A stretch of DNA of 55,909 nucleotides, taken from the NCBI GenBank assembly GCA_015903995.1, contig JABMDK010000011.1:36796-92704 (forward strand), given 5' to 3'. Of the stretch, positions 1 through 55,909 are shown piece by piece (position 1 is the stretch's first letter; each line of letters opens with the position of its first letter). A program made the position numbers and the translations under genes. Under the pieces are notes generated by a model, which worked only from the letters and a program-made list of their open reading frames with translations, searched no databases and was not told the DNA's origin. The stretch comes from Nitrospira sp. (lineage in GTDB: Bacteria; Nitrospirota; Nitrospiria; Nitrospirales; Nitrospiraceae).

Positions 1-53
1 CTCCTCACCTGTTATACTGACCCATCCCTTCTTTCAATTCGAGAGTCATCGCC

Positions 54-1511
54 ATGAGCTCTCCGACCTGGGACGAATTCGCCGAGCTTGCCCTGAAACG
101 CGTTGCGGCATCGGGCGCGGAGTACGGTGACATCCGCATTCAGGACAGCAGTACGGAGCACATCGAAGGCGAAGATCGTCGGATCTCCTCGATTCGAGAT
201 GCCAAGGACATCGGCTTCGGCGTGCGGGTGCTCTATCACGGAGCCTGGGGCTTTGCCGCGAGCTCGGTCCTATCTCTCGAAGAAGTCCCGCGGGTGGCTG
301 ACCTAGCCATTGAAATCGCGAAAGGGTCTGCGTCGGTGGCCCTCGAAAAAGTGCGATTGGTACCGGAACCAGTCCATCGTGACCGCGTCGTCACGCCCTA
401 TCGTATCGATCCCTTCACCATCCCGCTTGAGAAGAAAACCGACTTACTCCTGAATACGATGGAAACGCTCCATCGACAATCCGGCATCGCACGAAGTAGC
501 GCAAGTCTCTGGGCGCGGCGAGACAAGAAGCTTTTCGTATCGACGGAAGGGTCGTATCTGGAGTTTGATCTTCTCGCTGGACAAGGTGAATGTACTGCGA
601 CCGCGCTCTATGAAGGTCAATTTGCTTCGCGCAGCTTCAATACTGCTCATCTCCGGAAGGGCTATGAAGTGATCGAGGAAGCCGATCTCCTGCGAGAGGC
701 TTCGCGCGTTGCCTCTCAGGCGATCGAAAAGGTGAAGGCTCCGGTGGTTGATGCAGGCCAGTACGATCTGGTGCTCGATCCGGAGCATCTGTCCTTGACC
801 ATCCATGAATCCTGCGGCCATCCAAGCGAACTGGACCGTGCGCTCGGGTACGAAGCCAATTATGCGGGGACCAGCTTTCTGACGGCAGAGAAGCTCGGCA
901 CATTTCGTTATGCCTCTCCGCACGTGAGTTTGGTGGCCGATAACACCGAACCGGAAACCCTAGCCTCGACCGGTTACGATGATGACGGGGTTCAGTGTCA
1001 ACAATGGGACATCATCCGGAACGGGGTGTTCCTCGGGTATTGTACGAACCGTGAAGTCGCGTCAAAGATCGGCGAATCTCGATCGCGTGGCTCCAATCGG
1101 GCTGATGGGTGGAGCCACGTCCCGATGGTGCGTATCGCGAATATCGGACTTGAGCCGGGCCCAGCGACCGTGGATCAACTGATCGCCGACGTGGAACATG
1201 GCATCTACATCGAAGGTCATGGGTCGTATAGCATTGATCAGCGCCGCTATAATTTTCAGTTCGGCGGCGATGCGTTCTGGCTGATTCAAAACGGTAGACG
1301 GACCCATATGGTACGGGACGTGATCTACCATGGGATCACGCCTGAATTTTGGAATAGGTGCGACGGAGTGGCTGACCGAACTGCTCGCCGTCGGTACGGG
1401 TTCATTACCTGTGGAAAAGGGCAGCCGGGCCAGTCCGGTTGGATGACTCATGCTGCCTCGCCGGCGAGGTTTCGCCGGATCCATGTGATCCGGGGAGAAG
1501 GAATGTCATGA
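54..1511 (+). CDS. tldD: TldD family metalloprotease subunit
   Basis: TldD-type zinc protease subunit of 485 aa. With its partner TldE it degrades unfolded or modified peptides in the cytoplasm; in other bacteria the pair also matures microcins and trims CcdA. The zinc-binding HExxxH motif is visible as HESCGH at about residues 251-256, followed by the usual conserved P-S-E. Length matches the family. The ATG follows a weak GAGAG purine stretch. The stop overlaps the start of the next gene (ATGA), so the two are translationally coupled, as expected for an obligate heterodimer. Family assignment is firm; the substrate in this organism is unknown. Confidence 0.95.
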   Translation: MSSPTWDEFAELALKRVAASGAEYGDIRIQDSSTEHIEGEDRRISSIRDAKDIGFGVRVLYHGAWGFAASSVLSLEEVPRVADLAIEIAKGSASVALEKVRLVPEPVHRDRVVTPYRIDPFTIPLEKKTDLLLNTMETLHRQSGIARSSASLWARRDKKLFVSTEGSYLEFDLLAGQGECTATALYEGQFASRSFNTAHLRKGYEVIEEADLLREASRVASQAIEKVKAPVVDAGQYDLVLDPEHLSLTIHESCGHPSELDRALGYEANYAGTSFLTAEKLGTFRYASPHVSLVADNTEPETLASTGYDDDGVQCQQWDIIRNGVFLGYCTNREVASKIGESRSRGSNRADGWSHVPMVRIANIGLEPGPATVDQLIADVEHGIYIEGHGSYSIDQRRYNFQFGGDAFWLIQNGRRTHMVRDVIYHGITPEFWNRCDGVADRTARRRYGFITCGKGQPGQSGWMTHAASPARFRRIHVIRGEGMS

Positions 1512-2848
1512 CGGTGCCGGGCGGCACCTGGCCGAAGATAACCAGTCGTGACGAGTTTCGTTTTCTGAGCGATCTGGTTCTGACTTGTTCGTCTGCTGAT
1601 CATACGATCATCAGACTTCGCGATCACCATGCCGGCACGACGAGGTTTGCCAATAATCAAGTCATTCAAAATGTCGATGCGAGGCGCGGCTCACTGGCCG
1701 TGACGGTCGCCTTCGGAGGTCGGCAGGGAACTGCGAGTACGACGGATTTTACCGCCGGTGCAATTCAGGATGCGTTGGCGCGTGCCGAGCGGATCGCACG
1801 GATCTCACCGGTTGATCCCGAATATCTTCCGCCTCCTGATCCGTGCCTGTTTCCTGTTCCAGCGACGGCGAAACCGGAAACGCTGGCGGCAGGACCGGTC
1901 AAACGTCTGGAGTATGCGAATGAAGCGATCGGACACTGCCGGATGGAGAACCTCATGGCGGCTGGCGTTGTCGCCTCATCGAGGACGGCGGTCGGAATTG
2001 CCGCGAGCACTGGGTTATTCGGCTATGAAGTACGAGGAGACGCGAGGTTCAGTCTCACGGTCCAAGCCGGCGATGCGACAGGCTGGAGTGCGGCGGCACA
2101 TCGGTCGATCGATCATTTGAAAATTCAAGAGCGGACCTTGGCGGCTATTGCCAAAGCCAAGCGAGGTCGGGATGTGTGCGAGCTTCCGGCAGGGCCATAT
2201 CCCGTGATTCTTGAGCCGGCTGCCGTGGCCGGACTTTTGGCGTGGATGATCTGGTCTTTGGATGCCAAGTCTTACGAAAAGGGAACGAGCCCGTTCACCG
2301 GTAACCTGGGACGCGCCATCGTGGACGAACGACTGACGCTCCGGAATCATCCCGATCATGCCGACCTGCTCGGCGAGGGGTTTAGCCATGAGGGTTTGCC
2401 CAGTACGCCTTCAGTGTGGATCGACCACGGAATCCTCACACAACTGGTGTACGACCGATTTACCGCAAAGGCCAATAGAGTCGACTCTATTCCGACGCTG
2501 GACGCTCCCGTCTTGTCGAGTGACGGTCTTCCGGCACAGTCGATTCAGGAGCTCATCAAGAACACGGAACGCGCGATTCTGGTGACAAACTTTTGGTATA
2601 TCCGTCCGGTGAATCCTCGTGATCTCATGTTGACCGGGATGACACGAGATGGAACGTTTCTGGTCGAGAAGGGGGAGATTGTCTCAGCGGTCAGAAATTT
2701 CAGGTTTCATGACAGCCCGCTCCAGGCACTTCAACACATCACGGCAGGCACCATACCGATGGAGGCGGTGAACTCAGAAACCGGGAAGATGCTGGTTCCG
2801 GCCTTGGCCCTCCCGCATTTTCATTTCTCAAGCGTGACACGGTTCTAG
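1508..2848 (+). CDS. tldE: TldE/PmbA family protease subunit
   Basis: PmbA/TldE-type protein of 446 aa, the non-zinc partner of TldD. It shares the TldD fold but lacks HExxxH, consistent with a structural or substrate-positioning subunit. A longer in-frame reading from 1439 lies inside tldD; the start at 1508 is preferred because it forms the ATGA overlap with the tldD stop. The C-terminal third carries the conserved glycine-rich TldE segment (SIPTLDAPVLSSDG). Known for the family: TldD and TldE form a heterodimeric protease. Nothing is unusual here. Confidence 0.93.
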   Translation: MTVPGGTWPKITSRDEFRFLSDLVLTCSSADHTIIRLRDHHAGTTRFANNQVIQNVDARRGSLAVTVAFGGRQGTASTTDFTAGAIQDALARAERIARISPVDPEYLPPPDPCLFPVPATAKPETLAAGPVKRLEYANEAIGHCRMENLMAAGVVASSRTAVGIAASTGLFGYEVRGDARFSLTVQAGDATGWSAAAHRSIDHLKIQERTLAAIAKAKRGRDVCELPAGPYPVILEPAAVAGLLAWMIWSLDAKSYEKGTSPFTGNLGRAIVDERLTLRNHPDHADLLGEGFSHEGLPSTPSVWIDHGILTQLVYDRFTAKANRVDSIPTLDAPVLSSDGLPAQSIQELIKNTERAILVTNFWYIRPVNPRDLMLTGMTRDGTFLVEKGEIVSAVRNFRFHDSPLQALQHITAGTIPMEAVNSETGKMLVPALALPHFHFSSVTRF

Positions 2849-2973
2849 CTTTCTGGTAATGAATCCGAACATTTTTCTGCGTCCGCAGAATAAAAGGGTT
2901 GACTCTTCCCTGCGCGAGGAGTAGGTACATCAAAGGTATCCCGATAGGTCCGAATGAAGGGGGGATCTGCCAG

Positions 2974-3645
2974 ATGGCCCCGCGATTCAACAAAGAACCC
3001 ATTAACCTTATTCATCGCATTCCGTCTCAGAAGCAGATCGATGAAGCTCGTCCGGTAGCCAGGCCATACGGTCAGATCCTACTCAATGCCGGAGCCCTGT
3101 GCTGGCGCAAGGTCGTTGATCTCGTTGCCTACGTGACGCGCTATGAGGATGAGGCCCATCCACGCTTTCGTAAGCCGCTGGCGCTCCCCGACCGAACGAT
3201 GGAGCGCACCATGATCCAAGACGGTCCCGTCCGGTCAAATGGAGCGGGGGCGGGGGAGCCGATTCAGGAAGCAGAGACCCCGGTGGCCGCGAAGGTCACG
3301 ATCCTGCCACACCCGTCTCAGTCACCGTCTCTTGTTCAGTCGGAAGAAGTTACCGAACTCCGGGCCTGTATGATCAGGCAGCAGGATGAGATGGCCCGGC
3401 TGACGTCACACATTCAAGAGCTCACCTCCTTGGTCACCTCTCAGCAGCAGGTTCTTGTTCATCTTGGAAAAGAGCTCGAAGTCGGGACTTTTTCACCAGT
3501 GTCCACCGGCACGGCAGCCTCTTCTCTCAAGCGAAGCCGTATCGTGCGAAAGAAACCGGCGGTCAGCGAGACGATCAGTTCCTCTCAGGAGCATAAACAC
3601 CCGTTTTCTCCTCAGGAAAGTGAAGGGCAGTCGCTCCACTTGTAA
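2974..3645 (+). CDS. hypothetical coiled-coil protein
   Basis: Unrecognised 223-aa protein. The start at 2974 is chosen because AAGGGGGG lies 9 nt upstream; an in-frame reading from 2899 has no such site. Residues about 1-60 are basic and contain a compact segment rich in aromatic and aliphatic residues (QILLNAGALCWRKVVDL). A Pro/Ala-rich linker follows, then a heptad-like stretch at about residues 127-165 with repeated Leu, Gln and Glu that should form a coiled coil, then a basic Ser/Lys tail. No signal peptide or membrane segment is seen, so it is probably cytoplasmic. It stands alone between tldE and an exported TPR protein. No function is proposed. Confidence 0.7.
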   Translation: MAPRFNKEPINLIHRIPSQKQIDEARPVARPYGQILLNAGALCWRKVVDLVAYVTRYEDEAHPRFRKPLALPDRTMERTMIQDGPVRSNGAGAGEPIQEAETPVAAKVTILPHPSQSPSLVQSEEVTELRACMIRQQDEMARLTSHIQELTSLVTSQQQVLVHLGKELEVGTFSPVSTGTAASSLKRSRIVRKKPAVSETISSSQEHKHPFSPQESEGQSLHL

Positions 3646-3795
3646 GCTCGGCATGGTTGGCCGTTGACACCGCATACGTCTCGATCTCTTCGCGGCTAAC
3701 AAAGGGCAAATCCTCCTGATCCAGGCAACGATCCCGTCTACACTCACACCTGCTCCTCTAGCCAGGTGCTGGTCACGTCTGCTAAAAAGCCGGTC

Positions 3796-5433
3796 ATGAG
3801 TATCCTTCGTGTCCTCTTGTGGACTGTGCTGTGGCTTGGCTTGCTGACGATTGATCTGAGTGCGGCCCCTGAACGTCCTACCGCTCGGGTGCCCCTCTTT
3901 GGGAATCTCGGCTCCCTCCATCACCCCATCACCACGAGTTCACGAGAGGCGCAACAGTATTTTGATCAAGGGTTGCGGTTCGTATACGCCTTCAACCATG
4001 AAGAGGCAATCCTGGCCTTCGAAGAAGCCGCGCGGCTCGACCCCTCTGCCGCCATGGCCTATTGGGGTGTGGCGCTCGCATCGGGTCCGAACATCAACGA
4101 GGCCATGGATAAGGCAGCTGAACGACGGGCGTGGGATGCCGTACAAAAGGCTCGCGCGCATCGTACCCGTGCGAGCGCAGCGGAACAGGCCTATATTGAC
4201 GCGATCGGCAAGCGATACGATCTCAACGCCCATGCACGGCCGGCTCTGGATAAAGCCTATGCGGATGCGATGCGCTCAGTCTGGAGGCAGTTTCCGAACG
4301 ATCCGGATGCCGGCGTGTTGTTCGCCGAAGCCTTGATGGACCTGCGGCCGTGGGATTTATGGAAGGCGGACGGGCGGCCTCAACCAGGCACCCAAGAAAT
4401 TGTGTCGACGCTGGAATCAATTCTGGCACGGTTCCCGGATCATCCAGGAGCGTGCCACTACTACATCCACACGGTCGAAGCCTCTCCGAACCAGGACCGA
4501 GCCGTGGCCTGTGCGGAGCGATTGCCCGCGCTGATGCCGGGTGCCGGGCACCTGGTCCATATGCCGGCCCACATCTATATGCGACTCGGTCGCTACCACG
4601 AGGCGGCTGAACGGAATGCACATGCGGCGGAGGTTGATCGCCTGTATCTGGCCGGGCGAAAGTTAAACGGCGATTATGCAGACGGCTACTACACACACAA
4701 TCTGCATTTTCTCTGGGCTTCCTTGGTGATGGAGGGACGAAGAATTGAGGCGTTGAAGGTGGCCCGCCAGTTGACGGGGACGATCACCCAAGAGGAAGCA
4801 CGGAAGGATGTCTGGAAGGAATTGTATCTTCCGGCTCCCGTGTGGTCGATGATCAGGTTTGGACTATGGGACGACCTGCTGCGCGAACCGCCTCCTCCCA
4901 AGCCGCTGCGCCTGCAACAAGGGATGTGGCGACTGGGAAGGGGGATGGCGCTCGTAGCATCCGGTCGGGTGCCGGGGGCTGAGGGCGAGCACGTCGTGCT
5001 GGCCGGTCTGGCCAAACGCCTTGGGCGTGATCGGACGAAGGAAGAGAAAATAGAACGGACTCTCCTTAAGATCGCAGAGCGGCTGCTGGCCGGTGAACTC
5101 GCGATGCACCGCCGTCAATACGAGGAGGCCATCAAATCCCTCACAGATGCCGTCAAGCTGGAGGAGGAGCTGCCCTACACTGAGCCGCCGTTCTGGCCGA
5201 TTCCCGTTCGCCACTATCTCGGCGCAGTCTTGTTGAAGGCCGGTCAGCCGGAGAAGGCGGAAGCCGTCTACCGGGCGGATTTGGCCAAGAATCCACGGAA
5301 CGGCTGGGCCCAATTTGGACTCATGCAGAGCCTTCGTGCACAGCGGAAAGGCCGCGAAGCGGACGCCGCAGAAGAGCAATGGAAACAGGCCTGGGAGCAT
5401 GCGGATGTGACCCTCACGGCGTCTCGGTTTTGA
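3796..5433 (+). CDS. exported tetratricopeptide-repeat protein
   Basis: TPR protein of about 545 aa with an N-terminal signal peptide (hydrophobic core LLWTVLWLGLL, cleavage near LSAA). The first repeat region, around YFDQGLRFVYAFNHEEAILAF, is typical of a family of secreted TPR proteins found in many environmental bacteria. Further TPR-like helices occur near residues 260-300 and 440-520 (the latter around YLGAVLLKAGQPEKAEAVYR). TPRs mediate protein-protein contacts; the partner is unknown. The start is uncertain: a GTG at 3766 is in frame, but ATG 3796 gives a cleaner signal peptide. Neither has a strong Shine-Dalgarno site. Confidence 0.8.
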   Translation: MSILRVLLWTVLWLGLLTIDLSAAPERPTARVPLFGNLGSLHHPITTSSREAQQYFDQGLRFVYAFNHEEAILAFEEAARLDPSAAMAYWGVALASGPNINEAMDKAAERRAWDAVQKARAHRTRASAAEQAYIDAIGKRYDLNAHARPALDKAYADAMRSVWRQFPNDPDAGVLFAEALMDLRPWDLWKADGRPQPGTQEIVSTLESILARFPDHPGACHYYIHTVEASPNQDRAVACAERLPALMPGAGHLVHMPAHIYMRLGRYHEAAERNAHAAEVDRLYLAGRKLNGDYADGYYTHNLHFLWASLVMEGRRIEALKVARQLTGTITQEEARKDVWKELYLPAPVWSMIRFGLWDDLLREPPPPKPLRLQQGMWRLGRGMALVASGRVPGAEGEHVVLAGLAKRLGRDRTKEEKIERTLLKIAERLLAGELAMHRRQYEEAIKSLTDAVKLEEELPYTEPPFWPIPVRHYLGAVLLKAGQPEKAEAVYRADLAKNPRNGWAQFGLMQSLRAQRKGREADAAEEQWKQAWEHADVTLTASRF

Positions 5434-5462
5434 GGGAGAGGAAACGGACCAGAGGAGGATTG

Positions 5463-6005
5463 ATGCGATTTGTGGTGGGAGTGATGGGGCCGGCCAAAGC
5501 GACGAAGAAGGACCTCGACAATGCCCGGGTTCTTGGAGAATTTATTGCCCGGCGTGGGTGGGTCGTGTTGACCGGGGGGCGCAACGTGGGCGTCATGGAC
5601 GCGGCGTGCGAAGGGGCGAAGCGGGTGGGCGGAAGTTTGACCATCGGGGTCTTGCCGACGGCCAAGGACAAGGTCTCTCGCCATGTGGATGTGCCGATCA
5701 TCACGGAAATGGGCAGTGGACGGAACAACATCAATGTCCTGACCAGCCATGTCGTGGTGGCCTGCGGATTGAGCGGCTCCGGCACCGTGTCGGAAGTGGC
5801 GTTGGCCGTGAAGGCGGGGAAGCCGGTCATTCTCGTTGAAGCCTCCCCTGCCGATGTGACGTTCTTCCGAAAACTCGACAAACAATTGGTCCAAGCCGCT
5901 GCCTCCCCGGAGGAGGCCATCGAGCTGATTATGAGGCTCATGGACAAGCGCCAACGGCGAGTGCGCCGCACAGAGCAAGATGTAGATAGGTACATGCCAG
6001 TCTGA
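5463..6005 (+). CDS. LOG-family (TIGR00725-like) Rossmann protein
   Basis: A 180-aa protein of the lysine-decarboxylase-like LOG superfamily, with a Rossmann-type nucleotide-binding fold. The N-terminal GVMGPAKA and the TGGRNVGVMDAACEGA segment match the family's nucleotide-binding region. The diagnostic PGGxGTxxE motif appears as a variant, SGSGTVSE. Members such as LOG release cytokinin base from its ribotide, but this branch is biochemically unassigned. The start at 5463 follows AGAGGAGG at good spacing; a reading from 5379 lies within the TPR gene. It begins 29 nt after that gene and is probably co-transcribed with it. Confidence 0.8.
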   Translation: MRFVVGVMGPAKATKKDLDNARVLGEFIARRGWVVLTGGRNVGVMDAACEGAKRVGGSLTIGVLPTAKDKVSRHVDVPIITEMGSGRNNINVLTSHVVVACGLSGSGTVSEVALAVKAGKPVILVEASPADVTFFRKLDKQLVQAAASPEEAIELIMRLMDKRQRRVRRTEQDVDRYMPV

Positions 6006-6139
6006 AGAGCAAAGGACTCACATAACTGCTCTGCCTGCCCTCCCCCACGAGTTTTACCCACGTCCACGTCTCTGCACGCGTCGTAGTAAGATGTAAGAAT
6101 CGGGTCACCGCGACGACCATGGAGAAGGAGGAGACGATC

Positions 6140-6743
6140 ATGACAATCCTGCGGCGTCTGACATCTATCGCCATTAGTCTCGTGATCTGTGCGACCCTCA
6201 CAGGCTGGCCCTCACACGGAGACCGCCAAGGCGTATTTTGCCGGCGGCTGTTTCTGGTGCATGGAAGAGGCCTTCGAAAAGGTGGACGGCGTCCTCGCCG
6301 CGGTCTCGGGCTACATGGGTGGCACTGTGGCCAACCCCACCTACGAAGAGGTCTCGGCGGGGCGCACAGGTCACGCAGAATCAGTTGAAGTCACCTATGA
6401 TCCCACGAAGGTCACGTACCAGAAATTATTGGAAGCCTTTTGGCGCAACGTCGATCCCGTCACGCCCAACGCGCAATTCTGTGACCATGGGACTCAGTAC
6501 CGTGCGGCGATCTTCTATTCAACAGATGAAGAAAAACGGCTCGCGGAAGACTCAAAACGCGCGATCGAGGAGGCAAAGCGTTTCCCCAAGCCCATCGTGA
6601 CCCAGCTGGTTCAGGCCTCAATCTTCTACCAGGCGGAAGAGTACCATCAGGATTACTACAAGAAAAACCCGCTCCGGTATAAATATTACAAGTACGGCTG
6701 CGGCCGAGCCCAGCGGTTGGAAGCCTTGTGGGGGAAGTTGTAG
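6140..6743 (+). pseudogene. msrA: peptide methionine sulfoxide reductase MsrA, signal peptide out of frame
   Basis: MsrA reduces methionine-S-sulfoxide in oxidised proteins using the Cys of GCFWC. The MsrA domain is complete from about 6222 to 6743, with AYFAGGCFWCMEEAF, the GYMGG region and YHQDYY near the end. The only strong ribosome site (AAGGAGGAG at 6125-6133) serves ATG 6140, which opens a good signal peptide (RLTSIAISLVICATLTGW) in a different frame. The two halves would join by a one-base change somewhere around 6212-6235. Either the exported enzyme is frameshifted, or the sequence has an error, or a cytoplasmic form starts at GTG 6189, which has no Shine-Dalgarno site. The enzyme identity is certain; the intactness is not. 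Confidence 0.8.
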
Positions 6744-6775
6744 AAACAAGATGCGTGTATGCTGAGTATCTGCTG

Positions 6776-7141
6776 TTACAGCCTGGTTTTCATAATTAGG
6801 TTGCGCAACCGTTCTCGCTGGGCCAGGCGAATGCTGGTGAACTCCAAGCCAAACTGCTGGCCGTCGATCCACCGGACGATCGCCTGATCGATCCGCAGGG
6901 GCCATTTAAAGTCAGACAAGAATACCGACAGCTTTAAGACCATCCCGATCTTCAGCTCAATCGATGTCTCGGCTCGACAGCCGTTCGTCGACACATCCAG
7001 CACAGTCGCCTCCCCTTCGAAATCCTCATCGCCAAAGAAGAACATCCGACAGCCAAGCGCGAGCCTCCGGCCGCGTCGATCCAGCAGCTGTGCGTCGTTG
7101 TGCGGATCGGGAGTGTCTGCATTCCACGACGGTGATGCCAT
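6776..7141 (-). CDS. PilZ domain protein
   Basis: A 121-aa single-domain PilZ protein, a likely cyclic-di-GMP receptor. The two binding elements are visible: an Arg-rich patch (RRGRR) near residue 20 and DVSTNG about 25 residues later, matching the D/NxSxxG signature. The start at 7141 is chosen because GGAAGGA lies upstream on the minus strand; an in-frame extension to 7249 has no ribosome site. The gene is monocistronic, converging with msrA and divergent from the aminotransferase remnant. The controlled process cannot be read from the context. Confidence 0.8.
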   Translation of the reverse strand: MASPSWNADTPDPHNDAQLLDRRGRRLALGCRMFFFGDEDFEGEATVLDVSTNGCRAETSIELKIGMVLKLSVFLSDFKWPLRIDQAIVRWIDGQQFGLEFTSIRLAQRERLRNLIMKTRL

Positions 7142-7363
7142 CACATGTGTCCTTCCAGAGCAGGGCCCCCATGGTCCATGGGCCACAAGACACCAGGTAG
7201 GGTTTCCGGGAGCTCGTCCGTAGTGTATGCCATCGAATAATTCCGGCAAGTAGAAAGTCTATTTGTGATCTGAGCCGGTCGTAGACCGAGTTGCGCGGTG
7301 AACCCATCTTGACGCTGAGCCGGTCCTCTGCGACAAAGAAGCCTGGCGAAGGAGGGACGCAGC

Positions 7364-8488
7364 GTGAGACGAACCATCAGTCGACGGATGACCGCACTGG
7401 CTCAGTCAGAAATCAGGGCCATGACCCAGGCTTGTATCAGCATGAAGGGCCTCAATATGGCGCAGGGGGTCTGTGATACGCCCGTTCCGCCCGTCGTGCT
7501 GGAAGGAGCCGAGAAGGCGATCAGAGAAGGGTACAACGTCTACACCCGTTTCGATGGGTTACCAGAGTTACGGCAAGCTATTGCTAATAAGCTCGCGCAT
7601 TTCACGCCGACCCTGAAACGGAAGTGACGGTCAGTGCTGGAGCGACGGGTGCCTTTCACTGTGCCTGTGCCGCATTATTCAATCCGGGCGATGAAGTCAT
7701 GCTGTTTGAGCCTTATTATCAATACCATATCAGCGCGCTCGCCGCTGTTGAGGCGATTCCGGTGGTTGTTCATATGCAGCCCCCGTCCTGGACCTATTCT
7801 CTGGCTGAGCTTGAACAAGTCGTGACCAAGAAGACCAAGGCGATCATCGTCAATTCGCCGGGTAATCCCACCGGTAAGGTATTTAGCCGACTAGAGTTAG
7901 AGACGCTCGCCGAATTCGCGTGCCGGCATGATCTGTTCGTTTTTACGGATGAGATTTACGAATACTTTCTCTATGACGGACGAACCCATGTGAGCATGGC
8001 GACGTTGCCGGACATGGCTGAGCGCACGATCACCATCGGTGGCTATTCCAAGACGTTTAGTGTGACGGGCTGGCGGATCGGGTACAGTGTGGCAGCCAAG
8101 CCCTGGGCAAGCGCCATTGGCGCGATGAACGATCTCCTCTATGTTTGTGCTCCGGCGCCGCTTCAAATAGGGGTGGCTCGTGGCATTCGAAACTTGCCGG
8201 ACGATTTCTATCGGAGCCTGGCTCGAGACTACCAGCACAAGCGCGACAGATTTTGCAGCGCTCTGGCGAAGGCGGGACTCACTCCCTCGATCCCAGAGGG
8301 GGCCTATTACGTGTTGGCGGATGTGTCCCGGCTTCCAGGTGACAGCGGAAAAGCTCGTGCCATGTATCTGTTAAAAACAACCGGTGTGGCTGGTGTACCG
8401 GGAGAGGCCTTTATCCCTGGTGTGGCAGGAGCCAACTTCTCTGGAGCTCGATGAAGCCTGTCGGCGGCTGACCCAAGCCGGTTTGTAG
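7364..8488 (+). pseudogene. class I/II PLP aminotransferase, frameshifted twice
   Basis: Remnant of a fold-type I aminotransferase (aspartate/aromatic aminotransferase family). GTG 7364 follows GAAGGAGGG and opens a normal N-terminus that stops at 7627 after AHFTPTLKRK. The reading then continues in another frame (DPETEVTVSAGATGAFH) with the family's NSPGNPTG, the FTDEIY segment and the PLP-lysine motif GGYSKTFSVTGWR, and ends early at 8454. The expected C-terminal helix (ELDEACRRLTQAGL) is found in yet another frame, ending at TAG 8488. Both junctions appear to lack a few residues, so small deletions are likelier than single-base errors. An active enzyme is not expected. Confidence 0.85.
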
Positions 8489-8539
8489 GGGCTCACGCAA
8501 GTAAACGGCAGTTTCTTGCCTGACGCGCAAGCCCGTGCT

Positions 8540-9001
8540 ATGAACTCGACCATGAGTCTTCGCCTTGCTTCTGTGGTCGCCACGGTTGGCGCGCTGCTGT
8601 TGACGGGATGCGGTTCTCGGGCGACGGGGCCTTCCGCTATCTCTGCCGACTATTCGGCTGGTGATCGTTCTATCTTGGCAGGGGAGTGGGTCTACGAAGA
8701 CGGCGGAGCGGTCGTCCTTCGGCTTGATGATCAGGGCAACGGTACCTACACATTTAAGGATGGGCGATTCGAAACGATGCAGCTCAACGGCCGCACGTGG
8801 ATCGGCAAGTGGTCCCAAAAGGAAAACGATCGGGAAGGCGGATTCCGTGTGACCCTCTCGGCGGACTCTGTAGAAGGCGAGGGGACCTGGTGGTATGAGC
8901 GAATCGGTGCCGATAGATCACCCTCGGAGAAAGGCGGCACGTTCCACCTAACCAGGAAAACCTCCGTGACACGTCTCGGCGACACTCCTCCTGCACCCTG
9001 A
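8540..9001 (+). CDS. small putative lipoprotein
   Basis: A protein of about 153 aa with a lipoprotein signal peptide: hydrophobic stretch SVVATVGALLLTGC, with lipobox LTGC and the lipidated Cys at about residue 24. The mature part resembles a small beta-barrel of the lipocalin-like type seen in many hypothetical lipoproteins (short strands, WVYEDGG, GTYTFKDG, GRTWIGKW), but I do not recognise a named family. The start may be ATG 8540 or ATG 8552; neither has a strong ribosome site. The last 66 bp lie inside a tandem duplication, and a copy of this 3' end, including the stop codon, recurs at 9572-9637. Confidence 0.65.
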   Translation: MNSTMSLRLASVVATVGALLLTGCGSRATGPSAISADYSAGDRSILAGEWVYEDGGAVVLRLDDQGNGTYTFKDGRFETMQLNGRTWIGKWSQKENDREGGFRVTLSADSVEGEGTWWYERIGADRSPSEKGGTFHLTRKTSVTRLGDTPPAP

Positions 9002-10210
9002 TCCCCATGCTCCAGCCGTTAGGCAAGACCGTTGTCTGCTCCATAAGTCAGGAGCCTGAGCTGTTGCGCGAGCGACTCGGGACAGCGCGGGCCAGTGGCG
9101 ATGATGCCACGATAGCGAGGCTCGCGTCGGTTAAAGGTCAGCTCCCGTCCGTAACCATCGGAGATGGTTCCTCCTGCTTCCGCGATGAGGAGCGTTCCCG
9201 CGGCAACATCCCATTCATTTTCAGGTTCCCACGTCACGACTCCCTCGATGCGACCGGTTGCGGCGAGTGTGAGTACCCATGCGATTGAACGGATAGGTCG
9301 CGTCGCGATCGACGGCTCCAGGGCCGAGAAGCGGCCGATCCGTTGCTCCCCTGGATTCAGGGCGATGACCGGAGCTCGACCGCTCCCTGGCACTGGTGGG
9401 GTCACCAGTTCGTTGTTAAGCCGCAGCCCTCCGCCCCGAGTTGCAGTGAATAATTCGTCCGTGGAAGGGTTAAAGATGCCTGCCACGATCGGTCGGCCCT
9501 GTTCGATGAGGCCGACGGAAATGCAATACTCCGGTTCACCACTGATGAACGCCTTCGTCCCGTCTATCGGAGGCACGTTCCACCTGACCAGGAAAACCTC
9601 CATGACACGCCTTGGCGACACTCCTCCTGCACCCTGATCCTCCATCACTCGCCATTACGCAATGCCGCTGTCGGTCCCACAAGTCAGGCGTCTGAGCTGT
9701 TGCGCGAGCGCCTCAGGACAGTGTGGGCCAGTGGCGATGATGCCGCGATAGCGAGGTTCGCGTCGGTTAAAGAGTAGTTCCTGTCCGAGGCCATCGGAGA
9801 TGGTTCCCCCTGCCTCCGTGATGAGGAGCGTCCCCGCAGCCACATCCCATTCATTTTCTGGTTCCCACGTGAATACTCCCTCGATACGGCCAGTTGCGGC
9901 GAGTGCGAGTACCCAAGCGATTGAGCGGATCGGCCGCTTATTGATCATCGATGGCTCCAGGGAGGTGAAGCGGCCGATCTGTTGTTCCCATTGATTCTGG
10001 GCGATCACTAGATGTCGACCGCTCCACGAAGCTGGTGGAGCAACCGGTTTATTATTGAGGCGCAGACCTCCACCTCGAGTTGCGGTAAATAATTCGTCCG
10101 TGGAAGGGTTGAAGATGCCTGCCACGATCGGTCGGCCCTGTTCGATGAGGCCGACGGAAATGCAATACTCCGGTTCACCACTGATGAACGCCTTCGTCCC
10201 GTCTATCGGA
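8936..10210. repeat. tandem duplication, two diverged copies of about 636 bp
   Basis: Copy A is 8936-9571 and copy B is 9572-10210. Each contains the 3' end of the lipoprotein gene (plus strand) and the C-terminal two thirds of an inositol-monophosphatase-family gene (minus strand). The copies differ at scattered sites through most of their length, but the last 130 bp or so (9442-9571 versus 10081-10210) are nearly identical. That pattern suggests an older duplication followed by gene conversion, or a chimeric join of two related sequences. Confidence 0.85.
9019..9571 (-). pseudogene. truncated copy of inositol-monophosphatase-family gene
   Basis: C-terminal part of an IMPase/CysQ-family phosphatase, from PIDGTKAF through WEPENEWDVAAGTLL to the end. 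The N-terminal third, including the Glu-Glu metal site, is missing. Upstream the open frame runs into the antisense of the duplicated lipoprotein end (to 9648), which is not plausible protein. It is the 5'-truncated half of the tandem duplication whose longer partner is at 9655-10449. No start site is evident. Confidence 0.8.
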
Positions 10211-10449
10211 CGTCGTTTCTGAAGTCGGTCTAGACGATCAGGCGATTCTTCAGAGAGCCATCCATCCTCAGGAAACGCCGATGTCAGGTGGGAGAGAAGG
10301 ACCTCATTCACGGCCAGGTCTGCTGAGGTCACTGGGGATTGGTCGGGCTTCTGAATTGTGTCAAAGCCATCGACGGCAAACCGTAAGGCTTCTGCTCCAG
10401 CCTTCCGAATCGCCATGCTGAGAAAATCCAGTTCATCGTCCCATGTCAT
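9655..10449 (-). CDS. inositol monophosphatase / CysQ-family protein, metal-ligand Asp deleted
   Basis: A 264-aa member of the Mg-dependent IMPase/3'(2'),5'-bisphosphate nucleotidase family. LSEESPD near residues 65-71 supplies the metal-binding Glu pair, and PIDGTKAFISG and WEPENEWDVAAG are family motifs. In the family the central motif is WxVDPIDGT, whose two Asp residues bind metal. Here LQKRR runs directly into PIDGT, so about five residues including the first Asp are absent. The gap falls exactly at the end of the tandem repeat (10210). The ORF is open but activity is doubtful. Neither start nor ribosome site is strong. Confidence 0.75.
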   Translation of the reverse strand: MTWDDELDFLSMAIRKAGAEALRFAVDGFDTIQKPDQSPVTSADLAVNEVLLSHLTSAFPEDGWLSEESPDRLDRLQKRRPIDGTKAFISGEPEYCISVGLIEQGRPIVAGIFNPSTDELFTATRGGGLRLNNKPVAPPASWSGRHLVIAQNQWEQQIGRFTSLEPSMINKRPIRSIAWVLALAATGRIEGVFTWEPENEWDVAAGTLLITEAGGTISDGLGQELLFNRREPRYRGIIATGPHCPEALAQQLRRLTCGTDSGIA

Positions 10450-10541
10450 GACAGGAGAGTAGCAGGCCTGGCGACAGATGAAAAGAAACGAATGTGTACC
10501 AGCTTGACCTGGTCCCTAAATCTGCGTACAAGCAGGCTGCG

Positions 10542-11597
10542 ATGAAACTGCTCCAGAAACGGTCGAAGAAGACGGGGCTCTCACCAGGGACGCTTGTTCA
10601 TATCGGCGAACAGCGGGCCGAGGCCGTGAGCCTGACCCTGTTCAATTATGCCGGTGCGCGGTGCGAGGAGCAGGTGGTCACAGATCTGAATGCGCTTCGA
10701 CTGCCTGCCGACGAAAGCGTCACATGGGTGAATGTTGGCGGGGTCCATAAGATCGACATTCTCGAAGCCTTCGGGAAGTATTTCACCCTTCATCCGCTTC
10801 TGCTGGAAGACATTGCCAATACCGATCAGCGCCCAAAGCTCGATGACTATGAGACCTATTTCTTCCTGGTCATGAAGATGTTGACGACCTCCGACCAGGG
10901 GAGCATCGTGGTCGAACAGGTGAGTTTCGTCCTTGGACGAAATTACGTTCTCTCATTCCAAGAAAACGGGACCGATGTCTTTCACACGGTGCGGGACCGC
11001 CTGAGAGGCGGAAAAGGGCGGCTTCGGCAGAACGGTGCAGACTATCTGCTCTATGCGCTGATCGATGCTATCGTGGATCAGTACTTTGAGGTGCTGGAAA
11101 TGCTCGGCGAGCGGATCGAGTCGCTGCAGGAACGGGTGATGGCCGACCCCAAGCCGGATATCCTCAAAGACATTCATGCTCTGAAACAACAGTTGCTGTT
11201 CGTGCGCCGTGCGGTCTGGCCGCTTCGGGAAGCGATCAACGGTCTGTCGCGTTCGGACTGTCCGTTTCTGCATGAGTCCACGAAGGTCTTTATCCGTGAT
11301 GTCTATGACCATGTGGTCCAGATTGTCGACACGATCGAAACCTTGCGGGAAATGGTCTCGGCGAGTCTCGATATCTATCTGTCCAGCGTCAGTTATCGCC
11401 TCAATGCCGTGATGCGAGTACTGACGGTGATCACGACAATTTTCATGCCGCTCACTTTTATCGCAGGCATCTATGGTATGAATTTCGAGTATATGCCGGA
11501 GCTGAAATGGCCCTGGGGCTATCCCATGGCGCTAGGTATCATGGGAATCGTGGCGGCTGTGATGCTGATCGGGTTCCGTCGAAAGAAATGGTTGTAG
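10542..11597 (+). CDS. corA: CorA-type magnesium/cobalt transporter
   Basis: A 351-aa CorA channel protein for Mg2+ (and Co2+/Ni2+), inner membrane. A large cytoplasmic alpha/beta domain and long helical stalk precede two C-terminal transmembrane segments (VITTIFMPLTFIAGIYGMNF and PMALGIMGIVAAVMLIGF). The signature GMN is present at the end of TM1, and the basic tail RRKKWL is typical. A GTG at 10494 gives a 16-residue longer version; ATG 10542 is preferred because MKLLQKRSKKTGLSPGTLVHIG aligns with the usual CorA N-terminus. Neither site has a strong Shine-Dalgarno. The gene is monocistronic. Confidence 0.92.
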   Translation: MKLLQKRSKKTGLSPGTLVHIGEQRAEAVSLTLFNYAGARCEEQVVTDLNALRLPADESVTWVNVGGVHKIDILEAFGKYFTLHPLLLEDIANTDQRPKLDDYETYFFLVMKMLTTSDQGSIVVEQVSFVLGRNYVLSFQENGTDVFHTVRDRLRGGKGRLRQNGADYLLYALIDAIVDQYFEVLEMLGERIESLQERVMADPKPDILKDIHALKQQLLFVRRAVWPLREAINGLSRSDCPFLHESTKVFIRDVYDHVVQIVDTIETLREMVSASLDIYLSSVSYRLNAVMRVLTVITTIFMPLTFIAGIYGMNFEYMPELKWPWGYPMALGIMGIVAAVMLIGFRRKKWL

Positions 11598-11609
11598 CCG
11601 GGTGTCTGG

Positions 11610-11963
11610 CTATTCTTGGACTTCCACCTTGTCCACGAAGTAGGTGGTTTCTCCGAAACAGGTGGTGGGGATATGGCGATACTCCTTGTAATGCAGGATC
11701 ACGCGTTTCCCCATGACCTCTGTTAATTGGGAGGCGACTTTATCGTCCGAAATCGTAAACTGCCACACAACCGGCGCAGTGCCCGGCACCGTCGTCATGG
11801 CCAGTTCGCCTTCGTGTGTCTTACATAACCAACCCTTCGCTGAAAACTTTTGAATGTATCCGGCTCGGTTCCCATCGGAATAGGCCCAATTGAACACGAC
11901 GGTGAGATAAGCCCCGCCGAGAAAGACAAGGATCGTCAGCAACACCTTGACCGCTTTCACCAT
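11610..11963 (-). CDS. small membrane-anchored hypothetical protein
   Basis: A 117-aa protein with one N-terminal transmembrane helix (VLLTILVFLGGAYLTVVF) and a periplasmic domain. The segment YSDGNRAGYIQKFSAKGWLCKT is characteristic of a widespread uncharacterised family that some databases label 6-phosphogluconate dehydrogenase without basis. The start at 11963 is supported by GAGGAG upstream. It lies 12 nt beyond leuD on the same strand, so it may be the last gene of a leuC-leuD transcript. No function can be given. Confidence 0.75.
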   Translation of the reverse strand: MVKAVKVLLTILVFLGGAYLTVVFNWAYSDGNRAGYIQKFSAKGWLCKTHEGELAMTTVPGTAPVVWQFTISDDKVASQLTEVMGKRVILHYKEYRHIPTTCFGETTYFVDKVEVQE

Positions 11964-11975
11964 GCATCTCCTCAG

Positions 11976-12599
11976 TTAGGCGTGAATGTCCCCGAATAGC
12001 CACGGGGCCTCAACCTTTCGACGCGCTTCGTAGGCTGAAATGGCCTTCTCGTGTTCGAGTGTGAGGCCGATCGAATCCAGCCCGCGGTACAGACAGTCTT
12101 TCCGAAAGGGGTCGATGTCGAACCGGTAGGTTGTCGATTCGGGTGTGGTGACGGTTTGGCTCCCCAGGTCGACGGTGAGGCGGTATCCCTCGGTACCGAC
12201 AGCCTGTTTGATCAGATCCAGCACTTCGTCGGCCTTCAGCACAACGGGGAGAATGCCGTTTTGAAAACAGTTGTTATAAAAAATGTCCGCATAGCTCGGG
12301 GCAATGATGCAGCGGAACCCTTGATCCAACAGAGCCCAGGGCGCATGTTCGCGAGAGGACCCGCAACCAAAATTATCTCGAGTCAATAAGATCGAGGCCG
12401 ACTGGTAGCGAGGCTGATTCAAGAAAAAGTCGGGATCAGGCGAGCCATCCTTTTTCTTTCTCCAGTCAAAAAAGAGCCCTTCGCGGAGCCCCGTCCGTTT
12501 GATCGTCTTTAAAAACTGCTTCGGAATGATCTGGTCCGTGTCGACATTGATTTGATCCAACGGGGCAACGAGACCGGTGAGAGTGGTAAACGGTTCCAT
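11976..12599 (-). CDS. leuD: 3-isopropylmalate dehydratase small subunit
   Basis: A 207-aa LeuD, the swivel-domain subunit of isopropylmalate isomerase, which converts 2- to 3-isopropylmalate in leucine synthesis. With citramalate synthase present at 49.8 kb, the same enzyme probably isomerises citramalate for isoleucine. Family motifs are clear: [27 protein letters not shown], and [17 protein letters not shown]. The start MEPFTTLTG at 12599 is 7 nt from the leuC stop, so the two are coupled. An upstream extension to 12746 overlaps leuC and is rejected. Confidence 0.96.
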
Positions 12600-12606
12600 G
12601 GTGTCA

Positions 12607-13977
12607 TCAGCTCCAATGTCGAATATCGACGAAGTGACCTTCGATGGCCGCGGCGACCGCCATAGCAGGCGATACCAGATGGGTGCGACCTCCGGCTCCC
12701 TGGCGCCCCTCAAAATTCCGATTACTCGTCGAGGCACAGCGCTCACCGGGCTTCAGCACATCGGCATTCATCGCGAGACACATGCTGCAGCCGGCTTCTC
12801 GCCACTCGAATCCCGCCTCGCGGAAGACATGGAGTCCCGATCCTGGGACCACCATCGCGTGGACGGTCTTGGCGACTTTTTTGCCCTTGGCGAAACTGGC
12901 TGCGAGGCGAAGATCTTCGATCCGTGAGTTCGTACAGGAGCCGATGAAAACTTTATCGATTGTGATAGCGGTGATCGGTGTATTGGGGAACAGGCCCATG
13001 TAGTCCAATGCACGTTCGGTTGCGCTCTTGGTTTTTGCATCGGTCATCGTTCGAGGGTCCGGGATCTTTTGATCAACACCCAGCACCATGCCCGGACTTG
13101 TGCCCCAACTGACCTGAGGGGCGATGTCTTCCGCCCGCAGGACCACGACTGCATCGTATGCGGCATCGGGATCGGTCTTGAGGGATTGCCATGCCCGCAC
13201 GGCTTGCGTGAACAACTCTCCTTTCGGAGTCAGCGGGCGTCCCTTCACGTAGGCGATCGTCTTTTCGTCGGGAGCCACCAACCCAGCGCGGGCTCCTCCC
13301 TCGATCGACATATTGCACAGAGTCATGCGCCCTTCCATGCTCAGCGCGCGAATCGCCGATCCCGTATACTCAATCACGTACCCGGTTCCACCGGCCGTGC
13401 CGATTTTCCCGATAATCGCAAGAATAATATCCTTGGCCGAACACCGCTCCGAGAGCACCCCGTCCACGCGAACTTCCATCGTCTTCGGTCGTTTTTGGAC
13501 AAGGCATTGGGTGGCCAACACGTGCTCGACTTCACTGGTGCCGATACCGAATGCGAGCGCTCCGAAGGCTCCATGGGTCGATGTATGAGAATCTCCGCAC
13601 ACGATCGTCGTTCCAGGAAGCGTGAATCCTTGCTCGGGGCCGATGACGTGCACCACGCCTTGTCGGATGTCATTCATGCCGAAGAAGGTAATGCCGAAGT
13701 GGCGACAGTTTTCCTCAAGGGTTTGAATCTGCTTGGCGCTGATCTGATCGGCGATCGGCAGTGCTCGGTCGGTCGTCGGGACATTGTGATCCGGTACGGC
13801 CAGGGTGACTGCGGGGCGTCGGGGACGGCGTCCTGCCAGCGTCAATCCTTCAAAGGCCTGAGGCGACGTCACTTCATGCACCAACTGTCGATCGATGTAC
13901 AGCAAGGTCGTGCCGTCCGGTTCTGATCGGACGACATGCGCATCCCAAATCTTATCGAATAATGTTTTGCCTGCCAT
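12607..13977 (-). CDS. leuC: 3-isopropylmalate dehydratase large subunit
   Basis: A 456-aa aconitase-family LeuC carrying the [4Fe-4S] cluster. Cluster ligands are visible as the Cys of FIGSCTNSR and the pair in CSMC ([10 protein letters not shown]). [30 protein letters not shown] is the expected substrate-site block. The start at 13977 follows GGGAG. It heads a leuC-leuD unit behind a recognisable promoter (14010-14040). No leucine leader peptide or T-box was recognised in the short upstream region. Confidence 0.97.
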
Positions 13978-14009
13978 GGCTACTCCCGTCTTCTTGAATT
14001 CAAGTCGCC

Positions 14010-14040
14010 ATTATACAGAGAAGTCCTATGGTTCTGACAA
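14010..14040 (-). promoter_or_regulatory. sigma70-like promoter of leuCD
   Basis: On the minus strand a perfect TATAAT (14010-14015) is preceded by TTGTCA (14035-14040) with a 19-nt spacer. The spacer is long, but the -10 is perfect and sits about 33 nt before the leuC ATG, giving a short leader. Confidence 0.5.
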
Positions 14041-14090
14041 GGTGTCTGTGACGCTTGCCCCACCCGGCAAGACATGGTACCACCTCGTGT

Positions 14091-14561
14091 GTGAACACTG
14101 CTCCGTGGAACGAACCGCGCATTGTGGAGTGGAGTCAACGGTTGCTGGACAGCTATCGTCATTGGATCGGAACCGATCTGATCGGACGGGCACCCAACTC
14201 GATACAGCAAGCACGCATATTGTTCGAAGCACCTGCTGTCGTCGTGTCGCACGGTGTGGAGCCGGACCCGATCCTAAACTATGGCAATCAAACCGCCTTG
14301 GATCTGTGGGAGCTGTCCTGGGAGCAATTCATCCAGACGCCGTCGCGACTCACGGCCGAGGCGGATGACCGTCTTGAGCGTGAAAGAATGTTGGCACGAG
14401 CAAAGCTCAACGGCTACTTCGGCGGATATCGGGGGGTGCGCATCTCTTCAACGGGGAGGCGATTTCTTGTCGAGCATGCTGTGATCTGGAACGTGATTGA
14501 TCTTGCGGGGCACCGCATCGGTCAAGCGGCGACGTTCTCTCAATGGTCAGCCTTGGGATGA
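14091..14561 (+). CDS. MEKHLA-domain protein
   Basis: About 156 aa, matching the MEKHLA domain, a PAS-related fold first described at the C-terminus of plant HD-ZIP III factors and also found as stand-alone bacterial proteins. Diagnostic features are DPILNYGNQTALDLWELSW, the GYRGVRISSTGRRF segment and the closing GQAATFSQW. The ligand is unknown. The start is ambiguous: GTG 14091 or TTG 14055, neither with a clear ribosome site. It is divergent from leuC and convergent with the CBS protein. Confidence 0.8.
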   Translation: MNTAPWNEPRIVEWSQRLLDSYRHWIGTDLIGRAPNSIQQARILFEAPAVVVSHGVEPDPILNYGNQTALDLWELSWEQFIQTPSRLTAEADDRLERERMLARAKLNGYFGGYRGVRISSTGRRFLVEHAVIWNVIDLAGHRIGQAATFSQWSALG

Positions 14562-14572
14562 CCAAGGGGAGA

Positions 14573-15187
14573 TCAGGTCCAGAGTTCAAGGGGACCGTGG
14601 TTCGCGATACCCCTCAATAGATCTTGGGCAGCAAGAATGCCGACCAGACGGCGATCGTGATCCACAATCGGAACCGCATGAATCCGCCCATCCAACATGA
14701 CGCGGGCAATTTCCCGGATGTCTGTCACGGGAGTTGCCGAAATCACTCGGGACGTCATGATTTCAGCCAGCCGTCGCCGGGAAGCCTGTCGCGTGTCGGC
14801 TGCCGTGATCAGTTCGGGAGCATGGTGGAGTAGGTCACGATACGACACCATCCCGACGAGGGTGTCGTGCATCGAGGTAATAGGGATGTGGTGGAATCCT
14901 TTGTTCGACATACTCGTCCAGGCGTTAAGCACAGTACTGTCGGATGGAAGAGAGAGAACCGGGGCACTCATCAGGTCACGCGCGAGGATCGCCGGTTTGG
15001 GGTGTGATGGTTCGCTGCTGTGCTGTTGATAGGCCGTTTGTGCAGCCAGGGCTGAATGGTCCGGAGAGGATGCATGTTGGCCATGATGCTCCCGCTCCCT
15101 TGGGTAGTCAGGCCGGGCATTCCGTGGACCAACCGGGTTGATCGGATATGTCTCCACGATTCCGTTGACCGCCAGAATGATGGGCAT
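14573..15187 (-). CDS. CBS-domain pair protein
   Basis: A 204-aa protein with a variable N-terminal segment (about 80 residues, rich in His, Pro and Gln) and two C-terminal CBS motifs: ARDLMSAPVLSLPSDSTVLNAW through VSYRDLL, and LAEIMTSRVISATPVTDIREIA through GILAAQDLL. CBS pairs bind adenine nucleotides and act as energy sensors. The start MPIILAVNG at 15187 has GAGGAG at good spacing on the minus strand. The frame stays open upstream with several Cys pairs but no ordinary start codon (see findings). The target is unknown. Confidence 0.85.
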   Translation of the reverse strand: MPIILAVNGIVETYPINPVGPRNARPDYPREREHHGQHASSPDHSALAAQTAYQQHSSEPSHPKPAILARDLMSAPVLSLPSDSTVLNAWTSMSNKGFHHIPITSMHDTLVGMVSYRDLLHHAPELITAADTRQASRRRLAEIMTSRVISATPVTDIREIARVMLDGRIHAVPIVDHDRRLVGILAAQDLLRGIANHGPLELWT

Positions 15188-15609
15188 GCCGAAGCTCCTC
15201 AACTGCCCTATCGGAGTTTTCTGGAAATCCTTGAGCGAGGCTGTGGCTATGCGAATATTCAACGAGGGTACGGGGTGTTCCGCCACAGTTGGCGTCAATT
15301 GTCCGAGACTGAGAGGGCTCACACAGGGGGCGATGACCACAGCCGCTTCCAGGCAGTCGCGGCAGTTGCCTTTGAAATGTAGCTTTTCTTGCGTACCATA
15401 TTCTGCTCTACAACCGCGGCAAGTCCAGATGGATTGCTTCCGTTTTGACCCGTATGTTATAAAAATGACCTTGTGATGTCGTGAATGTCGGCACGTAGCG
15501 CAGATAACGAGTGCGTGGTATCACAAACGGTGGCGTCCTCTGTACATTTGGCGGCTGCAGATTCACAAGCCTCTATTTGTTTCTTCTTAATATTTGCAAG
15601 GGGGTAGTC
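15188..15609. other. intergenic region between CBS gene and cupredoxin gene
   Basis: A 422-bp divergent intergenic region. On the plus strand a weak sigma70 candidate (TTGCTT 15434-15439, 18-nt spacer, TATAAA 15458-15463) could serve the cupredoxin gene with a long leader. On the minus strand the CBS frame is open back to a TGA at 15521-15523 and encodes several CxxC pairs without an ATG, GTG or TTG before 15340. No RNA gene was recognised. Confidence 0.5.
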
Positions 15610-16086
15610 ATGGGCAAGACGATGTTGGCAGTCTTCTTTAGCCTTGGGATGGTATTGGCCGGGGCTTTGAGTTCGTATGCGCTTCAAGCTGGGGGGGTAG
15701 AGACCGGCGATCTGGAAACGGGTTCTGTCGTCGGCCAGCCGTTTAAGGAACTGAGCGTGGATGCTTCGTTCTTTGCTGTGGAAATTGGAAATATGAAAAC
15801 CTGGTATCCACCGATGACCGTGATTGATTTTAAGTCGCGTCCCGGTTCTCCAGTGCTGTTAAAAGTGACGAATAATGCCGCTGCCGAACATGGCTTCCAT
15901 CTCAGCGCCGTTGTGAATCAATCAGCGCCAACGACTCTGGATAACAAGCTGGTGCTTAAGCCAGGGGAAACGAAGTACATCGGTGTTCCGACGAGCGATT
16001 TGTTTTATTCTTCGGGGAGTGTCCTGGAATATCGCTGCCACTTGCATCCAGGCCATGTGGGCGGCAAGTTACTTATTCTAAAGTAG
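15610..16086 (+). CDS. secreted cupredoxin-fold protein
   Basis: A 158-aa protein with a signal peptide (KTMLAVFFSLGMVLAGALSSYA) and a cupredoxin-like domain. Candidate copper ligands lie in EHGFHL (about residues 96-101) and in YRCHLHPGHVGGKL near the C-terminus. The C-x-x-H spacing (CHLH) resembles nitrosocyanin-type red copper proteins more than plastocyanins, and no downstream axial Met is seen. The start at 15610 follows AAGGGGG. It is monocistronic with a strong terminator just after. A periplasmic electron-transfer or copper-binding role is inferred. Confidence 0.75.
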   Translation: MGKTMLAVFFSLGMVLAGALSSYALQAGGVETGDLETGSVVGQPFKELSVDASFFAVEIGNMKTWYPPMTVIDFKSRPGSPVLLKVTNNAAAEHGFHLSAVVNQSAPTTLDNKLVLKPGETKYIGVPTSDLFYSSGSVLEYRCHLHPGHVGGKLLILK

Positions 16087-16110
16087 TCTTACTTCTGGTT
16101 TGAACAAGGA

Positions 16111-16148
16111 AGAGGCCTCGGTGTAGCCCACCGAGGCCTCTTCTATTA
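16111..16148 (+). terminator. rho-independent terminator of cupredoxin gene
   Basis: A 13-bp perfect stem (AGAGGCCTCGGTG, 16111-16123, with 16129-16141) and a 5-nt loop, followed by a T-rich stretch, 25 nt after the stop codon. Confidence 0.85.
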
Positions 16149-16163
16149 TTCGCTCACAACGGT

Positions 16164-16204
16164 CCAAAACAAAGGGCCCTGGTTCAGACTGAACCAGGGC
16201 CCTT
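16164..16204 (-). terminator. rho-independent terminator of ferredoxin gene
   Basis: A perfect 15-bp stem (16172-16186 with 16190-16204) with a 3-nt loop. On the minus strand it is followed by TTTGTTTT, as expected for the end of the ferredoxin transcript, whose stop codon is 23 nt away. Confidence 0.85.
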
Positions 16205-16226
16205 CAAATGCGTCACGTAAAGATCG

Positions 16227-16607
<381 letters not shown>

Positions 16608-16619
16608 CTATATAGAACA

Positions 16620-16649
16620 TTGACAAGTTCACGCGGCCCACACCATAGT
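16620..16649 (+). promoter_or_regulatory. candidate sigma70 promoter before DUF192 gene
   Basis: Perfect TTGACA (16620-16625), 18-nt spacer, CATAGT (16644-16649, 4 of 6 matches). It would transcribe the four-gene group starting at 16808 with a leader of about 150 nt. Confidence 0.4.
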
Positions 16650-16807
16650 GCTTCTATTCACGCGTGGTGAGCAGATGCGCGCGGAGAAACATTTTATTCC
16701 GCGATTCTTTTCTAAGTCAACTGAACGGAATCCGGTCAGAAGACCTAGGGTGGGATTCTGCATGAGGCATTGGGCCCAGCAGCGCAAGAGACCGTCGACC
16801 ATCATCC

Positions 16808-17308
16808 ATGGCATCTGATCAGGACCAAGCCAGCAGTCGAGAGCAGCGAAAGAAGCGGAACATCATGCTGGTTCTGCTCGCTCTTCTCCTGATGAGTGCG
16901 TCGGTGTTCCTCGTGGAGCGCAAGGAATCGAGCATCATCGTCGTCACGTTCCCGAGCGGTGTTGAGCTTGAAGCTGAAGTGGCGGACACGCCGGAAAAAT
17001 TGCTCTTTGGGCTTGCCTTTCGCGAGGCCTTGCCCCCAGGCGGAGGTATGCTTTATATCTTTGAGCAAAACGGGATGCATCGCGTGACAACCAGAGAATA
17101 TCGATTCCCCATCGATATTCTCTGGGTGGATGAGGGGCATCATGTGGTGCATATGCTGGAACATGCAGAACCGTGCGCGAAAGATCCGTGCCCATTTTTC
17201 GGGCCACCGCCGGAAGAGGCTCGGTATGTGATACAGGCGGAATCAGGGTTCATTAAGACAACAGGAGTTGCCAAAGGCGACGAGCTCAAGTATGCCCTTC
17301 GGATGTAA
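16808..17308 (+). CDS. DUF192 family protein
   Basis: A 166-aa protein with a single N-terminal membrane anchor (MLVLLALLLMSASVFLV), so the domain faces the periplasm. The DUF192 fold is recognised from EKLLFGLAFREALPPGGGMLYIF, the FPIDILWVDEGHHVVHM block, and the closing ESGFIKTTGVAKGDEL. DUF192 proteins are uncharacterised; an archaeal homologue structure exists but no reaction is known. The ATG lacks a clear ribosome site. The next gene starts 33 nt downstream. Confidence 0.85.
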   Translation: MASDQDQASSREQRKKRNIMLVLLALLLMSASVFLVERKESSIIVVTFPSGVELEAEVADTPEKLLFGLAFREALPPGGGMLYIFEQNGMHRVTTREYRFPIDILWVDEGHHVVHMLEHAEPCAKDPCPFFGPPPEEARYVIQAESGFIKTTGVAKGDELKYALRM

Positions 17309-17341
17309 AGGTTGAGGAGACGGCAAGAGGAACTACGCACA

Positions 17342-17659
17342 ATGGATGGGTTTCAAAAGGTTGCACAGATCGACGAGTTGCCTCCGGGAAAATCGAAGAT
17401 TGTCACGGTCAATGACCGGCCGATCGCATTGTTCAACGTCGAGGGGAAATTGTATGCCATCCATAATAGCTGTCCTCACGAGGGGGGGCCGCTTATTGAG
17501 GGAAGGCTCAAAGGGTATGTCATTGCCTGCCCCTGGCATGATCTGGCGTTCGATATCAGAAATGGGCAAGGCACCGACGGTGGCGGGTATTGTGTAGGGA
17601 GCTACGAAGTCCGGGTGGACGGGAATAATGTTCTGATTGGCCCTCGGCGGAAAATGTAA
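17342..17659 (+). CDS. Rieske-type [2Fe-2S] ferredoxin
   Basis: A 105-aa soluble Rieske protein of the NirD/dioxygenase-ferredoxin type. The two ligand motifs are CPHEGG (CxH) and CPWHD (CxxH), separated by the usual 16-17 residues; there is no membrane anchor or disulfide-forming Cys, so it is not a bc1-type Rieske. The start at 17342 follows GAGGAA. It probably passes electrons to an oxygenase or reductase encoded elsewhere. It is grouped with the DUF192 and chagasin-like genes. Confidence 0.9.
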   Translation: MDGFQKVAQIDELPPGKSKIVTVNDRPIALFNVEGKLYAIHNSCPHEGGPLIEGRLKGYVIACPWHDLAFDIRNGQGTDGGGYCVGSYEVRVDGNNVLIGPRRKM

Positions 17660-17712
17660 CAAAGGAAGTCAGGCGGAATGGGGGTCTTCGCAACAGGGAA
17701 CAGGGCAGCAGC

Positions 17713-18051
17713 GTGAGTATGTCCGGTACTGATCATAGCCCCGCGTTGGACGGCAGTGATTGCCGTGTGGTCACAGTTGACCAGATATTCATTATTCACT
17801 TATGGGAGGATCGCACCAGAGGCGAGCAGTGGGTGCCATCGTATGATGCTAAAGGGCTTGCTCTTCTGAGTGATGAGTTCCTTCGTGTCGCAAGCAATAA
17901 TGCGGTGGAAAATGGGCAGCGTATCTTCGAGTTTAAAGCTGTACAGTCAGGGGCCCATCAGCTGATCTTCGAAAAACGCATGGGGTGGAAATTTACAGCA
18001 GAAGATCGTCGCGTATTCAAAATCGAAGCAGGACCAGCATCCCGGAATTGA
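17713..18051 (+). CDS. chagasin-like (I42) peptidase inhibitor domain protein
   Basis: A 112-aa protein resembling inhibitor family I42 (chagasin), which blocks papain-like cysteine proteases with three loops. The positions are kept (EDRTRGEQW for the NPTTGYxW loop, a Gly-containing FKAVQSGAHQL strand, and RMGWK for the RPW loop), but the loop residues are altered, so inhibition is not assured. No signal peptide is seen. GTG 17713 and ATG 17719 are alternative starts. It is 4 nt upstream of the class IV aminotransferase, so the two are co-transcribed. Confidence 0.65.
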   Translation: MSMSGTDHSPALDGSDCRVVTVDQIFIIHLWEDRTRGEQWVPSYDAKGLALLSDEFLRVASNNAVENGQRIFEFKAVQSGAHQLIFEKRMGWKFTAEDRRVFKIEAGPASRN

Positions 18052-18055
18052 ACCA

Positions 18056-18895
18056 ATGCCCGACATCGCATTCATCAACGGTCGCTTTTTGCCTTGGGAG
18101 GAGGCGACCGTTTCCATCGATGATCGGGGTTTCCAATTCGGAGATGCCGTCTACGAAGTTATTCGCACCTATCGAGGAGTGCCGTTCGAACTGGCCGCGC
18201 ATCTTGCCAGGCTGAATCGGAGCGCCAAAGAGCTCTCGCTTCGCCAGCCATATGGGAGAGATCAATGGACCAGGTGGATTCAGCAAGGACTTAGTCTGGC
18301 CGGATACCAAGATGCCAAGATCTACATCCAGATTACCAGGGGAGCGGCCCCCCGTGAGCATAGTTTCCCCTCCAATATTCTCCCAACGGTCGTCATGACC
18401 ATCCGGGAGTTTCACCCTCTGGCACCGGATGTCCGCCGCGCCGGCGTCAGTGCATGCACGTGGCAGGACCTTCGATGGGGACGCTGTGATATCAAAAGCG
18501 TCAATCTTCTGGCCAACGTCCTTGCCCGTGAAGAAGCGAAGAAGGCCGGCGTCTTCGAAACGATTTTGGTCAGAGATGGCTTCGTCATGGAAGGTGCGCT
18601 ATCAAATGTCATGGCGATTCAGGCGGGGGTGGTCATGACGGCTCCAGAAGGTCCACGAATTCTATCCGGCGTCACACGAACCGTGGTCTTAGAGCTGGCG
18701 AAAAAGGACGATATTGTAGTCGAAGAACGATTTATACCGCTCGACGTCCTGTATCGTGCCGATGAAGTCTTTCTGACGGGAACCACGCTTGAAGTACTTG
18801 GTGTGGTCCAGATCGATGGAAAAACCATTGGCTCCGGCCAACCTGGCCCCATCACGAAAACCCTGGCTGCTCGCTGGGCCTTGTTGACAGGTTAG
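18056..18895 (+). CDS. dat: class IV aminotransferase, probably D-amino-acid aminotransferase
   Basis: A 279-aa fold-type IV PLP enzyme. Conserved segments include ATVSIDDRGFQFGDAVYEVI at the N-terminus, RWGRCDIKSVNLLANVLA with the PLP-binding Lys, and EGALSNV. The RCDIKSVNLL form is typical of D-alanine/D-amino-acid aminotransferases, which supply D-Ala and D-Glu for peptidoglycan, rather than of IlvE. A branched-chain or ADC-lyase activity cannot be excluded. A terminator-like hairpin follows 46 nt later, before rimP. Confidence 0.8.
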   Translation: MPDIAFINGRFLPWEEATVSIDDRGFQFGDAVYEVIRTYRGVPFELAAHLARLNRSAKELSLRQPYGRDQWTRWIQQGLSLAGYQDAKIYIQITRGAAPREHSFPSNILPTVVMTIREFHPLAPDVRRAGVSACTWQDLRWGRCDIKSVNLLANVLAREEAKKAGVFETILVRDGFVMEGALSNVMAIQAGVVMTAPEGPRILSGVTRTVVLELAKKDDIVVEERFIPLDVLYRADEVFLTGTTLEVLGVVQIDGKTIGSGQPGPITKTLAARWALLTG

Positions 18896-18940
18896 TGCCC
18901 TTGCTTTGCATCGGGGTGCATGGTATGGTGCTGCCTCTGT

Positions 18941-18966
18941 AAGTGGGCTTATGCCCACTTTTTTGT
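18941..18966 (+). terminator. terminator hairpin between dat and rimP (possible attenuator)
   Basis: A 7-bp perfect stem (AGTGGGC / GCCCACT) with a TTAT loop, followed by six T residues and G. It ends only about 9 nt before the rimP start, so it could both end the dat transcript and act as an attenuator in a rimP-nusA leader. Confidence 0.75.
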
Positions 18967-18974
18967 TTGGATAC

Positions 18975-19481
18975 ATGTCAAAGGGAAATGGGCTGAGTAT
19001 ACCGGGCCGTAGTCCGCAGCCGGTTGCCGACCGGTTGCACGAAATCATTTCGCCGATTCTATGGACGCTCGGGCTTGAGTTGGTAGATGTGGTGTGTGTG
19101 GGGAAAGGGCCTCGCTCGGTCGTTCGCGTTCTGATCTATAAATCGGATGGAGTCAGCATCACAGACTGTGAACAGGCACATAAGGCTCTAGGACCGGCGC
19201 TTGACGTGGCCGATCCATTTCCCCATGTCTATACCCTTGAAGTCTCTTCTCCGGGTCTTGATCGACCCTTCAAGAGATCCCAGGATTATCAGCGGGCGAT
19301 TGGAAAAGAAGTGAGTCTCAAGCTTCGACAGCCTCTCGAAGGCCAGTGGAAGATCGCTGGTCAACTCATGCAGGTAGATGAAGAGGCGGTCGTGTTGACC
19401 GTGGGTGCTATGCGGACACCGCAGACGGTGAAGCTGAGTCGAGACATGATTGCTGAAGCAAAGTTGGTTGTGAAGATCTAG
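18975..19481 (+). CDS. rimP: ribosome maturation factor RimP
   Basis: RimP, about 168 aa, needed for late 30S subunit assembly. Typical features are the N-terminal domain with GLELVDVVCVGKGPRSVVRVLI, DCEQAHKALGPALD, and the VSSPGLDRPFKRSQDY motif before the C-terminal SH3-like domain. The reading frame is open further upstream (18906), but that part runs through a terminator hairpin; ATG 18975 is the only sensible start, although its ribosome site is weak. It heads the classical rimP-nusA-infB-rbfA-truB-rpsO-pnp cluster. Confidence 0.92.
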   Translation: MSKGNGLSIPGRSPQPVADRLHEIISPILWTLGLELVDVVCVGKGPRSVVRVLIYKSDGVSITDCEQAHKALGPALDVADPFPHVYTLEVSSPGLDRPFKRSQDYQRAIGKEVSLKLRQPLEGQWKIAGQLMQVDEEAVVLTVGAMRTPQTVKLSRDMIAEAKLVVKI

Positions 19482-19536
19482 AGGGGCGGAACGTCGGAGA
19501 TTGTGTTAGAGGTGACCGGATGCAGGAGCGTGACGT

Positions 19537-20688
19537 ATGAACCGTGAACTGATTTCCGTGATCGACGAAATCGGGCGTCAGAAAGGGATCGACAAGGCCC
19601 GAGTCATTGGGGCCATCGAGTCCGCCCTGCAGACCGCCGCGAAGAAACGCTTTGGTCAGGCAGAAAATATTCAAGTGGAGATCGACTCAAAAACCGGTGA
19701 AATTTCCGTCGTCTCCAAGAAGATCATTGTGGAGACTGTCAGTAACCCCAAGGCTGAGATCTCGCTTCAAGAAGCTCGCCAATACGATAGTGAGGCGGAG
19801 GTCGGTGACGAGATTGGATCGCTGATCGAAATGAACGAATTGGGGAGGATCGCGGCGCAAACGGCGAAGCAAGTGATCTTCCAGAAGGTGCGCGAAGCGG
19901 AATGGGAAGCGGTTCAAAAGGAATATTCAACGCGTCAGGGCGATCTCGTTACGGGAATTATTCTGGGTATGGAGCGTCGGAATTATCTGGTGGATCTGGG
20001 AAAGACGGAGGCCATCCTGCCGATCCAAGAGCAGATTCCACGTGAAACCTATCGTCGCGGCGATCGTGTCAAGGCGATGTTGTTGGAGGTGCGTCGAACG
20101 CCGAAGGATGTTCAAGTTATTCTATCCCGGAGTCACCCGCAGTTCGTGGCGAAGCTCTTCGAGCTCGAAGTGCCGGAAGTCATGGAGAAGATCATTGAAA
20201 TCAGATCGGTCGTTCGAGAGCCGGGGGACCGAACGAAGATTGCGGTCACCTCACGCGAGAAGGCTGTGGATCCGGTCGGAGCCTGCGTCGGTATCAAAGG
20301 CTCCCGTGTCCAGGCGGTCGTTCGGGAGCTACGGGGCGAGAAGATCGATATCATTACCTGGACTCAGGATCCACGAGTCTTTATTGCCGAAGCCTTAAAC
20401 CCTGCAACCATCGAAAAGGTCGGGATCGACGAAGAAAAGAAGTCGGCGCTCGTGGTCGCAGCCGACTCGCAATTGTCCTTGGCGATCGGCAAAAATGGTC
20501 AGAATGTCCGGCTTGCAGCACGTTTGACGGGGTGGAAGATTGACATCATCAGCGCAACCGAATACGAAAAGGAAAAAGTAGAACGCGATAAGGAAATTAA
20601 GGCTGCGCTCGCAGAGGAAACTGAAGCACAGCGATTGCAAGAAGAAGCTCGGCAGGCTGCCAGAGCTGAGGAAGCAACCAGCGGATAG
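19537..20688 (+). CDS. nusA: transcription termination/antitermination factor NusA
   Basis: A 383-aa NusA. It binds RNA polymerase and nascent RNA and controls pausing, termination and antitermination. Domains in order: N-terminal RNAP-binding domain (1-125), S1 domain (about 133-200, [21 protein letters not shown]), KH1 and KH2 (about 200-345, with [18 protein letters not shown] and [19 protein letters not shown]). It ends with a charged coiled tail and lacks the acidic repeats of the longer E. coli protein, as is usual outside Proteobacteria. GGAG precedes the start by 9 nt. Confidence 0.97.
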
Positions 20689-20705
20689 AATACGGAACCG
20701 TCCTA

Positions 20706-23279
20706 ATGGCTATGCGTGTATACGAACTTGCGAAGAAGTTAGGCATGGAAAATCGGGTGCTCATCCCTGAGCTCAAGAAGATAGGTGTGTCGGTTTCATC
20801 TCACAGCAGTACACTCGAGGAGGAGATCGTTCAGAAGGTGTTGGATAAGTTTGCCGCAAAATCAAAGAGCCACGGGACAGGAATCGAGGGAGAGGCCGGT
20901 GTAAAGTTAGCGGAGCCTGCGAGTCAGGGTAAAGCTGTGGCGGCAAGAAGCCATGTCGTCGAGGAGACGCTCAAACCTGACAAGCGCCGCATTCTCATCA
21001 AGCGGAAGAGGGAAGAGGAGCCGATTGAGGTCATTACTTCAGTCTCCTCGATCGCTGAGACTGAGCGTTCGCCGCAACCCGCGTCCTCAAGTGTCGTGCC
21101 GACACCGACTCCATCGGTTGACCACCCTGTTAGCGATGCCCCAGTCGACCACAGTCTTCCAGTGGAAGAAGGTCCGGGCGAGGTTGTTCCACCCGCACCG
21201 ATGCCGCTTGTTGCGAAACAACAGGACGTGCCGCCGGCCAAGCCGACCATCGCTCCGGCAACGCCCGTGGCGGCGACTCTGGAGTCTGTGGCGGGCAAAA
21301 AGAAAAGCATGGCATTCGAGGCCATCGAAGCAGAGGCTCTCAAGGAAAAGCTCAAGAAAGCGAAAAAAACAGGCCGTCCGAAGGACGAGCAGCAAGATGT
21401 CAAATTACGGGAGGACGCCGCCCGCTGGCAAGACCTCCGCGCAATTCCGGTGCAGCGCCGCGATGACCGATCCAAGCATGTCCACCATAGCACCCCGGCA
21501 GAAATCACGAAGCCACGTCGCAAGAGCGTGAAGGTGACTCCTCGGACAACGGTAAAAGAATTCGCTGAGTTGATCGGCCAACGGCCGGCGGACATCGTTC
21601 GGAAGCTGATGGATATGGGGCAAATGCTGACATTTCACCAACCTATGAGTCTAGATGCTGCATCGATTTTCGCCGAGGAAAGCGGGGTTAAGGTTGAAAT
21701 CTCGGTCGAGAAAATTGGGGACGAGTTACTGCAAGATATCGTTGAGACGGGCAATGACGAACGGCCGGAACCTCGACCACCGGTGGTGACCATTATGGGG
21801 CACGTCGATCACGGGAAGACGTCGCTCCTCGATGCGATTCGCCAAACGAAAGTGGCGGAAGGGGAAGCCGGGGGTATTACGCAGCATATCGGCGCGTATA
21901 CCGTCTCCGTGCGCGGCAAGCAGGTGACGTTTCTGGACACTCCCGGCCACGAGGCTTTTACGGCTATGCGATCTCGTGGTGCGAAGGTTACGGATATCGT
22001 CATTTTGGTTGTTGCGGCAGACGACGGCGTGATGCCTCAAACGATTGAAGCGATCAACCATGCCAAGGCAGCCGGCGTGCCGCTGATCGTAGCGATGAAT
22101 AAGATCGACAAGCCGACCGCCAATCCTGATCGGGTAAAAAACGCGCTCTCAGAACATGGGCTGATCTCCGAAGCGTGGGGTGGCGATACCATTATGGTCG
22201 AGGTTTCCGCCAAGGAGAAAACGGGCCTTGATACCCTTCTTGAGATGATTTTACTTCAGGCGGAAGTTCTTGAACTCAAGGCGGATCCGCACAGACAGGC
22301 CAAAGGCACCGTGATCGAAGCCAAGATTGAACGCGGGAGGGGTCCGGTTGCAACGGTATTGGTCCAGAGCGGGACCCTGCGGGTGGGGGACGCCTATGTC
22401 GTAGGAACATACAGCGGGCGTGTTCGAGCTCTCATTAGTGACCGCGGTGAAAAAACACAGCAGGCAGGGCCGTCCATTCCGGTGGAAGTCATCGGGTTGC
22501 CTGGCGTTCCATCCGCGGGCGATGTCTTTCATGTCGTCTCTAATGAGCGAGTCGCCCGAGAGATCGCAGAGGAGCGAGCGCAAAAGCGCCGGGCGGTAGA
22601 ACTAGGCGGCCCCGCGAAAGTTACCTTGGATGATCTCTTTGCGAAGATTCAAGAAGGATCCGTAAAGGAGTTGGCCATTGTCATCAAGGCCGACGTGCAA
22701 GGCTCGTCTGAGGCCTTGGCCGGCGCCGTCGAGAAGCTATCGACGGATGCCGTCAAGCTACGTGTGATTCATAACGGAGTCGGCGGGGTCATGGAGTCCG
22801 ATGTCCTGCTTGCCTCCGCGTCACGAGCCATTATCATCGGTTTCAATATCAGGCCGGAGCCAAAGGCGACCGCATTGGCCGAACAGCAAGGTGTCGACAT
22901 CAGGCTCTACACGATCATTTATGACGCGATTGCCGACATCAAGGCTGCCATGGAAGGCTTGCTTGAGCCGACTCTGAAAGAGCGTGTGTTGGGGCGAGCG
23001 GAAGTACGGCAGGTCTTTACCATTCCGAAGATCGGAGCCGTCGCAGGAGCGTATGTGATTGACGGAACGATCTCTCGGGCAAGCGTCGGAGTCCGAGTGA
23101 TTCGTGACAATGTGGTGGTCTATCAGGGAAAACTTGGTTCGTTGCGACGTTTCAAGGATGACGTGCGGGAAGTGCAGCAGGGATATGAATGCGGATTGAG
23201 CGTCGAAAACTTCAACGATGTCAAATCCGGTGATATCATCGAAGCCTATGCAGTCGACAAGATCGCGGCAAAGCTCTAG
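20706..23279 (+). CDS. infB: translation initiation factor IF-2
   Basis: IF-2, 857 aa, the GTPase that places initiator tRNA on the 30S subunit and promotes subunit joining. A short N-terminal domain ([23 protein letters not shown]) is followed by a long low-complexity Pro/Ala/Lys linker. The G domain starts near residue 360 with [18 protein letters not shown] and NKID, then domains II, III and IV ([19 protein letters not shown]). Starts at 20706 and 20712 are both possible. It begins 17 nt after nusA. Confidence 0.98.
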
Positions 23280-23387
23280 TGGAAGGCGAAGAATTTCTAT
23301 TGCAGCTCCTTACCTAACGATCTGACGGGCTCATGGAAATGAATCACGGTGCCTCCATTGTGAGCCGACGCTAATCGAACCCTGGCC

Positions 23388-23669
23388 ATGGTTGTGGGAA
23401 TATGCACCGTCGAATTGTTCATCTCAGGGAGCCAATCGCTTAAAGACAAGCGGCAGGTCATTCATGGGATCAAGGACAGGCTTCGGGGCAAGTTTAACCT
23501 CTCAGTCGCCGAAGTGGACGGGCAGGACCTCTGGCAGAAGGCTATCCTTGGAATGGCTTGCGTCTCGAATGAGCGTAGCCACGTGAACCAGGTGCTTGAG
23601 CAAGCGATGAATCTGATTAAGAGCATGCCGGTCGTCGAAGTGGTACGGGCTCAGTTGGAATTGCTCTAA
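23388..23669 (+). CDS. DUF503 (YlxP-like) protein
   Basis: A 93-aa DUF503 protein. The family fingerprint is clear: a beta-alpha-beta start with SQSLKDKRQVIHGIKDRLRGKFN, SVAEVDGQDLWQKAILGMACVSN, and a C-terminal helix-strand. In many Gram-positive and deep-branching bacteria it lies, as here, between infB and rbfA, which suggests a link to ribosome assembly or translation; a role for YlxP in 30S biogenesis has been suggested. It starts about 110 nt after infB and is probably in the same operon. Confidence 0.9.
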   Translation: MVVGICTVELFISGSQSLKDKRQVIHGIKDRLRGKFNLSVAEVDGQDLWQKAILGMACVSNERSHVNQVLEQAMNLIKSMPVVEVVRAQLELL

Positions 23670-23711
23670 ACTCCCTGCCATGCGTGCGGTTGAGAATGTC
23701 TGGATCTCAAG

Positions 23712-24122
23712 ATGTCGAAGACGACCTATAAAAGGGCAGACCGAGTGGCTGACCAGATTCGCATGGAAGTGGCGGACATTCTCATGCGAAAGATCAAGGA
23801 TCCTCGGGTCCATGACGTTACAGTTACCGATGTCGACTTGACAGGGGATTTGCGCATCGCCCGTATTTTTGTCACAACTATGGAAACAGGGGATGCCGAG
23901 CGCGATATCTTTGCAGGCCTCTCGAAGGCCAGTGGATTTGTACGGTCGGAATTAGGACGGCGGCTCTCGCTCCGCTACCTGCCTGATGTGATTTTTAAGA
24001 AGGATGTCAGTGGGCCTCGCGGCGACCGTATCATGCGGCTCTTGGAAGAACTGCATGGGGAGTCTCCGCAGCATGAAACCCAGGAGTCTCCGAGCAGTGA
24101 TCAGAAGATCACAGCTTCTTAA
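23712..24122 (+). CDS. rbfA: ribosome-binding factor A
   Basis: RbfA, 136 aa, a KH-fold factor for 30S maturation. Signature segments are YKRADRVADQIRMEVADIL, IKDPRV, VTVTDVDLTGDLRIARIFV, and LRYLPDVIFKKD near the end. A short acidic/Ser tail (about 20 residues) follows. It begins 42 nt after the DUF503 stop and ends 5 nt before truB, so translational coupling with truB is likely. Confidence 0.96.
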   Translation: MSKTTYKRADRVADQIRMEVADILMRKIKDPRVHDVTVTDVDLTGDLRIARIFVTTMETGDAERDIFAGLSKASGFVRSELGRRLSLRYLPDVIFKKDVSGPRGDRIMRLLEELHGESPQHETQESPSSDQKITAS

Positions 24123-24127
24123 AGGAT

Positions 24128-25078
24128 ATGGGCGGAACAGCTATCACAACAGATCTGTGCAATGCCCTGGAGGGAGTCCTCATTGTCCGCAAGGAAGCCG
24201 GCTGGACGTCGCACGATGTCGTCGCCAAGGTCCGGGGGCTATTGGGGGGAAGTAAAGTCGGTCATGCCGGCACGCTGGATCCTAGCGCCACGGGCGTTTT
24301 GCCGATCCTTGTGGGGCGGGCTACGAGAGTGGCAGAGTACCTGATTGATTGGGACAAGGAATACCATGCCGTCTTGCGCTTGGGAGAAACGACAGATACT
24401 CAAGATGCAACTGGGCAGGTTTTGAGCAGAGTCGATCCCTGTCAGGTGACAGAGGACATGCTTCAGGCGGTGATTACTCGATTTGAAGGCGTGCAACGGC
24501 AATTGCCACCGATGTATTCAGCCGTGAAAATCGGCGGACAGCCGCTTTACAAAGCGGCCAGAGCCGGCAGAACGGTTGATCGGGCAGAGCGGTCGATCGT
24601 GATTCATCAGCTGGAGATCGTGGCCTGTCATGGTCGTGATGTGTCTCTGCGCGTCGTGTGCTCAAAAGGTACGTATATTCGCACGTTGTGTGCCGACATT
24701 GGACAGGCGCTAGGAGTAGGAGGGCATCTCTATGCGCTCGAACGGCGACGTGTCGGTCCACTGACGATCGAACAGGCCGTGACGATCGATCAAGTTGCCA
24801 GCCATCTCACGATGGGCACTCTCGCTCGACAGTTCATTTCGATGGATCAACTCCTCGTCCAATTCCCGGCAGTAGTTGTGAACGCAGAGCAGGCGCAACG
24901 TGTCTTGAATGGCTCGCCAATTTTTCCAGTGGGAGTCGGGCAACTCCCGTCTGTCCCCTCCACGGTTTCGGTACGCCTCAAGGATGAAGCCGGTCATTTG
25001 TTGGCCATTGGAACTCACGATACCGGCCGCATGGGGTCGATCAAAATTTGCAAGGTCCTGAGTAGCTTAAGTCATTAA
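24128..25078 (+). CDS. truB: tRNA pseudouridine(55) synthase TruB
   Basis: TruB, 316 aa, makes pseudouridine 55 in the T-loop of tRNAs. The catalytic Asp is in [17 protein letters not shown] (about residue 49). Other family blocks are [36 protein letters not shown], and [15 protein letters not shown], followed by a C-terminal PUA-like region. The ribosome site (AAAGGAT) is very close to the ATG, which suggests coupling with rbfA. Confidence 0.97.
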
Positions 25079-25094
25079 TACGGAAGGAGTAAGT

Positions 25095-25364
25095 ATGGCA
25101 TTGTTGAAAGAAGCAAAGAGTGAACTCATTAAGCAATATCAACAGCATGACAAGGATTCCGGATCGCCGGAAGTTCAGATTGCTGTATTGACCAATCGGA
25201 TCACCTATCTCACCGAACATTTTAAGACCCATAAAAAAGATCACCACTCGCGGCGTGGATTGTTGCAGCTGGTCGGACGCCGGCGTCGCCTCCTGGACTA
25301 TCTCCGCGGTGTCGAGGAAGCGCGTTACAAAGCCGTGATCGACCGACTTAATATTCGCAAGTAA
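25095..25364 (+). CDS. rpsO: 30S ribosomal protein S15
   Basis: S15, 89 aa, the full family length, binds 16S rRNA helices h20-h22 early in 30S assembly. Conserved block [19 protein letters not shown], the [13 protein letters not shown] motif, and the basic C-terminus [14 protein letters not shown] are all present. A strong Shine-Dalgarno (GGAAGGAG) precedes the start by 6 nt. It is 16 nt after truB, in the conserved truB-rpsO-pnp order. In E. coli S15 represses its own mRNA; no such site is proposed here. Confidence 0.98.
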
Positions 25365-25577
25365 CCGGTCGTGCGAATGGCGGCGTTGACCGGCGCCATG
25401 GCATCGTTCGAATGTCCCACAGATGAACACCGACATGCGCTCACACCAAGTGTGCGGTGTAAGGGTGAAAAGCTGTAAAGCTGGCGAGCAGTTCGCCGAT
25501 TTCGGCTTTTCAACTACTCACTTGTCGTTGAGCGTATCTCAGTGGGCATCTGTGGATCTAACCAGAGGAGACCATAG
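25365..25577 (+). other. rpsO-pnp intergenic leader with hairpin potential
   Basis: 213 nt between rpsO and pnp. Two imperfect inverted repeats can be seen: one near 25379-25408 (ATGGCG pairing with CGCCAT) and one near 25480-25515 (GGCGA pairing with TCGCC, then a short T-rich stretch). Structures of this kind in pnp leaders are processed by RNase III and used for PNPase autoregulation in enterobacteria; that role here is only an analogy. Confidence 0.35.
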
Positions 25578-27695
25578 ATGATACACGTCGTAGAAATCGA
25601 CATTGCAGGTCGAACACTTCGTCTTGAAACCGGCCGTATTGCAAAGCAAGCTGATGGATCCATATGGGCCTCGTATGGCGACACAGTCGTCCTTGCGACG
25701 GCTGTGGCTGCTCAAACGGCCAAACCTGGGATCGATTTCCTTCCCTTGACCGTCGACTATCAGGAAAAGGCCTACGCGGCCGGGAAAATTCCTGGAGGTT
25801 ACTTCAAGCGAGAAGGTCGACCGGCTGAAAAGGAAGTTCTGACCAGCCGATTGATTGATCGGCCGCTCCGTCCGTTATTTCCCGAAGGCTACTATTTCGA
25901 GACGCAAGTCATTGCCTCGGTTCTATCGGCAGATAAGACCGGTTCCTCCGACGTTATTGGAATCACTGCGGCATCAGCCGCACTCGCGGTTTCAAATATC
26001 CCATTCAACGGCCCAGTGGCGGGTGTAAGGATCGGTCGGGTCAACGGCCAGCTCGTCGTCAATCCGGACCTGGAAACGATGGAGCAGAGCGAGCTGCACC
26101 TGGTGGTGGCGGGCACAGCGGACGCGGTGATGATGGTGGAGGCAGGCGCCAATGAATTATCCGAGCAGACGATGCTCGAGGCATTGGAATTGGCTCACTC
26201 CGAAATTAAAAAAATCGTCAGGAAGATCGCTGAATTGGCTCAGAAAGTTGGGAAGGTAAAGCGGGTGGTGATTGAAGAGTCAATCGATTCAGCGTTGCAG
26301 GCCGAGATCAAGGCGATGGTTGCGCAACCCATCCGTGATGCCATCATGATTGCCAACAAGACGGCCCGACAGGAACGATTGGACCAAGTCCTGGCCGACA
26401 CCATTGCCAAGCTGAAGAAACCAGATGATCCCTCGAGCGAACGGCATATCAAGGTTGTGTTCCATCAATTGGAATACACGGAAGTCCGGAAGATGATTTT
26501 AGAGAAACGGTCTCGCGCTGACGGACGCGGTCCTGCCGATATTCGTCCGATTACTTGTGAAGTCGGTGCCTTACCTCGAGCCCATGGTTCTGCGATCTTT
26601 ACCCGAGGGGAAACGCAGAGCTTGGCGGTGGTGACGTTAGGGACGACCGACGATGAACAGCGCATCGATGCGTTGGAAGGTGAATACACGCGGACGTTTA
26701 TGTTGCATTACAACTTCCCGCCCTTCAGCGTCGGTGAGGCGAGGCCGCTTCGCTCGCCGGGAAGGCGTGAAGTCGGGCACGGAGCTTTGGCGGAACGGGC
26801 GTTGAAGCCTGTCATCCCGGGCAAGGACGTCTTCCCCTACACTTTACGGATTGTGTCTGAGATCCTGGAATCCAATGGGTCTTCCTCAATGGCAACCGTG
26901 TGCGGTGGAACGCTGGCCATGATGGATGCAGGTGTTCCGATCAAGGAGCCGGTCGCCGGCATCGCCATGGGATTGATCAAAGAAGGGGACGACGTCATTA
27001 TCTTGTCGGATATTCTTGGCCTTGAAGATCATCTGGGCGATATGGACTTCAAAGTGTGTGGGACCAAGAACGGTGTAACGGCACTGCAGATGGACATTAA
27101 GATTGGCGGCATTACTACAGCATTGATGCAGCAGGCCTTGGAGCAGGCCCGATTGGGACGCCTCCACATTCTCGGCCATATGGCGAAGGCCCTCACCAGT
27201 CCCCGCACCGACTTATCGACGTTTGCCCCTCGCATCTACACGATGAAGGTCAAGCAAGATAAGATTCGAGACATTATCGGACAGGGCGGCAAAACCATCC
27301 GCGGCATTCAGTCCGACTGCGGCGTCAAGATCAGCGTGGAAGATACCGGGGTCGTGACCATCGCTTCGGCAGACGGTACGTCCTTACAAAAAGCCAAAGA
27401 GATCATCAACCGCCTCACCGAGGAAGTCGAAGTCGGGAAAATCTATACGGGAACGGTGAGAAAGATTATGGACTTTGGTGCCTTTGTGGAGGTGCTGCCG
27501 GGCACCGATGGGTTGGTCCATATCTCACAATTGGCGCATCACCGTGTGAAAGCCGTGTCTGATGAGGTGGCCGAAGGCGATCAAATCCTTGTGAAAGTGC
27601 TGGAGATCGACAAGCAAGGCAAGATTCGGCTCAGCCGGAAAGAAACCCTCCCTGCGCCGACGGGTGGTGGCGCAAACGAGTCAGCGGGCGGGTAA
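25578..27695 (+). CDS. pnp: polyribonucleotide nucleotidyltransferase (PNPase)
   Basis: PNPase, 705 aa, the trimeric 3'-5' phosphorolytic exoribonuclease of RNA decay. Domains: RNase PH-like 1 (about 1-220), helical linker, RNase PH-like 2 (about 310-545, with RSPGRREVGHGALAERAL and the phosphate-site SNGSSSMATVCGG), KH (about 555-615, GQGGKTIRGI) and S1 (about 620-690, GKIYTGTVRKIMDFGAFVEVLPG). The start follows AGAGGAGA. It is followed by an M16 peptidase gene only 3 nt later. Confidence 0.98.
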   Translation: MIHVVEIDIAGRTLRLETGRIAKQADGSIWASYGDTVVLATAVAAQTAKPGIDFLPLTVDYQEKAYAAGKIPGGYFKREGRPAEKEVLTSRLIDRPLRPLFPEGYYFETQVIASVLSADKTGSSDVIGITAASAALAVSNIPFNGPVAGVRIGRVNGQLVVNPDLETMEQSELHLVVAGTADAVMMVEAGANELSEQTMLEALELAHSEIKKIVRKIAELAQKVGKVKRVVIEESIDSALQAEIKAMVAQPIRDAIMIANKTARQERLDQVLADTIAKLKKPDDPSSERHIKVVFHQLEYTEVRKMILEKRSRADGRGPADIRPITCEVGALPRAHGSAIFTRGETQSLAVVTLGTTDDEQRIDALEGEYTRTFMLHYNFPPFSVGEARPLRSPGRREVGHGALAERALKPVIPGKDVFPYTLRIVSEILESNGSSSMATVCGGTLAMMDAGVPIKEPVAGIAMGLIKEGDDVIILSDILGLEDHLGDMDFKVCGTKNGVTALQMDIKIGGITTALMQQALEQARLGRLHILGHMAKALTSPRTDLSTFAPRIYTMKVKQDKIRDIIGQGGKTIRGIQSDCGVKISVEDTGVVTIASADGTSLQKAKEIINRLTEEVEVGKIYTGTVRKIMDFGAFVEVLPGTDGLVHISQLAHHRVKAVSDEVAEGDQILVKVLEIDKQGKIRLSRKETLPAPTGGGANESAGG

Positions 27696-27698
27696 CAC

Positions 27699-28976
27699 TT
27701 GTATCGTAAGCTCATCCTCGAGAATGGGATTCGCTTGGTTTCCGAGCGAATCCCGACTCTCAAATCCGTCACCATAGGCATCTGGGTCAATACGGGCTCT
27801 CGTGACGAAAGTCCCGCACAGGCCGGGTACGCCCATTTCATCGAACATATGTTCTTCAAGGGAACGACCTCTCGATCGGCCACGGAAATCTCTCGTGAAA
27901 TCGATGCGCTGGGAGGCGAGATGAACGCCTTCACCACGCGCGAAACCACCACGTACTACGTCAAGGTATTGGATCAACATCTTCCGAAGGCCCTCGACCT
28001 TTTGGCGGATCTGTTCCTCCGCTCTCGACTCGGGACAAAAGAAATTGAAAAAGAAAAACAGGTCGTTCTTGAAGAAATCCGAATGGTTCAAGACGATCCC
28101 GAGGATCTTGTTCAAGAGCTGCATACCAAGTTAGCCATGGGCCGACATCCTTTGAGTCGACCGATTCTTGGCCGCGAATCAACAATAGCTAGGACCCGCC
28201 GACAAGATCTCCTTGAGTACATTGATACGCACTATCGTCCCGAAGAGATCGTGCTCGCCGTAGCAGGAAATTTCAATCAACAGCAGCTCGAAAAGACAAT
28301 AGCGCGCATATTCGGGAACTATCGCTCTTCGTCAGGCGTCCTTCCTCGAAAACGTTGGCCTCCGGAGCTCTGTGGCGGCGCCATCGTGAAACAAAAATCG
28401 TTAGAGCAAGTGCACCTCTGTCTGGGACTCAAGGGCGTTGCAGCCGGTCATAAGGACCGATATGCGGTCTATGCTTTGAACAGTGTCCTCGGTGGTGGTG
28501 TCAGTTCAAGGTTATTCCAGGAAATCCGTGAAAAAAGAGGGTTATCCTATTCGATCTACTCATTTTTGTCCGGTTATTCCGATGGTGGTACGATCACCGT
28601 CTATGCCGGCACTCAAGCTCGGGAGGTCGAGCGGGTTCTGGAACTCGTCAGCCGGGAGATTCGGCGTTTGAGCAGAGAGGGAATTGATCGGCAGGAGCTA
28701 AAACGGACAAAAGAACAGATGAAAGGCGGCCTCATGCTCAGCTTGGAAAGTTCGCATAGCCGGATGAACAAGCTTGCAAAAGATGAATTGATCTCCCGTG
28801 CCCACACGACCCTGGAAGATATGATTTTTGAAATAGATGCGATTACGCCACAACAAATACATCAAGTTGCGGAGGATCTCTTCATGTCTGAAAAAATGGC
28901 TCTAACAGCATTGGGGCCACTTTCTTCACGTCAAGTGAAGACGTTAAGCGGCCAGTTCCCCAAATTCCTAGCCTGA
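27699..28976 (+). CDS. M16 family zinc peptidase (processing-protease-like)
   Basis: A 425-aa insulinase/M16B peptidase. The inverted zinc motif HxxEH is HFIEH at residues 46-50, with the distal Glu region further on (about residues 116-130, EIEKEKQVVLEEIRM). The C-terminal half contains the R/Y pair region (RLFQEIREKRGLSYSIYSF). It starts with TTG 27699, 3 nt after the pnp stop, which agrees with the common pnp-M16 gene order in many bacteria (mlpA/pqqL-like). No signal peptide; probably cytoplasmic peptide degradation. Confidence 0.93.
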   Translation: MYRKLILENGIRLVSERIPTLKSVTIGIWVNTGSRDESPAQAGYAHFIEHMFFKGTTSRSATEISREIDALGGEMNAFTTRETTTYYVKVLDQHLPKALDLLADLFLRSRLGTKEIEKEKQVVLEEIRMVQDDPEDLVQELHTKLAMGRHPLSRPILGRESTIARTRRQDLLEYIDTHYRPEEIVLAVAGNFNQQQLEKTIARIFGNYRSSSGVLPRKRWPPELCGGAIVKQKSLEQVHLCLGLKGVAAGHKDRYAVYALNSVLGGGVSSRLFQEIREKRGLSYSIYSFLSGYSDGGTITVYAGTQAREVERVLELVSREIRRLSREGIDRQELKRTKEQMKGGLMLSLESSHSRMNKLAKDELISRAHTTLEDMIFEIDAITPQQIHQVAEDLFMSEKMALTALGPLSSRQVKTLSGQFPKFLA

Positions 28977-29267
28977 CGGTCGCATACTTTCAAGTCAGAG
29001 AAGAATTATAACTCATTGTTTTTTATATGCTGTAAGAGTTGTATGTCCTCCTATGACAAGTCTGGTAAACATTTCCTTGACAGGGCCTTGCAGTTTCAGT
29101 ACCGTTCCGGTACCGACCGGACGCATTTCCGTTGGTTTATATGGCAAGGGCTATTGAAGAACGCTAAATTTTCAAGAGGATTTGCGAACTGTATCAAGGT
29201 CACGTATTAGGAAGAACTAACGGCTCATTGGAATATCTGGCTTAAATTGACGAAGGAGGGATTAGGT
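28977..29267. other. intergenic region before exported-protein pair
   Basis: 291 bp, visibly AT-rich at its start. It has a perfect -35 hexamer TTGACA (29077-29082) but only a poor -10 (TACCGT) 17 nt later, and a short inverted repeat CCGGT/ACCGG at 29107-29120 that could be an operator. No gene is supported. Confidence 0.35.
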
Positions 29268-29783
29268 ATGAAAAAGGCTGTCATTCTAGCTGCCGTCGCG
29301 GTTGTCTGGGGTTTCGGCTTGCTGGCGGCCGAGGTTTCCCTAGCTGACGGTGGAATAGACAAGCTAGGCATCGCCGATGCGGTCGTTGGAGGGAAACCCC
29401 TAAAGGCTGCTGAGGCAGCCAAGAAGCTGCAAGGCCGTGTCTGGTCTCAGTGGGCGGACAACCCGGATGGAGAACTCTTGTTCGGTATTCAATATTGGAA
29501 TACGGGAGAACCAGGATCCGGTGACAGTGGAGGCCGATCATCAACGATGCTTGATGTGAAGCCGCCTGATCCATTGTTCAGTTGTTGTGCCTGGGGATTC
29601 TCCGGCGGCAGTGACAAAAATTCAACCTATTCCGGCTGGTACCATGCAGCCACCACGGTACGTCTCGCGGTCAAAGATAAAGCCCTGATGGACCAAATTA
29701 TCAAGGCCTCTCAAGAATTGGTCGCCATGGAAGTCACGCTGGACGGCAGAACCATCACCGGATTCAAAGTCATCAAGGACTAG
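29268..29783 (+). CDS. exported hypothetical protein
   Basis: An unrecognised 171-aa secreted protein. The signal peptide is clear (KKAVILAAVAVVWGFGLLAAEVSLA). The mature part contains a Gly/Ser-rich central segment (TGEPGSGDSGGRSS), an adjacent Cys pair in LFSCCAWGF, and a C-terminal alpha-beta segment. The ATG at 29268 is set by a strong AAGGAGGGA. It lies 43 nt before a second exported unknown with an equally strong ribosome site, so the two form a pair that is probably well expressed in the periplasm or outside the cell. Confidence 0.8.
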   Translation: MKKAVILAAVAVVWGFGLLAAEVSLADGGIDKLGIADAVVGGKPLKAAEAAKKLQGRVWSQWADNPDGELLFGIQYWNTGEPGSGDSGGRSSTMLDVKPPDPLFSCCAWGFSGGSDKNSTYSGWYHAATTVRLAVKDKALMDQIIKASQELVAMEVTLDGRTITGFKVIKD

Positions 29784-29826
29784 CCACGTTCAAAGCGTAC
29801 AGATGTTGTTGAAGGAGGACGCGATT

Positions 29827-30489
29827 ATGATGTTGCAGAAGCAAGGTGCCGCTGTTTTGGCAGCCGTTGCACTGATAGCCGGTCTGGCTTCAACCGCCTC
29901 GGCTATTGAGTCATTTCAAGAACGATTCGAATGGGGGGACATGAGCAAGCCGACCACCATTCAGGGGCGGGTGATCATCCTTGATCCCTATGATGAAGCT
30001 GTGTGGATCAACACGGCCGTTTTCGGTGGGAACGCTGAGAGCGGGTTGTACTGGCAAAAGGTTCACCCGGGTAAAACCCTAAAGTTCTATGCAGATAAGT
30101 CGGCTTGGCAAGAGCTGAAGAAGATGGGCCGCCCTCATGCCGGACCCACAGCAGCGAAAGAAGTTCCACCCGGCAGCACAACGGATTTGATCGAATTCGT
30201 CGCCACGGAAACTGAACAGAACCATCGGGTGATTTCATCGGTGAAGAAGATTCCAGAGGTATCGGGTTCGGTGGGGAAGCCTCTAAGTATTTCCGCGCTG
30301 CGCCTTAAGGAATGCGCTGGAAAGAACGAATTCGAAGCAGGTTGCGCAAAAGGGATGGCAAGCCTTAACAGCTCGCCAGTGACGCCTGATGGAAGCAATG
30401 TGGGCATGCAGTATGATGTCATGCTCCCAGGCGGGAAAACCGTTGGCGGCTTAATTCATTCGACCGCACAATATAATCAAGCGCACTGA
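29827..30489 (+). CDS. exported hypothetical protein
   Basis: An unrecognised 220-aa secreted protein with signal peptide (GAAVLAAVALIAGLASTASA). The mature part is beta-rich with no known motif; two Cys (KECAGKNEFEAGCAKG) could form a disulfide. The start at 29827 (or 29830) follows AAGGAGGA. A strong terminator follows its stop, closing a two-gene unit with the upstream exported protein. The sequences of the two proteins do not look paralogous by eye. Confidence 0.8.
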   Translation: MMLQKQGAAVLAAVALIAGLASTASAIESFQERFEWGDMSKPTTIQGRVIILDPYDEAVWINTAVFGGNAESGLYWQKVHPGKTLKFYADKSAWQELKKMGRPHAGPTAAKEVPPGSTTDLIEFVATETEQNHRVISSVKKIPEVSGSVGKPLSISALRLKECAGKNEFEAGCAKGMASLNSSPVTPDGSNVGMQYDVMLPGGKTVGGLIHSTAQYNQAH

Positions 30490-30507
30490 AGTCTCTTCCG
30501 AGATGCG

Positions 30508-30549
30508 AACGGGTGGCATTTCTTTCGGAAATGCCGCCCGTTTCATTTT
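30508..30549 (+). terminator. rho-independent terminator of exported-protein pair
   Basis: A 15-bp stem with one G-T pair (30508-30522 with 30528-30542), a 5-nt loop and a following T-rich stretch, 18 nt after the stop. It also separates this unit from the convergent mutS. Confidence 0.85.
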
Positions 30550-30569
30550 CACCATCTGATTCATGTGAG

Positions 30570-33215
30570 TTATCGATCGGATGGATCGCTGCTCACCATA
30601 CGCTGCAACTCGGCTAGGCGATTCAGTGCATCGAGCGGGGTCATCGAGAACAGGTCGATCTGCTTGACTTCTTCTATGATCGGATGGGGAAGAGGAAGGA
30701 GTTCCGATATCGACGAACGTTCTTCCTGCATCAACCCGGAACTGACAGACTCCGGTTGTTCCAGCTGTGACAACACCGTTTGTGCACGGCTAATGACGTC
30801 CGGAGGAAGCCCCGCCAGTTTGGCCACGTAAATGCCGTAACTTCTGTCGGCTTTCCCCGCCACGATTTTTCTAAGAAACACCACATCGCCATCGCATTCC
30901 TGAACAGCGACACGATAGTTCTTGATTCCGATCCGTTGTTGCTCCAGCTGCGTCATCTCATGATAGTGAGTTGCGAATAATGTACGGGCACCCAACTTGG
31001 TACAGTCATGAATGTATTCCGCGATGGCCCACGCGATACTCAGGCCATCGTAGGTGCTTGTGCCGCGCCCGATTTCATCCAACAGAATGAGGCTGCGTGA
31101 TGTCGCGTTTTGGAGAATGTTCGCTGTCTCCACCATTTCAACCATGAAGGTGCTCTGGCCACCGGCCAGATTGTCCGAGGCCCCCACCCGTGTGAAGATG
31201 CGATCAGTTAATCCAATCGTCGCCTCTGCGGCCGGTACGAAGCTGCCGATCTGAGCCATCAATATAATCAGTGCGACCTGACGGAGATAGGTGCTCTTTC
31301 CGGCCATGTTAGGTCCTGTAATAATCAGGAGCCGGTTCTGTTCGAGGTCTAACATGGTATCATTCGGTACAAATACAGAGTCAGTACAGAGCCGGTCGAC
31401 CACCGGGTGACGACCTTCCCGGATGAGAATAGCGCCCCCTTCAGTCACCGTCGGTTTGGTATAGCGGTACAGAGCCGCCACCTCGGCCAATCCGGCCATG
31501 ACATCAAGCTGTGCAAGAGTGGTGGCCATGGCGTCCAATCGATGGGCTTCTTGAGCCAACCGTGAGCGAAGTTGGATAAAAACCTCCTGCTCCCGAGCCA
31601 AGAGCTTGGCCTCGGCTCCGGTGACACGTTCTTCCAGTTCTTTTAATTCGGCGGTCATAAATCGTTCAGCATTAACCAGCGTTTGCTTGCGGATGTAATC
31701 AGCGGGGACGCGGGCAAGATTGGATTTCGTGATTTCAATGTAATAGCCGAACACCTGATTATAGCGGACCTTCAATGACTCTATGCCTGTTCGATCACGC
31801 TCTTGCGTTTCGATTGCCGCGATCCAATGTTTCCCCTCCTTGCTGCTTTTGCGCAATTCGTCGATGACGGGGTCATAGCCGTCAGTGAAGATGTTCCCGT
31901 CTCGAATGGAAAGCGGAGCATCCGGTCTGATTGCGCGCTCAATCACATCGTAGAGATCCTGGCCGTTATCCCATGATGTGCGTGCCTGACTCAGCAGCTG
32001 ACTTTGGAGCGCTGTCAACTGGACAAAAATTTCAGGCAAAGCCGAGAGAGATTGTTTGAGGGCCAGAAGTTCTCGCGGGCCGGCCAAACCGAGTACGATG
32101 CGACTGCCAAGTCGTGCGATATCCTGGACTTCTCGCAAGGCAGTCCGCAATGCAGTTCTGACCTGCATATGGTCCTTCAGTTCTTCGACTGCATCAAGCC
32201 GCTGACCTATCTGGTCGTTATGGAGTAACGGCCGTACCAGCCACTGACGAAGGAGTCGACTTCCCATGGCCGTGGAGGTCCGATCCAGCACACTCAGGAG
32301 CGTGGTAGGCTTCGAACCCGACGCATATTCGTTCGGCAGCAATGGTTTGAGAAGTTCCAGGTTACGGATGGTGGTGCCATCCAAGCGCATGTACTCATCA
32401 TTGAGCCGGATCGTGAATCGGCGAATATGATCGAGAGCAACCGTCGGCTGAGTTTCCCTCAAGTACGATAGAACTGCGCCTGCTGCGCTGCTGGCTGCGG
32501 GGCTGTCGGCACAGCCTAAGGCATCAAGGCTCTGTATATGGAAATGCTCCATTAAGGTATGAGCAGCGGCTTGTTGGCTGAACGATATCGGAGGTCGTTC
32601 ACACAGGCGTGTTCCACCGATTTGCTTGATCCAGGCAGCGCATTGAGGGGCAAGGTCTTTAGAGAAAAGCACTTCTCGGGGGTCCAGTCGAGCCACTTCA
32701 TTCAATAGTTGCGTATCTGCGTAGGGACCGTAAAACTCCATCCCCCAAAACTCACCAGTTGAAACCTCAAGGACGGATAAGCCTATTGATCTTCCATGAA
32801 TCGTGTCCGATCGAACCGCGAGGGCGGTGAGATAATTAAGTTCGCACGGGGCGAGAAATTCCGTGTCGACGAGTGTGCCGGGAGTATAGAGCCTGACGAC
32901 TTCACGACGCACCAGACCTTTGGCAACCTTGGGATCCTCAACTTGCTCGCACAACGCAACAATACGGCCTGCCTTCAATAACTTTGCGATATAACCGGTT
33001 GCAGCATGAAAGGGGACACCGCAGAGTGGAACCGGGTGAGCGCTGTTCTTGTCGCGAGACGTGAGGGCGATTGATAAGAGTCGGGAGGCTTCCCGCGCGT
33101 CCTCGTAGAACATCTCATAAAAATCTCCCACCCGAAAAAACAATATGGCATCCGGGTAGCCCTGTTTCATGTCCCGATACTGCCGCATGAGCGGGCTCAG
33201 AGTTGCGTCACTCAT
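30570..33215 (-). CDS. mutS: DNA mismatch repair protein MutS
   Basis: MutS, 881 aa, mismatch recognition ATPase. The N-terminal mismatch-binding domain has FFRVGDFYEMFYEDA (Phe-x-Glu motif), followed by connector, lever and clamp domains, then the ATPase with Walker A GPNMAGKSTYLRQ and LLDEIGRGTSTYDG. The true start is ATG 33215, which overlaps the lapA stop by 8 nt; the frame is open to 33458 but that part is antisense-like text within lapA. It is the last gene of the minus-strand run nnrDE-tsaE-lapA-mutS. Confidence 0.97.
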   Translation of the reverse strand: MSDATLSPLMRQYRDMKQGYPDAILFFRVGDFYEMFYEDAREASRLLSIALTSRDKNSAHPVPLCGVPFHAATGYIAKLLKAGRIVALCEQVEDPKVAKGLVRREVVRLYTPGTLVDTEFLAPCELNYLTALAVRSDTIHGRSIGLSVLEVSTGEFWGMEFYGPYADTQLLNEVARLDPREVLFSKDLAPQCAAWIKQIGGTRLCERPPISFSQQAAAHTLMEHFHIQSLDALGCADSPAASSAAGAVLSYLRETQPTVALDHIRRFTIRLNDEYMRLDGTTIRNLELLKPLLPNEYASGSKPTTLLSVLDRTSTAMGSRLLRQWLVRPLLHNDQIGQRLDAVEELKDHMQVRTALRTALREVQDIARLGSRIVLGLAGPRELLALKQSLSALPEIFVQLTALQSQLLSQARTSWDNGQDLYDVIERAIRPDAPLSIRDGNIFTDGYDPVIDELRKSSKEGKHWIAAIETQERDRTGIESLKVRYNQVFGYYIEITKSNLARVPADYIRKQTLVNAERFMTAELKELEERVTGAEAKLLAREQEVFIQLRSRLAQEAHRLDAMATTLAQLDVMAGLAEVAALYRYTKPTVTEGGAILIREGRHPVVDRLCTDSVFVPNDTMLDLEQNRLLIITGPNMAGKSTYLRQVALIILMAQIGSFVPAAEATIGLTDRIFTRVGASDNLAGGQSTFMVEMVETANILQNATSRSLILLDEIGRGTSTYDGLSIAWAIAEYIHDCTKLGARTLFATHYHEMTQLEQQRIGIKNYRVAVQECDGDVVFLRKIVAGKADRSYGIYVAKLAGLPPDVISRAQTVLSQLEQPESVSSGLMQEERSSISELLPLPHPIIEEVKQIDLFSMTPLDALNRLAELQRMVSSDPSDR

Positions 33216-33552
33216 CAGCGAGTTCTCTCGAATATTCCATCGGTGCGGGAGCGTGGGTGCGTCCGGACAGTTTCTCGAGAGATTGCCGAAGCTGCTCCAA
33301 GTTCGCTTCGGCGTCCTGTAAGGCCTTTGTCTTCCGTCGGAGATCGATGCGCGCACGGACCCAAGGGGGGAACAACAAGATGGCTGCAACCAAAAGGCCG
33401 ACGAGAAATCCAGCCATAATGGGTTTGTAAATGGGAGTCGAGGCTTCAAGTAATCCAAAGAAATAGCGGAGGGTGACTTCTTGCTCCTGGTTTTGAAGAA
33501 TGAAGGCCAACGAGAGGAGCAAAAGAATACCGATCAAAATCAGTCGCGTCAT
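33208..33552 (-). CDS. LapA-domain (DUF1049) membrane protein
   Basis: A 114-aa LapA/DUF1049 protein: two transmembrane helices (LILIGILLLLSLAFILQ and IMAGFLVGLLVAAILLF) around a short loop with QEQEVTLRYFFG, then a C-terminal coiled coil (ALQDAEANLEQLRQSLEKL). In E. coli LapA/LapB act in lipopolysaccharide assembly control, but many homologues are uncharacterised. It overlaps tsaE by 4 nt (ATGA) and mutS by 8 nt, so it is tightly coupled to both. Confidence 0.85.
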   Translation of the reverse strand: MTRLILIGILLLLSLAFILQNQEQEVTLRYFFGLLEASTPIYKPIMAGFLVGLLVAAILLFPPWVRARIDLRRKTKALQDAEANLEQLRQSLEKLSGRTHAPAPMEYSRELADE

Positions 33553-34091
33553 CGTGGAGAAATCTTTCTGCCAGTTTCGACCTGTGGCTTGAATGATCGA
33601 GGGGGGTTGCGCCAGACCTTCTTAATGCGAGCCAGAAGTGAGCGAGAGCGCAAACCTCGTGCTTCCAACAGCGCGTTTCTAGTCGTCCTGGTCCGATGGG
33701 CGAGTCTTACTTCAAGTCGGTCTTCCGGAAGCAGTTGGGGAAACCGATCTGCCCACTCGATAGCGACGACCACGTCCTCCGCAAGGTAATCCGATAGGCC
33801 AAGTGACTCGGTTTCTTCAAATTTCTTCAACCGGTACCAGTCCATATGAATAACCGGAAGCTTCCCTTGGTAGGAATGAACAAGTAGAAACGTCGGACTC
33901 GTGACGGAAGCGGCTGGGACTCCGAGGCCAGCCACGATCCCCCGGACCAGTGCCGTCTTGCCGACTCCCAATTCACCGATCAAAGCAAGCACCTCACCCC
34001 CACGTAGCAACCGGCCGATGGCATATCCGAACGATTCTGTCTTGCCAGGAGATGAGAGAAGTAGATCCAGAGAACTAATAGCTGCAGCCAT
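33549..34091 (-). CDS. tsaE: tRNA threonylcarbamoyladenosine biosynthesis ATPase TsaE
   Basis: TsaE, 180 aa, the P-loop ATPase needed with TsaB and TsaD for t6A37 in ANN-decoding tRNAs. Walker A is GELGVGKTALVRG (about residues 39-50); SPTFLLVHSY and the HMDWYRL strand, and EWADRF are family signatures. The C-terminus is extended by about 35 basic residues beyond the usual length. It lies 9 nt after nnrDE, a widespread pairing, and overlaps lapA by 4 nt. Confidence 0.94.
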   Translation of the reverse strand: MAAAISSLDLLLSSPGKTESFGYAIGRLLRGGEVLALIGELGVGKTALVRGIVAGLGVPAASVTSPTFLLVHSYQGKLPVIHMDWYRLKKFEETESLGLSDYLAEDVVVAIEWADRFPQLLPEDRLEVRLAHRTRTTRNALLEARGLRSRSLLARIKKVWRNPPRSFKPQVETGRKISPR

Positions 34092-34100
34092 GGGACGTCC

Positions 34101-35699
34101 TCACATGGGGTCGTTCCATATTTTCTCATCGGTTTCGCTTGATGGAGCCTGATGCATGAGTTTAAGGGCATAAGGAATCTCTTCGATCAGGTCTCTTGAG
34201 ATCACCCCGGCTTGCCCTCGCCTCGCTGCAGCCAAATCACCGGCGACTCCATGCAGATAGGTGGCGGCACAGGCTGCTTCCCAGGAGGGGACGCCTTGGG
34301 CTAAGAGTCCGACGATCATGCCGGTCAATACATCGCCTGTACCGGCAGTTGCCATGCCGGGATTACCGGTAGAGCAGATCGCGACGGCTCCATCCGGTCG
34401 AGCGACGACGGTACGAGCTCCTTTTAGAACAACGAACAGCCCCCGTTCCCGCGCGAAGCGGGTGGCAGTACCCATTCGATCGCTGTTGACGGTCTGAGGT
34501 GTTGCGTCGGCTTCCAGTCGTGCCATTTCTCCGGGGTGGGGCGTGATGATCGGCGGTGTCTTGCAAGCCGCCAGCAGGGCAGTCCTCCCGGTCAACGCAT
34601 TCAGGGCGTCTGCATCCAAAACAGCCGGACGATCCAGTTGTTTCGTCAAGGCTCGGACCAGTTCTACCGTTTCGGGATGTGTTGATAGGCCTGGACCGAT
34701 GGCAACAGCCGTTCTCGCTTCCATGAAGGCGATGAGCCGATCCAATGCGGTTCGCGCCAAGGTGCGGGCTTTGGTTTCAGGCATTGGCACCGTCATCGCT
34801 TCCAATAGCTTTGCTTCCAATACATCGTTCACACTTGTCGGGATTGCGACAGTGACGAGACCTATGCCCGTACGCAGAGCCGCCTGAGCGGCCATGGCGG
34901 CTGCACCGGTTTTGCCTACGGAGCCTGCGATAATACCGGCATGGCCGAAAGTGCCTTTATGACTCGATGGCTGCCGTTTCGGCAGATATGTGCGCACCAT
35001 GTGCGGTGTAATCAAGGTCGTTCGGCTCTGGATCGAGTCAATGTAGGCCGGCGGAATTCCGATATCGACGAGTGCCACTTCTCCAGCCAGGTCGATCCCA
35101 TCATTCTGATAGAGGCCTAACTTTGGTAGTCCAAAGGTCACTGTAAGGGAGGCACGAATGGCTCGGCCAAGGATCGTGCCAGTATCTGCATGGAGGCCCG
35201 ATGGAAGATCAACGGCTACCACGGGACAACCGGTTTCATTGATGCTGTCAATGGCCTCGGCATAGCGCCCGGCTACAGGAGCAGAGAGTCCTGTTCCCAG
35301 GAGAGCATCGATGAGGATGTCGCTGTCCTGCAAGAGCGCCTGTGCCTGGGCCTTGGATCCATAGGGATAGACGGAGGACTTTCCTGCGCCACGCACGAAT
35401 TGCTTATACATTGTGGCAGCATCACGGCTCAGTTCGGACGTGGGTGTCATGGTGAGAACGCGCACGTCCGCATGGCGTCGACGGAGGAGCCGAGCAGCGA
35501 CGAATCCATCCCCGCCATTGTTGCCTTTGCCGCATACTACGGTGATCGTCTTACCCCTCACGGGTCCCCACCGCTGCTCAAGGCAAGAGACGACGCCCGC
35601 CCCGGCTCGTTCCATCAGCGTGGTTGCAGGGATATGAGCCTCTGAGATCGTTCGCAGGTCGAGTGCCTGCATCTGTGCAGCGGTGATGATCTTGGTCAT
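34101..35699 (-). CDS. nnr: bifunctional NAD(P)H-hydrate epimerase / dehydratase
   Basis: A 532-aa fusion that repairs hydrated NAD(P)H. The N-terminal YjeF_N epimerase (about 1-215) has GKGNNGGDGFVAARLL. The C-terminal ADP- or ATP-dependent dehydratase (about 235-510, ribokinase-like) has the ITPHPGEMARL block and the catalytic-loop motif AGTGDVLTGMI. Fusion of both domains is the common bacterial form. It precedes tsaE by 9 nt and follows pdxJ by about 50 nt on the minus strand. Confidence 0.96.
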   Translation of the reverse strand: MTKIITAAQMQALDLRTISEAHIPATTLMERAGAGVVSCLEQRWGPVRGKTITVVCGKGNNGGDGFVAARLLRRRHADVRVLTMTPTSELSRDAATMYKQFVRGAGKSSVYPYGSKAQAQALLQDSDILIDALLGTGLSAPVAGRYAEAIDSINETGCPVVAVDLPSGLHADTGTILGRAIRASLTVTFGLPKLGLYQNDGIDLAGEVALVDIGIPPAYIDSIQSRTTLITPHMVRTYLPKRQPSSHKGTFGHAGIIAGSVGKTGAAAMAAQAALRTGIGLVTVAIPTSVNDVLEAKLLEAMTVPMPETKARTLARTALDRLIAFMEARTAVAIGPGLSTHPETVELVRALTKQLDRPAVLDADALNALTGRTALLAACKTPPIITPHPGEMARLEADATPQTVNSDRMGTATRFARERGLFVVLKGARTVVARPDGAVAICSTGNPGMATAGTGDVLTGMIVGLLAQGVPSWEAACAATYLHGVAGDLAAARRGQAGVISRDLIEEIPYALKLMHQAPSSETDEKIWNDPM

Positions 35700-35750
35700 G
35701 GTGAACCGAATGTAGTACGCGGGCGGACCCAGCGAGCCGACGACCTCAGG

Positions 35751-36464
35751 TCAAGCGAGCAAGGCTTTCATTTCTTTCACGGCTTGGACGAGACCGACAA
35801 GAACCGCCCGTGCGATGATACTATGCCCGATGTTGTACTCGACAATTTCGGGAATATGCGTCAGGCGCTTGATGTTGCGGTAATTCAGCCCATGTCCGGC
35901 ATTGACGCCGATCCCAAGCTTGTAGGCCAGCTTGGCGGCGTGGGTAATGGCCTCGAATTCCGCGTCGGCTTCTTTGGAACGCGTCGCATTTGCATAGCGA
36001 CCGGTATGCAACTCCACAAAGTCAGCCGCAATCTTGTGCGCAGCCCTGATCTGATTCAAATCAGGCTCAACAAAGACGCTGACAGGAATCCCACCGTTAT
36101 GTAACAGATTGACAATGCTCTGAATTCGCTCACGATGCCCGGCGATATCCAGGCCCCCTTCAGTGGTGAGTTCTTGTCGCTTTTCGGGTACCAAGGTGAC
36201 AAGGTCAGGCTTGATGTTCAGGGCGATCTTCGCAATTTCTTCGTCGGCGGCCATTTCAAGGTCGAGTTTTGTGCGGGTTATTTCGCGAAGAAATTGAAGG
36301 TCTCGATCTTGGATATGGCGCCGGTCTTCCCGTAGGTGAACGACCAGGCCGTCCGCTCCTGCCAACTCGACAAGCACCGCAGCCGCCAATGGATCTGGAT
36401 CGGTTCCTCCACGTGCCTGCCGCAACGTCGCCACATGGTCGATGTTCACACCAAGCCGCGCCAT
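35751..36464 (-). CDS. pdxJ: pyridoxine 5'-phosphate synthase
   Basis: PdxJ, 237 aa, a TIM-barrel enzyme condensing 1-deoxyxylulose 5-phosphate and 3-amino-2-oxopropyl phosphate in the DXP-dependent vitamin B6 pathway. The N-terminal [35 protein letters not shown] and VNAGHGLNY are unmistakable. A strong Shine-Dalgarno (GGAGGGGGA) sits at the start. It leads the minus-strand run pdxJ-nnr-tsaE-lapA-mutS and is divergent from the aspartate-family operon. Confidence 0.97.
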
Positions 36465-36648
36465 TCCCCCTCCTTACATCCAGTCAACGTGAGAACAAGT
36501 GTGTGAGACAGGTATAAGCGTCAATCCACCGATAGTAGTAGCAGAAAGGAGCGAGAGGGGGCAAGAACGGGTTCGCAGATCGGCGAAGAACCGAATGAGC
36601 TGCGGGCGCACCTGACAACTTCAGAACCCCATAAGAAAATGAGCTAAA

Positions 36649-36677
36649 TTGACTCGACCAAAGCCCTCCATTAGAAT
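36649..36677 (+). promoter_or_regulatory. sigma70 promoter of the aspartate-family operon
   Basis: TTGACT (36649-36654), exactly 17 nt, then TAGAAT (36672-36677): 5 of 6 matches in each hexamer. It gives a leader of roughly 75 nt before the first start codon. It is the best promoter match noted in the window; no regulator site or leader peptide was recognised. Confidence 0.75.
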
Positions 36678-36758
36678 AGAGCCCCTCTGGATCCCTTCAC
36701 TCGTTTTGTCGGGATGAGTTAGTGTTGAGGAGTGTCTAACAACAGTCAAAGGAAGTTC

Positions 36759-37955
36759 ATGGGGTTGGGTGAAGGTTTCTATCGACTCAAGCGACTCCCG
36801 CCGTACGTGTTTGCGCAAGTTCAATCGCTCAAGCTTGAGGCTCGCCAACGTGGGGAAGACATTATTGATTTCGGGATGGGAAATCCCGATCAACCGACCC
36901 CGCCGCATATCGTCGAGAAGATGATCGAGGCCGCCCGCAAGGGAAAGAATCATCGGTACTCAGCCTCGCGCGGCATCACCAAACTACGGCATGCGATTTG
37001 TGGGTGGTACAAGCGGAACTACGAAGTTGACCTGGATCCGGAGACGGAAGCGATTGTCACGATCGGATCAAAAGAAGGTCTCGCGCACTTGGCTTTGGCC
37101 TTGATCGGTCCCGGCGATGTGGTCCTGACCCCGACGCCGACCTATCCCATCCACATGTACAGCTTCATCATTGCCGGTGGTGAGGTCCGCGGTATCGAGC
37201 TCCGCCAGGATAGCGATTTTTTCGAAGATCTGACGCGGGGCTATCGGCAGACATTTCCAAGGCCGAAGATTCTCGTGATTAATTTCCCCCATAATCCCAC
37301 GACGGCCGTCGTGGATTTGGAATTTTTCAAGAAGATCGTAGCGTTTGCCAAGGAGCACAACGTCATCGTCATTCATGACCTCGCCTACGCCGACCTGGTG
37401 TTCGACGGGTATAAGGCACCAAGCTTTCTTCAGGTCCCGGGCGCCAAAGACTGCGGGGTAGAGTTCTATACCTTGTCTAAAGCCTACAACATGCCGGGTT
37501 GGCGGGTGGGTTTTTGTGTGGGTAATCGAGAGGTCGTCGGAGCGTTGGCAAAGATTAAGAGCTATCTCGACTATGGTATTTTTCAACCAATTCAGATCGC
37601 CAGCGTGATTGCCTTGAATGGCCCTCAGGACTGCGTCAAAGAGACGGTGTTGCGGTACCAAAAACGCAGGGATGTGCTCGTGGGTGGGCTGAATCGGATC
37701 GGCTGGCAAGTCGCAAAGCCCCTCGCAACCATGTTTGTGTGGGCCCGTATCCCCGTACCCTATCGCCACATGGGATCTTTGGAGTTTTCCAAGCTCTTAC
37801 TCAAAGAGGCAGAGGTGGCCGTTTCGCCGGGGATCGGATTCGGTGAAGGCGGTGATGAATACGTGCGCTTCGGGCTGGTGGAAAACGAACATCGTACCAG
37901 ACAAGCCGTCCGGGGAATTCGCAAAGCGCTCAAGCTGGATGGGGACGAAGAATGA
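36759..37955 (+). CDS. AlaC-like class I aminotransferase
   Basis: A 398-aa PLP aminotransferase close to AlaC (glutamate-pyruvate transaminase) and to LL-diaminopimelate aminotransferases. [28 protein letters not shown] and the PLP-lysine block [16 protein letters not shown] are clear. ATG 36759 is preferred because AAGGA lies 5 nt upstream; GTG 36732 would add nine residues. It opens the operon, overlaps hom by 4 nt (ATGA), and in that context might serve alanine, or the lysine/threonine branch, as amino donor. The exact substrate cannot be read. Confidence 0.88.
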
Positions 37956-39265
37956 GATCGCGCATCGGAGTCGGGATCGTCGGGTTCGGTACCGTCGGCA
38001 CCGGAGTCGCCAAAATTCTTCTCGCTAACGCAGCTCTTATTACACGTCGTGTCGGTGTGCCGGTCGAACTTGTTCGTGTGGCAGATCTGGATATTGCCAG
38101 AGAGCGTGGCGTCGCCTTACCCTCCGGAGTGTTGACCACCGACAGTCGACAGGTTCTGGCTGCTCCGGACATCGATATCGTCGTTGAACTCATCGGCGGA
38201 TATGATACGGCGAAGCGAGTCATCCTGGATGCGATCGCGGCCGGGAAGCATGTAGTCACCGCCAACAAGGCGCTTCTAGCGCTTCATGGAGAAGAAATCT
38301 TCGACGCGGCTGTGCGCAAGGGAGTGGATGTCGGATTTGAAGCCAGCGTCGGCGGCGGGATTCCTGTTATTCGTGCGTTGACGGAGGGGTTAGCCGGCAA
38401 TACGATCGAATCCATCTACGGCATCATCAACGGGACGTCCAACTATATTTTATCGAGAATGACCCGCGAGGGGCACAGTTTCGAGGACGTGCTTGCCGAT
38501 GCACAACGAGCCGGATATGCCGAAGCTGATCCGACGTTTGATGTAGCCGGGATCGATTCGGCGCACAAGCTGGCCATCCTCGTCAACCTTGCGTATGGAA
38601 CACCGGTCAACTTCAAAGACATCTATACGGAAGGGATCACCAACATCACGCCGGTCGATATCGCCTACGCGAAGCAGTTTGGTTTCACGATTAAGTTGCT
38701 CGGGATCGCGAAGCTCGTGGACGGAGAGATTGAGGCGCGGGTGCATCCTACGATGCTCCCCTCGGTGTCCCCGATTGCCCAGGTTGAGGATGTGTATAAT
38801 GCCATCCAGCTCGTCGGTGATGCGGTCGGTGACGTCGTTCTCTATGGGCGAGGGGCCGGATCCATGCCGACAGGGAGTGCTGTGGTCAGCGACGTGATTG
38901 CGATCGGACGGAATCTTTTGCGAAACAGCACCGGTCGCGTCCCCGTGGCGTCGTTCCAGCAGGATCAGCGACGGCCGATTCGGCTGAGATCGATGGAGGA
39001 GATCAGCTCTCTCTATTACCTCCGGTTTACCGTCGTAGATCGACCTGGGGTGCTGGCGCAGATCGCCGGTGAGTTGGGACGCTGTGGAATCAGCATCTCC
39101 TCGATGGTGCAACAGGGGCGCCGTGAGGGACAGACTGTGCCGATTGTCATCAAGACACATGTGGCGAAGGAGCGGGATGTCCAAACCGCGTTGCGGGAAA
39201 TCAATCGGAAGGCGTTCGTCTCCGAGCCGCCGACGCTGATTCGTATCGAAGGCAAGGATGAGTGA
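37952..39265 (+). CDS. hom: homoserine dehydrogenase
   Basis: A 437-aa homoserine dehydrogenase, monofunctional with a C-terminal ACT domain. The N-terminal NAD(P) site is [23 protein letters not shown], the EASVGGGIP motif and the catalytic region [12 protein letters not shown] with [20 protein letters not shown] follow. The ACT domain (about 350-425, [21 protein letters not shown]) is where threonine would bind for feedback inhibition. It converts aspartate semialdehyde to homoserine; overlaps the preceding gene by 4 nt. Confidence 0.97.
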
Positions 39266-39268
39266 TCG

Positions 39269-40327
39269 ATGAACCCTTGGCGTGGAGTGATTGAGGAATA
39301 CCGTAAATTCCTCCCCGTGACGGAGAAGACTCCTGTGATCAGCCTGGGAGAGGGCAACACCCCTCTGATTCGGGCCGCGAGATTGGCTCAGGCCATCGCA
39401 CCAGGAGTTGAACTCTATCTGAAGTTCGAGGGGGCCAATCCAACCGGTTCCTTCAAGGACCGCGGCATGACATTGGCCATCTCGAAGGCCGTGGAAAGCG
39501 GCGCGCGGGCCGTGATGTGCGCGTCGACCGGCAACACCTCCGCCTCGGCCGCCGCCTACGGTGCGCGTGCCGGGTTGTCTGTTTTCGTGTTGATTCCAGC
39601 CGGCAAGATCGCAATGGGCAAGCTGTCTCAGGCGATGATGCATCAGGCCACGGTGATTCAGATCGAAGGCAACTTTGATCAAGCCCTAGCGCTCGTCAAG
39701 GAGTTTTCGGCGACACTGCCCATCGAATTGGTGAACTCGGTGAATCCCTTCCGGATTGACGGGCAGAAGACCGGGGCCTTTGAGGTGTGCGATCAACTTG
39801 GCGAGGCTCCGGCTCTTCATGTGTTGCCGGTCGGGAACGCAGGAAATATCACGGCCTATTGGAAAGGGTACCAAGAATATCGTGCGGCCAATAAGATTAC
39901 GAGGGTACCTCGCATGATGGGATTTCAAGCCGCCGGTGCTGCTCCGATCGTGTTAGGGCGAGTCGTCGATCAGCCACAGACCATTGCCACGGCCATTCGG
40001 ATCGGTAATCCTGCCAGCTGGTCTTCCGCGTTGAAAGCGGTCGAAGAATCCGCGGGGGCGATCGATCTGGTGACAGATGAGGAAATTCTCCAAGCCTATA
40101 CCACGGTGGCAGCAACCGAAGGGGTCTTTTGTGAACCGGCTTCTGCTGCGTCCGTCGCCGGCGTCGCCAAATTGCATCGAACCAGGGGTTTGCGAGAAGG
40201 AGAGACAGTCGTATGTACATTGACAGGACATGGCTTGAAAGATGCCGATACGGCAATCGGTGTGTCGAAACAACCGCAGACGGTCAAGGCGACGCGCGAG
40301 GACGTTGCCCGTCTGTTGAAAGTCTGA
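39269..40327 (+). CDS. thrC: threonine synthase
   Basis: ThrC, 352 aa, fold-type II PLP enzyme that converts O-phosphohomoserine to threonine. The PLP lysine lies in [11 protein letters not shown] (about residues 50-60). [26 protein letters not shown] and [11 protein letters not shown] (phosphate/PLP binding) complete the signature. It starts 3 nt after hom. Its substrate requires a homoserine kinase; no ThrB is present in the operon, and the following gene takes that place. Confidence 0.97.
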
Positions 40328-40343
40328 GCGACGTGTGGATCTT

Positions 40344-41552
40344 ATGAAATATGTGATTGTGCATGCCGGTGGAATGGCTCATCACCCACAAGAGGAACTG
40401 GGCGGTCGGACGCCGCTCCAAGTGGCTGCGACTCCTCATCTCGATCATCTGGCACAGAGCGGAGAGATGGGTCGGTTGATGATTCCCGCCGACGGAGTGC
40501 CCCATGGAGGTGGATTGGTCGGCACTGCGATCCTCGGGTACGATCCCAAGAAGTTTTATCCGGGTCCTGGACCGCTTGAAGCGGCAAGTTTAGGTGTGTC
40601 CGGGACGGAGCAGGACGTCGTGTATCGCTGCACGATGGTCACCGTGGTGCCGGAGAGCGGGAAGGGCGGTGAAATCAAAAAATTAGGTCCGCACGTCATC
40701 ATGGATGACGGAACGGCCGGGCTGATCGAAACCGAAGAAGCCCGCGAATTGATCGAGGCGATCAATGAGCAGCTCGGTTCCGAGACGATCCAATTCTATC
40801 CCGGCGTGGGTCATCGGCATCTCATGGTATGGGTGAAGGGGAAGCCGCGAGCGATCTGCACCGATCCGCAGACGATACTTGGTCAATCCATCGCGGATGC
40901 CTTACCCAAAGGCGATGGAGCCGATATTCTACGCAAGTTGATGGATGCGGCCTATTTCATCTTGCGCGATCATCCGCTTAACGAGGAACGGATAGCCGCG
41001 GGGAAGAAACCGGCGAATTGTATCTGGCTCTGGGGCGAAGGGCGAGCGGTCATGTGGCCGAGTTTGGTTGAGAAATACCAGGTCACGGGGGCGGTCGTGG
41101 CGACCAACGACGTTCATCGCGGTGTTGGAATTTGTGCAGGTCTGGATGCTGTGGACCCCGATCGGCTGGCCGGTGGTGCTCTCCATGCGAAGGCGACCGT
41201 GGCGTTGGCGGAACTTGCCAAGAGAGATTTTGTGTATGTCCATGCCAAGTTGGCGGATGAGGTGATCCACGGCACTGATATCAAAGCCAAAGTGCAGGGG
41301 ATCGAAGAGTTCGATCGTCATCTCGTCGGTCCGTTATTCGATGGCTTGTCCAAACAAGGTCCCTATCGTTTCCTTGTGGTCTGCGATCATACCGCAGGAA
41401 TCGAGGGGCCGGCGTTCTATGCGTTTGGTGAAGGAGGCGGAAAGGGATCCGAGACCGTCGGCCGCCGATTCACTGAGGCGGATGCTCTCGCAGCGAACAT
41501 GCCTACCCGTGATGCCACGAAGTTTGTCATGAAGTTCTTCTCAAAGAGCTGA
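40344..41552 (+). CDS. ApgM-like protein (proposed homoserine kinase family), key catalytic residues missing
   Basis: A 402-aa relative of archaeal-type cofactor-independent phosphoglycerate mutase (alkaline phosphatase superfamily). Relatives encoded next to hom and thrC in genomes lacking thrB have been proposed as homoserine kinases. Family blocks are intact: [43 protein letters not shown], and [16 protein letters not shown]. But the first metal-binding DGxAD is GGMAH (G9, H13); PPGSD, with the nucleophilic Ser, is PHGGG (Gly56); and the C-terminal DHSTP...KAH motif is reduced to [11 protein letters not shown]. The central Asp and His (LADEVIH) remain. Ordinary phosphomutase chemistry is therefore unlikely. 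ATG 40344 is chosen by alignment; GTG 40335 is possible. Confidence 0.85.
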
Positions 41553-41557
41553 CCGCT

Positions 41558-42778
41558 GTGGCACTGATCGTCCAAAAGTACGGTGGAACGTCTGTCGGAA
41601 CGATCGAACGAATACACCGTGTCGCCGACCGGGTGGCTCACACTCAGGGAGAAGGGAATCAGGTCGTCGTCGTCCTCTCGGCGATGAGCGGGGAAACGGA
41701 TCGACTGCTCAAGCTCGCCCATGAAGTCACCGCTGTTCCAGATGACCGCGAATTGGACATGCTGCTCTCCACAGGCGAGCGGGTGACCATTGCGCTTCTG
41801 TCGATGGAGTTACGGGGGCGCGGACTCAATGCCCGGTCCTTTACGGGACGTCAGGTCGGCATCATTACGGATAGTGCCCATACGAAAGCGCGGATTGCAC
41901 GAGTCACAGCGGATCGTATTAAGGAGGCCTTGAAGCAGGGCGTCATCCCGGTCGTGGCCGGATTCCAAGGGATCAATGAGCAATCCGATGTGACCACGCT
42001 CGGTCGCGGAGGGTCCGATCTCTCCGCTGTGGCGCTGGCGGCAGCCTTAAAGGCGGATCGCTGCGTCATCTTCACCGACGTCGATGGGGTGTATACGGCA
42101 GATCCCAACATTGTGCCGGCGGCGAGGCGGATCGACAAGATTTCGTATGAAGAAATGCTGGAGATGGCCAGTCTTGGCGCAAAAGTGCTCCAGACCAGAT
42201 CGGTTGAATTTGCGGCCAAATTCAATGTGCCGGTTGAAGTGAATTCCAGCTTCAAGGAAGGAAAGGGAACGCTCGTGACGAAGGAAGATACGGACATGGA
42301 GGCAGCGGCGGTCTCCGGCGTGACCGGCGACCGGAATCAGGCGAAGATCACGATTGTCGGCGTACCCGACAAGCCAGGCATCGCCGCCAGGATTTTCGGC
42401 CCCGTCGCGGAGGCCCATATCAATGTCGACATGATCATCCAGAACATCAGTCAGGCGGCCCTGACAGACCTCTCCTTTACCGTGCCTCGCGCCGATCTCA
42501 AGAAGGCCGTGCCGCTCATTCAAACCGTCGCCAAGGATATCGAGGCTAAGTCTGTCTCAGTGACTGAAGCCATCGCCAAGGTGTCGTTGATCGGAGTCGG
42601 GATGCGGTCGCATTCCGGCGTGGCGGCAAAAATGTTCGAGGTGCTGTCCCGAGAAGGCGTCAATATCATGATGATCAGCACATCCGAGATAAAAATCTCC
42701 TGCGTCATCGAGGAGAAATATCTCGAACTGGCCATGCGATCGCTCCATTCGGCATTCGATCTGGATCAGACTTCCTGA
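41558..42778 (+). CDS. lysC: aspartate kinase
   Basis: Monofunctional aspartokinase, 406 aa, first step of lysine, threonine and methionine synthesis. The kinase domain has [10 protein letters not shown] at the N-terminus, [19 protein letters not shown] and [13 protein letters not shown]. Two C-terminal ACT domains (about 265-330 and 345-400) provide the allosteric site for lysine and/or threonine. GTG 41558 lies 5 nt after the ApgM-like gene. No internal alpha/beta start is proposed, though such starts occur in some relatives. Confidence 0.97.
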
Positions 42779-43022
42779 GGAAACCGTTCGGTAAAGGCTT
42801 GCGCCTCGATCAACTCATCAATTCAATTTTCTGGACATCCTACTATTCAGTCGGATTCTCGAGATATCTGAGTACGGGCAATTGGGTCTAGTTGCCCACA
42901 ATTCTGCCATTCCGGCCCTTGTCCCGCCTTCCCAAAGCCGGTATTCTTGCGCGCCCAATTAAGACCGGGTTTTAAAGTGCCAGCAATGTTTTGACCCTCA
43001 GCTTTCTGGCTGATAGGACACC
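42779..43022. other. lysC-mod intergenic region
   Basis: 244 bp marking the left boundary of the defence cassette. No terminator with a proper T-run, no tRNA end, no direct repeat matching the right flank, and no integrase remnant was found by eye. The mod start is preceded by AGGA. Confidence 0.5.
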
Positions 43023-45182
43023 ATGGCCAAGATAGAAGATTTGATAGCTCAAATCCCGGATGAACGTCTGCGCAAAGGCATTGCCGCCGAAGTGAAGGCG
43101 TTGAAGAAGTCGAAGAAGTTCGGGTTGGTATTTGAAGAGCACTTGCCAGAGACGGTGCGTCTGCCTCGATTGCCGGTGAAGCCCGGCGATCTTGTAGCGT
43201 TAAAGTGGGAGTCTGGGAATCAGCTGTGGCGCGTCAAAAGTATCAAGAAAGGGATTGCCACATGCGATCGTGCAGTCGAAGGCTATTCTGAGGCTAAGGA
43301 TGCGAATCGAGAGTTCGCTGTTTCCGACCTCGTCGTCGTTCTGAATTTTGGCGATCCCATCTATCCAGCTCTTGTGCCGGTGGATCGTGTCGAACGAGGC
43401 GGGTCTGACAAACCGTGGCACGTGCTGATCAACGCCGACAACTTTCACGCCCTCCAACTCCTTCTCTATTGCTACGAGGGCAAGGTGGACGTGATCTATA
43501 TTGACCCGCCTTACAACTCAGGCGCGCGCGACTGGAAATACAACAACGATTACGTCGATAAGACCGATTCGTTCCGGCACTCGAAATGGCTTTCGATGAT
43601 GAAGAAGCGGCTGCTGCTTGCGAAACGACTTTTGTCTAAGGACGGCGTCTTGGTAATCACAATCGACGAAAACGAAGTCCACCACTTATGTTGCTTGCTG
43701 GAAGGAATTTTCTCAGGGGAGGTTCTTCAACAAGCAACTATTGTCATCAATCCGAAAGGAGTAACGCAGGGCAGATTTTCACGCGTTGAGGAATTCGCGG
43801 TTTATCTTTTCCGGCCTGGCGCAATGCCTGCGGGCAAAGCGGACGACTTACTGACCCCAGAGCCAGATGAGGGCTTTGAAGCAGTCGGGGGCCGTGAGCC
43901 ACGATGGAAGGGCCTTCTCCGTTCTGGAACAAATGCGCGCCGCGAAGACCGAGAGAATATGTTTTTCCCGATCCTGATTGATGAAGCAAAGAAAAAGATT
44001 GTGGGTGTTGGGGAGCCGCTGCTTGAAGGCGAGCCCGTCTTAGGCAAGAAGGTGAAGGGCTTTGCGGCTGCGTGGCCAGTCAGGACAAATGGGCAATGGG
44101 GGAATTGGGGTGTTGGCCACATCACCCTCAGAACACTTATTGACCAAGGATACGTGTCTCTCGGTGAGTTTGACGACGAGCGGAAGACATGGGCAATTTC
44201 ATACCTGAGCCAACAACTCCGTGAGCAAATTGAAGGTGGGATTCTTGAAATAATTGGGCGTGATCCTGTTACCAACGTCGTCAAGGTGCGGTATGCCGAG
44301 GTAGCGGATCGCCGAATAAAAACCGTTTGGAAACGTTCGAGACACGATGCCGGAGCCTATGGCTCGGCAATGCTCAAGGATCTTCTCGAAAGAACAGAAG
44401 CGTTCTCATTCCCAAAGTCCCTGTATGCAGTGGAGGATGCAATATTGCCTCTCGTTAGGACTAAGAAGCGTGCAGTGATTCTCGATTTCTTCGCTGGTTC
44501 AGGTACCACTTGTCATGCAACATGTCTGATGAATTGGCGTGATGGTGGAAGCCGCATTTCAATCTCGGTTACGAACAACGAAGTCAGTGCTGAACAGGCG
44601 GCCAAGCTTGCCGCGTCAGGGCATTTTCCAGGAGACGAGCCGTATGAGTCTGCGGGCGTTGCGAACGCTGTGGCTTGGCCGCGAATCAAGGCTGCCATTA
44701 CGGGCGTTGCGGGATCAGGTAAATCGCTTGGTGGCTCCTACCTTGGGTGTGATGAAAATGGAGTCGGCAGAGACTTTGCCATGGGATTTGCCGAAAACAT
44801 TGAACACTTCCGGCTAGATTTTCTCGACCCTGACGAAGTTGCGCGCGGCAATGCCTTCCAAGCAATTCTGCCGATCTTATGGATGATGGCAGGATGCCAA
44901 GGGCCGCGAGAGGATTTCAAAGGTTCGCAGCCGTGGTTTATCCCCAAGCACTCGCCGTTTGCTGTGCTGATCAAAGAAAGAGAGTTTCGTGCGTTCCGGG
45001 TGAGGCTCTCAGATCGCAAGGACATTGGGTGGGTATTCTTGGTCACGGACTCGGAAGAGAACTTTTCCCTCATGCGGCGTACTCTGGGTAGCAAGGTGGA
45101 ATGTGTCCAGCTCTATAAGAGCTATCTCGAAAACTTTCGGCTCAATACACCTGAAGCGCTTGGCCAGGTTGAGGCGTCATGA
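43023..45182 (+). CDS. mod: Type III-like DNA methyltransferase (Mod), beta-class N6-adenine
   Basis: A 719-aa Mod protein of a Type III-like restriction-modification system. It methylates adenine in an asymmetric site, which cannot be read from sequence. The beta-class order is seen: catalytic IDPPYNSG at about residues 160-167, then after the central target-recognition region the AdoMet site DFFAGSGTT at about 487-495. An N-terminal helical/SH3-like part (PVKPGDLVALKWESG) precedes. The C-terminal 150 residues resemble the Res-contact part of such Mods. It overlaps res by 4 nt (ATGA). Codon use looks more AT-rich than the neighbours, consistent with acquisition by transfer. Confidence 0.92.
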   Translation: MAKIEDLIAQIPDERLRKGIAAEVKALKKSKKFGLVFEEHLPETVRLPRLPVKPGDLVALKWESGNQLWRVKSIKKGIATCDRAVEGYSEAKDANREFAVSDLVVVLNFGDPIYPALVPVDRVERGGSDKPWHVLINADNFHALQLLLYCYEGKVDVIYIDPPYNSGARDWKYNNDYVDKTDSFRHSKWLSMMKKRLLLAKRLLSKDGVLVITIDENEVHHLCCLLEGIFSGEVLQQATIVINPKGVTQGRFSRVEEFAVYLFRPGAMPAGKADDLLTPEPDEGFEAVGGREPRWKGLLRSGTNARREDRENMFFPILIDEAKKKIVGVGEPLLEGEPVLGKKVKGFAAAWPVRTNGQWGNWGVGHITLRTLIDQGYVSLGEFDDERKTWAISYLSQQLREQIEGGILEIIGRDPVTNVVKVRYAEVADRRIKTVWKRSRHDAGAYGSAMLKDLLERTEAFSFPKSLYAVEDAILPLVRTKKRAVILDFFAGSGTTCHATCLMNWRDGGSRISISVTNNEVSAEQAAKLAASGHFPGDEPYESAGVANAVAWPRIKAAITGVAGSGKSLGGSYLGCDENGVGRDFAMGFAENIEHFRLDFLDPDEVARGNAFQAILPILWMMAGCQGPREDFKGSQPWFIPKHSPFAVLIKEREFRAFRVRLSDRKDIGWVFLVTDSEENFSLMRRTLGSKVECVQLYKSYLENFRLNTPEALGQVEAS

Positions 45183-47752
45183 AGCTGGAACTGAAACCAT
45201 TTCAAGAGAATGCCGCGCGGGAAATCATCTGTGAGCTTGATGAGGCGCGGGCTTCGGTCGCCAAAGGAAAACTCCAGGCCGTTATTTTGAGCGCGCCCAC
45301 TGGCTCAGGAAAGACGATTACGCTGGCGCAGGTGATCGACCTCACGTTTGGTGGAGGCGACGGCATTCCATCCAGGCCCCAGACGACATTTCTGTGGCTC
45401 TCCGATTCTCCAGAGCTCAACGTGCAAAGCGGGAACAAGCTTCTTGGCGCATGCGATTTTTTGCCCTATTACAAGATGGTCCGAATCGAAAGCGATGTGT
45501 TCGATGATGACTACTTACAGCCGGGGTATCTGTATTTCATCAACACGCAACTGCTCGGAAAAGACAAGATTCTTACGAAAGAGCCTGGGGATCGACGAAA
45601 GTTTACGTTTTGGCAAACCGTCACCAATACCATATCTCGCGCCCCCCAAGATTTCATTCTAGTTATTGACGAGGCACACCGAGGCGCGACTGCTAACGAT
45701 AGAAATCGGACCACGACCATGCAAAAGTTCATCGTGGGTTCCGAATCGGACGGGTTGCCGCCTGTTCCGCTCGTGCTTGGCATGAGTGCCACGCCGCAAC
45801 GATTTACCACGCTGTTGGGCAATACCAACCGCACGCAACGACCAATCAATATCTCTCCCGAAGACGTACGGTCGAGCGGCTTGCTCAAGGACTGGATCGT
45901 TGTTCGCCACCCAAAAACTGCTGTTGCCGGAGATCTCACCCTTCTTGAAAGCGCTACGAGGAGTTGGAAGCATTTCACGAAGCTCTGGGAAGACTATTGT
46001 ACTCAGGAAAAAGAGAAGAACATCGTCCGCCCGATTCTCGTTGTACAGATTGAGGATGGAAGCGGGAATTCCCTGACGCGTACACCCCTTGATGATGTGG
46101 TACGTGTGATAGAACGTCACAGTGGACCACTGGGCATCAATGAGATTGTTCATTGCCTACACGATCAGACCGATCTTGAAGCGGGTGGGAGAATCATTCG
46201 AAAACTAGACGCTTCACGAATTCAAGAAAGTCAGGATGTCAAAGTCGTTCTCTTCAAAACGGCCTTGTCTACAGGCTGGGACTGCCCGCGCGCAGAAGTC
46301 ATGATGAGTTTCCGCCGTGCACAAGACCAAACCAGCATCGCACAACTGGTGGGCCGGATGATCCGAACTCCGTTAGCAAGACGGATTGGCATGAACGAAG
46401 CTCTCGACACAGTCGAACTCTACTTGCCGCATTATGATGCGGACGCCTTGGAAGCTGTGTTGGAGAGATTACGAAACCCTGATGCGCAGGAGAACGAAGC
46501 TCTCGACACAGTCGAACTCTACTTGCCGCATTATGATGCGGACGCCTTGGAAGCTGTGTTGGAGAGATTACGAAACCCTGATGCGCAGGATGGTGTGCCC
46601 ACGCGCGTCGAGACATCTATCGAAACGTATAGCCGAAACCCCGCAATGGAGAAGGTCTTTGCCCTTCTAGGAAAGTTGCCGACCTATTCCGTGGATCGTG
46701 TCCCACGGATGAGCGATGTGAAGCGCGCTTTGCGTCTGGCTGGGCTGCTGGTCCACGAGGGGGTCGATCTTGACGCCGATGAACAGGTTCGTGATGAGTT
46801 GGTCAAGAAGCTCAAGGGATTGCGCGACAAGTATGCTGCCGAGCGGACGGATTGGGATACTCTTATTAGCGAGGGGGGAGAGATCGAAGTGGATGTCTCC
46901 AGAATTGCAACTGGGGGGATGCAGGTTGAAGGTAAGACATCAAGCCGGGTGTTGTTAGTCGAAGAGAATATTGACCAGTTGTTTGACGAAGCGGGCCGCA
47001 TGCTGGCATCGGGAGAAGGTCTACATCGAACCTATTGGAAGCGTTATCACGATCGAGGCTATCCGAACCATGTGAAGCTGGAGTTGTTTGCTGTGCTTGG
47101 TCAACCTGAAACGCTCACTGTTATGGAGCGTCTCAGTAAACAATTGTTCAATGAGATGTGGAAGAAGCACAAAGCTGCCATTCAGCCACTGCCTGCGTCA
47201 GTCAGGGGGCGATTTCAATCACTCATACAAGCGGCTGGCGAAGCTGCACAGCAAGTGTGGGAATTGCCCACACAGATTGTTGAAAAAAAGGAAGGAGATG
47301 TCTGGGAGAAACATCTCTACTGCACGGCAAGTGGCGGGTTTAGCGCGAAGCTGAACGGATGGGAAAAGGAATTACTGGAACAGGAAATAAAAAAAGAGGG
47401 CTTTGTCGCTTGGCTGCGGAATCTGCCGCGGCGTGAGTGGGCGCTTTGCATTCCGTATGAGCTGGCAGGTAAAAAGCCATTCTACCCAGATTTCATTATT
47501 GTTCGAAAGAGTGGAAGAGGGTTGGTTGCTGATGTGCTAGAACCGCACGATGATAGCCGGACCGATACATGGGCCAAAGCCAAAGGGCTCGCTGAATTTG
47601 CCGATAAACATGGGATCGATTTCGGGCGACTTATTATTGCTAGGAGAAAAGATAAGACTTGGCACATGGCAGACGTAAATGACATGAAAACTCGGGCCAA
47701 AGCTCGGAAAATGCAGTCAGCCAGCGATCTGGAAAGTTTGTTTGGGATGTAA
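45179..47752 (+). CDS. res: Type III-like restriction enzyme helicase/nuclease subunit (Res)
   Basis: An 857-aa SF2 translocase. Motif I is APTGSGKTITL (about 40-50), motif II VIDEAHRGA (about 161-169), motif III GMSATP, and motif VI QLVGRMIRTP (about 386-395). Directly after motif VI a 33-residue unit is present twice in a row (406-471). The C-terminus carries a PD-(D/E)xK-like nuclease signature, YPDFIIV then VADVLEPHD, a variant common in this Res branch. Restriction requires Mod for site recognition. Removing one repeat would give an ordinary-looking protein, so function may persist. Confidence 0.9.
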   Translation: MKLELKPFQENAAREIICELDEARASVAKGKLQAVILSAPTGSGKTITLAQVIDLTFGGGDGIPSRPQTTFLWLSDSPELNVQSGNKLLGACDFLPYYKMVRIESDVFDDDYLQPGYLYFINTQLLGKDKILTKEPGDRRKFTFWQTVTNTISRAPQDFILVIDEAHRGATANDRNRTTTMQKFIVGSESDGLPPVPLVLGMSATPQRFTTLLGNTNRTQRPINISPEDVRSSGLLKDWIVVRHPKTAVAGDLTLLESATRSWKHFTKLWEDYCTQEKEKNIVRPILVVQIEDGSGNSLTRTPLDDVVRVIERHSGPLGINEIVHCLHDQTDLEAGGRIIRKLDASRIQESQDVKVVLFKTALSTGWDCPRAEVMMSFRRAQDQTSIAQLVGRMIRTPLARRIGMNEALDTVELYLPHYDADALEAVLERLRNPDAQENEALDTVELYLPHYDADALEAVLERLRNPDAQDGVPTRVETSIETYSRNPAMEKVFALLGKLPTYSVDRVPRMSDVKRALRLAGLLVHEGVDLDADEQVRDELVKKLKGLRDKYAAERTDWDTLISEGGEIEVDVSRIATGGMQVEGKTSSRVLLVEENIDQLFDEAGRMLASGEGLHRTYWKRYHDRGYPNHVKLELFAVLGQPETLTVMERLSKQLFNEMWKKHKAAIQPLPASVRGRFQSLIQAAGEAAQQVWELPTQIVEKKEGDVWEKHLYCTASGGFSAKLNGWEKELLEQEIKKEGFVAWLRNLPRREWALCIPYELAGKKPFYPDFIIVRKSGRGLVADVLEPHDDSRTDTWAKAKGLAEFADKHGIDFGRLIIARRKDKTWHMADVNDMKTRAKARKMQSASDLESLFGM
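46393..46590 (+). repeat. exact 99-bp direct tandem duplication within res
   Basis: 46393-46491 and 46492-46590 are identical over 99 nt (33 codons), so the reading frame is kept. The encoded unit starts NEALDTVELYLPHYDADA and ends ERLRNPDAQ. Perfect identity means either a very recent duplication or an assembly artefact. Confidence 0.95.
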
Positions 47753-47932
47753 GGCAAGACCAGAAGTTGGGGTATTTCAGCTTCTTTCATGCGGAGATAA
47801 TAGTTTACTTCAATTTAAAGTCATCAAACCACTACAGCGACGAAGTCCTCAAGGTATTTGAAGTGTAAGTGAAATGGTGGTAGGCAGCAATATGTCCCAT
47901 TTCGTTGTTTCTGTACGGAACTATTTCGATCT
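47753..47932. other. res to AlbA_2-gene intergenic region
   Basis: 180 bp, AT-rich, without a recognisable terminator or strong promoter hexamer pair. The downstream gene therefore may be expressed from its own weak promoter or by read-through from mod-res. Confidence 0.4.
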
Positions 47933-49435
47933 ATGAGTGTCATGCAGTCTCCGCCATCATCCGATCCTCCTTTTGACGATGAACTGGTTGGCCAGCTCCT
48001 TTCGTATACGGAGAGCCAGATTTACGAAACCAAGCGGGTGGGTGATTACCGAAGGAAGATCGAGACCATTGTAGCTTTCAGCAATACGGAGGGTGGGCAT
48101 CTGATCTTGGGTATTGAGGATAGTGAAAAGGTAAGTGGCCGAGATCGTGTCTATGGCATCCAGGAGAATCCCGAATCAGTTGATGAGCTGCGCCGATTAC
48201 TCATTCATCGGGTCACTCCGGCTCTCGTAGAGCCCGATCTCACTCCGCCGAGGTTTATTGAGATCGGCTGCACGCTTCGCACGGGCGAACGCGGCTCTAT
48301 TGTGATTGTTCGGGTCGAGAAAAGCGTGACGGTGCATTCCGTGGTGGACGGTGGGACGTACGTCAGATTGCAGAAGAGTAACCGCCAGATTTCTGCTGCA
48401 GAAATTACGGATTTGTCCATGCAACGTGGAGCGACCAGTTTCGTGAACGGACTGGTGCCGGTTCCATTCGATCTTTTAGAAACATCCTACTGGCGAGATT
48501 ATTCGAGCCAGCGCCGGTTGACGCGGCCGATTGCCGAAGCTCTGCGCCATCTTGGGTTGGCGCGTGAGAATCCCGAAGGGATGTTGTGTCCGACTCGATC
48601 TGCCGTCTTCCTGTTCGCAGAAGAGCCATCTGGCCTTTTGGATTCTAAGTGCTCCATTCGAATTTTTCACTACCGTGGTGAATCCGTTGAGCATCGTACC
48701 GATACCAACCTGGTCCGGCCTCCAAAAACCATTACTGGTCCGCTTATTCGTCAGATCAGTTCCGCGATCCAGGCTGTGCTCGATGATCTGGCTACCGGAG
48801 TTCAAATGGGACCGCTGGGCTTTGAGATTGCTCAGCGCTATCCGGTTCGGGTGATCCGAGAGGCTATTACGAATGCAGTGATTCATCGAGACTATCGAGT
48901 GCCGAATGATATCCATGTTCGGATTTTTTCAAATCGCATCGAAATTGAAAGCCCAGGAGGGCTTCCCGGTGGCGTAACAATTGCCAATCTGGGAATCGTC
49001 GGGTCCAAGCCTCGCAACCGACCGTTGGTAGACCATCTCCGTGAGTTTCCCGCTCCGCCTAACCTCGATGCTGGGGAGGGGGTTCGGATGATGCACGAAA
49101 CGATGGCTCGGGCCGATCTCTATCCCCCGATCTTTTTGACGGCTCCCGATCTGCCACGTGAAGCCGTGATAGTGTTTCTCTTCAATGAGTCACGTCCATC
49201 GGTATGGACCCAAGTCGAAGCGTATTTGGAAAAGCATGGTGAGATTGGAAACGCGGAGGTACGGATGCTCTTAAGAACCGATGACCCTGTTAGGGCGTCG
49301 AAGCTTCTTAAGTCGTGGGTCGATCTTGGGCTGTTAATAGTCTCGCATCCGGAAGCGGCAAAGAAGGACCGTCGGTATCGCAGGCCAAGTAGGCCTGTCG
49401 AGGCGTTGTTATTTTCCACTGACGCAGGAAAATAG
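47933..49435 (+). CDS. AlbA_2/Schlafen-domain protein with RecG-related ATP-binding C-terminus
   Basis: A 500-aa protein. Residues about 25-150 form an AlbA_2 (Schlafen core) domain, seen in ESQIYETKR, VAFSNTEGGHLILGIED and GGTYVRLQKSNRQ. The middle and C-terminal part matches the histidine-kinase-type ATP-binding fold (HATPase_c_4) of so-called RecG-like transcriptional regulators: REAITNAVIHRDY, FSNRIEIESPGGLPGGV. A winged-helix-like end (HGEIGNAEVRMLLRTDD) follows. Such proteins are frequent in defence islands and may act as RNA/DNA-binding effectors or regulators. Here it follows the Type III cassette on the same strand. Confidence 0.82.
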   Translation: MSVMQSPPSSDPPFDDELVGQLLSYTESQIYETKRVGDYRRKIETIVAFSNTEGGHLILGIEDSEKVSGRDRVYGIQENPESVDELRRLLIHRVTPALVEPDLTPPRFIEIGCTLRTGERGSIVIVRVEKSVTVHSVVDGGTYVRLQKSNRQISAAEITDLSMQRGATSFVNGLVPVPFDLLETSYWRDYSSQRRLTRPIAEALRHLGLARENPEGMLCPTRSAVFLFAEEPSGLLDSKCSIRIFHYRGESVEHRTDTNLVRPPKTITGPLIRQISSAIQAVLDDLATGVQMGPLGFEIAQRYPVRVIREAITNAVIHRDYRVPNDIHVRIFSNRIEIESPGGLPGGVTIANLGIVGSKPRNRPLVDHLREFPAPPNLDAGEGVRMMHETMARADLYPPIFLTAPDLPREAVIVFLFNESRPSVWTQVEAYLEKHGEIGNAEVRMLLRTDDPVRASKLLKSWVDLGLLIVSHPEAAKKDRRYRRPSRPVEALLFSTDAGK

Positions 49436-49790
49436 CTTTGGTGCTAATTAGAGATTCAATGAAATCAATTGGATACGCACACCTTCATTTTCCTACCCGC
49501 TGGAAAAGAGGCTTGACGCTATAGTTTCTTCTTCTCCTTCACCTTTCTAAAGGCATACGATTTTTATCGTCCCGCCTGGTGAGCCAGTCCTCATCCTGGC
49601 ATCGAGAGAACGTGGTAGTCGTGGGTTGAAGAAGAGGGGAGGACAGATTAACCAGCAAGGCAAAATCCATCGACACTATCGATTCCGCCTCGAAGAATCC
49701 TGGCTGATCGATAGTGACCAGGGCTGCCAAAAATCGGTTGCCCCTTGACGTCTCGACAGCGGAGCCTCGCTCCTGGTACCCTCTCTCCCC
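49436..49790. other. intergenic region before cimA (right boundary of defence cassette)
   Basis: 355 bp. A TTGACG hexamer near 49513 has no matching -10. There is no tRNA, integrase, or repeat of the left flank. The minus strand is open across this stretch and into cimA, but without a ribosome site or family similarity; it is treated as chance. The cimA ATG also has no clear Shine-Dalgarno. Confidence 0.5.
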
Positions 49791-51440
49791 ATGGCTCGAA
49801 AAACCACACAGCCTCGCTCTCCCCGCGTCGCTCGTGAGCAGCACCCATTCCCTGTCGTGAAGCCCTCTACCGATAGGGCTGCCGCGTTGGAAATCTATGA
49901 CACCACCTTGCGCGACGGCGCACAGGCTGAGGACGTCAGTTTCTCCGCCGAAGACAAAGTGCGGATCGCGCAAAAGTTGGATGAGCTGGGGGTTCATTTT
50001 ATCGAAGGCGGTTGGCCCGGAGCGAATCCGAAAGACATCGAATTCTTCCGCATGATCAAGACGATTCCGCTGAAGCATGCCGATGTCATTGCGTTCGGTT
50101 CAACTAGAAAAGCCAGTCATACTGTTCGCAAAGATCCTAATCTTCAGGCCTTGCTCGCGGCGGAGACGAAGATCATCACCCTCTTTGGGAAAACCTGGTC
50201 GCTGCACGTCACTGATGCCCTCGGGATCTCGCTGACGAAGAACGTAGAGTTGATCGCCGATTCCATCGCATATCTCCGTGGAAAAGGCCGCCGGGTCTTC
50301 TACGATGCGGAGCATTTCTTCGACGGATACAAGACCAATCCCGAGTATGCACTGACCACCATCAGAAAGGCAGTAGAAGCCGGAGCTGAACGGGTCATTC
50401 TCTGCGATACCAATGGGGGAACCATGCCGTGGGAGATCCGCGAGATCTGCGGCGTGGTGCAACGCGAGTGTCAGGTGCCGCTTGGCATTCATGCGCATAA
50501 CGACTGTGACATGGCTGTGGCAAACTCCCTGGTCGCGATCGAATTGGGCATCCGGCAGGTCCAGGGGACGATCAATGGAATCGGAGAGCGGTGTGGCAAT
50601 GCCAATCTCTGTTCGATCATCCCGAATTTAGAACTGAAGATGAAGCGTTCAGCCTTGACCGATCGATTGAGCCATCTCAAGGATGTGTCGGGGTTTGTTA
50701 CCGAGATCGCGAATCTGATGCCGAATAAGCATCAACCCTATGTCGGCGATTCCGCGTTTGCGCACAAAGGGGGCGTGCATATTCATGCCGTGCTGAAGAA
50801 TCCGGCGACCTACGAACATGTCGATCCCGCCCGAGTCGGGAATCGGCAACGAATGCTGATTTCCGACTACGGAGGGCGGAGCGGGCTTCTCGATAAGATT
50901 GAAGCGTACGGGATCAAGCTGGCAAAGAACCACGCCAAGGTCGACGAGCTGATCCATACACTGAAGGACCGAGAGAGTCAGGGCTATCAATTCGAAGGCG
51001 CCGAAGGATCGTTCGAACTGCTGATGCGAAAGGCCATGGGGAGCCATCGACCCTCGTTCCAATTACTCGGATTTCGTGTGATTGTTGAAAAGAAGCAAGA
51101 GGACGGAACGACTCTTTCCGAAGCCACGGTGATGGTCAAAGTCGGCGATGTGGTCGAACATACGGCGGCGGTCGGGGCCGGACCGGTCAATGCGCTCGAC
51201 CATGCGTTGCGAAAGGCCTTGGAGAAATTCTATCCTCAGCTTCAAGAAGTGAAGCTTCTTGACTATAAGGTGCGCGTCTTGGCGGCGAATCGAGGGACCG
51301 AGTCAAAGGTGCGTGTCTTGATCGAATCGGGAGACCATAAGGATAAGTGGGGGACAGTCGGGGTCTCGGAAAACATCATCGAGGCGACGTGGCAGGCTCT
51401 CGTTGATAGCATCGAATACAAACTTCTAGCCAAAAACTAG
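49791..51440 (+). CDS. cimA: (R)-citramalate synthase
   Basis: CimA, 549 aa, TIM-barrel of the isopropylmalate/homocitrate synthase superfamily. It condenses pyruvate and acetyl-CoA to citramalate, giving 2-oxobutyrate for isoleucine without threonine deaminase. IYDTTLRDGAQAEDVSFS holds the metal-binding Asp; FIEGGWPGANPKD is diagnostic for CimA over LeuA, as is the HAHNDCDMAVANSL metal site (HxH-type). The C-terminal LeuA-dimer regulatory domain (about 415-540) is present. Its N-terminus has a basic 25-residue lead before the barrel; a later start is possible but no better ribosome site is seen. Confidence 0.94.
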   Translation: MARKTTQPRSPRVAREQHPFPVVKPSTDRAAALEIYDTTLRDGAQAEDVSFSAEDKVRIAQKLDELGVHFIEGGWPGANPKDIEFFRMIKTIPLKHADVIAFGSTRKASHTVRKDPNLQALLAAETKIITLFGKTWSLHVTDALGISLTKNVELIADSIAYLRGKGRRVFYDAEHFFDGYKTNPEYALTTIRKAVEAGAERVILCDTNGGTMPWEIREICGVVQRECQVPLGIHAHNDCDMAVANSLVAIELGIRQVQGTINGIGERCGNANLCSIIPNLELKMKRSALTDRLSHLKDVSGFVTEIANLMPNKHQPYVGDSAFAHKGGVHIHAVLKNPATYEHVDPARVGNRQRMLISDYGGRSGLLDKIEAYGIKLAKNHAKVDELIHTLKDRESQGYQFEGAEGSFELLMRKAMGSHRPSFQLLGFRVIVEKKQEDGTTLSEATVMVKVGDVVEHTAAVGAGPVNALDHALRKALEKFYPQLQEVKLLDYKVRVLAANRGTESKVRVLIESGDHKDKWGTVGVSENIIEATWQALVDSIEYKLLAKN

Positions 51441-51472
51441 ATAGTTTTCGTAAGTATGAGCCAAATTTATTC

Positions 51473-51501
51473 TTGACAGCTTTCATAACCTCACGTAACT
51501 T
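51473..51501 (+). promoter_or_regulatory. candidate sigma70 promoter of HU/IHF gene
   Basis: Perfect -35 TTGACA (51473-51478), 17-nt spacer, weak -10 TAACTT (51496-51501). It lies about 80 nt before the start codon of the HU/IHF gene. Confidence 0.5.
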
Positions 51502-51582
51502 AAGCAGAACTCGTCGTGCTGACGAGGGAATCCGGTCGGGTTGAGCGCGATCGGAGTTGCAGTGGTCACGTAGGGGGGGGGC

Positions 51583-51858
51583 ATGAGGAAGGCGGATATC
51601 GCTGACGAAATTTTCAAGCAAGTCGGCATTTCAAAAAATGAAGCCGCTGATATCGTTGAGTTTGTCTTGAATATGTTGAAGTCTGTCTTGCAGAAGGGAG
51701 AATCGGTCAAAATCGCGGGGTTTGGAAATTTTGTTGTCCGCAGCAAGGGAGCTCGGAAAGGACGAAATCCTCGAACCGGAGAAGAAATTGGGATTACCCC
51801 CCGTCGAGTCGTGACGTTTCGACCAAGCCAGGTATTCAAGAAGTACGTCAATTCATAG
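51583..51858 (+). CDS. HU/IHF-family DNA-bending protein
   Basis: A 91-aa HU/IHF family protein closest in pattern to integration host factor alpha. MRKADIADEIF, the VKIAGFGNFVVRSKGARKGRNPRTG arm with the intercalating Pro loop, and FRPSQVFKKYVN are typical. It bends DNA and may be a nucleoid or recombination cofactor. A G-rich stretch (GTAGGGGGGGG) provides the ribosome site. The MerR gene follows about 200 nt later. Confidence 0.93.
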   Translation: MRKADIADEIFKQVGISKNEAADIVEFVLNMLKSVLQKGESVKIAGFGNFVVRSKGARKGRNPRTGEEIGITPRRVVTFRPSQVFKKYVNS

Positions 51859-52060
51859 CAGGATGCTGAACACAACCACCCGCGTCGTTCTCGCATCGCG
51901 TAAAGCCTCACCGTACGACGCATTGTACGACTCGGCTTCTCGCTCGCTGCGGCCTTGCGGGCGGTATTTTTGATCATCCGGCGTAGACACAACAAACAGG
52001 GCAACACAACAACCAGCTCGGCTCCGTCAATATATTACAAGGCGTACGGTGAGGCCGGTC
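51859..52060. other. HU/IHF to MerR intergenic region
   Basis: 202 bp with GC-rich, imperfectly self-complementary segments (for example GTACGAC...GTAC near 51913-51930) and a short T-run near 51966-51971 that may form a weak terminator. No gene is supported. Confidence 0.3.
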
Positions 52061-52411
52061 ATGGGAATTGAACCCAGGCTGGGGAGCAAGGTTTTCTATA
52101 AAATCGGAGAAGTGAGCCAGCTGACGAAACTTCCCGCGTATGTGCTCCGTTTCTGGGAATCTCAATTTACGTTTCTGAAACCGAAGAAGAGTCGAGGGAA
52201 TCAACGGCTGTATGTTCAACGGGATGTCGAAACCGTGTTGGAAATCAAGCGGATGCTCTATGAAGAGGGCCATACCCTCGATGGTGTCAAACGATACTGG
52301 GTACGTCGTGGCCGCGCCGCGTCACGTAGGTTGCGTCCACGAGAGGTTGCGAAAAAGTTGAGGGGGGACCTCCAAGTCATTCTCAAGATTATCGACTCGC
52401 ATTCATCATGA
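52061..52411 (+). CDS. MerR-family transcriptional regulator
   Basis: A 116-aa MerR-type protein with the N-terminal helix-turn-helix and wing (KVFYKIGEVSQLTKLPAYVLRFWE, then PKKSRGNQRLYVQRDVE) and a short coiled region; there is no C-terminal Cys metal-binding loop, so it is not a metal sensor. Small MerR proteins next to HU/IHF genes are common near translation genes in several phyla; the target is unknown. ATG 52061 follows GAGG at 6 nt; a GTG at 52049 is less likely. Confidence 0.88.
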   Translation: MGIEPRLGSKVFYKIGEVSQLTKLPAYVLRFWESQFTFLKPKKSRGNQRLYVQRDVETVLEIKRMLYEEGHTLDGVKRYWVRRGRAASRRLRPREVAKKLRGDLQVILKIIDSHSS

Positions 52412-52486
52412 GAAAAGGGTAGGTTCACTGAAGCCCATCTTCCTGATCATCGGTCAAGAGAGGGACGTGAGAAGTTATGAACGTGT

Positions 52487-52563
52487 CGGGGCGTAGCGCA
52501 GCCCGGTAGCGCACTCGCTTGGGGTGCGAGTGGTCGTGGGTTCAAATCCCGCCGCCCCGACCA
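52487..52563 (+). tRNA. tRNA-Pro (anticodon GGG)
   Basis: 77 nt, full cloverleaf by eye. Acceptor stem CGGGGCG pairs with CGCCCCG; D-arm AGCGCAGCCCGGTAGCGC; anticodon stem CTCGC/GCGAG with loop TTGGGGT, anticodon GGG; T-arm GTGGG-TTCAAAT-CCCGC. Discriminator A and encoded CCA end the gene. It reads CCC/CCU proline codons. Confidence 0.95.
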
Positions 52564-52632
52564 GTTTCCCTCGTGCAGTAGGATAAGCATTTGGAGCTGG
52601 GGAGTATAGCCAGATGCTCGATTCGGACCTCG

Positions 52633-52657
52633 GAGCTGCCTCGGGCAGCTCTTTTTG
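52633..52657 (+). terminator. rho-independent terminator after tRNA-Pro
   Basis: An 8-bp perfect stem (GAGCTGCC/GGCAGCTC) with TCG loop, then TTTTTGTT. It lies 70 nt after the tRNA and 14 nt before surE, so it closes the tRNA transcript. Confidence 0.85.
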
Positions 52658-52670
52658 TTGACAGTCGACT

Positions 52671-53483
52671 ATGCGCATCCTCGTCACCAATGATGATGGT
52701 ATTCAGTCGCCGGGGATTACAGCCTTGGCGAAGGCGCTTGCTGCGATCGGTGAGGTCTGGATTGTTGCGCCGGATCGGGAGCGCACGGCAGTCGCCCACG
52801 CCGTGACCTTGCATAAGCCATTGCGTCTCCACCAACTGAGTCCACGCACGTATGCTGTGAATGGAACCCCGGTGGATTGTGTGAATCTTGCACTGCTGAA
52901 AGTCATGCCGAAACCGCCCGCCATTGTCGTCTCCGGTATTAATAAAGGGGTGAACCTCGGCGATGATGTGATGTACTCAGGCACCGTGTCGGCGGCCATG
53001 GAAGGGACCATTCTTGGCATACCATCCGTGGCCGTGTCTCAAGAAGGGCAGGAGACATTTCGATTTGAAATCGGTGCGATCTATGCCGCACGTATCACGC
53101 GACTCGTGCTTGCTCATGGCCTGCCCGAGGAGACGCTCTTGAACGTGAATATCCCAAATCGCCCGCGACGAGGCATGAAAGGCGTACGGGTCACCTGTCT
53201 GAGCCGAAGGCGGTTTGATAATCCCATCATTGAAAAACTTGATCCGCACGGACGCAAATATTACTGGATTGCAGGGAAGCGGGTCTCGTGGAGCCGCAGT
53301 AAGGATGCTGATCACGAGGCGATTGAAGAAGGGTTTGTCTCCATCACGCCGATCCGCCTGGATAGTACGCACCATGGAGTCCTGGATCATTTCCGCGCAT
53401 GGGAGCCGATCATGAACCGGGGGTTCAAGAAAACTCAGCCGCTCGGTCGCCGATCGAGCCGTACCGGGCAATTAGAGGTGTGA
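52671..53483 (+). CDS. surE: 5'/3'-nucleotidase SurE
   Basis: SurE, 270 aa, metal-dependent nucleotide/polyphosphate phosphatase linked to stationary-phase survival. The metal Asp pair is in VTNDDGIQSPG (residues 5-15); VAPDRERTAV, GTPVDCVNLAL, and GINKGVNLGDDVMYSGTVSAAMEG complete the signature. The start is at the 5' end without a clear Shine-Dalgarno, right after the tRNA terminator. Its stop overlaps the DedA start (TGATG). Confidence 0.96.
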   Translation: MRILVTNDDGIQSPGITALAKALAAIGEVWIVAPDRERTAVAHAVTLHKPLRLHQLSPRTYAVNGTPVDCVNLALLKVMPKPPAIVVSGINKGVNLGDDVMYSGTVSAAMEGTILGIPSVAVSQEGQETFRFEIGAIYAARITRLVLAHGLPEETLLNVNIPNRPRRGMKGVRVTCLSRRRFDNPIIEKLDPHGRKYYWIAGKRVSWSRSKDADHEAIEEGFVSITPIRLDSTHHGVLDHFRAWEPIMNRGFKKTQPLGRRSSRTGQLEV

Positions 53484-54118
53484 TGGGAGGGTTGATCGAA
53501 GCCATCATCGGTGAGTTGAGCCGGTTTGTCATTGCGTGCATCTCACGATTTGGCTACGGCGGGATCCTCTTCACGATGGCCGTCGAAAGTGCCTGCATTC
53601 CGCTGCCGAGCGAAATCATCATGCCGTTTTCAGGCTACCTGGTCACGACCGGGCAGTTTACGATGATTGGGGTCACGTTGGCCGGTGCAGTCGGCAATGT
53701 CCTCGGTTCGATCGTGGCGTATTATGCGGGAGTTTGGGGCGGACGACCCTTTGCCGAGCGCTATGGGCCGTATTTCCTGGTCTCGCATCACGATCTGGAT
53801 GTCGCTGATCGCTGGTTTGCCAAATATGGAGAGGCGGCTGTCTTTTTCGGCAGAATGCTTCCGGTCGTCCGGACGTTCATTTCGCTTCCGGCCGGCATTG
53901 CGAAGATGAATTTCCCGCGATTCGTCGTTTTCACCTTTGTCGGAGCTTTACCCTGGTGCTATCTCCTTGCCTATATCGGTGTGAAAATGGGTGAACAGTG
54001 GGAACATCTGCGAGATTACTTTCATCAATTTGATATCGTCATCGGGATTGTTCTGGCGATTGCCATCGGCTATTTTCTCTGGTCCCATTGGCCGAAGCGG
54101 AGCCCCACGACTCCATAG
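53483..54118 (+). CDS. DedA family membrane protein
   Basis: A 211-aa DedA/SNARE-associated (VTT) protein with about five membrane segments. The family motif region is ESACIPLPSEIIMPFSGYL, followed by GNVLGSIVAYYAGVWGGR and FFGRMLPVVRTFISLPAGIAKM, the latter with the conserved Arg residues. Some DedA proteins flip undecaprenyl phosphate or phosphatidylethanolamine. ATG 53483 overlaps the surE stop; an upstream reading from 53399 lies within surE and is rejected. Confidence 0.93.
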   Translation: MGGLIEAIIGELSRFVIACISRFGYGGILFTMAVESACIPLPSEIIMPFSGYLVTTGQFTMIGVTLAGAVGNVLGSIVAYYAGVWGGRPFAERYGPYFLVSHHDLDVADRWFAKYGEAAVFFGRMLPVVRTFISLPAGIAKMNFPRFVVFTFVGALPWCYLLAYIGVKMGEQWEHLRDYFHQFDIVIGIVLAIAIGYFLWSHWPKRSPTTP

Positions 54119-54129
54119 CGGACCCTCAC

Positions 54130-55608
54130 ATGCTCAAGATCTATAATACGCTGACCGGAAAGAAGGAACCGTTCGAGCCAATCGCACCGAAGACGGTGAG
54201 GATGTACGTATGCGGCGTGACGGTCTACGACTATTGCCATATCGGCCATGCGCGGAGTGCGCTGGTGTTCGACGTGCTCCGGCGTTACTTGGAATACAGT
54301 GGCTATGTTGTAACGTTCGTGAAGAACTTCACCGACGTTGATGACAAGATCATTAAGCGGGCAAACGAACAGGGTGTTTCTTGTGACGCGGTGACGGCCA
54401 AGTACATTCAGGCCTACCATGAAGATATGGGCCGGCTGGGTATTCGAGCTGCGACGGAAGAGCCGAAGGCCACGGAGCATATCGCCGACATTGTTCAGCT
54501 CACGGAACGATTGGTCCAAAAAGGGTTGGCCTACGTCGTGGATGGGGATGTGTATTTTGAAGTCTCGAAATATCCGGAATACGGACGGTTGTCAAAACGA
54601 CGACTCGAGGACTTGCAAGCCGGTGCGCGTGTGGATGTGGATGAACGAAAGCGCCATGCAATGGACTTTGCCCTGTGGAAGAGCAGTAAGCCGGGTGAAC
54701 CGACATGGGAAAGCCCATGGGGACCAGGGCGACCAGGCTGGCATATCGAATGTTCCGCCATGTCGATCCGCCACCTCGGTGAGACCTTCGATATCCATGG
54801 CGGAGGGATGGATCTCATTTTTCCGCACCATGAGAACGAAATTGCGCAGTCCTGTGGCGCAACCGGCAAAGAATTCGCTCGCTATTGGGTCCACAACGGC
54901 TTTGTCCAAATCAATAAAGAGAAAATGTCCAAGTCGCTCGGAAACTTCTTCACCATCCGTGAGATCTTCGAGAAGTCAAAGTGGTCGGCAGAGGTCACGG
55001 GCGAAACCCTCCGCTACTTTCTTCTTTCAACCCATTACCACGGGCCGCTCGATTTCTCAGATCAAGCCTTGAACGATGCGAAGAACGCTTTAACTGCTTT
55101 TTATGACCTTTTCAAGCGTTTGGACGAACATGGCGTGAATGGGCAAATGGACAAGGGGCTCAATGAGGCCGTGGGTCGTTGCCGAACCACGTTCAAATCC
55201 GCAATGGATGATGACTTCAATACACCGATGGCGCTAGCTTCCTTGCAAGCGTTGCGAAGTGATGTGAATAAGCTACTGACAGTTGGGCTTACTACAGAAG
55301 GTAGACAAACCGCGCGGCAAGCGTTTCGTTCCTTCGGGGCCGTATTAGGATTGTTTCAGCTAACCCGGTGGGATTTCAATGTCCGCGTTGAGCCAAAACC
55401 TGCTCACCTTGCTCTTACAACCTTCGCTCCAACAGTCACTGTAGAGCCCGTGATGACAGATGTGCAGATAGAAACCAAACTGGCAGAGCGGATTGACGCC
55501 AAGAAGTGTAAAGACTTCAAGCGGGCCGATGTAATTAGGGAAGAACTCAAATCACTTGGAATTACGATCGAGGACAAGCCCGATGGGACCAGCCGGTGGA
55601 AGCGCTGA
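54130..55608 (+). CDS. cysS: cysteinyl-tRNA synthetase
   Basis: CysRS, 492 aa, class I synthetase. The HIGH motif is CHIGHAR (about residue 37), KMSKSLGN is the KMSKS loop (about 273), and the zinc-site Cys/His lie in CGVTVYDYCHIGH and GRPGWHIECSAM (first and third ligands) with HHENEIAQS. The anticodon domain follows. Start at MLKIYNTLTGKK (54130); a longer TTG reading from 54088 overlaps the DedA gene and is rejected. The stop lies inside the start of rlmB. Confidence 0.97.
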   Translation: MLKIYNTLTGKKEPFEPIAPKTVRMYVCGVTVYDYCHIGHARSALVFDVLRRYLEYSGYVVTFVKNFTDVDDKIIKRANEQGVSCDAVTAKYIQAYHEDMGRLGIRAATEEPKATEHIADIVQLTERLVQKGLAYVVDGDVYFEVSKYPEYGRLSKRRLEDLQAGARVDVDERKRHAMDFALWKSSKPGEPTWESPWGPGRPGWHIECSAMSIRHLGETFDIHGGGMDLIFPHHENEIAQSCGATGKEFARYWVHNGFVQINKEKMSKSLGNFFTIREIFEKSKWSAEVTGETLRYFLLSTHYHGPLDFSDQALNDAKNALTAFYDLFKRLDEHGVNGQMDKGLNEAVGRCRTTFKSAMDDDFNTPMALASLQALRSDVNKLLTVGLTTEGRQTARQAFRSFGAVLGLFQLTRWDFNVRVEPKPAHLALTTFAPTVTVEPVMTDVQIETKLAERIDAKKCKDFKRADVIREELKSLGITIEDKPDGTSRWKR

Positions 55609-55909
55609 GGAGCAAGAAATTCTCTACGGCCTCCATGCCGTACGCGAAGCGCTGAAAGCCGGAAACAGGCCATTGCAACGCATGTTGGTTCTTCGGACCG
55701 ACAAACAGTTCACTGATCTGGTGCAACTGGCTCGATCACGCCGCGTTCCGATTCATGTTCAGCCTCTGACCTCCTTTGACCGTCTGGTTCCCAACGGCAA
55801 GCACCAAGGCGTCGTGGCCTTTACCTCAGCAAAAGCCTATGAGACGGAGGAGTCGATCCTCGCTCGAGCAGTCGAACGGCATGAGGCGCCACTGTTGGTT
55901 ATCTTGGAC
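55583..55909 (+). CDS. rlmB: 23S rRNA (guanosine-2'-O)-methyltransferase RlmB, 5' part only
   Basis: The first 109 codons of a SpoU/TrmH-family methyltransferase, cut by the window end. ILYGLHAVREALKAG near the N-terminus and HQGVVAFTSA are the typical L30e-like substrate-binding domain that precedes the knotted catalytic domain. RlmB methylates G2251 in the 23S peptidyl-transferase centre. It overlaps cysS by 26 nt in another frame, a common cysS-rlmB arrangement. The catalytic motifs lie beyond the window. Confidence 0.9.
   Translation, partial: MGPAGGSAEEQEILYGLHAVREALKAGNRPLQRMLVLRTDKQFTDLVQLARSRRVPIHVQPLTSFDRLVPNGKHQGVVAFTSAKAYETEESILARAVERHEAPLLVILD

Follow-up and report, generated by a model that had tools for sequence, protein, structure and literature searches.

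How does an organism make O-phosphohomoserine when the gene that occupies the expected place in its threonine operon encodes a protein without a catalytic centre, and what does that protein do instead? This question is raised by a gene, here called X, in the 55,909-nucleotide stretch of Nitrospira sp. DNA that we analysed (the window; contig JABMDK010000011.1). X (positions 40344..41552, plus strand) encodes 402 amino acids and begins with an ATG at 40344 that is conserved among its relatives. It lies between thrC for threonine synthase (39269..40327, plus strand) and lysC for aspartate kinase (41558..42778, plus strand). Upstream are hom for homoserine dehydrogenase (37952..39265, plus strand) and a class I/II aminotransferase gene (36732..37955, plus strand), which is the first gene of a conserved row. 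The original prediction gave the open reading frame, its frame and its coordinates exactly. It held that the locus calls for a homoserine kinase, and that the odd motifs of X point to a new kinase mechanism, to a regulatory or structural role in the threonine pathway, or to a different reaction.

An ApgM-type protein in a threonine operon

Matches to PF10143 (147 bits; phosphomutase domain at 40452..40982, plus strand) and PF01676 (51 bits) place X in the ApgM/alkaline-phosphatase superfamily. On TIGR00306 (apgM) it scores 336 bits, above the cut-off of 320. On TIGR02535, the family named as a proposed homoserine kinase, it scores 320.8 bits, well below the cut-off of 446.3, and full-length matches across the Nitrospirales score 265-342 bits. 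As TIGR02535 asks of its members, X adjoins genes of the threonine pathway. An AlphaFold2 model of X (mean pLDDT 77.6, pTM 0.76) has the archaeal ApgM fold, matching 2zkt_B with a Z score of 32.1 and an rmsd of 2.9 over 348 aligned residues. Its full-length fold (Z 26-32) and two-domain layout resemble those of the archaeal ApgM phosphoglycerate mutases (PDB 2zkt, 3kd8, 3idd), but X is about 25% identical to these enzymes, has no catalytic serine and is incomplete at both metal sites.

Catalytic decay across a lineage

In the iPGM of B. stearothermophilus, S62 is the nucleophile and D12, D403, H407, D444, H445 and H462 are ligands. We take the corresponding positions of X to have had the same roles by homology. 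In an alignment of 145 relatives, the 30 Nitrospirota proteins scoring above the TIGR02535 cut-off were used as canonical rows, and in these the DG, PGSD, PDEA.H and PDH.TP...TH motifs are essentially invariant. In X, G9 (40368..40370, plus strand) stands where the canonical rows have the metal-ligand Asp of DGxxD. The former nucleophile loop (residues 51-62; 40494..40529, plus strand) reads HGGG at the canonical PGSD and keeps one of eight canonical-invariant columns. The metal-ligand pair D305-H309 (canonical PDEAGH; 41256..41270, plus strand) is retained, as is D348-H349, which is followed by a segment from which the last His of the canonical DHPTP...THT is deleted (41385..41417, plus strand). 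X does not carry the complete catalytic centre, comprising the serine and two metal sites.

The residues G9, H13 and G55-G56-G57 and the C-terminal region read the same as in the original prediction, although two of the losses that it described need qualification. Residue 56, the canonical nucleophilic Ser, is Ser in 42, Gly in 33 and Ile in 2 of 77 sequences from the genus; its loss is real in this X but is not a fixed trait. Likewise, D9 and the last His are gone, but D305/H309 and D348/H349 are still present in this protein. The substitutions recur well beyond this assembly: Asp never occurs at position 9 (0/77; Gly in 68, Ala in 8, Glu in one), and residue 57, the canonical Asp after the Ser, is Gly in 77/77. 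All 77 sequences keep D305 and most keep H309, D348 and H349; the C-terminal segment with the last His is missing. A frameshift, which had also been denied earlier, or a misassembly as the source of these motifs is ruled out by the unbroken frames found genus-wide.

Beyond the genus, the site is altered to different degrees. Among 30 sequences from other Nitrospiraceae, D9 is mostly kept, H309 is replaced by Tyr in 22, and position 349 is never His (Ser, Pro, Gly or Trp). Proteins of family f2 of the Nitrospirales are nearly intact (DGMGD, PG[GST]D, CNHATP): Asn replaces one metal Asp and, in some, Gly or Thr replaces the Ser. Families f1 and f3 have more site loss than f2, and f3 is without nearly all catalytic residues. 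Catalytic decay is thus common to the genus and, in graded form, to the order Nitrospirales, and is not the peculiarity of one odd protein. The central observation, that of a conserved scaffold in a threonine operon from which phosphoserine chemistry is gone, holds across the lineage.

Descent in place and repeated loss

Other Nitrospirota encode an intact TIGR02535 protein at the same spot, in the order thrC-TIGR02535-lysC. Among the 30 canonical loci, examined with flanks of 1.5 kb, thrC adjoins the gene in 19 and lysC in 20. The row aminotransferase-hom-thrC-X-lysC is kept in the Nitrospirales, and in the tree the canonical proteins stand apart from f2 while X and f3 form one supported branch. 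This shared gene order and the tree identify X as a positional orthologue of that proposed homoserine kinase and not as an import. It resembles members of TIGR02535, such as BT2402 of B. thetaiotaomicron, in fold, domains, thrC-lysC position and descent. It differs from them in scoring below the family cut-off, in lacking the nucleophilic Ser, first metal Asp and last His, and in having ten invariant residues swapped.

X is also being lost. It is missing in Leptospirillum-like and other Nitrospirales lineages, and in five genomes (G036, G039, G045 and G052 (f3), and G037 (f4)) lysC comes straight after thrC across a gap of ~70-190 bases. Several stops make X a pseudogene in G058 (L236:6864-7988), and in G048, from the same genus, it has an open frame; this pair reveals a loss in progress. 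Four genomes of the genus of our X (G001, G015, G026 and G029) yielded no match to X, possibly due to assembly incompleteness. A 774-residue open frame in L034 hinted at a ThrC-X fusion, which was rejected when thrC and X were found to match separately there.

A candidate source of O-phosphohomoserine

The threonine synthase of this operon is ordinary, matching PDB 2zsj with 497 bits over a span that includes the NSVNP.R motif region, and O-phosphohomoserine is therefore presumably still needed in the Nitrospirales. The original prediction had proposed searches for thrB and for another homoserine kinase. A profile search for GHMP-type thrB gave nothing over the cut-off among 59 relatives, and TIGR00938 (APH-type kinase) gave only weak matches below the cut-off among 18 relatives. 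Two GHMP matches in the genome of our X were rejected as thrB, one being ispE-like and adjoining prs and the other sugar-kinase-like. A second shikimate-kinase relative of the DvMF_0971 type was also set aside: this genome has a single SKI match, and weak second matches occur in only 5 of 18 genomes.

The search for a different enzyme was answered by ThrH, a phosphoserine:homoserine phosphotransferase encoded away from the operon in all Nitrospirales tested. Two papers that refer to Singh et al. 2004 (PMC1079889; PMC5764234) describe ThrH as moving phosphate from phosphoserine to homoserine, and not as an ATP-dependent kinase. Its profile, TIGR02137, was matched over the cut-off in 16/16 Nitrospirales of a first test set. 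In a sample of 148 genomes from the phylum, it was matched in 37/37 Nitrospirales versus 0/111 others; the TIGR02535 cut-off was exceeded in 72/148, none of them Nitrospirales. The ThrH of our genome (P0002; contig C62, L239:1486-2100) is unlinked to the threonine operon and belongs to TIGR02137, with 304 bits against a cut-off of 223.4. It is identical to P. aeruginosa ThrH (PDB 1rku) at 124 of 197 positions (63%) and keeps the HAD motifs DLEG, SDT, K and GDSYND. X and ThrH occur in the same genomes, but ThrH has an unrelated HAD fold and would be a replacement for X in its former step rather than a relative.

SerB was not matched over the cut-off among 19 Nitrospirales, and for this reason ThrH probably also completes serine synthesis there as a phosphoserine phosphatase. 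We infer that ThrH makes O-phosphohomoserine in vivo in these organisms. Nitrospirales members that lack X still carry hom, thrC, lysC and ThrH. The claim that a homoserine kinase is needed at this locus does not stand, and since all the Nitrospirales genomes tested have ThrH as a known way to O-phosphohomoserine, a new kinase mechanism for X loses its appeal. Among the papers covered by our literature search, none describes X, or a ThrH from Nitrospira or Leptospirillum.

Probable displacement of the operon enzyme

The explanation that we consider probable is that ThrH displaced the operon enzyme and that X in the Nitrospiraceae is now a selected, non-catalytic protein, most likely a sensing or assembly partner. 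X is a descendant, at an unchanged locus, of the proposed homoserine kinase of ApgM type found in other Nitrospirota. The unlinked HAD enzyme, using phosphoserine as donor and probably doubling as phosphoserine phosphatase, would have taken over the conversion of homoserine to O-phosphohomoserine. X, presumably freed from catalysis in this way, shed its nucleophile and metal site stepwise, and was deleted or pseudogenised in several lineages. The surviving Nitrospiraceae proteins are held by purifying selection and remodelled in their pocket; they would be non-catalytic and most likely serve as ligand-sensing or assembly partners of the co-encoded threonine and lysine pathway enzymes. Displacement predicts that genomes without a working X should have ThrH, and the six in which X is absent or broken (the five with directly adjoining thrC and lysC, and G058) all do.

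Some observations count against displacement. The mutual exclusion of ThrH and intact TIGR02535 involves one clade and may reflect a single event. ThrH could act as a phosphoserine phosphatase only, a reading that gains weight because SerB was not found. In addition, two genomes of the same class do not fit: G182 (L230), which belongs to another order, combines a dead X with SerB and has no ThrH, and G188 (L231), from outside the Nitrospirales, has neither X nor ThrH.

If displacement is correct, the Nitrospirales provide a natural replacement experiment for the TIGR02535 family. TIGR02535 proteins occur in many prototrophs that seemingly lack thrB, and the family is only a proposed homoserine kinase (GapMind; PMC7311316). 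Mutants of BT2402 need threonine, and BT2402 does not rescue E. coli thrB (PMC7311316). That the TIGR02535 active site has disappeared where ThrH is present supports the view that the family originally made phosphohomoserine. ThrH may also account for the homoserine-kinase gap of nitrite-oxidising and comammox Nitrospira, in which it possibly couples serine and threonine synthesis.

Selection and the present role of X

Among 265 close pairs analysed by the Nei-Gojobori method, X has a mean dN of 0.088 and dS of 0.88 (ratio ~0.10), and thrC has a dN of 0.039 and dS of 0.73 (ratio 0.054). Full-length copies across the genus have an open frame. X in the Nitrospiraceae is under purifying selection and is not junk. 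In 107 Nitrospiraceae sequences, 51 of the 119 canonical-invariant columns are kept (>=95%), a single new residue has become fixed in 10, and 58 are variable. Retention is low in the C-terminal quarter (4/21), as in the nucleophile loop described above. The scaffold and second domain have been held and the catalytic centre let go. From this pattern we infer a present role as a non-catalytic pathway protein, with X most likely a pseudoenzyme that retains a binding or partner function. Among the alternatives first raised, a regulatory or structural role in the pathway is the one favoured.

Other readings must be weighed against the same data. It is conceivable, though rather unlikely, that X is a re-purposed ApgM-fold protein, either a new enzyme or a metabolite sensor, whose newly fixed pocket carries out or controls an aspartate-family step. 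Less likely still is recruitment to a new reaction, possibly in aspartate-family metabolism, in which the new residues form a different active site in place of the lost phosphoserine mechanism. Ten canonical-invariant positions are now uniformly different in the Nitrospiraceae (R75P, N97T, L98M, H127L, S156G, Y157H, P174D, S226C, K259R and G391A), residues 106-213 are the most constrained part of the protein (dN/dS 0.060), and PhpG, a TIGR00306 relative, is named as carrying out other chemistry (NF038358). However, the remaining metal-ligand positions differ between genera, as seen in H309Y and the varied replacements of H349, and no new catalytic constellation was found.

We consider it improbable that X remains a homoserine kinase, working by a new mechanism that needs neither the Ser nor a full metal site. 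The operon position, the purifying selection and the lack of thrB or TIGR00938 matches over the cut-off all speak for a kinase, but ThrH is present throughout the Nitrospirales, members without X keep thrC, and the catalytic loop is gone along with formerly invariant pocket residues. There is equally little reason to believe that X is merely a relic without function that is being lost. It is gone from several lineages, is broken in G058, and evolves at 2.5 times the rate of thrC versus 1.7 times for the canonical family; set against this are the low dN/dS, the full-length open frames and 41 positions that are fixed in the Nitrospiraceae and differ from the canonical majority. Finally, X is hardly a working cofactor-independent phosphoglycerate mutase, as the name of TIGR00306 would suggest, because the nucleophile and first metal ligand are missing, even though it passes that cut-off and no iPGM (TIGR01307) exceeded its own cut-off in the Nitrospiraceae, a result that, covering the cofactor-independent type alone, says little.

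With the pseudoenzyme reading preferred, X would be a conserved pathway pseudoenzyme within an amino-acid operon and a good test case for a family that is widely mis-annotated. Because X-type proteins score above the apgM cut-off, they are at risk of being labelled phosphoglycerate mutases in annotation despite their missing catalytic centre.

Genes beyond lysC

After lysC, the window carries a methylase/ResIII pair that resembles a type III restriction-modification system (43023-47752). In the related genome L104, an HMGL-like/LeuA-dimer synthase is next instead, and the pair may be an insertion. The Res-like protein (45179-47752) contains a direct in-frame repeat of ~32 residues, with NEALDTVELYLPHYDADALEAVLERLRNPDAQ occurring twice, which is possibly a recent duplication or an assembly effect.
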